Made by a program: the position numbers and the translations under genes. The notes beneath the pieces were generated by a model, which searched no databases, was not told the origin of the DNA, and saw only the letters and a list, made by a program, of their open reading frames with translations. Shown one piece after another: positions 1 to 50,898 of a stretch of 50,898 nucleotides of DNA. The DNA is from Phycisphaerae bacterium (GTDB lineage: Bacteria > Planctomycetota > Phycisphaerae > Phycisphaerales > SM1A02): NCBI GenBank assembly GCA_002862305.1, contig PKCS01000068.1, positions 1-50,898 of the forward strand, given 5' to 3'. The number at the start of each line of letters is the position of its first letter. Position 1 is the first letter of the stretch.

Positions 1-121
1 GCCATGTGCTCCGGTTGGACGTCACCAGCCGCACCGGAGCACGAGAACACAAGGGTGACTACACACGTAGAGGCGGCTTCATCACCGTTCCGACACGGGG
101 GTTCGAATCCCCCCGGCTCCA
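1..121 (+). ncRNA. ssrA: tmRNA (ssrA), 3' part, truncated at the window edge
   Basis: Rescues stalled ribosomes in trans-translation together with SmpB. Only the 3' part is inside the window; the tag-peptide reading frame lies off the left edge. Seen here: a 9-bp hairpin arm (TGCTCCGGT with ACCGGAGCA), then the characteristic 3' tRNA-like end with a GGGGG-TTCGAATC-CCCCC T arm near 97-114 and an acceptor strand ending GGCTCCA. The block GACTACACACGTAGAGGC just before it resembles the conserved 3' segment of bacterial tmRNAs. No CCA is encoded after position 121, so CCA would be added enzymatically. A plain tRNA is unlikely because no D or anticodon arm fits at the proper distance. Confidence 0.82.
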
Positions 122-126
122 TTCGA

Positions 127-160
127 CAGCCCCCCGGGACTTCGGGATCCCGGGGGGCTG
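127..160 (+). terminator. strong hairpin after ssrA
   Basis: A perfect 13-bp stem (127-139 with 148-160) closes an 8-nt loop six bases after the tmRNA end. The 3' side is followed by only two T residues, so it may act as a transcription terminator or as a 3'-processing boundary. It also lies just beyond the stop of the convergent minus-strand gene and could serve both strands. Confidence 0.7.
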
Positions 161-187
161 TTCATTGCGGGCGGTGCGCCCGACGGC

Positions 188-2941
188 TCAGAGCGAATTG
201 AGGAACCGGATCACCGACTCGCGTTCCGTGGGCGAGAGCTGGTTGTAGGCGGCCCGGGATGCCGAGGCCTCGCCGCCGTGGGCCTGGATCGCCTCCTCCA
301 GGGACCCGGCACGACCGTCGTGCATGAGCAGCAGCTCCCGATCGTTCTCCGCGAGGAGCTTGATGTTGCGACCGAGTCCCCAGAGCGGAGGGGTTCGGTA
401 CGGGGTGCCGGTGACGTCATGCATCTTCATGTCGGTATAGGGGCGAAGCACGATGTCGCGGAACTCGATCGGCGCGTCAGGGCGCGTCTTCTGGGTCACC
501 GAGTGGCAGGAGGAGCAGCCGACCTCGATGAACCTGGCCAGGCCCTCCTGGACCACGCCGTCGTCGTGTGCCGCGTAGCTTCGTGCGGGTACCGAGAGGA
601 ACTCGACGTACTTCACCAGTCGATCCAGGTCCCGTTCCGAGATCTGGTCGAAGGAACCGGGTGCGAGGCCGTGGTCCTCGACGAGGGCGCCCATCGTCTG
701 GTCGGCCACGGTGTCCACCGCCCCGTCCCAGCGAAGTCCCGCCTCCCGACCGGAGATCCATTCGAGGAGTCCGGTCCCGAACACCGGGGGAGGCACCCGG
801 GGGCCACGGGGGGTCTGCACCACCAGGCTTCCCCGACCGTCCCGGAAGTGGCAGTCACCGCAGGAGGTGCTTCCGATCGGCACCTCCCCGAGGATGTTCC
901 CGGGGTCGTTCCCGTTCTGTCGGTGCCGGACCCCGTGGAACAGGTGGTGCCCCTCGAGGAAGTCGTCGACGTCGTCCTCGTCGATCAGGGTGATGATGTG
1001 CTGGGTGAAGACCGCATCGTGCTCCATCTGCTTGTGGGATCCGTATCCCGGCAGCACCATGTTGGTGGTCGCCCGGCCGGCCGAGGCGTTCCTCGGGTCG
1101 CCGAAGGTGTCCAGACCCATCCCGATCACGTAGTTCTGGAAGGTGTTGTAGGTCTGGGCACCGGATCCCCCGGTGACGGCGGTGATCTCGTAGGTGACGA
1201 TGTTCCCCCATCCCCACTTGCCGGCGTATTCGCCCGCGCTCATGGCGTAGGTGGGCGGCGAGGCGTCGCCCTTCTCCATGTAGTCGATCCGGATGACGTC
1301 CGCGTTGTCGGAGTCACCATGGGGATGGACGGAGTTGGCGTTCCCACGGGTGAGCCGGGGGTCGATCAACAGTCCATCCGGACCATCGGTGAACACGGTC
1401 GAGAATCGATCGAGGTTCCGGAGCAGGTCTCCGTTGTGCTGGGCGTCGAAGACCGCCTCGGTGATGCCGTCCTGGGCGTGGGGATGCCGGAATCGCATCC
1501 AGTTGGCGCCCTCGGTGACCAGGACCGGACGATCGTCGGGATCGACCCGGTCCCCGGCGGTGGTGAAGAGCGCCGAATAGACGTACACGTCCCCGGGATC
1601 GTCGGTGGTGTTCCCCTGCTTGCGGTAGCGGACGAAGTAGTCGTAGTCACCGGCGTCGACGCAGGCCGGGGGCACCTCGGTGGTGCCCGACACCGCGACC
1701 TGGTGGAACACCACCTGGTTGCAGCTGCAGAAGAACTCGAATCCCGGCGCCCCCCCGGACTGGATGGCGACGACGTCGCCGTACCTGATGCCCACGGTCC
1801 GCAGGTCCTCGCCGAGGTCGATCGCGAAGCCATGCCCGTGTTCGGCACCGATCACCGCGGTGGGCAGGGTGGGACGCGGGTACATGACCCGCGGGACCTC
1901 GCCGCACGGGTCGGGCGGACACTCGGGGCAGGGTCCGCCGCAATCCACCCGGTCCTCGGATTGATTGAGGATCCCATCGTCGCAGGTGGGTGGAGGCGGT
2001 CCGTCCGCGATGTCGGCGAGACCCAGGTACATCGGGCAGTCACCGCCCCCCCACCGGCTCCAGACCTGGTAGCCCCCGGGCTGCAGGCCGCTCACTCGAA
2101 GGAGACCGTCGGCATCCGGAGCCTGGTGTTGGTAGTTGGCACCGCCGTCGAGGCTGAATTCGATCGACGACCGTCCCGGAGCGTCCTCGAAGGTGAAGGT
2201 GATGGCGCCATCCCGGGCACCAGCCAGCGATTCGTCATCCCAGGCGAACGTCGCGAAGGGATTCGGGGTGCCGTTGCAGATGACGTCGCAACCCGTGCAG
2301 GGGCCACCGCAGTCGGTCCCGGTCTCCGAGCCGTTCATCACCCCGTCGAAGCAGTTCGGGCACGGGGGACAGGCCGGCCCCCCACAGTCGATTCCCGATT
2401 CGTCGCCGTTCAGCATTCCGTCGGAGCAGGAGGGATTCAGCCAGCAGGACGTCCCCTCGCCGACCACCCCGTTGACCACGACGTTCGGGCCGCACTGCAC
2501 GCCGAGGCTGAAGGACTGTCCGGGCGCCAGTTGCACGGGCATCACGTAGAACTCGCCGTCCAGGTAGAAGTTGGGCGTGCATCCGTTGAACCCCGGACCC
2601 GTGCACATGTAGCAGGGACGGCCCAGCGAGACGTGGGAGTAGAGGTAGGATTCGCCACCGAGGCTCGAGACGCCGTACCCCTCGCACTGTCCGGGCACCA
2701 CCGGACAGTCCCCCCAGCGGGACAGCAGGTGGGTCAGGTCGGTTCCGGTCACCACCCCATCCCCGTCGAGGTCGTGCTCGGATCCCCCCCAATCCTCGAT
2801 CAGGATGGCGAGATCCGTCCCGGCAACGACCCGGTCGCCGTCGAGATCCGACAGGCACGACTGCGCGAATGCCGGGTGATGGTGCGGCAGGACAGCCACA
2901 CCGGTGAGGGCGAACACGAACAGCAGAAGTTTCGGAGTCAT
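188..2941 (-). CDS. secreted di-haem cytochrome c (DHOR/MauG-like) with N-terminal dockerin-like module
   Basis: Predicted 917-residue exported di-haem protein. A signal peptide (1-26, ending AFA) is followed at once by a paired calcium-loop dockerin-like module (about 29-78) bracketed by Cys, then three copies of a Cys-rich repeat of the form CxDGxxNxxExxxDCGGxCxxC, a beta-rich region, and a C-terminal di-haem region with CGDCH (694-698) and CSSCH (809-813). The end (HDGRAGSLEEAIQAHGGEA) matches the C-terminus of the DHOR thiol-oxidoreductase/di-haem peroxidase superfamily, and RWDG recalls MauG-type enzymes. The start at 2941 was chosen because the signal peptide begins there; the frame stays open much further upstream but runs antisense to a real gene. 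Substrate unknown. It is divergent from a second di-haem protein at 3323. Confidence 0.8.
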   Translation of the reverse strand: MTPKLLLFVFALTGVAVLPHHHPAFAQSCLSDLDGDRVVAGTDLAILIEDWGGSEHDLDGDGVVTGTDLTHLLSRWGDCPVVPGQCEGYGVSSLGGESYLYSHVSLGRPCYMCTGPGFNGCTPNFYLDGEFYVMPVQLAPGQSFSLGVQCGPNVVVNGVVGEGTSCWLNPSCSDGMLNGDESGIDCGGPACPPCPNCFDGVMNGSETGTDCGGPCTGCDVICNGTPNPFATFAWDDESLAGARDGAITFTFEDAPGRSSIEFSLDGGANYQHQAPDADGLLRVSGLQPGGYQVWSRWGGGDCPMYLGLADIADGPPPPTCDDGILNQSEDRVDCGGPCPECPPDPCGEVPRVMYPRPTLPTAVIGAEHGHGFAIDLGEDLRTVGIRYGDVVAIQSGGAPGFEFFCSCNQVVFHQVAVSGTTEVPPACVDAGDYDYFVRYRKQGNTTDDPGDVYVYSALFTTAGDRVDPDDRPVLVTEGANWMRFRHPHAQDGITEAVFDAQHNGDLLRNLDRFSTVFTDGPDGLLIDPRLTRGNANSVHPHGDSDNADVIRIDYMEKGDASPPTYAMSAGEYAGKWGWGNIVTYEITAVTGGSGAQTYNTFQNYVIGMGLDTFGDPRNASAGRATTNMVLPGYGSHKQMEHDAVFTQHIITLIDEDDVDDFLEGHHLFHGVRHRQNGNDPGNILGEVPIGSTSCGDCHFRDGRGSLVVQTPRGPRVPPPVFGTGLLEWISGREAGLRWDGAVDTVADQTMGALVEDHGLAPGSFDQISERDLDRLVKYVEFLSVPARSYAAHDDGVVQEGLARFIEVGCSSCHSVTQKTRPDAPIEFRDIVLRPYTDMKMHDVTGTPYRTPPLWGLGRNIKLLAENDRELLLMHDGRAGSLEEAIQAHGGEASASRAAYNQLSPTERESVIRFLNSL

Positions 2942-3322
2942 CTTCACGGGCTCCCAGCGAGCGAACCCCTGCCTTGGATGCTGTTCATCCGCGAACAGCC
3001 CGGCCGGGATTCCGGAAAGGTGCGAATACATGCGAAATGACGCGCGACGATCATTCATTCGCGATCCGTGCACCTTTGCACGAATCACCGCGCACCTTGC
3101 GGGATCGCCCGCACGCTGGTGCACGATTTGGACGTTTGTCGAGACCGGTGGTCGTACAGACGTCCTTGTCGATTCGACAGGAGGACTGCAGTCGTCTTTT
3201 GCACGAAACTGCCGGGAGACTGGATCAATCGATGGAGGAGATCGTAAGGTACTTACATCCAGGACCTGCTCCCGCGGACCTGGGAGGGGCTTCACCACGC
3301 AGGGGCGACGGAGCCGATTCCG
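2942..3322. other. divergent intergenic region between the two di-haem cytochrome genes
   Basis: 381 bp without a supportable gene. It must hold the promoters of both divergent genes, but I see no convincing -35/-10 pair. It contains an exact 10-nt direct repeat, TTTGCACGAA, at 3075-3084 and 3198-3207, a related TGCACGATTT near 3120, and an 8-bp inverted repeat, AAAGGTGC (3016-3023) with GCACCTTT (3070-3077). These may be operator sites for a shared regulator. Confidence 0.45.
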
Positions 3323-6106
3323 ATGACAACGAATGATTCCTCCGCCGTGCGCAGCCGGCTGCGCAGCGCTGTGTGCATCGCTGCCACGACGCTTCTCACC
3401 CTGCAGGCGGCCGGCCAGACACCCGACTACAGCGGTGAGGTGTGCCGGCTCGACGACCAGACCGTACTCCTGACCATCGACACCGAACCTTCGGTGCAGA
3501 ACATCCTCGTCTACCCCACTCCGCCGGGAGGGGGCTGGTACCTGGACCAGGTCTCCAGTGGAAGATTCCAACGAAGCTTCCAGGTACCCACCGGGACCGA
3601 GATGACCTTCGCCCTGCTGATCCAGAATCCCGCCCAGTACAGCTATCCGGAGCACTCGGCACGGGTCGATTCGGGATGCGTCCAGTTCGGCCGGGACGAC
3701 GTCATGCCACCACCGATCAGGGGATTCAAGCAGGCGATCGAAGCCGTGCCCGAGGGTGCACTGGTGACGTTCGAGGCGAGCCCGGGTGACTACAACGTTC
3801 CCGCGACGTCGTCGGTGAGGTTGCACCATCGAGTGGACGGGGGCGACCTGGTGGCCATGGACATGGAGTCGGACGGCGGACGGGGCTTCCACGCCCTGCT
3901 GCAGGGCGTGGAGGCCGGCATGCGGGTCGAGTACTGGTTCGACCAGACGATCGGCGATCAGCCGGTGGACAGCGTGCTCTTCGACCGGGTGCTCGGGGAG
4001 GAGGAGGAGGTCGTGGACTACCCGTTGCACGTCCGGGCCGCGGCGCGTTTCCGTGACCGCCACCCGAATGAATGGCGCTTCGATCACTACGTGGAGAACT
4101 ATGCGGGGGGCAAGACCTTCGAGATCCAGCTCACGGATCATGGAACGAGCCTGGACGTCAGGGTGGTGACCCACGAGGACGGGGGCCCGGAGCGGGTCGA
4201 CTTCAAGTACTACATCCAGAACAACCCCGAGGTGATGTGCGACCGCCCCCTCACGGTGATCAACCTCAACATGTATCCGGTCCCGGGGACCGACAACGTG
4301 TTCGAACAGCGGATACCGGACATCACGCCGGGCCAGATCATCGAATTCGACTTCACGCACCTCGCGGTCCCGAACCCCGCCGGGGGCACCTTCCAGTACT
4401 ACACCGAGTACTTCTACTACCACGCAGGGACCGGGCGACTCGGCGCGTCGACCGCGAACCCCCGGGCGACCGCCGCGGGGGACGCCTCGATCCCACTGGT
4501 CACCGCCCCCCGCTTCTCGTTCGCCCAGCATGCGAACAACCTCACGCTCGAGGAGCTGGACCGGTTCATGGAGGGCAAGGTCCGCTTCGAGACCGACCAC
4601 CTGGACGGCCTGGTGAAGAACTTCCCCACCACCTTCGACTGCTGCAGCGGTCCGATCGGGTACACCCTGGATCCCAGTCCGCATGCACTGACCACCGCCC
4701 TGGGTCCGAGGTTCAACGCGCCGAGCTGCATCGCCTGCCACATGATGGACGGTCGGGGGCGGACCCCGACCGGGAACGAGTCGAACCTGGACTCCCTCGT
4801 GATCCAGCTCGCCCTCGAGGGGGTGGACGACGACGGAGGCCCGATCCCCCACCCGTTCTACGGCCGTCAATTCGACACCAGCGCCGTCGGAGGTACGCAG
4901 CCCGAGGGCCGGGTCACGGTCGCCTACGAGGAGGTGACGGGAAGCTTCGACGATGGCACCACCTACACCCTTCGAAGGCCCACCTACGAGTTCAGGGACA
5001 CCGCCCACGGTTCGCCGGGGAGCAACCTCCCCGACGTGGACGGAACGCCGGGGTATCCGGGTGCCGTGCACTACTCGCCCAGGATCGCACCGATGCTCGC
5101 GGGCTCCGGTCTCCTGGAGGCCATCGACGAGGTCGAGATCCTGGCGCTGGCGGATCCGTTGGACGAGGACGGGGACGGAATCTCGGGCCGGCCGAACTGG
5201 GTCCACGACCTGGTCACCGACGAGGTCCAGATCGGCCGATTCGGCTGGAAGGCCGGCCAGCCGGGGCTGCTCCAGCAGACGGCCGTGGCCTACCAGCGGG
5301 ACCTCGGACTCACCTCGCCGTTGACGCCTCGGCACGATTGCGGGGACCTGGACCCGACGTGCACCGAGGAGGCGAGCACCGAATTGTCCGCCAGCGACGT
5401 CTCCCTGGTGGCTGACTACGTCGGGGGCCTGACACTCCCCCCTCGACGGAACTTCAGGGATCCGGAGGCGATCATCGGGATGCAGCTCTTCAAGAGGGCG
5501 AACTGCCAGGCCTGCCACGTCCCCAGCATCAGGACGCGTGCCGACCACGAGATCGCAGCCTACCGCGGTCAGGTGATCGAGCCATTCACCGACATGCTGC
5601 TCCACGACATGGGGCCGGACCTGGCCGACGGCTTCCGGGAATTCGAGGCGGCGGGGAGCGAATGGCGGACCGCCCCGCTCTGGGCGGCGGGCGAGGTCGG
5701 GCACGTCCTGGGAACGCCCGGTGAGTGCACCGACCCCTACTCGGGCGAGGGCACGCCCAACTACCTCCATGACGGACGAGCCAGGAGCCTGATGGAAGCG
5801 ATCCTCTGGCATGGCGGGGAGGCGGAGACCTCACGGAAGGCCGTGCTTGCGATGAACCAGCAGGAGCGCGAAGCGTTGCTCAGGTACGTGGCCTACCCCT
5901 TCGACGATCCCTCGCTGCACGATGAACCATTCGCGTCCTGTCCGGCGGACCTCGACGGGGACGGCCTCGTGGATGGACGGGACCTCGCGGTCCTGATCGA
6001 CGACTGGGGACAGCCCGGAGCGGGCGACCTGGATGGAAGCGGAATCGTGGACGGGCGCGATCTCACCCTGCTGCTGTCGGGATGGGGCGGCTGCGGGGAG
6101 GGCTGA
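3323..6106 (+). CDS. secreted di-haem oxidoreductase (DHOR, PF06537-like) with C-terminal dockerin-like module
   Basis: Predicted 927-residue exported cytochrome. An N-terminal signal region (about 1-35, hydrophobic, ending QAAGQ) precedes about 400 residues of beta-rich domains, then a recognisable DHOR core: CIACH (469-473) followed by MMDGRGR, the GSGLLEAIDEVEILALADP and DEDGDGISGRPNWV segments typical of the family, GRFGWKAGQPGLLQQTA, and a second haem site CQACH (728-732). The C-terminus carries a Cys-bracketed dockerin-like pair (from CPADLDGDG to the end). The ATG at 3323 follows an ACGGAG element. Family function is loosely defined (thiol oxidoreductase or peroxidase-like electron transfer); the substrate cannot be read from the sequence. 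It is a distant paralogue of the divergent gene, with the module at the opposite end. Confidence 0.85.
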   Translation: MTTNDSSAVRSRLRSAVCIAATTLLTLQAAGQTPDYSGEVCRLDDQTVLLTIDTEPSVQNILVYPTPPGGGWYLDQVSSGRFQRSFQVPTGTEMTFALLIQNPAQYSYPEHSARVDSGCVQFGRDDVMPPPIRGFKQAIEAVPEGALVTFEASPGDYNVPATSSVRLHHRVDGGDLVAMDMESDGGRGFHALLQGVEAGMRVEYWFDQTIGDQPVDSVLFDRVLGEEEEVVDYPLHVRAAARFRDRHPNEWRFDHYVENYAGGKTFEIQLTDHGTSLDVRVVTHEDGGPERVDFKYYIQNNPEVMCDRPLTVINLNMYPVPGTDNVFEQRIPDITPGQIIEFDFTHLAVPNPAGGTFQYYTEYFYYHAGTGRLGASTANPRATAAGDASIPLVTAPRFSFAQHANNLTLEELDRFMEGKVRFETDHLDGLVKNFPTTFDCCSGPIGYTLDPSPHALTTALGPRFNAPSCIACHMMDGRGRTPTGNESNLDSLVIQLALEGVDDDGGPIPHPFYGRQFDTSAVGGTQPEGRVTVAYEEVTGSFDDGTTYTLRRPTYEFRDTAHGSPGSNLPDVDGTPGYPGAVHYSPRIAPMLAGSGLLEAIDEVEILALADPLDEDGDGISGRPNWVHDLVTDEVQIGRFGWKAGQPGLLQQTAVAYQRDLGLTSPLTPRHDCGDLDPTCTEEASTELSASDVSLVADYVGGLTLPPRRNFRDPEAIIGMQLFKRANCQACHVPSIRTRADHEIAAYRGQVIEPFTDMLLHDMGPDLADGFREFEAAGSEWRTAPLWAAGEVGHVLGTPGECTDPYSGEGTPNYLHDGRARSLMEAILWHGGEAETSRKAVLAMNQQEREALLRYVAYPFDDPSLHDEPFASCPADLDGDGLVDGRDLAVLIDDWGQPGAGDLDGSGIVDGRDLTLLLSGWGGCGEG

Positions 6107-6126
6107 GTCAGCCGCCCATCACGAAA

Positions 6127-6156
6127 CAGCACCCTCGGCCGAGGCCGAGGGTGCTG
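6127..6156. terminator. bidirectional terminator hairpin between convergent genes
   Basis: A perfect 13-bp stem (6127-6139 with 6144-6156) around the 4-nt loop CGAG sits between the convergent stops at 6106 and 6192. It is flanked by AAA on the left and TT on the right, so it is a short-tract terminator usable from both sides. Confidence 0.75.
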
Positions 6157-6191
6157 TTGGATCATGCGTCAGGGTCCCTTGGACGCCCGGC

Positions 6192-8192
6192 TCAGGGGCA
6201 GAGTCCCCAGCCGGCCAGCAGCAGGGTCAGGTCGCCACCGTTGATGATGGCGTCACCATTGAGGTCGACGAGCGGGTCATCGGTTCCCCAGGATGCCAGC
6301 AGCAGGGTCAGGTCGCCACCGTTGATCTGCCCGTCACCGGTGAAGTCACCGGGGCAGGGCGCCGGCGCGTCGGACCAGGTCACGACCGAGAGGACCCAGG
6401 CGGTGTTGGGGAACCCGATCGATTCGTAGCTGACGTAGTCGAGGATCCCGCAGGCGTCCGACCTGATGTAGGTGAGGGCGGACTCTCCCAGGGTGTTGGT
6501 ACCGGCGGCGGAGAAGCCGGAACCGTTGGCCGGCGAGTCGTACTCGACCACGAGGTTGCTGCCGGCGGGGACCTCCAACTGGGCGCCGTAGGACACCGTG
6601 GCGATCCCGAGGAAGCCCCCGGGTACGTAGAAGGGACTCGAGTCCAGCTCCACGAAGTCCGCGATCTGGGGATTGGCACCGACCGAACGGTCGATGTAGA
6701 CCCGGAGGTTCGCAAGCTGGGACAGGCCGCCGTTGTAGATGCCGAACTGGATGCAGCCGATCTGCTCCTCGGGACGATTCAGGAACTTGCGTGCGAACTG
6801 GTTCTCGGTCGTGAAGTTCTCCGCTGCGCAGGCGACACCCGGGGCATCCACGGTCAGGTCGTTGTTCTGCGTGAAGGTGGCGAAGTCCTCCGGGGGCGCA
6901 CAGTTGTACACCGGGATCGGGATAGCCGAGACACTCAGGGTGCCGGGGCCGAAGGAGGTGGCGTCGTAGCCACCGACACGGACCAGGTAGGAACTGTCGG
7001 CCGTGACCTCGACGACCAGCTCCGAGGCGAACGCGGCGTCACCGCAGTCCTCGTTGCAGCCGAGGAACAGGTCGGGAAGCGCGCTCGCGTTGAAGGTCAG
7101 CGGATCGTAGTTGTAGATCGCGATCTTGGTGTCCCAGAGCGCCCCGCCGTTGCAGGTGGAGAGGTTCAGGAAGCTGTTCTCCGAGGAGTTCACGACGAAC
7201 CAGATATCGTTGTTGATCTGCTCGAAGCCCACGCCCGAGCCGCACTGGGCCTGCTCGGGTCCGTCGGTGTTGCAACCGGTGGTGTCGAAGGCGATCTGGA
7301 GTGCGGCCTCGCCCGCGACGGGAACGTCGTAGGAGAAGGCGCCTCCAGCGGCGATGGACCCGATCACGCAGTCGTTCGCCACGGCCGGATTCGCGGGACC
7401 GCTGCCGTTGGACGGATTGTCGCAGGAATACCCGAAGTAGCTGCAGTTGTCCGCGGTGTAGCCGGCGCACAGGTCGTCCCAGGCGTCCTCGCAGCAGAGG
7501 CTGTCGATCGCGCAGACGAGTTCGCAGCAGACCGAGTCGTCGCAGCCGGGGGTCCCGTTGGCCTCGGAGCAGAGCCCCTGGGCGGGATCGCCGCAGTCGT
7601 AGATCGCCGCCTGGTAGGAGACGTCGACCACGTAGTTGGTGGTGCAGTCGATGCCGGCCACGCTACCGAAGTCGGTCACGGTGGCGATGAACGCGTACTG
7701 ACCGGCGGTCACGTTGAACTCGATGTCCTGGCCGCAGTCGGGCGTTAAGGCGGTGAAGACGTTGGCGGAACAGTCGAGGCTCGAGGCGTTCTCGACGGTC
7801 ACGAACAGGAAGTTCCCGTTGGTGGCGTTGGTCTCGTTGAAGCCGGACACGGTGTAGGTGAGCACCCCGTTGTCGGGCACGGTGACGATGTACCAGTCGA
7901 GGTCGCGGACTGCGGCGAGCTCGCCGGTGGCGGGATCGACGGCGTCGAAGGCCCCGACGTTGCCGGCGACGGTGATCGTGGCACCACCGTTGATGAGTCC
8001 GAGGTCCTGGTAGGCGATCGGATCCTCGTTGCAACCACCGTTCGGGTCGGGAGCAAGGGTGGCCTGGCCGCAGGTGCCGGGATCGTTCTGGAGGACCGCT
8101 CCGAACGGTGGGTTGGTGTCACACTGGCCGGACGCGAGCCCGGCAACGACCGCAACCACGGCGGTGCCGGCGATGAAACGGAAATCTGACAT
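6192..8192 (-). CDS. secreted protein of unknown function with pre-peptidase-like domains and dockerin-like C-terminus
   Basis: 666 residues with a clear signal peptide (MSDFRFIAGTAVVAVVAGLASGQ). I do not recognise an enzyme domain. Two beta-sandwich segments resemble the bacterial pre-peptidase C-terminal type (one with DWYIVTVPDNGVLTYTVSG, another with NDIWFVVNSSENSFLNLSTC). Between them is a Cys-dense motif, CCELVCAIDSLCCEDAWDDLC. The C-terminus is a Cys-bracketed dockerin-like pair, CPGDFTGDGQINGGDLTLLL and a second copy ending WGLC. The ATG is preceded by AGGAG (8200-8204 on the reverse strand, 7-nt spacing). Probably extracellular or surface-bound; adhesion or matrix roles are guesses. 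Confidence 0.8.
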   Translation of the reverse strand: MSDFRFIAGTAVVAVVAGLASGQCDTNPPFGAVLQNDPGTCGQATLAPDPNGGCNEDPIAYQDLGLINGGATITVAGNVGAFDAVDPATGELAAVRDLDWYIVTVPDNGVLTYTVSGFNETNATNGNFLFVTVENASSLDCSANVFTALTPDCGQDIEFNVTAGQYAFIATVTDFGSVAGIDCTTNYVVDVSYQAAIYDCGDPAQGLCSEANGTPGCDDSVCCELVCAIDSLCCEDAWDDLCAGYTADNCSYFGYSCDNPSNGSGPANPAVANDCVIGSIAAGGAFSYDVPVAGEAALQIAFDTTGCNTDGPEQAQCGSGVGFEQINNDIWFVVNSSENSFLNLSTCNGGALWDTKIAIYNYDPLTFNASALPDLFLGCNEDCGDAAFASELVVEVTADSSYLVRVGGYDATSFGPGTLSVSAIPIPVYNCAPPEDFATFTQNNDLTVDAPGVACAAENFTTENQFARKFLNRPEEQIGCIQFGIYNGGLSQLANLRVYIDRSVGANPQIADFVELDSSPFYVPGGFLGIATVSYGAQLEVPAGSNLVVEYDSPANGSGFSAAGTNTLGESALTYIRSDACGILDYVSYESIGFPNTAWVLSVVTWSDAPAPCPGDFTGDGQINGGDLTLLLASWGTDDPLVDLNGDAIINGGDLTLLLAGWGLCP

Positions 8193-8513
8193 GTTTGAGC
8201 TCCTGATCTTCAGTCTCTAGTACTCAGCCCGCAGCGGCCGAATGTGGGGAGGCAAGTCACCCTCGAATCGCTTGGAAAGGCCCCGGAAGACGACTTTTAC
8301 GACACCTTTAGAGTATCTCGACATCCCGCTGGGGCCTAATCGGGAATTTCAAAATGGGGACAATCTCGTCCGATAGATGCCCCGAAGGGCCTCCTACACC
8401 ACACCCTGGGGCAACCTGACCCTCGATACCAGCCAGTGGGGTGGAGATTTCTGGCCCAGCCCCGCGGGGGAGTGTTTTTATCGGACACCCAGAGGGCGTA
8501 CCGGGACTCGAGA
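8193..8513. other. intergenic region between clpS and the secreted-protein gene
   Basis: 321 bp containing only short open frames without family signals. It carries the AGGAG ribosome-binding site of the gene starting at 8192 and must hold its promoter; no good -35/-10 pair is visible. A weak GCCC-TTCG-GGGC hairpin near 8380 could end clpS transcription. Confidence 0.4.
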
Positions 8514-8831
8514 TCAAAGCGGCTTCAGCGAGACATGGAGCCCGCGGAGCCTGAGGCGGTGCGCAAGCAGCTCCGCGTGCTCCTGGTGCGTCTCGCAGAC
8601 GCGTGCGACGCCTTCCCGGTGGGCCCGCAGCATGACCGCAAAGGCACTTCCGAGTCGCAGCGGGGTCACCTGGCAGAGGATCTCGCAGACCTCCCCCATC
8701 TCGTTGACATCATCGTCGTGGAGAAGGAGGGCCCAGAGGGGCAGGTGGTCGGAGGCGGTCGACAAGGTCGTCGTCCGGGCATCGGTGGAGCCGGAGGAAC
8801 TCGGGGGCTTGGCGGCGAGTGAGGCGGTCAT
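8514..8831 (-). CDS. clpS: ClpS-family N-degron adaptor
   Basis: 105 residues. ClpS binds substrates with destabilising N-terminal residues and delivers them to the ClpA/ClpC unfoldase for ClpP degradation. A short disordered N-terminus (about 1-30) precedes a ClpS core: PLWALLLHDDDVNEM corresponds to the family's LhNDdxtpm segment, AFAVMLRAHREGVARV to the helix with the conserved M..xHxxG, and ETHQEHAELLAHRL to the terminal helix. The first acidic position is H-D-D-D where N-D-D is usual. Start chosen at 8831 with GAGGA 6 nt upstream. No clpA follows, so the adaptor is encoded alone. Length fits the family. Confidence 0.82.
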   Translation of the reverse strand: MTASLAAKPPSSSGSTDARTTTLSTASDHLPLWALLLHDDDVNEMGEVCEILCQVTPLRLGSAFAVMLRAHREGVARVCETHQEHAELLAHRLRLRGLHVSLKPL

Positions 8832-8885
8832 GCATGGTCCTCGAGGAGAGCGGAATGGAATGGAATGGAGACCGGCCGCAGAGGC

Positions 8886-9923
8886 TCAGGACCGCCAATC
8901 GACCACTATCTTCCCAAAATGATCGCCCGACTCAAGTCTCGAAAAGGCAGATTGGGCTTCTTTGGGTGGGTGGACCGAATCGATGACCGCGGACAGGGTG
9001 CCCGAACGAAGATGGGAGCAGACCTGCGCGAATTCCTCCATGTCCCCCATCGTGGAGCCCACGACGGTCAGCTCGTTCCAGAAGATCCTCGCAAGGTCGG
9101 TTTCGGCACGGGGCCCGCTGGTGCACCCGCACGTGACGAAGGTGCCACCTCGGGCCAGGCTCTTGAGACACGAGGTGTGCACGGCCTGTCCGATTGAGTC
9201 GGCGCAGACGTCCACCCCCCGCTTTCCGGTGAGCTTCCGGACTTCGCGGGAGAAGTCCCCACCCTCGTCGAGGACCGAGGCGTCGGCCCCGAGCTCGAGG
9301 GCTCGTTCGAGCTTCCGCTGGCTCCGGCTCGTGACGATCACCTCGCATCCGAAGTGCTTGGCGATGTTCATCAGGGCCTGGGCCACCCCCCCGCCGATCC
9401 CGGTGACGAGCACCGTGGAGCCGGAAGTCAGCTTCGCGCGGGTGACCAGCATCCTCCAGGCGGTCAGGTGGGCCAGTCCGAAGGCCGCTGCCTGCACCGG
9501 GTCGATCTGGTCGGGGACCTGCAGGAGGTTCGAGACGGGAGCCGTGAAGAACTCGGCCATGGTCCCGGGACCGTGCTCCCCGATCATCTGGATGGACGGT
9601 CGCGTCGACCGTGTCCCGGGACGAGGCGGCTCGTGGAGCGGAACCGCGGCGTTCAACAGCACCCGGGCACCGGACCACTGGTCGGAGACCCCCTCGCCAA
9701 GGGCCAGGACGGTTCCCACGGCATCGGAACCGGGAATCGCGGGGTAGGTCACTTCGAACCCGGGGACGCCTCGACCGACCCACAGATCGAGCTGGTTGAG
9801 CCCGGAGGCCTCGGTCCTGACGAGAGCCATGCCGGGACCGGGTGTCGGATCAGGGTGGTCTGGACGAAGGCGGACGTTCGGGGCCACGGGATCGCCCTGC
9901 CTGAGGATTTCGATGGCATGCAT
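8886..9923 (-). CDS. zinc-independent MDR-family quinone oxidoreductase-like dehydrogenase
   Basis: 345 residues of the medium-chain dehydrogenase/reductase family. The N-terminal GroES-like catalytic domain has SGLNQLDLWVGRG where zinc alcohol dehydrogenases carry a zinc-ligating Cys, and the four-Cys structural zinc loop is missing, so it looks like the NADPH:quinone oxidoreductase branch. The Rossmann domain is visible as GSTVLVTGIGGGVAQALM followed by KHFGCEVIVTSRS. Substrate unknown. The start at 9923 was chosen because it begins the family N-terminus (MHAIEILRQGD); it has no Shine-Dalgarno but a TACAGT box 6 nt upstream, suggesting a leaderless message. Divergent from the DUF1573 lipoprotein gene. 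Confidence 0.85.
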   Translation of the reverse strand: MHAIEILRQGDPVAPNVRLRPDHPDPTPGPGMALVRTEASGLNQLDLWVGRGVPGFEVTYPAIPGSDAVGTVLALGEGVSDQWSGARVLLNAAVPLHEPPRPGTRSTRPSIQMIGEHGPGTMAEFFTAPVSNLLQVPDQIDPVQAAAFGLAHLTAWRMLVTRAKLTSGSTVLVTGIGGGVAQALMNIAKHFGCEVIVTSRSQRKLERALELGADASVLDEGGDFSREVRKLTGKRGVDVCADSIGQAVHTSCLKSLARGGTFVTCGCTSGPRAETDLARIFWNELTVVGSTMGDMEEFAQVCSHLRSGTLSAVIDSVHPPKEAQSAFSRLESGDHFGKIVVDWRS

Positions 9924-9929
9924 GCGCTC

Positions 9930-9935
9930 ACTGTA
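9930..9935 (-). promoter_or_regulatory. putative -10 box TACAGT, 6 nt before the start codon
   Basis: On the reverse strand TACAGT is followed by GAGCGC and then the ATG at 9923. No Shine-Dalgarno is present, so transcription would begin at or next to the start codon. The -35 region (ATGGTC at 17-bp spacing) is weak. Confidence 0.45.
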
Positions 9936-10008
9936 CCGACAGCCCGCCGCAGCGACCATCACCGGACGCGGCGTGACTAGAATCGTGGGAAGCCCAAGGA
10001 GGTGACCG

Positions 10009-11121
10009 ATGGACCGGACGATTCGCAGAGCGCACCTTCCACTCATCCCGACGCTGGCGGCGATGTTCCTCTCGATCAGCGGGTGCGGGGGGGGATCCGA
10101 CCCGGAAGACGGGGCGGCTGCCGCGCCGGCAGGTCCTGCTGCCGGATCCGCACGAAGCGAGCCGGGTGGCGACCGGGCGTCGGGCACCCAGGAGGCCGCC
10201 GCGCAGGCACCGGTCCTGGTCCAGCCCCAGGCGGTGGACTTCGGGGTGGTCGATCCCGGCACCCTGCTTTCGACGGTGGTCCGGATGGTGAACGTCTCGG
10301 ATCGACCGCAACGAATCGTCAAGGCCCAGCCAAGCTGCACTTGCACCACGCTCGACCTGGACGGGAGGGTCATTCCACCCCGCGGGAGCATTGAGGTCCC
10401 GGTCGAGATGCAGACGAATCGGGCGGTCGGGAACAAGCAGGCCATCGTCCAGGTCGTGTTCGAGGGGTACTCGCGCTTCACGACGATCGATCTCAAGGCC
10501 GAGGCGGCCTGGGGGGTCCGGACCCAGCCGTTGTACCTGGGCGTGCGTGAACGACCGGACCAGCCGGAGGTCCGGAAGGGCGTGATCAACCTCCAGTCGA
10601 GGGACGGGCGACCATTCAACGTCATCAGCGCCAACGGCGAGCCACCGGTGTTCGTCGGCTTCGATCCGGCGTCCGACGATCCACGTGCCAGCTACACCAT
10701 CAGCTACGACCTGAGCGGGTACGGCTGCGAGGACCTCCCTCCCTACTACGTCATCAGGACCGACCACCCGAAGGCGGAGCTCTTCGACATGCGCGTCCGA
10801 CACGACCCGTGCACCCGCCTCCGGCCGATGATCAACATGGAGGACTTCCGATCGAGTCTCGGGGTGGTCAGCCCGGGCGAACAGCTGACCGTACCCCTGG
10901 TCTTCAAGAAGCCCAGGGCGAACATCCTGAGCGCCACCAGCCTGGATCCGGTGCTGGAGACTCGGATCGTGGAACGCGTACCGGACGGCCAGAACATCAA
11001 GGTGGAGATCCTGACCGTCATCTCTCCCGATGCGACGGAGGGCTTGTTCCAGGTGCCAATTCGGTTCACGGATGGCCAGCGCACCGTCGACCACACCTTC
11101 TACGGCTGGGTCGAAGGCTGA
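10009..11121 (+). CDS. lipoprotein with DUF1573 domain
   Basis: 370 residues. A lipoprotein signal ends in LSISGC with the acylated Cys at 26, followed by a low-complexity Ala/Gly/Pro linker (about 30-65). The DUF1573 (ASH-like beta-sandwich) domain follows, recognisable by FGVVDPGTLLSTVVRMVN and the S-C-T-C-T motif. About 200 further residues of beta-rich sequence have no family that I recognise. Very strong ribosome-binding site AAGGAGGTGA (9996-10005), spacing 3 nt. Likely a periplasmic or outer-membrane-attached protein; function unknown. Confidence 0.82.
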   Translation: MDRTIRRAHLPLIPTLAAMFLSISGCGGGSDPEDGAAAAPAGPAAGSARSEPGGDRASGTQEAAAQAPVLVQPQAVDFGVVDPGTLLSTVVRMVNVSDRPQRIVKAQPSCTCTTLDLDGRVIPPRGSIEVPVEMQTNRAVGNKQAIVQVVFEGYSRFTTIDLKAEAAWGVRTQPLYLGVRERPDQPEVRKGVINLQSRDGRPFNVISANGEPPVFVGFDPASDDPRASYTISYDLSGYGCEDLPPYYVIRTDHPKAELFDMRVRHDPCTRLRPMINMEDFRSSLGVVSPGEQLTVPLVFKKPRANILSATSLDPVLETRIVERVPDGQNIKVEILTVISPDATEGLFQVPIRFTDGQRTVDHTFYGWVEG

Positions 11122-11314
11122 CCGACGACGACCTAAGTCACCTCCCATCAGGTACCTGGCGAGGAAACCGGTCCTCGATGGCGGGCGACCGCCCCGACGG
11201 CCCCGTCGTATCCAGCAAAATCCAGCTCGAAGTGAGAGACCGTCGGGGTGGCTGCGGAAGTCGTACGGACGAAGTCACCGGCCCGCAGGGGATCGGTTCG
11301 ATTGGAACACAGCC

Positions 11315-11707
11315 ATGCCACGACATGTTCTCACCCTCACGCTGATGACCTTGATGCTGCTCCCGCTGGCCGGGTGCGGCGAGCGATCCGGTGGGGAGCG
11401 GGTCCACGGGCGACCCGGGGGCCGGCAGCCGGACTGGAGCAAGGAGCTCCATCCGGGCATGGGGGTGGCCGAGGTGAGGCAGGCGCTGGGCGACGTGGTG
11501 ACCTCCACGAGGGTGGAGCGGGTCGGCGCCCGGTCGGCGTCCAGTCCCCAGGACTGGGACACCCGGTGGGTACTCAGCTGGACCGTCGCGGATCGCGATG
11601 ACAGTGGCGAGCGTTCGATCGGATTCGAGGCGTGGAGTTCGTCGACGGCGGTGGACCGACCCCCGGATTCCGCGTTCAGGCTCCGGCAGTGGGGAGACCT
11701 GCCGTAG
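11315..11707 (+). CDS. small lipoprotein, BamE/SmpA-like helix pattern
   Basis: 130 residues. The lipobox is LPLAGC with Cys21. After a basic linker, the segment HPGMGVAEVRQALGDV matches the G-M-x4-V-x3-LG helix seen in BamE/SmpA-type small outer-membrane lipoproteins; the rest (WDTRWVLSWTVAD) could form the following strands. This is similarity of pattern only. The start at 11315 was picked because the signal peptide begins there; no clear Shine-Dalgarno. Its last 32 bp overlap the convergent ctaA gene. Confidence 0.65.
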   Translation: MPRHVLTLTLMTLMLLPLAGCGERSGGERVHGRPGGRQPDWSKELHPGMGVAEVRQALGDVVTSTRVERVGARSASSPQDWDTRWVLSWTVADRDDSGERSIGFEAWSSSTAVDRPPDSAFRLRQWGDLP

Positions 11708-13070
11708 CGCGGTCCGAGTCCGGCCTCACGAGGCGGAAGTGCCAAGCCATCAACAGGACGCAGAGCCCGAGGAGAAGGGCACCGGTGGCCTGGTGCAGCG
11801 AGGTGAAGATCACCTCGCTGATCGGGGGGATGTCCGAGGCGCGCATCGACAGGATGAAGAAGGCGGCGATCCCCAGGGCGAGCTGAAGGCACACGACCAC
11901 CAGCACCGAAATCCCCAGGAGCCTCAGGATCGGGAAGCGTCGATAGCCGGAGCCGAGGCGGATGCCGAGGAAGAGCGCCACGGCGAATGCCGTGACCCCG
12001 AGGGTGATGTGCATGACCACCGCCCAACCGGGCATGGCGAGACCCTGTCCGTTCTCGGCCATGACCTGGAAGTGGCGGACGCAGGCTCCGAGGACGAGCT
12101 GGCAGACGAGGGAGGCCACCAGGAGGACCGTCAGGGGGCGGTCGCCCGCCGCATGGATGAATCGGGCGGGACCGGGGCCCTGGGTCCAGCGCAGCATGGT
12201 GAAGCACGAGATCAGCAGGGCGATGGTGAACACCAGCTGGCCGAAGACCCCGTGGACCATTGCCAGCGGGGTGCTGGTCTCGGTGACCCGCAGGCCCCCC
12301 ATCAGTCCCTGGATGCAGACCATGGCGAACAGCAGGATGCACAGGCCGCGGAGCCACGAGCGTCGATCGTTGAGGAAGACGAGCACCAGCAGGGCGAGGA
12401 CGCCCGTGCCCACCAGCATGCCGTAGAGGCGGTGTGCGTGCTCGAAGAAGATCCCGGTGTCGCTGGTCATCTCCCTCATCGGGTAGAGGAGCATGTTGTG
12501 GCCGAAGGAGCCGGGCCAGTCCGGAACCGCCAGCCCCGCCTCGAGACCGGTGACCAGCCCTCCGCTGGAGAGCAGGAGCAGGATCGCGGCCGCGAGCACC
12601 GCCGAATAGAGACCAAGGGGGGAGATGATCGACCGCGGGTCCTCCGCGGCCAGCGTTCCCCCGATCATGCCACCGATTCCCGTGCAGAGGCCGCTGGCGA
12701 TGAACAGTCCGGAGATCCAGAGCAGGACCTCCGCGGGACCGGATCCACTGGGGAACATGCTGCCCACGATCAGCAGATTGAAGAAGGCAGAGACCAGACC
12801 GACCAGGAGCCCGGACTTGAAGCCCGAATTCGTACGGGGATCGATCACGCCTCGCCACTTGCCGGCGAGGATCCCGCAGGGGATCAGCAGGACGAACATC
12901 AGCCCGAAGAGGAAGTTGCCTCCAAGGCTGCCCGGGCCCATCAGCACGAAGTAGCAGACGCCCCAAAGCAGGACCGTCAGCATGAATCCGAGGGCGAGTC
13001 GCATGGTCCAGGCGGCCCGCATCGAAGTCAGTGCCGCGGAGGTCGGGATGGGTAGCGATACGGTGGTCAT
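11676..13070 (-). CDS. ctaA: haem A synthase (CtaA/COX15) with extra N-terminal membrane domain
   Basis: 464-residue integral membrane protein converting haem O to haem A for the caa3 oxidase. The canonical core begins near residue 168 with SGGLVTGLEAGLAVPDWPGSFG and contains the four conserved His segments: EHAHR, MVHGVFGQ, VMHITLG and SLHQATGA. About 150 residues in front of this form roughly four extra hydrophobic segments (TVLLWGVCYFVLMG, GLMFVLLIPCGILAG, LLVGLVSAFFNLLIVG, LLWISGLFIASGLCTG) absent from ordinary CtaA. Divergent from ctaB with 76 bp between the starts. The 3' end overlaps the lipoprotein gene on the other strand. Confidence 0.9.
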   Translation of the reverse strand: MTTVSLPIPTSAALTSMRAAWTMRLALGFMLTVLLWGVCYFVLMGPGSLGGNFLFGLMFVLLIPCGILAGKWRGVIDPRTNSGFKSGLLVGLVSAFFNLLIVGSMFPSGSGPAEVLLWISGLFIASGLCTGIGGMIGGTLAAEDPRSIISPLGLYSAVLAAAILLLLSSGGLVTGLEAGLAVPDWPGSFGHNMLLYPMREMTSDTGIFFEHAHRLYGMLVGTGVLALLVLVFLNDRRSWLRGLCILLFAMVCIQGLMGGLRVTETSTPLAMVHGVFGQLVFTIALLISCFTMLRWTQGPGPARFIHAAGDRPLTVLLVASLVCQLVLGACVRHFQVMAENGQGLAMPGWAVVMHITLGVTAFAVALFLGIRLGSGYRRFPILRLLGISVLVVVCLQLALGIAAFFILSMRASDIPPISEVIFTSLHQATGALLLGLCVLLMAWHFRLVRPDSDRATAGLPTAGA

Positions 13071-13146
13071 CTGGGGATCCGGCGGAACCGGCTGGCGTTC
13101 ACTCCTATACTAGTCACCCACACCCGAGGACGCAGCAGCAAGGCTC

Positions 13147-14148
13147 ATGGAAAACACGAGTAACACAACCGAAGCGCCACGTGACGAGGGCCCGGAGCCT
13201 CGTGCCGAACCACGTACGCGGCGGCGGCGAGAGGCCAGGGACGGGATCGTCCCGAATCTCGGTGAGCTCAGCAAGGCCCGCCTGAACGCGCTGGTGCTGG
13301 GGACCACCGCGGTCGGTTTCGCGCTCGCACCAGTCCAGCAGCCCGCCCTGGTCCTCTTCTGGACCCTCGTGGGTACCGGCCTGGTCGCGGCGGCGGCATC
13401 CATGCTGAACCAGCTGGTGGAGATGGACCGGGACGGCCGCATGCTGCGCACCGAGCACCGCCCCCTGCCGGCCGGGCTCGTCTCGCGCAGGGCGGTCTTC
13501 GTCCTCAGCATCGTCCTGGCCTACGCGGGAGTGGTCGTTCTCGGACTCAAGGTCAACCTGCTCACCTGCGTGCTGGCGCTCGCCAACCTGCTGATCTACG
13601 TGATCGTCTACACGCCGCTGAAGCCCCGGACCACCCTCAACACGCTGGTCGGGGCGATCTGCGGCTCGATCCCCCCCATGATCGGGTGGGCGGCGGCCAC
13701 GAACGACATCTCGAACGGGGCATGGATGCTGGGGGCGATCCTGTTCGTCTGGCAGCTCCCCCACTTCTTCTCCCTCGCCATGATGTACAAGGACGACTAC
13801 GAGCGAGGTGGTTTCGCGATGCTCCCGGTGGTGGACGAACGAGGCGAGATCACCGCACAGGTGATCCTGGTCACGTCCCTGATCCTCGTACCGCTCGGCT
13901 TGAGCGCCACCGCGCTCGGGATCAGCGGCCTCCTGTCGGGACTGGTGGCGATCATCCTGGGGATCATGATGTCGGTGCTCGCCCTCGGGCTCTATCGAAG
14001 CCGGACCGTGCAGTCCGCGCGCCGGGTGTTCTTCGGGAGTCTCGCCTACCTGCCGATCGTCCTGGGTGCGATGGTCGTCGATCGAGGATCGATCGCGGAA
14101 TCGCCCCAGAGGCCCGTGCAGCCGACCGCGGAGGTCGAGGTGCAATGA
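13147..14148 (+). CDS. ctaB: protohaem IX farnesyltransferase (haem O synthase)
   Basis: 333-residue UbiA-superfamily membrane enzyme that farnesylates haem B to haem O, the step before CtaA. The first prenyl-diphosphate-binding motif is NQLVEMDRD (N-x3-D/E-x3-D type), followed by the RPLPAG segment, YTPLKPRTTLNTLVGAICGSIPPMIGW, and WQLPHFFSLAMMYKDDYERGG. About nine membrane segments are apparent. A hydrophilic N-terminus of about 40 residues is rich in Arg and Glu. The start at 13147 has AAGG a few bases upstream. A TATACT box at 13106-13111 may be its -10. The stop overlaps the next start as ATGA, so the two genes are translationally coupled. Confidence 0.93.
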   Translation: MENTSNTTEAPRDEGPEPRAEPRTRRRREARDGIVPNLGELSKARLNALVLGTTAVGFALAPVQQPALVLFWTLVGTGLVAAAASMLNQLVEMDRDGRMLRTEHRPLPAGLVSRRAVFVLSIVLAYAGVVVLGLKVNLLTCVLALANLLIYVIVYTPLKPRTTLNTLVGAICGSIPPMIGWAAATNDISNGAWMLGAILFVWQLPHFFSLAMMYKDDYERGGFAMLPVVDERGEITAQVILVTSLILVPLGLSATALGISGLLSGLVAIILGIMMSVLALGLYRSRTVQSARRVFFGSLAYLPIVLGAMVVDRGSIAESPQRPVQPTAEVEVQ

Positions 14149-15326
14149 GCCGGGAGGAACCGACCAGCCGGAGCGATCCGCGGGAACCGGAACTGCACCC
14201 GACCCTGACGATGCGAGGGGGCGGGTGGGCGATCGTGGCCTCGATCGGGGTCTCGTTGCTCCTGATCACGTGGGCGCTGTCCGGGGTGATCGTCGGCAAG
14301 AGGCCGGTCGGGGACGGGACGAACCTCGAGTCCTACGGTTTCGACCTCTCGAACCTGGTGGTGCCCGAGGCCTCGATGGCGGCCAGCGGCAACGCCCGCG
14401 ACTTCCTGCAGGTCTACGAGAACCCGGAAACGATCCTCGGCAAGGACCTGGTCGTCTACAACGAGCAGAACCGCCGGCCGTGGATCGTGACCCGGGACCG
14501 CGTGGTCGGGGTGGAGATCAATGGCGAGGCCCGGGCCTACCCGACACGCTGCCTGAATGCCCACGAGGTGATCCTGGACACCCTGGGTGGGGTGGAGATC
14601 GCGGTGACCTACTCGCCATTCGCCGACGCCGCCGTGGTCCTCGAGTCGGGGGCCGGCGAGGGATCGGTGGTGCACGGGGTCAGCGGGCTGCTGTGCAACA
14701 GCGCGCTGGTCACCTACGACCGGGGTGCGGACGAACCGACCCTCTTCTCGCCGGTGCTCGGTCGAGCCATCAGCGGCCCCGGGGCCGGGACCCCCTTGCA
14801 GCGCATCGGGAACGTCAACCTGTGCAGCTGGCGGGACTGGCTCGAGCAGCATCCGGAGACCACCCTGATCCTCCCGGAACCCACCTCGAACAAGCGGTAC
14901 AAGGCCTTCTCCTACCTGAGGTACTACAACGACTTCGCGGACAGCCTGAAGTACCCGGTGGTCCCGCTCCCGGAGAAGGGAACCAGGGACGGCACCCTGC
15001 CCAGGCTGAAGGCCAGGGTGGTGGCGGTCACCGCGGGCGGGGAGCGGCGCGTCTGGCCGGTCACGCTCCTGGTCAAGGCGCTCGAGGCAAGGGGAGCCGA
15101 AGAGGGCACGATCCGGGTCGCTCAGGGTGACGCGGAGCTCGAGTTCGTGGTGCGGAAGCTTCCCCAGTCGGCCTACGTGCGGACGGTGGACGGCAGCGAG
15201 GCGGTCATCGAACCCAGGTTGTTCTTCTCCTGGTGGAGTTCACATCCGGAGACGACGAACGACGAGCTCGTCCGGGCCCTGCCCGAGGACGCGGTGGTCA
15301 CGCCACGAGCCGCCGGGAGCGGCTGA
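14145..15326 (+). CDS. DUF3179-family membrane-anchored protein
   Basis: 393 residues with one N-terminal membrane segment (WAIVASIGVSLLLITWALSGVIVG) and a large external domain of the DUF3179 family. Family marks are RDRVVGVEINGEARAYPTRCLNAHEVI, GGVEIAVTYSPFADAAVV, HGVSGLLCNSALVTYDR, and SPVLGRAISGPGAGTPL. In most members the TY-x-P-x-x motif reads CPLCG; here it is SPFAD, so both Cys are gone. Function of the family is unknown. The start overlaps the ctaB stop (ATGA), placing it in the haem A operon and suggesting a role in oxidase biogenesis, an inference from context only. Confidence 0.85.
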   Translation: MSREEPTSRSDPREPELHPTLTMRGGGWAIVASIGVSLLLITWALSGVIVGKRPVGDGTNLESYGFDLSNLVVPEASMAASGNARDFLQVYENPETILGKDLVVYNEQNRRPWIVTRDRVVGVEINGEARAYPTRCLNAHEVILDTLGGVEIAVTYSPFADAAVVLESGAGEGSVVHGVSGLLCNSALVTYDRGADEPTLFSPVLGRAISGPGAGTPLQRIGNVNLCSWRDWLEQHPETTLILPEPTSNKRYKAFSYLRYYNDFADSLKYPVVPLPEKGTRDGTLPRLKARVVAVTAGGERRVWPVTLLVKALEARGAEEGTIRVAQGDAELEFVVRKLPQSAYVRTVDGSEAVIEPRLFFSWWSSHPETTNDELVRALPEDAVVTPRAAGSG

Positions 15327-15335
15327 ACGGGGATC

Positions 15336-15989
15336 TCACCCGCCCATGCCCCAGAGCAGCAGTGCGTAGAGCAGGACCCACGCCACGTCCAGGAAGTGCC
15401 AGTACATCCCGCAGTAGACCAGTCCCCGGCGGCGATCCGGCGACCCCTGGTATCGCCCCTTGAACGCGTGGCAGGTGGTCAGCACCAGCGGCCCCAGCCC
15501 CCCGAGCACGTGCAGCGCGTGGATCCCGGTCAGGATGTAGAAGAGCCAGGCGTACAGCGAGGAGTTGAAGCTCAGGTTCGCCTCCACCAACTGGTCCCAT
15601 GCGGCGATCTGGCTGGCCAGGAACCCCGCCACCAGCATCACGGTGAGGAGCATCCACCGGCCCACCGCGGCCGGGGCGGCGGACCGCGAGGCGGCGCGGC
15701 TCGCCAGCCACAGGGTCCCGGAGGAACCGACCAGCAGGATGGTCGAGAGAATCAGGATCCGGGGGACGCCCGGGGAGTCCGGGGGTCGCCAGTCACCTTC
15801 GCTGACCAGCTGGAGTCGGACGACGACGTAGGCGATCGCCACCGTGGCGAACACCATGGCGAGGGACACGATGAACAGCCACATTGCGAGGCGGCCGGCG
15901 GCCCCCCGACGATCGGGGTCCTGGATGGGGTCGTCGCCGCCGTGCAGGAGCGATTGCCACGAGGACGCTGGTTGACGGGTGGCGTTCAC
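15336..15989 (-). CDS. haem-copper oxidase subunit III, second copy
   Basis: 217-residue membrane protein of the cytochrome oxidase subunit III family. The signs are MWLFIVSLAMVFATVAIAYVVVR, FYILTGIHALHVLGGLGPLV and YCGMYWHFLDVAWVLLYALLLW, giving about five membrane helices. GTG start 9 nt after the subunit IV stop; no obvious Shine-Dalgarno. It is the last gene of the respiratory operon and is a paralogue, not a fragment, of the 328-residue subunit III three genes earlier. It may replace or accompany that subunit in an alternative oxidase form. The stop faces the DUF3179 gene stop only 9 bp away. Confidence 0.87.
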   Translation of the reverse strand: MNATRQPASSWQSLLHGGDDPIQDPDRRGAAGRLAMWLFIVSLAMVFATVAIAYVVVRLQLVSEGDWRPPDSPGVPRILILSTILLVGSSGTLWLASRAASRSAAPAAVGRWMLLTVMLVAGFLASQIAAWDQLVEANLSFNSSLYAWLFYILTGIHALHVLGGLGPLVLTTCHAFKGRYQGSPDRRRGLVYCGMYWHFLDVAWVLLYALLLWGMGG

Positions 15990-15998
15990 GTCGTTGGG

Positions 15999-16427
15999 TC
16001 AGCCGGGGGATGAGAGCCCGGTCTGTTTGGTGATTGGCGCTTCCGGCGCCTTCGCGTCCAGAACCTCCTGGACGCGGGCGGGATTGCCCGTGTAGAGGGT
16101 CGGGGCGTTCTGCTTGGTATCGATGACCGTCAAGGCGATCAGCAGCACCACGAACGAGATGCAGGCCACGAAGACGATCTGGTTGAACGGCCGGTCCCAC
16201 CAGAGGTGCATGAAGAACAGCGCCACCAGGGTCGCCTTGAGGACCGCGATGCCGATGGCGATCACGATGTTGAACTCACCGACGTCGATGTAGCGCACGG
16301 CGACCGTGAGGATGGTGAGCACCAGGAGGGCGAGCGTGGTCCAGACCAGGGTCGACATGGGCACCAGGTGCCCCACGATCGGGTGGGTGTCGTCGGTGCG
16401 GTGCTGGGCGTGTGCGCGGCTGGCCAT
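15999..16427 (-). CDS. ctaF: cytochrome c oxidase subunit IV (prokaryotic type)
   Basis: 142 residues. Three hydrophobic helices (WTTLALLVLTILTVAVRYIDVG, IVIAIGIAVLKATLVALFFMHLWWD, IVFVACISFVVLLIALTVID) with the family's K-A-x-L-V-x-x-F-F-M-H-L motif. A small accessory subunit of caa3-type oxidases, required for assembly or stability in characterised cases. The C-terminal 35 residues are hydrophilic. It lies between the two subunit III genes, 36 bp after the first. Confidence 0.88.
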   Translation of the reverse strand: MASRAHAQHRTDDTHPIVGHLVPMSTLVWTTLALLVLTILTVAVRYIDVGEFNIVIAIGIAVLKATLVALFFMHLWWDRPFNQIVFVACISFVVLLIALTVIDTKQNAPTLYTGNPARVQEVLDAKAPEAPITKQTGLSSPG

Positions 16428-16463
16428 GTACGGCGATCCTCCGGGATGGGTCCGGCGATCCGG

Positions 16464-17450
16464 TCAGTGGATCAGGTAGAACAGTGGGAAGAGGAAGATC
16501 CAGACGAGGTCGACGACGTGCCAGTAGAGGCCTCCGAGGTCGACGGGTGCGTAGTATCGGTTGTCGAAGTGCCCCTTGGTGCCCCGGAGGATCAGCCAGC
16601 CGATCATCACCATCCCGACCACCACGTGGATGCCGTGCAGGCCGGTCATCGCGTAGTAGATGGCGAAGAAACGGTGGGTGTTGACCGGGAGGTCCTGGTC
16701 CTCGAGGTGGGGCTTGTCGGAATAGGTGACCTCGCCGGCCGCGGCGCGCTCCGCCTTGATCTTCTCCTCGGGCTTGACGGCGGAGAGTCCGCCGGGACCG
16801 ATCGCGGACTGGGCCATGCTGACGGCGTCCGTGGGCGGCATGGGGGCGAGCCTTGGCTCGGGGACGTCGGGAAGGCTGGTGGAGCGTTCGGCGCTGAGCA
16901 GGGCCGACTCGTCGGCTGCGGCACGGGCATTCTCGTCCTGGACGGTACTGACCTGGCCATCCTCGCCGACGGCGGCGGCTTCCGCGGCGTCGACCGGATA
17001 ATAGAAGGACGGTCCCCAGTTGAGATTGACGTGGATCTTGTGCTCGTACTCGAAGTACTTGATCCCGAGGAATCCGGCGGCCCCGAAGAGGGTCAGCCAG
17101 AGGGAGATCAGCATCAGGGTCTTCCGACCGCGCTGCGCGAAGTGGACGGCCGCCGCCATGGAGAGCGAGCTCAGGATCAGCACCGCGGTGTTGATCCCGC
17201 CGAGGATGGTGTTGAGGTACTGGCTGGCGTAGGAGAAGAGTTCCGGGTCGTTGGCGCGGAGGATGGTGTACAACGCGAACAGGGCACCGAAGAACAGGAT
17301 CTCGGTGCCCAGGAAGAGCCACATGCCGAGCTTGACCGACTCGTACTGCTGGATCGGGGTATCGAAGTGATGCGCCTGGAACGGCGTGTCGGAGCCGTGG
17401 CTCTCGTCCAGTCCGGGCGTCTCTTCGGGTTTGCTGTCGATGGCGGTCAA
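16464..17450 (-). CDS. ctaE: cytochrome c oxidase subunit III with a large hydrophilic insertion
   Basis: 328 residues, longer than the usual 200-260. The family helices are visible: LGMWLFLGTEILFFGALFALYTILR (about 41-65), GGINTAVLILSSLSMAAAVHFAQRG, LISLWLTLFGAAGFLGIKYFEYEHK, then MTGLHGIHVVVGMVMIGWLILRG and GLYWHVVDLVWIFLFPLFYL at the end. Between helices, residues about 152-254 form an Ala/Glu/Asp/Pro-rich hydrophilic insertion. The start codon is TTG at 17450, supported by AAGGG 7 nt upstream; no ATG or GTG fits before the first helix. 29 bp after subunit I. Confidence 0.9.
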   Translation of the reverse strand: MTAIDSKPEETPGLDESHGSDTPFQAHHFDTPIQQYESVKLGMWLFLGTEILFFGALFALYTILRANDPELFSYASQYLNTILGGINTAVLILSSLSMAAAVHFAQRGRKTLMLISLWLTLFGAAGFLGIKYFEYEHKIHVNLNWGPSFYYPVDAAEAAAVGEDGQVSTVQDENARAAADESALLSAERSTSLPDVPEPRLAPMPPTDAVSMAQSAIGPGGLSAVKPEEKIKAERAAAGEVTYSDKPHLEDQDLPVNTHRFFAIYYAMTGLHGIHVVVGMVMIGWLILRGTKGHFDNRYYAPVDLGGLYWHVVDLVWIFLFPLFYLIH

Positions 17451-17479
17451 GAATGTGCCCTTGCCGGCGCTGGCCGGGG

Positions 17480-19195
<1,716 letters not shown>

Positions 19196-19220
19196 GGTTC
19201 GGTTCCGGTTCGTAGGCCCG

Positions 19221-20588
19221 TCATTCAGTCGCTGCTTCGGCGGGTGCTTGTGGGGTGTCCGCGGGTGCCTGCGTGGCGTCCGCGGGTGGTTGTGGGGTGT
19301 CCGCGGCGGCCTGCGAGGCGTCCGCGGGTTCTTGGGGGGCGGCCGCGGGCGCTTGCGGGGTGTCCGCGGCGGCTGGTGGTGAACTGGCTTCGATGGCAGC
19401 AGCCTTGGCCTCGGCGATGCGCGCCTGGGCCTCCTCGATCTTCGCCTGGTCCTTGAACGAGCCGTCGGGGTTGAACTCGTCGAGGTTCTTCATCATGCCG
19501 ATGACCGCGTCGATGCCACGATCGTTCAGCTGGCCCTGGAAGGTGGGCATCTGGTTGCCGTAGCCGGCGACCAGCAGGGCCCCGGGGTTGTAGATCGACT
19601 CCCGGATGTAGGCCTCGGGGGTCTCGTAGAGCTTCCCGGGACCGATGTAGTCCGAAAGCTTGTTCTTGCCCGCGATGAAGCGCGTCCCGCCCGAGACCTC
19701 GCCTTCGCCCTTGACGACGCGCTCCCAGATCCCCGGCAGTCCGTTGCGCGGTCCCCAGCTGGGGCCGCTCCCGTCGGAACCGTCGATGGTGTGGCAGGTG
19801 GCGCATCGCTTGTAGAGCTTGGGACCGGCCATGTAGTACAGGTCCTGCTCGGGGATCACGTCGAGCCAGCGGGCCTGCTCCTTGGTCCACTCCTCGAAAC
19901 GGTCCTCGGGGAACACGCGGACGTGCACGTTCATGTTCCAGTGGCTGTCGCCGCAGTACTCGGTGCAGAAGAGCCAGTAGAAGTCCGACTCGTCGTCAGG
20001 GTCGTTCTCGGCATCCGACTCGAACCACATGTAGGTGTACCGGCCGGGCACCACGTCCTGCTTCATGCGGAAGTCGGGGATGTAGAGGCTGTGCAGGACG
20101 TCCTTGCTGCGCATGACGAGCTGCACGGGCTTGCCGGCGGGGATGACCAGTTCCGAGGTGGACTTCGCTCCGTTGGGGTACTCGAACTCCCATGCCCACT
20201 GCTGGGCGGTGACGTTGATCTGGTAGGCCTCCTTGGGAGGGGTCCTGACGTCGAGGTAGCCGATGAAGCCCATGAAGAAGATGCCGACCAGCAGGAGGGT
20301 CGGGATGACCGTCCAGGTGACCTCGAGGGTGGTGTTGTGGGTGGGGCCGTCGCTGAACACCACGTTCTTGCCGCGCTGGCGATACTTCAGGACGAACCAG
20401 ACCAGGGCCAGGGTCACGACCCCGAAGAAGAAGTAGTTGATCCAGTTGATGATGTAGAAGGACAGGTCGATGAAGGACGACTGCTTCGAGGCGCCCTCGG
20501 GCATCCAGAAGTTCGCTGGAGTGGGCTCTCCGCCGGTCTCCGCCACAGCGAGGGTGAGGCCCTCGAACAAGGTGCACAGCACGGTCAT
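19221..20588 (-). CDS. ctaC: cytochrome c oxidase subunit II fused to cytochrome c (caa3 type)
   Basis: 455 residues. Two N-terminal helices ([45 protein letters not shown]), then the cupredoxin domain with the CuA ligands C208, C212, H216 and M219 in [13 protein letters not shown] fused cytochrome c domain follows with CATCH at 262-266 and a likely Met ligand in GNQMPTFQG. The last 65 residues are an Ala/Pro/Gln-rich tail of degenerate PADTPQ/PADATQ units. The fusion means electrons enter the oxidase without a free cytochrome c, consistent with direct delivery from alternative complex III. Starts as ATGA overlap with the sco stop. Confidence 0.95.
19224..19390 (-). repeat. degenerate Ala/Pro/Gln-coding repeat at the 3' end of ctaC
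   Basis: Imperfect tandem units built around GTCCGCGG(G/C) spaced by about 24-36 bp encode PADTPQ, PADATQ and PADASQ variants. Low-complexity tail after the folded cytochrome c domain; the DNA repetition makes copy-number change by slippage or recombination plausible. Confidence 0.65.
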
Positions 20589-21463
20589 TGCTGCCCTCCC
20601 GATATGAGACCGATCTCGGTCTCGGTTTCATTCTTGGAGTCCTGCCCCGTGCCGCGGGAGCGCCCGCGATCGGAGAACCACATCCATCCCAGTCCGCCGC
20701 CGATCACGAGCAGGGTGACCACCCCGCCGATCTGCATGAGGCGGATGGCCACGAGGACGTAGCTCCGGGAATCGGGGTCGTAGACGTGGCACCAGAGGAT
20801 GAAGCGGTCGAGGGTCGAGCCGATCCGTCCCTCCCCGGCCTCGAGCAGCGACATGCGCATGGTCCCGGGATCCTGGGTGGCGCCGTAGAGGTAGCGGGAA
20901 AGCCGGCCGTCGGGCGTGATGACGAAGAGCCCCGCGGCGTGGGCGTACTCGCCGTCCGGCTGGAGCCGGTAGCGGAACCCGATCGCGTCGGAGACCGCCT
21001 TGGAACTCTCGGCGGGCCCGGTCAGGAAGTGCCAGCCCTTCCCGCTCTGGCGACGGTCGTACATGAGCACGTAGGAGGTGCGCTTGGCCGCGGCGAGTTC
21101 CGCCGACTCCTCGGGGTTGATGCTGATCGAGACCACGTCGAATTCCTTGCCGGTGGTCCAGTCGAGCTTCCGGAGGGTCTCGGTCATCTCGTTGAGCACG
21201 AGGTTGCAGAGCTGCGGGCACTTGAAATAGCCCATCTGGAGCAGGACGGGGCGCTCCCCGGTGAAGAGGTCGCCGAGCTTGATGGTCTCCCCGGACTCGT
21301 CCACGAATTCCGCGTCGAGGGGCAGCTCGGCGTTGATCTTCTCGACGATGTCCACGCCCTCGAGCTCGTGGGGGACCTCGCCGGTCGACTGCGCGCCGGC
21401 GAACGATGCCAGCCCGCCGCAGCAGAGGAGCGCGAGGAGGTTGGATCGGATCGGGCGCCTCAT
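20585..21463 (-). CDS. sco1: SCO1/SenC-type copper chaperone with C-terminal membrane anchor
   Basis: 292 residues. A signal sequence (RSNLLALLCCGGLASFAGAQ) leads to a thioredoxin-fold SCO domain with the copper-binding CPQLC (82-86) and the partner His175 in YAHAAGLFVITPDG. The C-terminus adds a membrane helix (LMQIGGVVTLLVIGGGLGWMWF) and a short cytoplasmic tail; most SCO proteins are anchored at the N-terminus instead. Delivers copper and/or reductant to the CuA site of subunit II, the very next gene, with which it overlaps by 4 nt. The start also overlaps the upstream small membrane protein gene. Confidence 0.92.
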   Translation of the reverse strand: MRRPIRSNLLALLCCGGLASFAGAQSTGEVPHELEGVDIVEKINAELPLDAEFVDESGETIKLGDLFTGERPVLLQMGYFKCPQLCNLVLNEMTETLRKLDWTTGKEFDVVSISINPEESAELAAAKRTSYVLMYDRRQSGKGWHFLTGPAESSKAVSDAIGFRYRLQPDGEYAHAAGLFVITPDGRLSRYLYGATQDPGTMRMSLLEAGEGRIGSTLDRFILWCHVYDPDSRSYVLVAIRLMQIGGVVTLLVIGGGLGWMWFSDRGRSRGTGQDSKNETETEIGLISGGQQ

Positions 21464-21882
21464 CGCTGCTCGCCTCCCGTTCCGGGTTCCGCCATCACCA
21501 GCGGCGCCTCCTCGCCCGCGGGGGCAGAGGCCTGCGGCTGGGAGGGGGTGGAGACGGTGAGTTCCATGGCACGCTCGATGGGGATCCTGATCTTGGTCTC
21601 GGCGTCCGCCTCGGTCCCGCCCATGGGGACCACCTGGTAGCTCTCGTACTCCTGGAGGAGGGCCTCCTGGGAGCTCCGCAGGGCGTTGAGCTGCTCGGCC
21701 GGACGATCGATGACCTTGGCCTGGACCTCCCGCCCCTGGAAGGAGAAGAACACCACGGCCACCGCGACGATGGTGATCGTCAGGAGCACGAAGCTCACGA
21801 GCATGAGGAACCAGGTCCATCCGGACTCAGGGTCGTCGAGCTGCTCGGGCTCGGTCGTGAGTTGTCCTTGTTCTGCGATCAT
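21460..21882 (-). CDS. single-pass membrane protein of unknown function in the act-cta operon
   Basis: 140 residues: an acidic N-terminus, one helix (WTWFLMLVSFVLLTITIVAVAVVFF), then an external segment with a short helical stretch (PAEQLNALRSSQEALLQEYESYQ) and a disordered Pro/Ala/Glu-rich end. No family recognised. Its position between actF and sco, overlapping sco by 4 nt, suggests a role in complex III/oxidase assembly or bridging; that is inference from position. Confidence 0.75.
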   Translation of the reverse strand: MIAEQGQLTTEPEQLDDPESGWTWFLMLVSFVLLTITIVAVAVVFFSFQGREVQAKVIDRPAEQLNALRSSQEALLQEYESYQVVPMGGTEADAETKIRIPIERAMELTVSTPSQPQASAPAGEEAPLVMAEPGTGGEQR

Positions 21883-21938
21883 CGGAGGGGGCCTTGGTGG
21901 AATTCAGTGGGGGCTCAGGGCCAGTACGCACGGGAGGT

Positions 21939-23243
21939 TCAATAGTTCTCGAAGTGGAGGGAGTTGTTCAGCCATGGATCCTTGCGGCAGAGAAGCGGGT
22001 GCGAACGAAGTCTCCCGATGGTCACGGCCGCGAAGAGCGAGAGCATGCCGACCATCAGAAGCCAGTTGACCGGGCGGAGCAGGCCCGCCTTCTCAGAAGC
22101 ATAGGCCTCGGCGGCTGCGTCGTAGGTGGCAAAGGAGGCAAGATCGTGGGGAATCGTCGGCATAACCAGCCAATAAACGTCCAACCAGCCGAAGAAGAGC
22201 ATCCAGCCCGCAGCCAGCATCAGGGTCTTCCAGTCCCGCTTCGGATGCTTGGAGATCAGGAAGACGAAGGGGATGCAGAAGTGGCCGAAGAGCAGCCAGA
22301 TGCTCAGCCAGCCCCAGTCCCCGAGCTGCCTGGCGAGGAACCAGCCGGTCTCCTCGGGGATGTTGGCGTACCAGATCAGCATGTACTGGCTGAAGCCGAT
22401 GTAGGCCCAGAAGATCATCCCGAAGGCGAAGAGGAACTTACCCATGTCCTGGTAGTGCTCGCGGCTGATCAGGTTGACGAGGTAGCCGTTCCGCTGGAGG
22501 AGCAGGCAGACGATGATGATCGTCGAGAAGCCGCAGGTCGCGGTGCCGCAGAAGAAGTACACGCCGAACATGGTGCTGAACCAGCCCGGCGAGAGGGACA
22601 TGATCCAGTCGAAGGCGGCGAAGGTGATGCTCAGTCCGAAGAGTATGGCCGCGGGCGGTGCCATCTTCTGCATGGCCCGGGTGGAGGCGAGTCCGCCGTC
22701 GCGTCCCTGCCGGATCGAGGCCCGGAGGAACCATGTACCGAGAAACGCCCAGATGGCGAAGTAGCACACGGCGCGGATCATGAAGAAGGGCACGTTGAGG
22801 TAGGCGAGCTTGCCTTCGACGAGGTGCGCCTCGGCCGGGGCCTCCTCGAAGAGCATGGCCATGTCGGACCAGGGGAGCAGCTTGCCGGCCGAACCAGTGA
22901 GGACCAGCACCGCGATGGGGATGAACCCGATCCAGAGCCAGTTCAGATTGGAGGCCAGGACCTCGGCGGGGCGCCGGATGACCGTGCTCCATCCCGCCTT
23001 GGTCAGGTGCTGGATGAAGACGAAGAAGAGCGCCCCGAGGGGGATCTGGAGCACGAAGATCCAGTTCTGGAGCCAGCAGCGCCAGAACAGCGGCCACTTC
23101 ATGACCCCGGTGACCGGGAGCAGGATGGCAGCGAGCAGGCACACGAACGCCACCACGAAGCAGACCCTGCGAGCCAGCTGGCCGGTGGCGCCGAGTTCGA
23201 TGTTGCGGGCATCGAGGCTGATTGTGGCGGGTGCGTGGATCAT
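21939..23243 (-). CDS. actF: alternative complex III subunit F (NrfD-like quinone subunit 2)
   Basis: 434-residue polytopic membrane protein. About ten hydrophobic segments, among them VCFVVAFVCLLAAILLPV, WIGFIPIAVLVLTGSAGKLLPW, FMIRAVCYFAIWAFLGTWFL and MGKFLFAFGMIFWAYIGFSQYMLIWYANIPEE. The last one is the hallmark segment of ActF proteins. It is related to ActC and together they anchor the complex and form the quinol side. Start overlaps the actE stop. C-terminal end LRSHPLLCRKDPWL is cytoplasmic. Confidence 0.9.
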   Translation of the reverse strand: MIHAPATISLDARNIELGATGQLARRVCFVVAFVCLLAAILLPVTGVMKWPLFWRCWLQNWIFVLQIPLGALFFVFIQHLTKAGWSTVIRRPAEVLASNLNWLWIGFIPIAVLVLTGSAGKLLPWSDMAMLFEEAPAEAHLVEGKLAYLNVPFFMIRAVCYFAIWAFLGTWFLRASIRQGRDGGLASTRAMQKMAPPAAILFGLSITFAAFDWIMSLSPGWFSTMFGVYFFCGTATCGFSTIIIVCLLLQRNGYLVNLISREHYQDMGKFLFAFGMIFWAYIGFSQYMLIWYANIPEETGWFLARQLGDWGWLSIWLLFGHFCIPFVFLISKHPKRDWKTLMLAAGWMLFFGWLDVYWLVMPTIPHDLASFATYDAAAEAYASEKAGLLRPVNWLLMVGMLSLFAAVTIGRLRSHPLLCRKDPWLNNSLHFENY

Positions 23244-23929
23244 GGCTCGATGCGTGCGCGTTCCTGGGGGGGGACATCCTGGATGGTGGCGTCCTGCGAC
23301 TTCTGCAGCGCCTTGACGTAGGCGGCGATCGTCCAGCGGTCGTACGGGGGGATCTGGGCCGCATAGCCGGCCATGTTCCGGATTCCGTGGGTGATCGTGT
23401 TGTAGATCTGGCCGACGGCCTGGTCACGGACCTCGGGGTCGTGGAGGCTCTTGGCCTGGACCCATGCCGTGCCGTAGATCGGACCGTCGGCGTTGGCCAT
23501 GGCGGCCATCGCCCTCTGGTTCACGATCCCGTCGCCGTAGCCCGAGTAGCCGTGGCAGGCCGAGCAGAAGATGTTGTAGCGCTCACGGCCCCGCTTGAGG
23601 GTCTCCATGGTGAGCGGCACCATCTCGGGGATCGCGGCGGCCCATGCATCGTCGACCACGCCCTCGCTGAAGTGGACGTCGTCCATCGACTGCCCCACCG
23701 CGACCACTCCGGGGATCTGGGGACGCATCGCGCGATCATCCGCGAAGAGGGGATTCACAGTCTGGGTGTCGAACCGCGGCTGGTAGTCCATGTCCTGCAC
23801 GATGTGGATCGGGCGGCCGCTGGAAGGTGACGACCGGGTCCAGGCCACGACCGCGAAGGGCATGATGGCCAGGGTGCCGATCAGCACGGTTGCGAAGACC
23901 ACGATTCTGGGTGGAAGCATGTTGCGCAT
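23240..23929 (-). CDS. actE: alternative complex III subunit E (mono-haem cytochrome c)
   Basis: 229 residues with an N-terminal membrane anchor (VVFATVLIGTLAIMPFAVVAW) and a periplasmic cytochrome c domain: the haem site CSACH (122-126) sits in RGRERYNIFCSACHGYSGYG, as in ActE of other bacteria. A short conserved N-terminal segment (IHIVQDMDYQPRFDTQ) is also typical of ActE. It passes electrons from the pentahaem subunit toward the caa3 cytochrome c domain. 4 nt downstream of actD and overlapping actF. Confidence 0.92.
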   Translation of the reverse strand: MRNMLPPRIVVFATVLIGTLAIMPFAVVAWTRSSPSSGRPIHIVQDMDYQPRFDTQTVNPLFADDRAMRPQIPGVVAVGQSMDDVHFSEGVVDDAWAAAIPEMVPLTMETLKRGRERYNIFCSACHGYSGYGDGIVNQRAMAAMANADGPIYGTAWVQAKSLHDPEVRDQAVGQIYNTITHGIRNMAGYAAQIPPYDRWTIAAYVKALQKSQDATIQDVPPQERARIEP

Positions 23930-23933
23930 TGGG

Positions 23934-24557
23934 TCAGTCCTGGACTTCCTCGACGGCCACCGGATCGAGGGACTTCAGGAACTCGGCGGTACGGCTCCTG
24001 AAGTAGCGGGGGTCGCGAGCCTCGATGACCACGAAGAACCGGTCGTCGCTGGCGCGCCGGAAGCGCTTGCTGCGGAACAGCGGGTGGTACAGCTGTGGAA
24101 GCCCGTTGAAGGCGAACATGAGTCCGACGGTGGTGAGCGCCGAGAAGAGGATGGTCAGCTCGAACATCACCGGGATGAAGGCGGGCGTGGAGAGCAGGGG
24201 CTTGCCGGAGATCAGGTAGGGATACCCGGTGACCCAGACCACCGCCCAGAACGACCAGTCGCTCGCGTTCGTGAAGGCCTGCAGGATGAAGGCGGTGCAG
24301 GTGCCCGAAAGCCCCATGAAGAACACGATGATCGGCAGGATGGTCTGCCGGATCCCCATCGCCTTGTCGAGGCCGTGCACGGGGAAGGGCGTGCAGCAGT
24401 CCCACCACTTGTACCCCTCGTCGCGGACGCGTTCGGCGGCCTTCACGATCTGCGCCGGGGTCTCGAACTCGGCGATCAGTCCGTAGGGCTTGGGCTTGCT
24501 GGGATCAGAGGGCCTGGCGACCCGTGTCTTCTCGGGCTTCGTGGTGATGGTGCTCAT
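23934..24557 (-). CDS. actD: alternative complex III subunit D (DUF3341)
   Basis: 207 residues. The N-terminal soluble part ([44 protein letters not shown]) is the DUF3341 signature, followed by two membrane helices ([41 protein letters not shown]) and a C-terminal soluble stretch, [11 protein letters not shown]. Structural subunit holding the membrane arm of the complex. Overlaps the actC stop by 4 nt. Confidence 0.92.
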
Positions 24558-26013
24558 GACCGCACCTCCGCGGCAGGGGATTCGTGGGCTTCATCGTGCT
24601 GGTCCTCGCCGAAGTGGGGATCCGCCTGCGGCATCACGGCCTTCACCTCGGCGATCGCCACCATCGGCACGAAGCGGCAGAAGAGCAGGAAGAGGACCAT
24701 GAACAGTCCGAAGCTGCCGAAGAAGGTGCCGATGTCGACCCAGGTCGGGGTGAAGACGTCCCACGAGCTGGGGAGGAAGTCGTTGGCAAGGCTGGAGACG
24801 ATGATCACGAACCGCTCGAACCACATGCCCACGTTCACGAAGAGGCTCAGGATGAACATCATCGGGATCGAGGTCCGCAGCGCCTTGAACCAGAAGAGCT
24901 GGGGGGTGATCACGTTGCAGCTGACCATCAGGAAGTAGGCCCACCAGTACTGGCCGAAGGCGCGGTTGAGGAAGGCGAACTTCTCGTAGATGGCGCCGGA
25001 GTACCAGGCGATGAAGAATTCCATCGCGTAGGCGTAGCCGACCATGCATCCCGTGACCAGGATGACCTTGTTCATGTTGTCGAGGTGGCGCAGGGTGATC
25101 AGGTTCTTGAGGCCGAAGATCTCGCGCGCGGGGACCGCGAGGGTGACGACCATGGCGAATCCGGAGAACACCGCGCCCGCGACGAAGTACGGGGGGAAGA
25201 TCGTGGTGTGCCACCCGGGGAGCTGGCTGGTCGCGAAGTCGAAGGACACCACGGAGTGGACCGAGAGCACCAGCGGGGTGGAGAGGGCGGCGAGCAGGAG
25301 GTACGCCCGTTCGTAGCGATGCCAGTGACGGTTGCTCCCCCGCCAGCCGAGGGCGAAGGCCCCGTAGACCACCTGCTGGATCTTGCCCTTGGCCCGGTCG
25401 CGGATGGTCGCGAGATCGGGCACGAGGCCGGTGAACCAGAACAGGAGCGAGACCGTGAAGTAGGTGCCCACGGCGAAGACGTCCCACAGCAGGGGACTCC
25501 TGAACTGCGGCCACATCTCCATCTGGTTCGGAAGGGGGAAGAGCCAGTAGACGACCCAGACCCGGCCGACGTGGATGCCGGGGAACAGCCCCGCGCAGAT
25601 CACGGCGAAGATCGTCATGGCCTCGGCGAACCGGTTGATGCCCGTCCGCCACTTCTGGCGGAAGAGGAACAGGATCGCGGAGATCAGCGTGCCGGCGTGG
25701 CCGATGCCGACCCAGAACACGAAGTTGGTGATGTCGTAGGCCCACATCACCGGGTTGTTCAGTCCCCAGACACCGACTCCGGTGACGATCAGGTAGAGGA
25801 CGCAGAAGCCCAGCAGGCCCATCAGGCCCAGGGCTGCCGCGAAGCACACGTACCAGGCCATCGGCGTGCGACGGGCCTCAGCGACCTGGCACACCTGCTG
25901 CGTGACCTGGTTGAATCGGTCCATGTTGAGGACCAGCGGCTGCCGGACGCCCGGCTGGTCGTCGGTGTTGTCGGTGATCGGGCGGTTGACACCCGGCTCG
26001 AGGTTGATCGAGG

Positions 26014-26017
<4 letters not shown>
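24554..26017 (-). CDS. actC: alternative complex III subunit C (NrfD-like quinone subunit 1)
   Basis: 487-residue NrfD/PsrC-family membrane protein with about ten helices; segments such as [38 protein letters not shown] and [22 protein letters not shown] are typical of ActC. Carries the quinol-oxidising site and contacts the iron-sulfur part of ActB. Start overlaps the actB stop (ATGA). The N-terminal 45 residues are hydrophilic. Confidence 0.94.
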
Positions 26018-29448
<3,431 letters not shown>

Positions 29449-29469
29449 GTGGGGCTCCGGTCTTCCTGC

Positions 29470-30156
29470 CTAGCGGTGGCAGGTCGAGCAGTTCTCGGAA
29501 GGGTTGATGTGGTAGAGATCGAGGACCTTGGCCCGTTCCTGCGCGATCTTCTCGCGCTCCTCCTTGAGCGCATCGCCGGTGAGGCCGAGGGCCAGGCCCC
29601 AGGTCATGTTCGTGACTTCGTCGACGGGCCGGAGGTTCGGCTCGGGGTTGCGGTGGCAGTCGAGGCACCAACCCATGCTCATCGGCTTGGCCTGGTAGAC
29701 CTCCTCCATCTGGTCGATGCGACCGTGGCAGGAGACGCACCCGACGCCGCGGTTCACGTGGGCCTGGTGGCTGAAGTACGCGTAGTCGGCGACGTGGTGG
29801 ACCTTGACCCATTCGATCGGCAGGCCCGTCTCGTAGCTGGCCAGCACGCCTTCGAGCTTGGGGCTTTCCGGCTTCACCAGGGTGTGGCAGTTCATGCAGG
29901 TCTGGGTCGCGGGCACCGCGGCGTGGCTGGCACGTTCGACGGTGTTGTGGCAGTACCGACAGTCCATGCCGAGCTCGCCGGCGTGCAGGGCGTGGCTGAA
30001 CGGGACGGGCTGCTCCGGCTGGTAACCGACCTCCAGGGTCTTCGGGCTGAATCCATACGCCACGAAGAACGCCACGTACAGTGGCGCGATGCCACCGACG
30101 ATCGCAAGCAGCGGAAGCAGTGCGTTCGACCAACGAGGAAACAGGAACCGACTCAT
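29470..30156 (-). CDS. actA: alternative complex III subunit A (pentahaem cytochrome c)
   Basis: 228 residues. One N-terminal membrane anchor (LLPLLAIVGGIAPLYVAFFVAYG), then five c-type haem sites: CRYCH 66-70, CMNCH 87-91, CVSCH 140-144, CLDCH 164-168, CSTCH 223-227, with extra His residues in between as distal ligands. This is the number and spacing expected for ActA. First gene of the operon; start ATG at 30156 behind GGGAG. Electrons from ActB are relayed through it to ActE and the oxidase. Confidence 0.94.
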   Translation of the reverse strand: MSRFLFPRWSNALLPLLAIVGGIAPLYVAFFVAYGFSPKTLEVGYQPEQPVPFSHALHAGELGMDCRYCHNTVERASHAAVPATQTCMNCHTLVKPESPKLEGVLASYETGLPIEWVKVHHVADYAYFSHQAHVNRGVGCVSCHGRIDQMEEVYQAKPMSMGWCLDCHRNPEPNLRPVDEVTNMTWGLALGLTGDALKEEREKIAQERAKVLDLYHINPSENCSTCHR

Positions 30157-30458
30157 GAGCCAGGCTCCCGGGAATTCGTTGAGTTCGTGCTATTTTTCAC
30201 AAGCGGGGATGCAGGAGACATTTCGTCACGGCAGAAAAGTTGGTGCGGTTCACGGGGTCAGGAGACTCTGGAGCAAATCGATGCACGACGTTGCAGACTT
30301 GCCGTCGGGAGGGACGACACGTTGTCATCGACAGGCAGCAATCAAACACTGCAATTGCTGAGCAGCCAATGATAGCCGGGAACGCGCGGTTCCGGCAACC
30401 AGACTGAGCTAGATACTGAGCGAGAATACGTCTCAATTAGTCGTGAAAAATGAACGTT
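30157..30458 (-). other. leader and promoter region of the act-cta operon
   Basis: 302 bp with no gene. It separates the stop of the APC-EIIA gene from actA on the same strand. It holds a TTGCCG/TATCAT promoter (see separate entry) and, if transcription starts near 30362, a leader of about 205 nt. Two bases into that leader lies a 7-bp hairpin, 30336-30342 with 30354-30360. No recognisable riboswitch. Confidence 0.5.
30369..30398 (-). promoter_or_regulatory. predicted promoter of the act-cta operon, with a dyad in the spacer
   Basis: On the reverse strand TTGCCG (30398-30393) is separated by 18 bp from TATCAT (30374-30369). The spacer and the end of the -35 form an imperfect inverted repeat, CCGGAAC..GTTCCCGG, which could be an operator placed between the promoter elements. 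Confidence 0.5.
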
Positions 30459-32546
30459 TTAGAGACGAAATCGTTCCTTCAAACCGGCGATTCCGTCTGC
30501 CTCGCCGATGACCGTCAGACGGTCATTCTCATGAAGCACCATGTCGGCCCGGGGGATGAGGGTCGCCGCCCCCCGGCGGACGATGGCCACGAGGCAGCCG
30601 GAGGGGAATCCGAGGTCCCGGATCCGACTGCCGATGAGCGCCTCGCATGGGGCGGAGGCCTGGGAAAGCACCAAGGTGAAGTACCGCTCATCCTGCAGGA
30701 GGTGCTCCCGCAGCTCCTCGGGACCGCTGGCGGCCAGCCAGTCCTGGATGAAGTCCTCGCGGTCGGCGGAGGCCGCGAGCTGGGCGAGCAGTCGCAGGTG
30801 CTCGGCGGGCTGGCCGCTGGGGCTCAGAAGGAAGAAGAGCGCGAAGATGGTGTGGGTCTGGCCCGCGGTCGTCACCGAGTTGACGCTGACCTTCATCCCG
30901 GTCCGGGCCCTGACGATCACCAGCTGGGGGGACTCGATCCCGTCGACCCGGAGGTGGGGAAGCGCGACCCCCGAGGCGACCGGGGTCGCGCCGCTCCGCA
31001 AGCCGTCCATGAAGCCCGTGACCAGCAGGTTCGAGTCGAGCGAGGCGGACTGGCCGAGCAGGTGGGAGGCCTCCCGCGAGATCGACTCGAAGTCGCTGGA
31101 GGGCTGGGCCTCGAGCACCGGGCAGGTGGCGATGATCTCGTCGAACTCGTCCGGGTCGTGCGCCGTTCGTTCCTTCAGGATCCCGCGCAACTCGTGGTCG
31201 AGCCCCTCGAAGCGCCGCTGCCCGAGGCGCTCGAAGACGTGGTAGATCGCTCCCTGTCGATCCACCTTGGGATTGGCGTAGGCGAAGTACCAGATCACGC
31301 CGATCACCACGAGACCGATCGCGAACAGGGTGGGCATGGTCCCCATCTCGGTGATGAGCCAGCAGGAACCGAAGATTCCGGCGAGTGGCACCCAGGGGTA
31401 GAGGGGGGTCCGGTAGGTGGGGTCGTAGGAGGGGATGTTGCTTTCCCGCATCACGATCACCGCGAGGCAGATCAGGGCGAAGAGCGCCAGCTGGAACGCG
31501 CTCGCGAGCTTGGCGATGGAGATCACGTCGAAGGCCGCGATGTAGAGGATCACCGCGGCCACGGTGATCAGCAGCGAACGAGTGGGGACCCCGGCCTTGT
31601 TGATGCCCTTGAAAACACTGGGAATCAAGTTGTCCCGGCTCATCGCCAGGGGGTAGCGGGAGGAGCTGAGGATCCCGGCGTTGGCGGCGGAGATGAACGC
31701 GAGGAGGGCCGCGATGGTGATCAGCACCAGGCCCGTGGAGCCCGCGAAGGAACCCGCGGCGTCGGCGAGGGGCGTGTAGCTGTCACTGAGCTCGGAGCCC
31801 GGGGTCACGCCCACGATCACGACGATCCCGAGGAGATACACCACGAACGCGACGCCCAGCCCGAGGAACACCCCGAGGGGGAGGTTCCGCTGTGGATTCT
31901 CGATCTCCTCGGCGAGGCTCGGCACCTTGCTGACCCCGACGTAGCTGATGAAGACCAGGCCCGCGGTGGCCAGGATGTCGGGTGCGCCCTTCTGGAAGAA
32001 GCCGTCGAAGCGCGAGAACTCGATGGAGAAGCTTCCCTGCACGAGGAACCAGCCGAGCAGCGCCAGCAGGAAGATCACCAGCAGGTTCTGGAAGCGGGTC
32101 GTCGCCTTGGTGCCCAGGAGATTGAGCAGGCCGAACAGCACCGCAAGGATGATCGCGATGAGTCGGATCGGCGAGTCCTCGAAGAACAGGCTCAGGTAGG
32201 CCCCCATGCCCACCAGCGCGAAGGATGCCTTGAGGGTCAGGGCCAGCCAGGTGCCGAGGCCGCCGATGGTCCCCGCGAGCGGGCCGAGGCTCCGATCCAG
32301 GAAGAAGTACGTACCGCCCGCCTTCGGCATGGCGGTGGCCAGTTCGACCTTGCAGAGCATCGGGGCGATCATCATCAGCGCGGCGATCGCGTAGGAGAGC
32401 ACCACCGCGGGGCCCGCGATGGAGTAGGCGAAGCCGGGCAGCAGAAAGATCCCGGCACTCAGCGTGGTGCCGGTCGCGACGGCGAACACCCCGAACAGGG
32501 TGAGGTCCTTGCGGAGGGCTCCTTCTTGTGGACTCGGTGAGCTCAT
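30459..32546 (-). CDS. APC-family amino acid permease fused to PTS EIIA and RCK-C domains
   Basis: 695 residues. The N-terminal half is an APC-superfamily transporter with about 12 helices (TGTTLSAGIFLLPGFAYSIAG is the family's first-helix glycine motif; PKAGGTYFFLDRSLGPLAG follows). Residues about 470-620 form a PTS EIIA type-2 (fructose/nitrogen-type) domain with the phosphorylatable His531 in GVALPHLRVDG. Residues about 625-690 resemble the TrkA-C/RCK-C ligand-binding domain (GFPSGCLVAIVRRG, LIPRADMVLHENDRLTVIG). ATG at 32546 preferred (AAGGG 5 nt upstream); a GTG at 32564 is possible. A TATACT box at 32609-32604 may be its -10. Substrate unknown. Confidence 0.85.
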   Translation of the reverse strand: MSSPSPQEGALRKDLTLFGVFAVATGTTLSAGIFLLPGFAYSIAGPAVVLSYAIAALMMIAPMLCKVELATAMPKAGGTYFFLDRSLGPLAGTIGGLGTWLALTLKASFALVGMGAYLSLFFEDSPIRLIAIILAVLFGLLNLLGTKATTRFQNLLVIFLLALLGWFLVQGSFSIEFSRFDGFFQKGAPDILATAGLVFISYVGVSKVPSLAEEIENPQRNLPLGVFLGLGVAFVVYLLGIVVIVGVTPGSELSDSYTPLADAAGSFAGSTGLVLITIAALLAFISAANAGILSSSRYPLAMSRDNLIPSVFKGINKAGVPTRSLLITVAAVILYIAAFDVISIAKLASAFQLALFALICLAVIVMRESNIPSYDPTYRTPLYPWVPLAGIFGSCWLITEMGTMPTLFAIGLVVIGVIWYFAYANPKVDRQGAIYHVFERLGQRRFEGLDHELRGILKERTAHDPDEFDEIIATCPVLEAQPSSDFESISREASHLLGQSASLDSNLLVTGFMDGLRSGATPVASGVALPHLRVDGIESPQLVIVRARTGMKVSVNSVTTAGQTHTIFALFFLLSPSGQPAEHLRLLAQLAASADREDFIQDWLAASGPEELREHLLQDERYFTLVLSQASAPCEALIGSRIRDLGFPSGCLVAIVRRGAATLIPRADMVLHENDRLTVIGEADGIAGLKERFRL

Positions 32547-32652
32547 GAAGGCCCTTACTCTCACGTGTCAGGTGATCCATCACCACTCGACGCGGACGCA
32601 TTCAGTATACGCGCAAAGGGGGGGATCCAGAATCGCGACCGGTCGGGGGATG

Positions 32653-32658
32653 TATCCT
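32653..32658 (+). promoter_or_regulatory. putative -10 box TATCCT, 6 nt before the tatD start
   Basis: TATCCT ends 6 nt before the ATG at 32665. The only purine-rich match (GAGG, 32659-32662) lies 2 nt from the ATG, too close for ribosome binding, so a leaderless message is plausible. The -35 region is poor. Confidence 0.4.
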
Positions 32659-32664
32659 GAGGCC

Positions 32665-33450
32665 ATGATCGACACGCACTGCCACCTGACCTTCCCCCCA
32701 CTTCGGGCCAGGATCGACGAGATCAGACGCACCAACCGGGCGGCCGGTGTCCGGGGGATGATCACCATCGCCACGACGTGCGAGGGGTGTCGGGAGAACC
32801 TCGAGCTCGCCCGCCGGTACGAGGACGTCTGGTGCAGCGCCGGCGTGCACCCGCTCTACGCGGACGAACCGATCGACTGGGCGCTGGTGCGGGAGGCGGG
32901 CCGGGACCCCCGCTGCGTGGCGTGGGGGGAACTGGGCCTGGACATGTTCCACAAGACCCCCGCGCTCGATCGGCAGCGGGCGGTGCTCGAGGAACAGCTC
33001 GCGCAACTCGAGAGCTGGTCGAGGGACGGACTGGACAAGCCCGTGGTGCTCCACTGCAGGGATGCCTTCGAGGAGCTGATCCCCATGCTCGAGTCGAGCA
33101 GCCTTCCGAACGAGTCGTTCGTGTTCCACTGCTTCACGGGCGGCCCTGACGAGGCCCGGTCGGTGCTGGACTTCGGGGCCATGATCTCGTTCACGGGCGT
33201 CGCGACCTATCGCAACGCCGAGGAGGTCGCCGAGGCGGCGAGGGTGGTTCCCGAGGAGCGCATCATGGTGGAGACCGACGCCCCCTACCTCAGTCCGGAA
33301 CCGGTCCGGGGAAGCCACCCGAACCTTCCGGAGAACGTGGTCCACACCGCGCGTTTCATCGCGGGACTGAGAAAAGCCGATTTCGGGGCCTTTGAAGCGG
33401 TCCTCGACGCGAACGCGGAGCGTTTCTTCCGGATCGTCCTGCCCGGGTAG
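32665..33450 (+). CDS. tatD: TatD-family metal-dependent hydrolase (DNase)
   Basis: 261 residues, the normal family length. TIM-barrel amidohydrolase motifs: DTHCHLTF at the N-terminus (metal-binding His pair), AGVHPLYAD, WGELGLDMFH (metal-binding Glu), VVLHCRDAFEEL, FHCFTGG and ETDAPYLSPEPVRG with the final metal-binding Asp. Characterised TatD proteins are 3'-5' DNases/RNases; they are not part of the Tat export machine despite the name, yet here the gene is next to tatC, 36 bp away. Divergent from the APC-EIIA gene. Confidence 0.93.
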   Translation: MIDTHCHLTFPPLRARIDEIRRTNRAAGVRGMITIATTCEGCRENLELARRYEDVWCSAGVHPLYADEPIDWALVREAGRDPRCVAWGELGLDMFHKTPALDRQRAVLEEQLAQLESWSRDGLDKPVVLHCRDAFEELIPMLESSSLPNESFVFHCFTGGPDEARSVLDFGAMISFTGVATYRNAEEVAEAARVVPEERIMVETDAPYLSPEPVRGSHPNLPENVVHTARFIAGLRKADFGAFEAVLDANAERFFRIVLPG

Positions 33451-33486
33451 CGAGAACCCCGCCCGAGGGAAGTACCCTGTTGGACC

Positions 33487-34760
33487 ATGCCATTGGACCA
33501 GCAGCAGGACCTGAGGACGCCCGACGGCTCGTTGATGAGCTTCGGCGATCACCTGGACGAGCTGAGGAGGCGGCTCATCCTCGGCCTGGTGGTCCCGCTG
33601 CCCCTCATGATCATCCTGTTCCCGTTCGCCTCGGACATCCGGGGAGTGCTGACGAGACCGGTCTTCGGCGCGCTGCGTTCGGAGGGACTGCCCGCCCAGC
33701 TCCAGGCGATGAACCCCGCGGAGACCCTCGCGACGGACCTGAAGCTGAGCATCATCTTCGCCCTGGTGCTGGGCTTCCCCTGGATACTCTGGCAGGCGTG
33801 GAAGTTCATCGAACCCGGCCTCTACCGGCAGGAACGAAGGTTCGTGCACCTGCTGATCCCGGGAAGCATCGTGCTCACCCTCAGCGGCCTCGCCCTGCTC
33901 TATTTCGGGATGCTCCCGTTGATGCTCAGGGTGCTGATCGCCTTCGGGATGCCCGGGGATGTCGTGACGTATCCCGCAAGCGGCACCGGGGTCGACGAGG
34001 CGGGGGCCGCGGTGGTCTCGGGAGAGGCGTCGGACGAGGCGTCGAGGATCATGGTGCTCGAGGAGCGGCCGCCGGACCTCGAGCCGGGCACCATGTGGAT
34101 CACTCCCGACAGCGATGAACTGAACATCGCGGTGCCGACCAGGGACGGATCCGGGGAGGAGCTCCGGGTCCTGATGATCCCGATGGTGCCCGAGGGGATG
34201 GTCCTCCAGCAGTACCGCCTGCGGGAGTACATCAACTTCATCCTCATCCTGATGGTGGGCATCTCGATCGCGTTCCAGATGCCGCTGGTGATCCTGCTGA
34301 TGGGATGGCTGGGGCTGATCCGGCCGGAGGTGCTGGAGCGGAACCGTCGCTACGCCCTGTTGGGATGCGGGGTGGTCTCCGCGGTGATCACCCCCGCCGA
34401 CATCGTGAGCATGATCCTGATGCTGGTCCCGCTCTACGCGCTCTACGAACTGGGGATCCTGCTGCTGAAGGTGGCACCGGCGGACCGGGTCGCACGGGGA
34501 GCGGTCTTCAGCGGTGCCGTGGAGGACGTGCTCGGGCGCTTCGAGGACGGTGAAGACGGTGGCGAGGACCCAGACGATCCCTCCGATGACGATCCCGGGA
34601 CCCCGCCGGAAACCGGTCCGCAACCGTCGGGCCCGCGGGACCCGAGCGGCCCCCCTGCCCCGGGGAACGCCCGGGACGCGGACGACGAGGGGATCCCCCC
34701 GCGTCGAGCTCCTGAGGGGACCATCTCCCACGACGAGGAGACGGACGGGGAGGCCGATCG

Positions 34761-34764
<4 letters not shown>
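33487..34764 (+). CDS. tatC: Sec-independent translocase TatC with periplasmic insertion and acidic tail
   Basis: 425 residues against about 250 in E. coli. The core is clear: SFGDHLDELRRRLI at the N-terminus (conserved E/L-R-R), FWxPG-like KFIEPGLYRQERR, and helices ending with FQMPLVILLMGWLGLI. Residues about 154-245 form a hydrophilic insertion in an external loop between the third and fourth helices, and about 75 C-terminal residues form an acidic, Pro-rich tail. Recognises the twin-arginine signals such as that on ActB. Start 33487 lacks a good Shine-Dalgarno; a TACCCT box lies 8 nt upstream. The stop overlaps the next start (GTGA). Confidence 0.92.
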
Positions 34765-35310
<546 letters not shown>

Positions 35311-35321
<11 letters not shown>

Positions 35322-35973
35322 GCAGGAACCGGGGACCCCGTCCCCGCAACCGATGAAGGTGGTGTGCTTCGACTTCGGCGGCGTGCTCGTGGAGATCAGC
35401 CGGTCCTGGGAGGAGGCCTGCACCCGGGCCGGCTTCCGGGAACTGGTCGACCACGAGCGGGCCAGCAGCATGCTCGTCGCCTCCGGGCACGCAGCCGGCT
35501 TCCAGAGGGGCGAGGTGGGATTCGAGGAGTTCCTGCTGGAGGAGGCTCGCCGGCTCGACGGACGCTTCACGGAGGAACAGCTGCGCGAGGTCCATCGTCA
35601 CTGGCTGATCGGGGAGGTGCCGGGGATGGACGGGGTGGTGGATCGCCTGAATGCCTCGGGGGTGCGCACGGCGTCGCTGTCCAACACCGACGCGGAGCAC
35701 TGGCCGACCCTCAGGGAGATGGGTTCCATCAAGTCCCTGGCGGTGCAGGGCCTCTCGTTCGAGATGGGGCTGCTCAAGCCGGAACCGGGCATCTACCACG
35801 AGGCGGAACTCCGGTTCGACGCCTCGGCCGCGACGATTCTCTTCTTCGACGACCTGCAGGAGAACGTCGACGCCGCGACGAGGTGTGGATGGAACGCGAT
35901 CCGGATCGACCCCCACGAGCCGGTGACGCCCCAGGTCGAACGCGGCCTCGCGGCCTTCGGGGTGGCGGTCTGA
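35311..35973 (+). CDS. HAD-superfamily phosphatase (subclass IA type)
   Basis: 220 residues. Motif I is VVCFDFGGVL with the nucleophile Asp21 (D-x-G variant seen in haloacid-dehalogenase-like and epoxide-hydrolase-N-like proteins), motif II is TASLSNTDAEHW, motif III the Lys in GLLKPEPGIYHEAE, motif IV ILFFDDLQENVDAA. Substrate not predictable. Strong AGGAGG about 11 nt upstream of the ATG, inside tadA. Confidence 0.88.
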
Positions 35974-35988
35974 CGGACCGGCCGCGGC

Positions 35989-37269
35989 CTATTCCGCGGG
36001 CGGCTCCGCTCCGGGGGAGGGATCCACCCCGGAGATCAGCTCGCGGAGCAGCACCGTGGCGTAGGCGCCACGGGGCAGGTCGAAGGCGGTCCGGATGTAG
36101 GAACCGGAATTGTCGACGCCCGAGTCGATCTCCACGTTGGTGACGGGAACCCTCAGGGGGCGGCGGGTGCCGCGTTCGATGAAGTCCGAGGACTCGAGCT
36201 CCTCGATCCCGCAGTCGAACGCCCCGAGCGCGGACACCTCGTCGTCCAGCGTGGTCCCGAACGGACGCAGCATGTGGCGTCCCCACATCGGACCGGTCGC
36301 CGAGACCTGGAACGAAGCGACGTCCTCGGGGAAGTCAGCCGCCTCGAACTGCTCGGCGTGGCAGATGAACTGCCGCCTCGAATCATGTCGAAGGGCCACG
36401 TCGCCGATCCGGACCTGGTCGAGCGTCCCCTCCTCGATCCTCCGGTCGAGCACCCGGTTGAAGATTCCGGACTGGAGGGCGCTGGACCAGAACGCGAGGA
36501 GCGGCCGGCCGATCGACAACACCGCCTCCCGGGGCGTGCGACCGGCGATCAGGGCTCCCAGCGCCTTCCGCTCTGCCTGCTCGTTGCGGGACCAGGTGGC
36601 CAGGCTCTCCTTCAGCATCCCGGCATCGAACTGCCGGCGCCCCTCGGCCTGTCGTTCGGGGAACGAGGACCCCCGGGCCCCGAGCAGCTCGGAGAGGAGG
36701 TCCTCCCATCGTTCCTTCAGGAGCAGGGCACCCAGTCGGTGGGTGTTCAGGCGGTAGCCGAAACGCTGGTAACCGTAGTAGTTGGGCAGGCCAGAGCGCT
36801 CCAGCTCGCGAAGCCGCCTGAGCACCGCCGGAGCCTTGAGCGGGTCGGTCTCCCGTATGCGGATCGAGAACCGGTTGCCGAGCAGGTGACCCCGGCGAAG
36901 CTTGTTGTGGTGCCTCGAGGACCAGAGCACCTGGATTGACTTGTGCCGGGGATCGACGCTGCCGGGTTCACGGCCCGGCAGGTGGATCGAGACCATCTGC
37001 CGGGTGATGGCACGACGATCCTTCATCCCGGCGCACCCGATGGCCGATGGCCTGACCTTGAAATGGCGTGCGAGGTGGTGGATCAGCTCCGAGTGGGCGA
37101 GGCCCTGCTTCTGTACGAACAGGTAGACGTGCTCACCCTCCCCGCTGGGCTGGTAGAGCGGAAGCTCCTCGACCAGGAAGTCCTCGTCGCGTTCCTTGAT
37201 GGCGCCCGTGACCTCGGGCTCGTCGAGGAGGCGGCGTGCGGGGAGCGGGCAGGCCGCTCCCGGGGGCAC
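35989..37269 (-). CDS. truD: tRNA pseudouridine-13 synthase
   Basis: 426 residues. Isomerises U13 in several tRNAs. The catalytic Asp84 lies in GCAGMKDRRAITRQ; other family segments are IKERDEDFLVEELP, HLLGNRFSIRIR, PNYYGYQRFG (the NYFGxQRFG motif) and LPRGAYATVLLRE. GTG start at 37269, 17 nt downstream of the DUF151 gene. Convergent with the HAD gene (15 bp between the stops). Somewhat longer than E. coli TruD. Confidence 0.93.
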   Translation of the reverse strand: MPPGAACPLPARRLLDEPEVTGAIKERDEDFLVEELPLYQPSGEGEHVYLFVQKQGLAHSELIHHLARHFKVRPSAIGCAGMKDRRAITRQMVSIHLPGREPGSVDPRHKSIQVLWSSRHHNKLRRGHLLGNRFSIRIRETDPLKAPAVLRRLRELERSGLPNYYGYQRFGYRLNTHRLGALLLKERWEDLLSELLGARGSSFPERQAEGRRQFDAGMLKESLATWSRNEQAERKALGALIAGRTPREAVLSIGRPLLAFWSSALQSGIFNRVLDRRIEEGTLDQVRIGDVALRHDSRRQFICHAEQFEAADFPEDVASFQVSATGPMWGRHMLRPFGTTLDDEVSALGAFDCGIEELESSDFIERGTRRPLRVPVTNVEIDSGVDNSGSYIRTAFDLPRGAYATVLLRELISGVDPSPGAEPPAE

Positions 37270-37286
37270 GTTTGGTGGTTCGGGGC

Positions 37287-37766
37287 TCAGGACGTCCCCT
37301 CTTCCGAATCGGCGTCGGGGGACTCCTCGGACGGGGATCCGGACCCGCCGTTGAGCATGGAATCCATGTCCTCCGCGGCGGCCTCGTCGAGCACGTGTTC
37401 GGCGACCATGATCGGGACGTCGTGGGCGATGCCGAGCGCGATCGCGTCGGAGGGCCGGGAGTCCACGCGAAGCTCGCTGCCCGCCTGGTCGATCACCAGG
37501 ACCGCGTAGAAGGTCCCTTCGTGCAGGTTGTTGATCTCGATCCGGACCAGCGTCCCCCCCAGCATGGTGATGATCGATCCCAGCAGATCGTGGGTCTGGG
37601 GCCGTGCGATCTCGATGCCCTTGAGCCGCCGCTCGATCGCGAACGCCTCGGGTAGGCCGATCACGATCGGGAAGCTTCGGGGCCCGTCGATCTCGGAGAG
37701 CTCGATGATCTGCATCTCGGTCATCTCGCGGATGAAGATGCGGGCAAGTTCTACCTGGACGTTCAT
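37287..37766 (-). CDS. bifunctional nuclease family protein (DUF151)
   Basis: 159 residues. The DUF151 signatures are present: RSFPIVIGLPEAFAIERRLKG, HDLLGSIITMLGG, EGTFYAVLVID and DSRPSDAIALGIAHDVPIMV. Characterised plant and bacterial members act on nucleic acids; the role in bacteria is unclear. The C-terminus is an acidic Ser/Glu-rich tail. ATG at 37766 with GGAGG 5 nt upstream; a TATGAT box at 37814-37809 may be its -10. Upstream of truD on the same strand. Confidence 0.85.
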   Translation of the reverse strand: MNVQVELARIFIREMTEMQIIELSEIDGPRSFPIVIGLPEAFAIERRLKGIEIARPQTHDLLGSIITMLGGTLVRIEINNLHEGTFYAVLVIDQAGSELRVDSRPSDAIALGIAHDVPIMVAEHVLDEAAAEDMDSMLNGGSGSPSEESPDADSEEGTS

Positions 37767-37851
37767 GGAAGCCTCCGGGACCCGCGGGGACGCGGGGACG
37801 ACGGGCGGATCATACCGGGGAGGGAGGCCGGGTAGGTCGACCGCCGGGCGA

Positions 37852-39288
37852 TCATTCCGACCAGTCCGCGAGGAGGTAGGTGAGGTCCTGTGCATCGACG
37901 ACGGCGTTGCCGTCGATGTCCGCCGGGCACCCCGCGCAGGGTCCCCAGGTCGAGAGCAGGATCGCGAGGTCGCCCCCGTCCACGTCGCCATCCTGGTCGA
38001 GATCCGGGTCCTGCCCCGGTGGATCGAGCAGCTGGAGGGCGGCATTCAGGTCCAGGCACCCCCAGCCGGTACCGGGGTCGTATCCCGCGATGCTGAGGTC
38101 CCGGGCGGACTGGTTGAGTATGGACCGGATCGCCTCGGGGTCGAGTTCCGGACGAAGCGAAAGCAGGAGCGCGGCGGCACCCGCCACGTGCGGCGCGGCG
38201 AAGCTGGTCCCGGTGCCCTGGGTGTAGCTGTCGAACATCCCGGTGGTGGGTACGTCGACACCCGGGGCCACCAGGTCGAGTTCGTACCCCACCCCGCTGC
38301 CGGACCACCTCTGGTCGGTATTGGTGATCGCCCCCACCGCGATGGTCTCGGGCCAGTAGGCGGGATAGGAGACCGTGAAGCCGGTGTTGCCGGAGGCCGC
38401 CACCATGACGACCTCGCTCGCCGCGGCGTACTGAACGGCATCCCGGAGGACCTCGTTGCCGGCGGTGAACTGCAGGCTCATGTTGATGACCCTCGCGCCG
38501 TTGTCCACCGCCCAGACGATCGATGCGGCGGTGACCGCCTGGGAGACGGAACAAGGGGAGGAGACCACGATCGGCATGACGACCGCGGTCCAGTTCACCC
38601 CCGCGATTCCCAATCCGTTGTCGCCGGCGGCGGCGATGATGCCCGCGACCTTGGTTCCGTGGGCGCCGCACACCTCACTGGTGTCGGTCGAGCCCGCGAC
38701 CATGTTGTATCCGGGCTGGATGCGGCCCGTGAGCTCGGTGTGGGGATAGAGGCCGCTGTCCAGCGTCGCGACCACCACGGGCTCGCCGCCGGTGCTGGTA
38801 TCCCACGCCTGGAACGCTCGAACGTCCGCCCCCTGGACGCCGTTTACGCCCGAGACGGGCTGCCCGGTGTTGCGAAGGTTCCATTGGGTGCTGAACAACG
38901 GGTCGTTCGGGATGGTGGCGAGGGTGCCGTGGCGATCGACTTCCACCAACTCCACGAAGGGAAGTCCACGCAGTCGCTCGGCGACCTGCGCGGGATCCGC
39001 GCCGGGTTCCAGGCTCGCACGCACCCAGCGGTCGAGACCGATCCGCTCAACCAGTCCGGCATCCGAACCCGCCGGGTCGAAGACCGGAGCGACGTCGAGG
39101 ATCCCGGACGTCAGAGGGACGCCGGAGGTCGCGCCCGGCCGTGCGGGAGCGGAGGTGGGCCCGCTTCCCTGGAAGGGGGTCGACGCCCGGGTGGTCTTGA
39201 TGAGCAGGACGTCCGGATCGGCGTACGTCAGCCCGCCCGCGAGGACCGGAAGACAGGCGCAGGCAAGGACGCATCTGGGGACTGGCAC
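37852..39288 (-). CDS. secreted subtilisin-like serine protease (S8) with dockerin-like C-terminus
   Basis: 478 residues. Signal peptide (VLACACLPVLAGGLTYA), an inhibitor-like propeptide (about 25-125, with RASLEPGADPAQVAERLRGLPFVELVEVD), then an S8 catalytic domain with the triad Asp177 (VATLDSG), His210 (GAHGTKVAG) and Ser362 (GTSFAAPHVAG). A dockerin-like module follows (DLDQDGDVDGGDLAILLSTWG and a second copy ending DLTYLLADW). All catalytic residues are present, so it should be active outside the cell. GTG start with GGAG 9 nt upstream. Confidence 0.93.
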   Translation of the reverse strand: MPVPRCVLACACLPVLAGGLTYADPDVLLIKTTRASTPFQGSGPTSAPARPGATSGVPLTSGILDVAPVFDPAGSDAGLVERIGLDRWVRASLEPGADPAQVAERLRGLPFVELVEVDRHGTLATIPNDPLFSTQWNLRNTGQPVSGVNGVQGADVRAFQAWDTSTGGEPVVVATLDSGLYPHTELTGRIQPGYNMVAGSTDTSEVCGAHGTKVAGIIAAAGDNGLGIAGVNWTAVVMPIVVSSPCSVSQAVTAASIVWAVDNGARVINMSLQFTAGNEVLRDAVQYAAASEVVMVAASGNTGFTVSYPAYWPETIAVGAITNTDQRWSGSGVGYELDLVAPGVDVPTTGMFDSYTQGTGTSFAAPHVAGAAALLLSLRPELDPEAIRSILNQSARDLSIAGYDPGTGWGCLDLNAALQLLDPPGQDPDLDQDGDVDGGDLAILLSTWGPCAGCPADIDGNAVVDAQDLTYLLADWSE

Positions 39289-39438
39289 GGGGCGGGTCTC
39301 CGTTGGGGAATCGAGGGAGCTCGAGCGGGGTACCTCGACTATAGACCGCGCTTCGAGCGAAGCACCCCCCTATCGGCCAAAGGAACGCAACCCGCGTCCA
39401 ACGAGGCGACACACGTGGAACCCCGGCGACGGAGGCGA

Positions 39439-39467
39439 TTGCCGAGGCCATGCCGGTACAGTATGAT
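39439..39467 (+). promoter_or_regulatory. predicted sigma-70-like promoter of metK
   Basis: TTGCCG (39439-39444), 17-bp spacer, TATGAT (39462-39467). Expected transcription start at about 39473-39475, exactly where the structured leader begins. Confidence 0.65.
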
Positions 39468-39472
39468 GGGTT

Positions 39473-39562
39473 ATTGGCCCGTTCATCCGTGTTTCCGGAT
39501 GAAAGGATGGATCACAACCCCCTTCACCGGGCAATCAGCTCGACTCCGAAAGGACGTCACCC
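39473..39562 (+). promoter_or_regulatory. structured metK leader, candidate cis-regulatory RNA
   Basis: About 90 nt between the predicted start of transcription and the GTG of metK. An outer helix pairs 39473-39481 with 39528-39535 (8 bp, one bulged G). Directly stacked inside is an 8-bp hairpin, 39482-39489 with 39496-39503, loop TGTTTC. The sequence GGATG occurs twice (39497-39501 and 39505-39509), so CATCC at 39484-39488 can pair with either. The loop TTTC could pair with GAAA at 39548-39551 beside the AAGGA Shine-Dalgarno (39550-39554). It does not match any SAM riboswitch class I can recall. Pairings were found by eye. Confidence 0.45.
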
Positions 39563-40762
39563 GTGCACCAGAATCAGCTGTTCACCTCCGAAAGCGTCTC
39601 GGTCGGCCACCCCGACAAGCTGGCCGACCAGGTCTCCGATTCGATCCTCGACGAGATGCTTCGAATCGATCCCAATGCGCGGGTCGCCTGCGAGACCATG
39701 GTCACCACCGGCCTGTGCGTGGTCGGCGGTGAGGTGACCTGCGACGGCTACGTGGAGATCCGGGACGTAGTCCGCAAGACGATCACGGACGTCGGCTACG
39801 ACAGCTCGGACAAGGGCATGGACGGTGAAAGCTGCGCGGTGATGATCGCCCTCGACGAGCAGTCCCCGGAGATCTCGATGGGGGTCACGGAGGGCGAAGG
39901 CGCGCATTCCGAGCAGGGTGCGGGGGACCAGGGCCTCATGTTCGGCTACGCGTGTCGCGAGACGGAGTCCCTCATGCCCCTCGCGATCGACCTCTCCCAC
40001 AAGCTGATGGCCCGCCAGGAGGAGGTTCGACGGAAGGAAATCGTCCCCCACCTGCGACCCGACGCGAAGAGCCAGGTGACCGTGGAGTACGAGAACATGC
40101 TTCCCAAGGCGGTCCATACCGTCGTCCTCAGCACGCAGCACGGGCCGGAATGGACCAGGGACCAGGGCGGCATGCGCGACGAGGTCATCGAGCACATCAT
40201 CAAGCCGGTCCTGGGGGACTGGTACTCGAACGACCTGGTGGTCCACACCAACCCCACCGGGAGCTTCGAGCGAGGCGGGCCCCACGGGGACTGCGGGCTC
40301 ACCGGCAGGAAGATCATCGTGGACACCTACGGCGGCATGGGACGACACGGGGGCGGGGCCTTCAGCGGCAAGGATCCGTCGAAGGTGGACCGGAGCGCGG
40401 CCTACATGGCCCGGTACATCGCCAAGAACCTGGTGGCCGCCGGCCTCTGCGACCGGTGCGAGGTGCAGTTGAGCTACGCGATCGGCGTCGCGGAACCGAC
40501 CTCGGTCTCGGTGGACACCTTCGGCACCGAGAAGGTGGATCCCGGGTGCCTCGAGGGCCTGATCCGCGATCACTTCGAGCTGACCCCCAAGGGCATCATC
40601 GATTCGCTGGGCCTCAAGAAGCCGATCTACCTGGTGAGCGCCGCACTCGGGCACTTCGGGCGGATCCCCGGCGAGGACGCTCCGGGATCGTTCTCCTGGG
40701 AACAGACCGACGTGGCCGAGGCGCTGTCCAGGGCCGCGGCCTCGACCAGCCAGTCCGGCTGA
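39563..40762 (+). CDS. metK: S-adenosylmethionine synthetase
   Basis: 399 residues. Makes SAM from methionine and ATP. Motifs: [18 protein letters not shown] (ATP-binding His), [20 protein letters not shown] (the GAGDQG hexapeptide), [17 protein letters not shown] and [19 protein letters not shown] (P-loop-like phosphate binding). Full length. GTG start at 39563 behind AAGGA. Followed after 10 bp by the RsmB-like methyltransferase, a SAM consumer. Confidence 0.97.
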
Positions 40763-40772
40763 GAAGCGAATC

Positions 40773-42122
40773 GTGGAGGACCAGCCAGGACAGCTGGAGC
40801 ATGATCCGCGATCGGTGGTGAACGAGCGCCTCGGACGCCAGGTGGTCCGGTACCCGGACCTCGCCATCGAGTCCATGAACCTGAGGAGTCGGCAACTCGA
40901 GGCCCGCGAGCTGGCCTTCGCGCGGGCCCTTGAGTCATCGGTGCTCTGCCGATGGCGAACCCTCGAGCACCTGGTGTCGGCGTGCTCGAGGCGTTCCTGG
41001 GCGAGGATCGAGCCGTCCCTGAGGGGCGCACTGCTGGCGGGCGCGGCGCAGGTGATCCTGATGGATTCGGTGCCGGACCACGCTGCGGTGGACGAGACCG
41101 TCGAGTGGTGCAAGCGCCGGGTCCGGCCGGACTCCGGACGATTCGTCAACGGGGTCCTGAGGGGACTGATCAGGCTCCGCGGCGAGGTGATCGAAGCGGA
41201 GGACGAGCGCGCACGCAGCTGGTGGCTCCATCGGGACGTGGTGCCCCTGGCGGATGGGCGGGCCCTGGGACTGGGGCGGAAGACCCTGCCCGATGATCCC
41301 GCCTCGAGACTCGCCATCCAGAGCTCGATCGGCGACGAACTGATCTCGAGCTGGATCGCGAGCGCAGGATGGGAGACGACCCTCGAGCGGTGCGCGCACT
41401 GCCTGATGACCCCCCCGCTGATGATCGCCGGGGCGGGTGGATCGTTCGAGGTCTGGACGGGTGGACTTACCGGGCTCCGGGAACGCCTGGCCGCCGAACC
41501 GGGCAGTCGGGTCCAGGACCCGACCGCGGCGAGCGCGGTGGAGTCCACGCGGGCGTTGTCCCCGACCTGCATCGTGGACTTCTGCGCGGGACGGGGAACG
41601 AAGACCGGGCAACTGGCGCAGGTCCACCCGGCGGCGAGGGTCCTCGCGGGGGATGCGAACGAGGAGCGCCGGTGCGAGCTCGCGACGGCCTTCGAAGGCG
41701 ATCCCCGGATCGAGGTGGTGGAGCCTCGGCGGTACGGCTCGGTCCTCGGATCGGTCGACCTCCTGGTGCTGGACGTGCCCTGCTCGAACTCCGGCGTGCT
41801 CCCCCGGCGACCCCAGGCCCGGTACCGGGCCAATCGCCGGAGGATGAAGTCGTTGCGTACGCTGCAGAGGCAGATCGTCGAGGAGTCGATTCCCCTGCTC
41901 GCGCCCGGAGCGCACCTGCTGTACTCGACCTGCAGCCTCGAGACCGCCGAGAACGAGGAACAGGTCGACTGGCTGGTGAAGAAGTTCGATGCACGGGTCG
42001 TCCTCCAGAACCGGATCGAACCTGAAGGGCGCCCCGGGGACGAGGGCAGCGGCTACCGGGATGGTGGATTTCACGCCCTCCTGACCCGGGAACCGATACG
42101 GAGCCACGATGAAAGCTGCTAG
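40773..42122 (+). CDS. rsmB: 16S rRNA m5C967 methyltransferase-like protein (RsmB/NOL1-NOP2-Sun)
   Basis: 449 residues. The N-terminal part (about 20-140) is a NusB-like helical domain (ARELAFARALESSVLCRW; GRFVNGVLRGLIRLRGE), the C-terminal part the Rossmann SAM-methyltransferase with DFCAGRGTKTGQLAQ (SAM binding), LDVPCSNSGVLPRRPQARYR (one catalytic Cys) and LLYSTCSLETAENEEQVDWL (the second). The domain order is that of RsmB, but the sequence is divergent and assignment to RsmB rather than RsmF relies on the NusB-like domain. GTG start 10 bp after metK; likely co-transcribed. Confidence 0.85.
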   Translation: MEDQPGQLEHDPRSVVNERLGRQVVRYPDLAIESMNLRSRQLEARELAFARALESSVLCRWRTLEHLVSACSRRSWARIEPSLRGALLAGAAQVILMDSVPDHAAVDETVEWCKRRVRPDSGRFVNGVLRGLIRLRGEVIEAEDERARSWWLHRDVVPLADGRALGLGRKTLPDDPASRLAIQSSIGDELISSWIASAGWETTLERCAHCLMTPPLMIAGAGGSFEVWTGGLTGLRERLAAEPGSRVQDPTAASAVESTRALSPTCIVDFCAGRGTKTGQLAQVHPAARVLAGDANEERRCELATAFEGDPRIEVVEPRRYGSVLGSVDLLVLDVPCSNSGVLPRRPQARYRANRRRMKSLRTLQRQIVEESIPLLAPGAHLLYSTCSLETAENEEQVDWLVKKFDARVVLQNRIEPEGRPGDEGSGYRDGGFHALLTREPIRSHDESC

Positions 42123-42149
42123 ATTGGATCGAACCATCGGAATGCGTCC

Positions 42150-42956
42150 ATGAAGCTCAGTGAAGATTTCAACTTCGGGTTCACCCGCAGCGCGGAGGAC
42201 GGGCCCGTGGTCATGAACCTCAGCCAGAAGAACTGGGTGCTGGGAGCGGGACTCGGACTCGACGAGGCGGGGGACTGGAAGCTCCCGACCGCGACCGGCA
42301 GCGAGACGATGTTCGCCCACCACATGGTGGCGGAGCTCAGGAAGAAGCTCGAGAAGATGACCTCGGACGAGGAATTCGCGTCGAAGCTCGCGGCTTCAGC
42401 CTCCGCGCACGGCGAGATGGTGATCCTGCTGCCGCAGGACGCGAGGCTTCGCCAGGAGGTCTTCGCCATGGCGAGCGACCTCTTCCGGAGGGAGGCCGAG
42501 GTGAACCTCCGGAACTTCACCAGCATGAAGATCTACATGGCACCCACCGCGGATTCCAGGAACCGGTTCTGCGTGAGGAAGTTCAAGGGCAGGACGTCGA
42601 ACCAGGTGGTGGTCAACCTCTGCGAGCAGGCCTTCCGCTTCTTCCGTTTCCACGGCCGGGACCACGAGGACGTCGACATCGACACCATGGTCAACGATCG
42701 GTGGGAGGACGACCCCGAGGCCGCCGCCCGACAGGTGGAGGCCGAGGTCAGGATGTTCGACATGAACTACTTCCGCAGGATCCGGGAGGCCGCCGAGGAC
42801 GGGACCATCTACCTGCTGATGCCGATGGGTCCGAAGCGGAGGGAGCTGGTGCTCAAGGCCTTCCTGAAGATCCTGCAGCTGGTCCCCGGAGGCGCGATCG
42901 ATCTTTCGGACGCCAGGCTGCGGAGGATCTACCCCGGCGCCATGCGGGCCGAATGA
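42150..42956 (+). CDS. conserved-looking hypothetical protein
   Basis: 268 residues with no signal peptide and no membrane helix, so probably cytoplasmic. I do not recognise the family. The composition is charged and the sequence well structured: an N-terminal Trp/Gly-rich part (KNWVLGAGLGLDEAGDWKL), a helical middle (MVAELRKKLEKMTSDEEFASKL), then VNLCEQAFRFFRFHG and GTIYLLMPMGPKRRELVLKAFLKIL near the end. It lies 27 bp after rsmB in the same direction and converges on a secreted-protein gene. Codon usage looks like that of its neighbours. Confidence 0.75.
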   Translation: MKLSEDFNFGFTRSAEDGPVVMNLSQKNWVLGAGLGLDEAGDWKLPTATGSETMFAHHMVAELRKKLEKMTSDEEFASKLAASASAHGEMVILLPQDARLRQEVFAMASDLFRREAEVNLRNFTSMKIYMAPTADSRNRFCVRKFKGRTSNQVVVNLCEQAFRFFRFHGRDHEDVDIDTMVNDRWEDDPEAAARQVEAEVRMFDMNYFRRIREAAEDGTIYLLMPMGPKRRELVLKAFLKILQLVPGGAIDLSDARLRRIYPGAMRAE

Positions 42957-42981
42957 GCGATGGAGGACGGACCGCTGGGGG

Positions 42982-44886
42982 TCACTTGCAGACGATCGCC
43001 CACCTGCCCAGCAGCAGCGCGAGGTCCGCACCGCCGACGATCAGGTCGCCGTCGATGTCCGCCACGGGGTCCGAGGTGCCCCAGGCCGCGAGCAGGATGG
43101 TCAGGTCGGCGCCCCCGATGAAGCCGTCCCCGTCCAGGTCGCCCTGGCAACCGGAGGGACCGTCCTCCTCGCCGATGACGAAGAACTGGTCACCGGGAAT
43201 GTCGGCGAAGTTCACCTGGCGGGCGTCCCCGAGGTTGCTCGAGCCCTCAAGACCGCCCAGCACCTGGTTGGAGATGAATTCCTGGCCGGCGCTGCTGATG
43301 AACGCGCAGACCGCGATCGATCCACCGTCGTAGCCCTCGAGCAGGTTGAGGGGGATGGAGACTTCGAGACCGGTCGTGACGTCCGAGCCGTCGGAGAGGC
43401 CGTCGCCGCCATCGACGCCGAGGATGTTGGAGTTGTCGAGTGCGACCCAGACCCCGTTGGCCCCGCGCACGATGTCGACTCCGACCTCGGCGCTGCCGAT
43501 GAACGCGCCACTGCCACCGCCGTTGGTGAGCACCTGCGCGATGTTGGCGAAGAGACTGACTTCCTTGTTGCCGCAGTTGGCCGAGAGCCAGAGGTCGGCG
43601 GCGAATTCCTCGTCGAAGGTGAGCCCGTTGCCCGATCCGTCGTCGCCCATGGTGTTGAGCCCGTTGAATCCCGCATCGGGGTTGTCCCCGCGCAGCCGGT
43701 TCTGGCCGCCCTCCGCATAGTCGAGGAAGATCTGGAGCTTGTTGAAGTTCGACTCGAGATTGCCGGCGAACAGCATGTTGAGCCGGTCGTCGTCGATGAA
43801 CCCGTAGGCGGCATCGAGCTCTGAACCGTTGCACTGCCCGACGAGGCCGTTGGTGGCGTTCCCGAAGGAGGTCTGGGTGTCCTGGACGGCGAGCGCGGGG
43901 CCGTATTCACCGCCACCATTCCCGTCGACGACCACGGACGGCTCGGGAACGACGGGATCGTCGTCGTCACCCGGCGCACAGGGGTAGTCGGTGGAGTCGC
44001 CGTCGAGGGCGACGAACTGGCAGCCCTCGAAGTCCCTGAAGTCCAGGGACCGGGGATCGCCAAGGTTCCCGGCCGGGGCCGGGAGCGAGCCAAGGACCTG
44101 GTTGGAGACGAAGGAGTGGCCGTTGTTGTTGATGAACGCGCACAGCCTGAACCCGTCGCCCGCGACGTAGTCAGGATCGATCAGCCCGACCGGGATGGCG
44201 ATCTCGATGCCGGTCAACACGTCTGCGGCGCCCTTGCCCGCGGCATCCTCCCCGCCGGAGACGCCGGCGACGTTGGAGTTGTCGATGGCGATCTCGATGC
44301 CCGTGTCGCTCAGCAGCCCTCCCAGCCCGTTCGGGAACTCGAGGCTGTTGCCGAGGAAGCCTCCGACGCCCCCACCGTCGCTGAGGATCTGGCTGGCGTT
44401 GGCGTAGATGGCCGGGTTCTCCCCGTTGCCGTCGTAGCCCATGCCGATGGTGAGGTAGTAGTTGGCGGTGAAGCCGGTGTCGAAGGTCAGCCCCCGGGTA
44501 CCGCTGAGCTGGCTGCCACCCATGTTGTTCAGCCCGTCGAAGTCCACGAAGGGATTGTCGTCGCGCAGCGTGCCCTGGCCACCGTCGCCCATGTCGATGA
44601 ACAGCTCGAGCTTGTTGAAGTTGGACTCAAGGTTGCCCGCGATGAAGATGTAGACGACGCCACCGGACACCCGGCCGAGGACCGCGTCGAGCTCCGACCC
44701 GTTCGAGTTGAAGACCTCGCCGAGGTCGTTGTCGCCGAACTGGGTGTTGACCTGCTGGACCGCGTCGAAGTTCGCGCTGGAGAACGTGGTCAGCTGCCCG
44801 TCCACGGGTTCGATATCGCCGCTTCCCACTGCGGTGGAGGCTGCAAGCAGGAGGGCGGAGGGAAGGCAGAACATGGTTCGGGACAT
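42982..44886 (-). CDS. secreted duplicated-domain protein with dockerin-like C-terminus
   Basis: 634 residues with a signal peptide (FCLPSALLLAASTAVGSG). The body is two homologous halves of about 270 residues. Each has NGSELDA, then an (I/F)AGNLESNFNKL core, a GGQxxLRxDNP loop, a GLNxMG segment, a G-x-EIAI/GLEVSIP strand, and SNQVLG. A Pro/Asp linker joins the halves. The end is a dockerin-like pair bracketed by Cys. No catalytic residues recognised; a structural or binding role on the surface is likely. ATG at 44886 with GGAG 9 nt upstream; an upstream start at 44928 lacks a signal sequence. Confidence 0.82.
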   Translation of the reverse strand: MSRTMFCLPSALLLAASTAVGSGDIEPVDGQLTTFSSANFDAVQQVNTQFGDNDLGEVFNSNGSELDAVLGRVSGGVVYIFIAGNLESNFNKLELFIDMGDGGQGTLRDDNPFVDFDGLNNMGGSQLSGTRGLTFDTGFTANYYLTIGMGYDGNGENPAIYANASQILSDGGGVGGFLGNSLEFPNGLGGLLSDTGIEIAIDNSNVAGVSGGEDAAGKGAADVLTGIEIAIPVGLIDPDYVAGDGFRLCAFINNNGHSFVSNQVLGSLPAPAGNLGDPRSLDFRDFEGCQFVALDGDSTDYPCAPGDDDDPVVPEPSVVVDGNGGGEYGPALAVQDTQTSFGNATNGLVGQCNGSELDAAYGFIDDDRLNMLFAGNLESNFNKLQIFLDYAEGGQNRLRGDNPDAGFNGLNTMGDDGSGNGLTFDEEFAADLWLSANCGNKEVSLFANIAQVLTNGGGSGAFIGSAEVGVDIVRGANGVWVALDNSNILGVDGGDGLSDGSDVTTGLEVSIPLNLLEGYDGGSIAVCAFISSAGQEFISNQVLGGLEGSSNLGDARQVNFADIPGDQFFVIGEEDGPSGCQGDLDGDGFIGGADLTILLAAWGTSDPVADIDGDLIVGGADLALLLGRWAIVCK

Positions 44887-44984
44887 GGGATTGGACTCCG
44901 AGTTCGTTTCTGGTCGGTGGTGAAGCACTCGTGCGATGACGAACCACTGCCCGGTATGTTCGCCGGGAGGGGTCTAACCGACCA

Positions 44985-45013
44985 AAAGTACGTGCCGGAT
45001 GCATTCCATTCAA
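44985..45013 (-). promoter_or_regulatory. predicted promoter of the duplicated-domain secreted protein gene
   Basis: On the reverse strand TTGAAT (45013-45008), 17-bp spacer, TACTTT (44990-44985). The leader would be about 90 nt. Confidence 0.4.
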
Positions 45014-45145
45014 GGTGTTTGTGGTTCGAATTGACCCAAATCACTCCCGACACGCTGTTTACGGCCAATAAGCGTCCCCTGCCGCTCCCCACCTCGCCGG
45101 GACCGGAGACGGGCCGCTCGGGGCCGACTACCGATGATCTAATCG

Positions 45146-45174
45146 TTGCCGCTGGTCAATACGCGGGATATTCT
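45146..45174 (+). promoter_or_regulatory. predicted promoter of the GH13 gene, positioned for a leaderless transcript
   Basis: TTGCCG (45146-45151), 17-bp spacer, TATTCT (45169-45174); the start codon GTG lies 6 nt after the -10 box. The -35 is identical to that of metK and of the act operon. Confidence 0.6.
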
Positions 45175-45180
45175 AGTTCC

Positions 45181-47238
45181 GTGGCGAACCTCACCCCCCA
45201 CATCCTCCTGTTGGGAACGTTGTCACTGTGCCCGGCATCGGTCTCGGTGGCGCAGGACGGTCCGTCGACGGTCCCCGGCGTGGGTGCCTACGTCTACGAC
45301 GACGGCACGAACGGGGTCAGCTTCAGGATCTGGGCGCCCAACGCGACCCAGGTCCACGTGCTGGGGTCCTTCAACTTCTGGAATGCAACGAGTCACCCGC
45401 TGTATCCGGAACCCGGCGGGTACTGGTCGGTGCGCGTTCCCTACGCGCTGCCCGGCAGCCAGTACAAGTTCCGGATCGACAACGGGTACCAGGTACTCGA
45501 ACGCAACGACGCACGTTCGTTCGACGTCACCAGCTCGGTCGGCAATTCCGTGGTCTACGATCTCGGGGCCTACGAGTGGCAGAACCCGGATGACCTCTCG
45601 ATCCCGTTCAACGAACTCGTGATCTACGAGATGCACATCGGGACGTACGGGGTCGATGACGGGTCGCCCGGAGTCGGGACCCTGGACGGGGCGATCGACC
45701 GACTCGACCATCTCGAGGAGCTCGGGGTCAACGCCATCGAGCTGATGCCCTTCTTCGAGTTCCCGGGCGGCAACTCCTGGGGGTACAACCCCGCCCACTC
45801 GTTCGCGGTGGAGTCGGAATACGGCACGCCTGACGACCTGAAGCGCTTCGTCGACGAGGCGCGCGGCCGTGGGATCGCGGTCATCGCGGACCTCGTCTAC
45901 AACCACCTCGGCCCCAACGACCTCGGCCTGTGGCAGTACGACGGGGACGAGGGCGGCGGCGGCGGCATCTACTTCTACAACGACGACCGAGCCAACACCC
46001 CCTGGGGCAACACCCGGCCCGACTATTCCCGTGGCGAGGTCCGGCAATGGATCCGGGACAACGTCTTCCACTGGTTCGACAACTTCCGGTTCGAGGGTGC
46101 GAGGGTCGACGGTACCAAGTACATCAGGATGACCAATCCGCCGTTCGGCGAGCTGCCGGAGGGCTGGTCGCTGCTGCAGTGGATCAACGAGGAGGTCAAC
46201 CAGCGAAGTCCCGGCAAGATCATGATCGCCGAGGACTTCGACAACAACGAGTGGATCAGCAAGGACGTGGGCGCGGGCGGGGCCGGCTTCGATTCCCAGT
46301 GGGATGCCAGGTTCTTCTACCCGGTGCGCAACGCGGTCCAGACGGTGGCGGATGCCGATCGCTCGATGTGGGACGTGAGAGACGCGATCATCTCGAGCTT
46401 CAACGGTAACCACACCCACCGTGTGATCTACACGGAGAGCCACGACGAGGTGGCCAACGGGCGGGCGAGGGTCCCGGAGGACATCTGGCCGGGGAATGCC
46501 GACAGCTGGTTCTCGAAGAAGCGCTCGACCCTTGCCGCGGGACTGGTGTTCACCTCCCCCGGGATCCCGATGCTCTTCCAGGGCCAGGAGTTCCTCGAGG
46601 ACGGGTACTTCCGGGACGACGACCCCCTCGACTGGAGCAAGGTGGACCGATTCTCCGGCATCCTAGAGATGTATCGCAGGATGATCTCGCTCCGCAGGAA
46701 CCTCACCGGGGTGACCCGCGGGCTCTCGGGGGGCAACACCAACGTCCACCACGTGAACAACAACGAGAAGCTGGTCGCCTTCCACCGCTGGGACCAGGGA
46801 GGCGTCGGAGACGACGTGGTGGTGGTCGCGAACTTCTCCGACCAGTACTGGAACAACTACCGGATCGGATTCCCCTCCGCGGGTCTCTGGAAGGCGCACT
46901 TCAACAGTGACGATTCGGCGTACGACGCGGACTTCGACGGCTACGGTGGATTCGACCTGCAGACCGAGCAGCTCCCTCGGGACGGCATGGGCCAGAGCGG
47001 CGTGGTGAAGATCGGACCGTATTCGGTGGTGATCTTCTCCCAGGGCGAGGAATCCTCGGAAGAGGAACCGCCGGCCGGGATCGTGGGCGACTACAACGAC
47101 GATGGCCTGGTCAACGGCTTCGACCTGGGGCTCCTCCTCGGGGTGTGGGGCATGGACAGCCAGCTCTACGACCTCAACGGCGACCTGCTGGTGAACGGGG
47201 CCGACCTCAGCATGCTGCTCGCCAACTGGACGAGATAG
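45181..47238 (+). CDS. secreted GH13 alpha-glucan enzyme, branching-enzyme/trehalohydrolase-like, with dockerin-like C-terminus
   Basis: 685 residues. Signal peptide (HILLLGTLSLCPASVSVAQ), a CBM48-type domain (about 40-115, GVSFRIWAPNATQVHVLGSF), a GH13 barrel, a C-terminal beta domain and a dockerin-like pair at the end. The four GH13 regions are intact: ADLVYNH with Asp237, GARVDGTKY with the nucleophile Asp310, IAEDF with the acid/base Glu351, ESHDEV with Asp422. The combination resembles GlgB and maltooligosyl trehalohydrolase rather than plain amylase, but export is unusual for those. GTG start was chosen because it begins the signal peptide and sits 6 nt after a -10 box. Confidence 0.87.
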   Translation: MANLTPHILLLGTLSLCPASVSVAQDGPSTVPGVGAYVYDDGTNGVSFRIWAPNATQVHVLGSFNFWNATSHPLYPEPGGYWSVRVPYALPGSQYKFRIDNGYQVLERNDARSFDVTSSVGNSVVYDLGAYEWQNPDDLSIPFNELVIYEMHIGTYGVDDGSPGVGTLDGAIDRLDHLEELGVNAIELMPFFEFPGGNSWGYNPAHSFAVESEYGTPDDLKRFVDEARGRGIAVIADLVYNHLGPNDLGLWQYDGDEGGGGGIYFYNDDRANTPWGNTRPDYSRGEVRQWIRDNVFHWFDNFRFEGARVDGTKYIRMTNPPFGELPEGWSLLQWINEEVNQRSPGKIMIAEDFDNNEWISKDVGAGGAGFDSQWDARFFYPVRNAVQTVADADRSMWDVRDAIISSFNGNHTHRVIYTESHDEVANGRARVPEDIWPGNADSWFSKKRSTLAAGLVFTSPGIPMLFQGQEFLEDGYFRDDDPLDWSKVDRFSGILEMYRRMISLRRNLTGVTRGLSGGNTNVHHVNNNEKLVAFHRWDQGGVGDDVVVVANFSDQYWNNYRIGFPSAGLWKAHFNSDDSAYDADFDGYGGFDLQTEQLPRDGMGQSGVVKIGPYSVVIFSQGEESSEEEPPAGIVGDYNDDGLVNGFDLGLLLGVWGMDSQLYDLNGDLLVNGADLSMLLANWTR

Positions 47239-47318
47239 TCCCGCACCGTCACACGACAATCCTCCAGGCGAAGCCGGTAGCGGCGGGTTAGGATGCCGGA
47301 ACCGTACACGGAGGGACC

Positions 47319-47795
47319 ATGAGCATTCAGCCGAACTCGACCTCGATAGCGGATCTCGCGAAGCCGGGGAACCTGCTGGTGCCCCTCGAGGCAACGGACA
47401 AGCGATCCGCGATCGACCTCCTCGTGGACCATGTATGCGACGCCGAGAAGGTGGATGACGTGGAGGAGATGAAGCGCCTGGTCTGGGCGAGGGAGGATCA
47501 GCGCTCGACGGGGATCGGGAACGGACTCGCGATCCCCCACGCGAAGTCGGATGCGATCTCCCGGCTGATGCTCGGGATCGGAATCCTCGCGCAGCCCGTG
47601 GACTTCGACTCGATCGACGGCAAGCCAGCCAGGATGGTGGCGCTGCTTCTTTCGCCCAGCAGCGAGATTGCCGAGCACATCCAGGCGCTCGGCAAGATCA
47701 GTCGCATGATGAACGACGAGGGGTTCCGGGAGGCGGCCTTCGCCTGCACCGCCGCCCAGGAGCTGCGGGACCTGATCGTCGCGGCCTGCGACTGA
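47319..47795 (+). CDS. PTS EIIA type-2 domain protein (PtsN-like)
   Basis: 158 residues. Single EIIA fructose/nitrogen-type domain with the phosphorylatable His74 in GIGNGLAIPHAKSD. The C-terminus AEHIQALGKISRMMNDEGF is typical of PtsN. No other PTS component occurs in the window except the EIIA domain of the APC fusion, so a regulatory rather than sugar-transport role is likely. ATG behind GGAGGG, 5 nt spacing. Confidence 0.88.
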   Translation: MSIQPNSTSIADLAKPGNLLVPLEATDKRSAIDLLVDHVCDAEKVDDVEEMKRLVWAREDQRSTGIGNGLAIPHAKSDAISRLMLGIGILAQPVDFDSIDGKPARMVALLLSPSSEIAEHIQALGKISRMMNDEGFREAAFACTAAQELRDLIVAACD

Positions 47796-47820
47796 TCGGC
47801 GGTGCCAGCTGATCCTCGGG

Positions 47821-47826
47821 TACAAT
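47821..47826 (+). promoter_or_regulatory. putative -10 box TACAAT, 6 nt before the hpt start
   Basis: TACAAT is followed by TCCCGC and ATG (47833). No Shine-Dalgarno is visible, and the -35 region is unclear. Consistent with a leaderless transcript inside an otherwise co-directional gene row. Confidence 0.45.
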
Positions 47827-47832
47827 TCCCGC

Positions 47833-48399
47833 ATGTCCGAGCACCCCCATACGAACTCGCACGCGAACGAGGACGTCACGGTCCTCATCGACGAAGCCCG
47901 CATCGCGGAACGGGTCTCCGAACTCGCGCTCGAGCTGGAACGGGAACTGGGCGGCCTGGACGGGGACGTCACCCTGGTGCCGGTCATGACCGGTTCGATG
48001 CTGTTCGTGGCGGACCTGATACGCCAGCTGAGGATCCCGATTCGCATCGAGCCGGTGACCGTGCAGAGCTATCCGGGAACCGCGACCCACAGCCGGGGGG
48101 CCCGCCTGCAGACCCCGGTACCCGAGGTCCTGCGGGACAAGCACGTGCTGATCGTCGACGACATCCTGGACTCCGGCGGCACGCTGAGCGTCCTCCGGCG
48201 GCTGGTCGGCGCGGTCGGGCCGAAGTCGGTCCGCGCATGCGTGCTGCTCAGCAAGGACGTGCCGAGAAGCCACGAGGTGGAGTGCGAGCACTCCGGCTTC
48301 GACATCCCGGACGAGTTCGTGGTCGGCTACGGACTTGACTACGACGGGCTTCACCGGAACCTGCCCTACATCGGTGTCCTGTCGGGAGTCTCCGAATGA
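47833..48399 (+). CDS. hpt: hypoxanthine phosphoribosyltransferase
   Basis: 188 residues. Salvages hypoxanthine (and often guanine) with PRPP. The PRPP-binding motif is VLIVDDILDSGGTL; other family segments are VPVMTGSMLFVADLIRQL, VQSYPGTATHSRGA and FVVGYGLDYDGLHRNLPYIGVL. Full length. Stop overlaps the next start (ATGA). Confidence 0.95.
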   Translation: MSEHPHTNSHANEDVTVLIDEARIAERVSELALELERELGGLDGDVTLVPVMTGSMLFVADLIRQLRIPIRIEPVTVQSYPGTATHSRGARLQTPVPEVLRDKHVLIVDDILDSGGTLSVLRRLVGAVGPKSVRACVLLSKDVPRSHEVECEHSGFDIPDEFVVGYGLDYDGLHRNLPYIGVLSGVSE

Positions 48400-48986
48400 C
48401 CGGGGGCGAGGGCCGAATGAGCTCGACGGAGGCCTCGGCGGAGGAACCACTGGTCGATGTCCTCGCACCCGCTGGCATGCAGCAGGTCCTGCAGGACGGC
48501 GAGACGGTCATCCTCGCACTGCGCCCGAGTCCATGGTTCATCCTCATCGATGGGAGCTGGGTCTACTTCGCGTCCATCTTCGTGGCCCTCCTGCTGGCCT
48601 GGCTCGCCCACCAGCCGTGGTCCCCGGTGATCCTCCCGGAATCCCAGATCTTCCCCCTGCTGGCGACGGTGCTGAGCATCAGGATCGTCTGGAAGTTCCT
48701 CGACTGGGCGAATCGGGTGTACGTCCTGACCGACCAGCGAATCATGCGACGACGGGGAGTGATCCAGTACTCGCTGATCGAGGCCCCGCTGGACCGCATC
48801 CAGCATTCCGCGATCTTCACCCGGGTGGTGGAACGGGTGCTGGGACTGGGGACCATCGGCTTCGCGACCGCGGGAAGCGGTCGATTCGAGGTGATCTGGG
48901 AGATGATCGCGAACCCCATCGAGATCCACCGAAAGGTCAACGACGCGATCGAGCGGTACGGTCGAAGGGGTGATCACGGGCTCTGA
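48396..48986 (+). CDS. PH-domain membrane protein (bPH2/YdbS-like, DUF304)
   Basis: 196 residues. Two membrane helices (FILIDGSWVYFASIFVALLLAWLA; PLLATVLSIRIVWKFLDWA) followed by a bacterial PH domain: NRVYVLTDQRIMRRRGVIQYSLIEAPLDRIQHSAI is the signature (YxLTxxRI..xxGxx). Function unknown. ATG at 48396 overlaps the hpt stop; a second ATG at 48417 is possible. Converges on the next gene with 13 bp between the stops. Confidence 0.88.
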   Translation: MTGGEGRMSSTEASAEEPLVDVLAPAGMQQVLQDGETVILALRPSPWFILIDGSWVYFASIFVALLLAWLAHQPWSPVILPESQIFPLLATVLSIRIVWKFLDWANRVYVLTDQRIMRRRGVIQYSLIEAPLDRIQHSAIFTRVVERVLGLGTIGFATAGSGRFEVIWEMIANPIEIHRKVNDAIERYGRRGDHGL

Positions 48987-48999
48987 CCGCGAGGTTCCC

Positions 49000-49962
49000 T
49001 CAGGGATTCGCCCGGAGGATCGCCACGTCGATCGATTCGGTCGAGGTGCTCGACCCTGTCGTCCCGGCCTCGAGGAGCGCGCACTCGGGCGGCTCGCCCG
49101 CGGTGACCACGTAGACGACCCGGGAATCCCCGAAGCCGCCGATCAGGAGGGTGGTGGACTCGTCCGTGCCATCGAGTACGGGACGCTCCGCGACCAGGCC
49201 GTGCTGGAGTCCGAGGCTCCGCGATGCGCCGGTGAACAGGCAGAGGGCGAGGAAGACCATCGTCACCCGAAGCCACGTCCAACCGAGCCCGCGCAGCGGA
49301 AGCCGAAACAGCACGATCATCCAGAGCGTGGTCATCAGGAGTGCGAAGACGTCGATGCTGCACGCCACGTCCAGTCGCGGTCGCCACGTGCTGGCGTAGA
49401 GGCCGAGGTCGGGGGGCAGTCCCGACAGGACCGCGGTGCGAACCGGGAGGAACAGCCAGATGAACGAGAGAACCCCGATCAGGCCGCCGAGGATGCCAGC
49501 GGCGATGGCGAGGAACCGCGACCCCGCCTTGGGTGGCGGACCCCCGGGCACGCCGGGCCGGGCCAGGGCGGCGAACGCGAGCGGGAACGCCAGCATCAGC
49601 AGTCCCAGCACGGGCAGGAGCAGCAGCACGCTTCCCGACAGCAGGACGGTGCGCGGGATCTGTTCGATCATGCCGATCCCCCCGACCATCGAATCCATGA
49701 GCGAGCAGTCCGTCGGGATCAGGCCGAGGGTCGCCTCGAGGCCGAGGCGTCGCCCGATGAACCCGAAGCACACCGGCATCGCGAGCACCAGCAGGAGGAT
49801 CCCGCAGACGGAGCCCAGCAACCCGTTGCCCGATCCCGCCTGCTCCAACGGGACCTGCTTGACCGGCCGCTGGACGTAGACGACCTTCCGATCACCGCGG
49901 CCGGGCCCCGTGCCGGGGGCGCCGGCGACCGTCGGGAGGCGGGTTTCGGTGTCCTCGGTCAT
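49000..49962 (-). CDS. hypothetical multi-pass membrane protein
   Basis: 320 residues with about six hydrophobic segments (VCGILLLVLAMPVCFGFIG, LLSGSVLLLLPVLGLLMLAFPLAFAAL, FLAIAAGILGGLIGVLSFIWLFLPV, SIDVFALLMTTLWMIVLF, WLRVTMVFLALCLF) and a soluble C-terminus. No family recognised. Start at 49962 overlaps the stop of the dnaJ-like gene by one base (TGATG), so translation is probably coupled; the open frame continues upstream only antisense to nothing useful. A role with the DnaJ-like partner is not supported by sequence. Confidence 0.7.
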   Translation of the reverse strand: MTEDTETRLPTVAGAPGTGPGRGDRKVVYVQRPVKQVPLEQAGSGNGLLGSVCGILLLVLAMPVCFGFIGRRLGLEATLGLIPTDCSLMDSMVGGIGMIEQIPRTVLLSGSVLLLLPVLGLLMLAFPLAFAALARPGVPGGPPPKAGSRFLAIAAGILGGLIGVLSFIWLFLPVRTAVLSGLPPDLGLYASTWRPRLDVACSIDVFALLMTTLWMIVLFRLPLRGLGWTWLRVTMVFLALCLFTGASRSLGLQHGLVAERPVLDGTDESTTLLIGGFGDSRVVYVVTAGEPPECALLEAGTTGSSTSTESIDVAILRANP

Positions 49963-50898
49963 CAGTCTGGTCCAATCATGTCTGCCCAGGGCAGTTCGGC
50001 ACGCGGATTCGGCAGCCGATCCCCCAGTCCACGGAGGAGCTCCTCGTCGGCCTCGGTAAGACTCTTCGGGGCGACGAGCTCGAGGACTGCAAGAAAATCG
50101 CCCGAGGTGCCCGAGGCATCCGTGATCCCCTTCCCCGCGGCGCGCAGCTTCTTGCCACTCCCGGTACCCGGAGGCACGCGAAGGGTCACCGAACCGGTGA
50201 GCAAAGGCAGCTGGATGGTGGTCCCGAGGGAGGCCTCCACGATGGTGACCGGCACGTTCATGACCAGATCGAGTCCGTCCCTGCGGAACCACGGGTGGGG
50301 CTGCACCCTGATCTTGAAGAGGATGTCACCGGCCTGTCCGCCCCCGGCCCCGCTGCCACCCTTCCCCCGGACCCGAAGCGTCGCTCCGTCCTTGATCCCC
50401 GGCGGGATCCGGACGTCGATCTGCTCGCTTCCACCCTGCGGGGTCGAGAGCCGGATGGACTCGGTGCCACCCTTCGCGGCGACCAGGAAGGTCACCGTCA
50501 GTTCATGTTCGAGATCCGAACCTCGACGTGGCCGCGGCCCGCGGTTCGAGGCGCCCTGGGATCCGAATCCACCGAACCCTCCGAACCCGCCGGGGGCCTG
50601 GCTCGCCCCCCCGCCGCCACGGGACTGGAAGAAGTCACCGAAGATGCTCTCGAAGGTCTCGGGATCGACGTCCGACCAGGCCCCACCGCCGGAGGGTCGG
50701 GGGCCGGCATGGCCGCCCGCTGCACCCGGTCCGACGAACCCGAACTGGTCGTACTGGGCGCGCTTCTCGGGGTCAGAAAGCACGTCGTAGGCTTCCTGAA
50801 CCTCGGAGAAACGCTGCGCGGCATCCGGCTCCTTGTTCACGTCCGGATGGAGTTTTCGGACAAGTTTCCGGTGCGCCTTGCGGAGCTCATCGGGCTTG
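49962..50898 (-). CDS. DnaJ/CbpA-type co-chaperone, 5' end cut by the window
   Basis: At least 312 residues. The J domain is partly visible (KAHRKLVRKLHPDVNKEPDAAQRFSEVQEAYDVLSD with the HPD motif), followed by a Gly/Phe-rich linker (FGGFGGFGS) and two C-terminal beta domains (GIKDGATLRVRGKG; VPVTIVEASLGTTIQLP). There is no Cys-rich zinc-finger region, so it is the CbpA/DjlA-free type II kind rather than classical DnaJ. Stimulates Hsp70 ATPase. The true start lies beyond position 50898. Confidence 0.9.
   Translation of the reverse strand, partial: KPDELRKAHRKLVRKLHPDVNKEPDAAQRFSEVQEAYDVLSDPEKRAQYDQFGFVGPGAAGGHAGPRPSGGGAWSDVDPETFESIFGDFFQSRGGGGASQAPGGFGGFGGFGSQGASNRGPRPRRGSDLEHELTVTFLVAAKGGTESIRLSTPQGGSEQIDVRIPPGIKDGATLRVRGKGGSGAGGGQAGDILFKIRVQPHPWFRRDGLDLVMNVPVTIVEASLGTTIQLPLLTGSVTLRVPPGTGSGKKLRAAGKGITDASGTSGDFLAVLELVAPKSLTEADEELLRGLGDRLPNPRAELPWADMIGPD

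Follow-up and report, generated by a model that had tools for sequence, protein, structure and literature searches.

LacS of streptococci and lactobacilli is a non-PTS secondary transporter of the GPH family with a fused domain resembling EIIA-Glc. This domain is phosphorylated by HPr according to PMC10710835, in which a table gives the phosphorylated form as the inhibiting state. In E. coli, an EIIA of the PtsN type controls transporters having an RCK domain, acting in trans on cation transporters. PMC11808508 describes binding of unphosphorylated PtsN to the cytoplasmic tail of YcgO, which is thereby inhibited; the tail includes a putative RCK domain with a presumed activating role, and a CorC domain that PtsN is believed to contact. 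Binding of PtsN to TrkA is stated in PMC13104625. For Planctomycetes, PMC2405797 reports an enzyme I (EI) of the EI-R type and no PTS transporters.

The window analyzed here, the whole 50,898-nucleotide stretch of contig PKCS01000068.1 from a Phycisphaerae bacterium, encodes a protein in which related parts are combined differently (Table 1). Its intact minus-strand frame (32546..30459) gives 695 amino acids when read from the ATG at 32546, and a possible alternative GTG start at 32564 would lengthen it. Since the minus-strand frame matches known families, an antisense frame at 30450-32540 (+) was regarded as its mere shadow and set aside. The sequence-only reading had placed an APC permease, an EIIA with His531 and an RCK-C domain on one chain. 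All three domains were recovered above the Pfam cut-off of 27 bits, namely AA_permease_2 (PF13520, APC superfamily) with 150.5 bits, PTS_EIIA_2 with 40.3 bits and TrkA_C (RCK_C) with 46.7 bits, and H531 is the histidine of an ALPH motif. The closest solved chains were GkApcT (6f34/5oqt, E 6.4e-34) for the permease domain, Neisseria PtsN (2a0j, E 2.7e-6) for the EIIA segment and Thermotoga TrkA (3jxo, E 3.9e-5) for the last 80 residues with the RCK_C. The best NCBIfam model, TIGR00909 (2A0306), scored 205.8 bits against a curated cut-off of 556.8; therefore, the permease was filed as APC only, without a subfamily. An AlphaFold model of the protein (P0001) and homolog L009 had a mean pLDDT of 32.8 and was unusable, domain packing not being visible.

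Like LacS, the protein joins a non-PTS secondary transporter to an EIIA-type domain. However, Pfam gave only APC-type models for its membrane part, the EIIA is of the PtsN/fructose type and an RCK_C follows. With its EIIA domain and histidine present it may at most work like LacS, and it is not a LacS-type member. Compared with the E. coli systems, the EIIA is placed in cis on an APC permease, and CorC, the likely contact there, is missing.

Table 1. Coordinates of the fusion gene, its domains and key codons, and related genes.
Feature	Position	Strand	Basis and remarks
Gene of the APC-EIIA-RCK_C protein, 695 aa + stop	30459..32546	-	ORF, Pfam; AAGGG ~8 bases 5' of ATG
APC permease domain (AA_permease_2), residues 15-399	31350..32504	-	Pfam E 9.2e-44
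Conserved cytoplasmic linker from permease to EIIA, residues 430-480	31107..31259	-	Alignment; A433 and D466 each 62/62
PTS_EIIA_2 (PtsN/fructose-type EIIA) domain, residues 491-617	30696..31076	-	Pfam E 3.9e-10
H531 codon, predicted phospho-acceptor	30954..30956	-	H of ALPH; H in 62/62
H583 codon, second EIIA active-site His	30798..30800	-	H in 61/62, X in 1/62; His also in stand-alone EIIAs
TrkA_C / RCK_C domain, residues 636-693	30468..30641	-	Pfam E 2.9e-12
Stand-alone EIIA (H74, H120)	47319..47795	+	Pfam, 105.6 bits
Cytochrome / large protein / NrfD genes downstream of the permease gene	29470-30156, 26014-29448, 24554-26017	-	
Na_H_Exchanger-EIIA, then APC-EIIA-RCK_C genes of genome G046 (locus L085)	1264-3393 and 3426-5711	+	Pfam

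Matches to the protein were found in 60 of the 301 genomes of the order, its own included (E<=1e-40), and in 81 of the 392 genomes of the phylum at E<=1e-30, many of the weaker ones being confined to the permease part. Part of the matching genomes supplied loci; 61 homologs were aligned with the protein, giving 62 rows, and ten divergent homologs were handled separately. The nearest named relative found was the MAG Planctomycetes bacterium TMED75 (77% identity). The C-terminal RCK_C was present in 52 of the 62 rows, while the other ten stopped after the EIIA. Among the ten divergent proteins, Pfam identified seven as APC-Usp-EIIA, one as APC-Usp and two as APC only. In one of the latter (L075) the Usp and EIIA were encoded in the overlapping next frame (257-1291 and 1143-2999, minus strand), which may represent one gene split in two, a pair of operon genes or a frameshift. 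APC-EIIA fusions are thus widespread in Planctomycetota and occur in three forms, with RCK_C (one clade), with EIIA alone and with Usp plus EIIA. The complete order of APC, EIIA and RCK_C was seen again at full length in independent genomes, so that neither an assembly join nor chance accounts for it. Tandem pairs of the permease gene were observed in G021:C17:397559-401936 and G085:C55:13379-17790.

A tree of 71 rows was computed on the permease part, with one short row left out. It had a midpoint root only and contained four long rows (L077, L076, L058 and L071). All 51 RCK_C rows fell on one side of a single branch (98/90), and the presence of RCK_C required one change, compared with a mean of 17.6 after shuffling. 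The rows with EIIA only adjoined the RCK_C rows, and the Usp-EIIA rows lay outside. This placement suggests that RCK_C was probably gained once, by a permease already carrying EIIA.

H531 was histidine in every row of the alignment and H583 in all but one, which had an ambiguous letter; the position of H583 corresponds to that of the second histidine in the stand-alone EIIAs. Fully kept columns numbered only four of the 139 in the EIIA region (H531, H583, L587 and A591), where the commonest residue had a mean share of 0.54; the columns of the three other histidines reached only 0.23-0.45. Both histidines were also kept in all seven APC-Usp-EIIA homologs. R533, which follows the active histidine, was kept in the first 31 rows but in 44 of the 62 overall. 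The EIIA match of the fusion was weaker than those of the stand-alone EIIAs (40 versus 102-106 bits), indicating that docking of HPr could have diverged.

The sequence-only reading had noted a stand-alone EIIA with His74 at 47319, which proved real, and had seen neither EI nor HPr, which holds for the window, as both genes of the genome lie on other contigs. The 2.67-Mb draft (103 contigs, 96.6% complete) contained one EI match (contig C15), a protein of 642 amino acids with all three EI Pfam domains and the active-site H247 in GGRTSHTS. One HPr match exceeded the cut-off (contig C9), with the active-site H15 in LGLHARPA, and a second on contig C44 was partial and under the cut-off. A genome lacking a PTS-type phosphoryl donor, raised earlier as the case against the proposal, is therefore not what was found. 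Pfam gave no GAF domain on the EI, which fits the EI-R type of PMC2405797. Three PTS_EIIA_2 domains were detected in the genome, those of the fusion, of the stand-alone gene in the window and of a gene adjoining HPr. PTS_EIIC (PF02378), the one EIIC sugar permease family searched, gave no match in the genome. HPr kinase (PF07475) had none either, a weak result since the same search also missed B. subtilis. B. subtilis possesses an HPr kinase.

Among other genomes with such proteins, EI was detected in 57 of 59 within the order and in 31 of 33 outside it (88/92 in total); the exceptions, two in each group, were all multi-contig drafts. It was, however, also present throughout the order, in 286 of 301 genomes. 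Being near-universal, EI is expected whatever the protein does, and its co-occurrence, which is compatible with the model but proves nothing, was dropped as support.

The protein has an intact three-domain anatomy with conserved EIIA histidines, and EI and HPr are encoded in its genome. The precedents of YcgO, TrkA and LacS, together with a gene pair in genome G046, favor control in cis by the state of the EIIA. That pair consists of an APC-EIIA-RCK_C gene and, 32 bases upstream of it, a gene fusing Na_H_Exchanger to EIIA, the Pfam scan of the exchanger frame having taken in its last 296 residues. With moderate confidence, drawn from sequence and from analogy, we propose that the protein is a non-PTS APC secondary transporter whose own EIIA gates it in cis through phosphorylation, RCK_C providing a second input. 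A phosphoryl group would pass from PEP through EI and HPr to H531, a transfer that we consider likely. The phosphorylation state of H531 would alter the packing of the EIIA on the cytoplasmic face of the permease, acting through the conserved linker and beside the RCK_C, and would thus change activity; an effect of the EIIA state on transport seems rather probable. As with PtsN and YcgO, the unphosphorylated EIIA would be the inhibiting form, a sign that we favor slightly by analogy and that is opposite to that of LacS. The RCK_C would be a ligand-sensing dimerisation domain serving as the second input, for which c-di-AMP or a cation are candidates; from its homology, the chances that it senses a ligand appear evenly balanced. 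Uptake would then track the PEP and phosphorelay state of the cell. It counts against this model that the PtsN contact of YcgO was mapped to CorC, not to RCK, and that the fusion protein has no CorC. Gating of uptake by the PTS, as the sequence-only reading had it, is a prediction that EI, HPr and the kept histidine pair support well, if indirectly; that a nucleotide or ion may also gate it by way of RCK_C is suggested by domain homology.

The same EIIA might instead accept phosphate without gating its own permease, as a membrane-tethered signalling domain whose role is to report on transport or to bind other proteins, for instance regulators of K+ or nitrogen. EIIA-Ntr proteins do work through partner binding, according to PMC13104625, and the domain, found on APC, APC-Usp and Na_H_Exchanger proteins in the phylum, may be a portable anchor. 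However, the linker with its invariant A433 and D466 connects the EIIA with the permease, and all partners seen were transporters, which suggests local control, so that we consider mere tethering unlikely. Less probable still is that RCK_C is the only working sensor and that the EIIA, no longer signalling, serves as a structural spacer or in dimer formation. The modest match of 40 bits and the drift of R533 in the wider family would suit such a loss, but H531 and H583 are among the few invariant columns of the domain, and the ten homologs without RCK_C indicate that the EIIA persists without it. An EIIA on a transporter could also recall a PTS permease, with phosphorylation of the substrate during entry, a reading we find scarcely credible. 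The membrane part is APC and not EIIC, and Pfam reported no EIIB on the protein; with no PF02378 match in the genome either, an identity as enzyme II was rejected.

Within the favored model of gating in cis, RCK_C might sense c-di-AMP and make the protein a dual-input transporter (PEP/nitrogen plus c-di-AMP), a refinement that we regard as doubtful. A DAC (c-di-AMP synthase) domain is present in the genome and in 59 of the 61 carrier genomes, and RCK_C gave matches to the Na+/H+ antiporter-like entries 5f29 (E 0.18) and 4ys2 (E 0.25), structures that presumably concern c-di-AMP. These matches were not significant, however, and DAC was as common without RCK_C (9/10) as with it (50/51). DAC therefore does not discriminate between the two groups, and its co-occurrence was dropped as evidence for c-di-AMP.

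The permease domain, for which GkApcT is the best solved match, differs from it at the residues tied to coupling and gating in PMC5803215. E115, K191 and D237 of GkApcT are replaced here by A102, L160 and S206, and of the residues counted in the 62-row alignment none was Lys at position 160 or Asp at position 206. K106, four residues past the position of E115, was Lys in all 61 rows having a residue there, and K207 was Lys in 47 of 62 rows and Asn in 12. Since the GkApcT residues are not kept, neither proton coupling nor substrate can be transferred from GkApcT; judged from family membership, the substrate is probably an amino acid or a compound related to one.

In a plasmid collection, haloarchaeal APC-Usp permeases (L082-L084) came closest in the permease domain (43-47%); they likewise have a C-terminal regulatory domain, but Usp instead of EIIA and RCK_C. 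In Haladaptatus (L084), a TrkA_N gene (2067-2495, +) overlaps the start of the APC-Usp permease gene (2492-4669, +), suggesting an RCK-type partner in trans. When the tail of the protein (residues 426-695) was searched against the same collection, a single record was returned, an Arthrobacter fructose PTS gene.

We found no description of an APC-EIIA(-RCK_C) fusion in the open-licence literature, and subscription reviews of PTS domains could differ. The parts are familiar, and within the open literature searched their combination is undescribed. The fusions give the transporter-less planctomycete phosphorelay a concrete candidate target and residue, H531. They would also extend the EIIA control exerted in trans on RCK-bearing transporters of E. 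coli to a switch built into the transporter itself. More tentatively, the PtsN-type EIIA may serve Planctomycetota as a portable cis module on secondary transporters (APC, APC-Usp and cation/proton antiporter), the RCK_C clade adding nucleotide or ion sensing. If this is true, one polypeptide would integrate the PEP/nitrogen state with a second messenger, c-di-AMP for example, and adjust amino-acid uptake accordingly.

The stand-alone EIIA gene (47319-47795, +) begins 80 bases after an alpha-amylase/CBM48 gene resembling glycogen branching enzyme (44116-47238, +) and is followed by a phosphoribosyltransferase gene (47833-48399, +), hinting at a link between PTS and glycogen. Its product could possibly compete for HPr~P. 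At locus L007 (7948-9178, +), genes for an S30AE protein (ribosome hibernation-type), an EIIA and an HPr stand in series, an arrangement resembling the proteobacterial rpoN cluster. Downstream of the permease gene, the minus strand encodes a cytochrome with five CxxCH motifs, a large protein of iron-sulphur/molybdopterin type and an NrfD protein, a set that we take to resemble alternative complex III. The cytochrome gene was present at 14 of the 61 homolog loci, most of which had flanks of only 1.5 kb.
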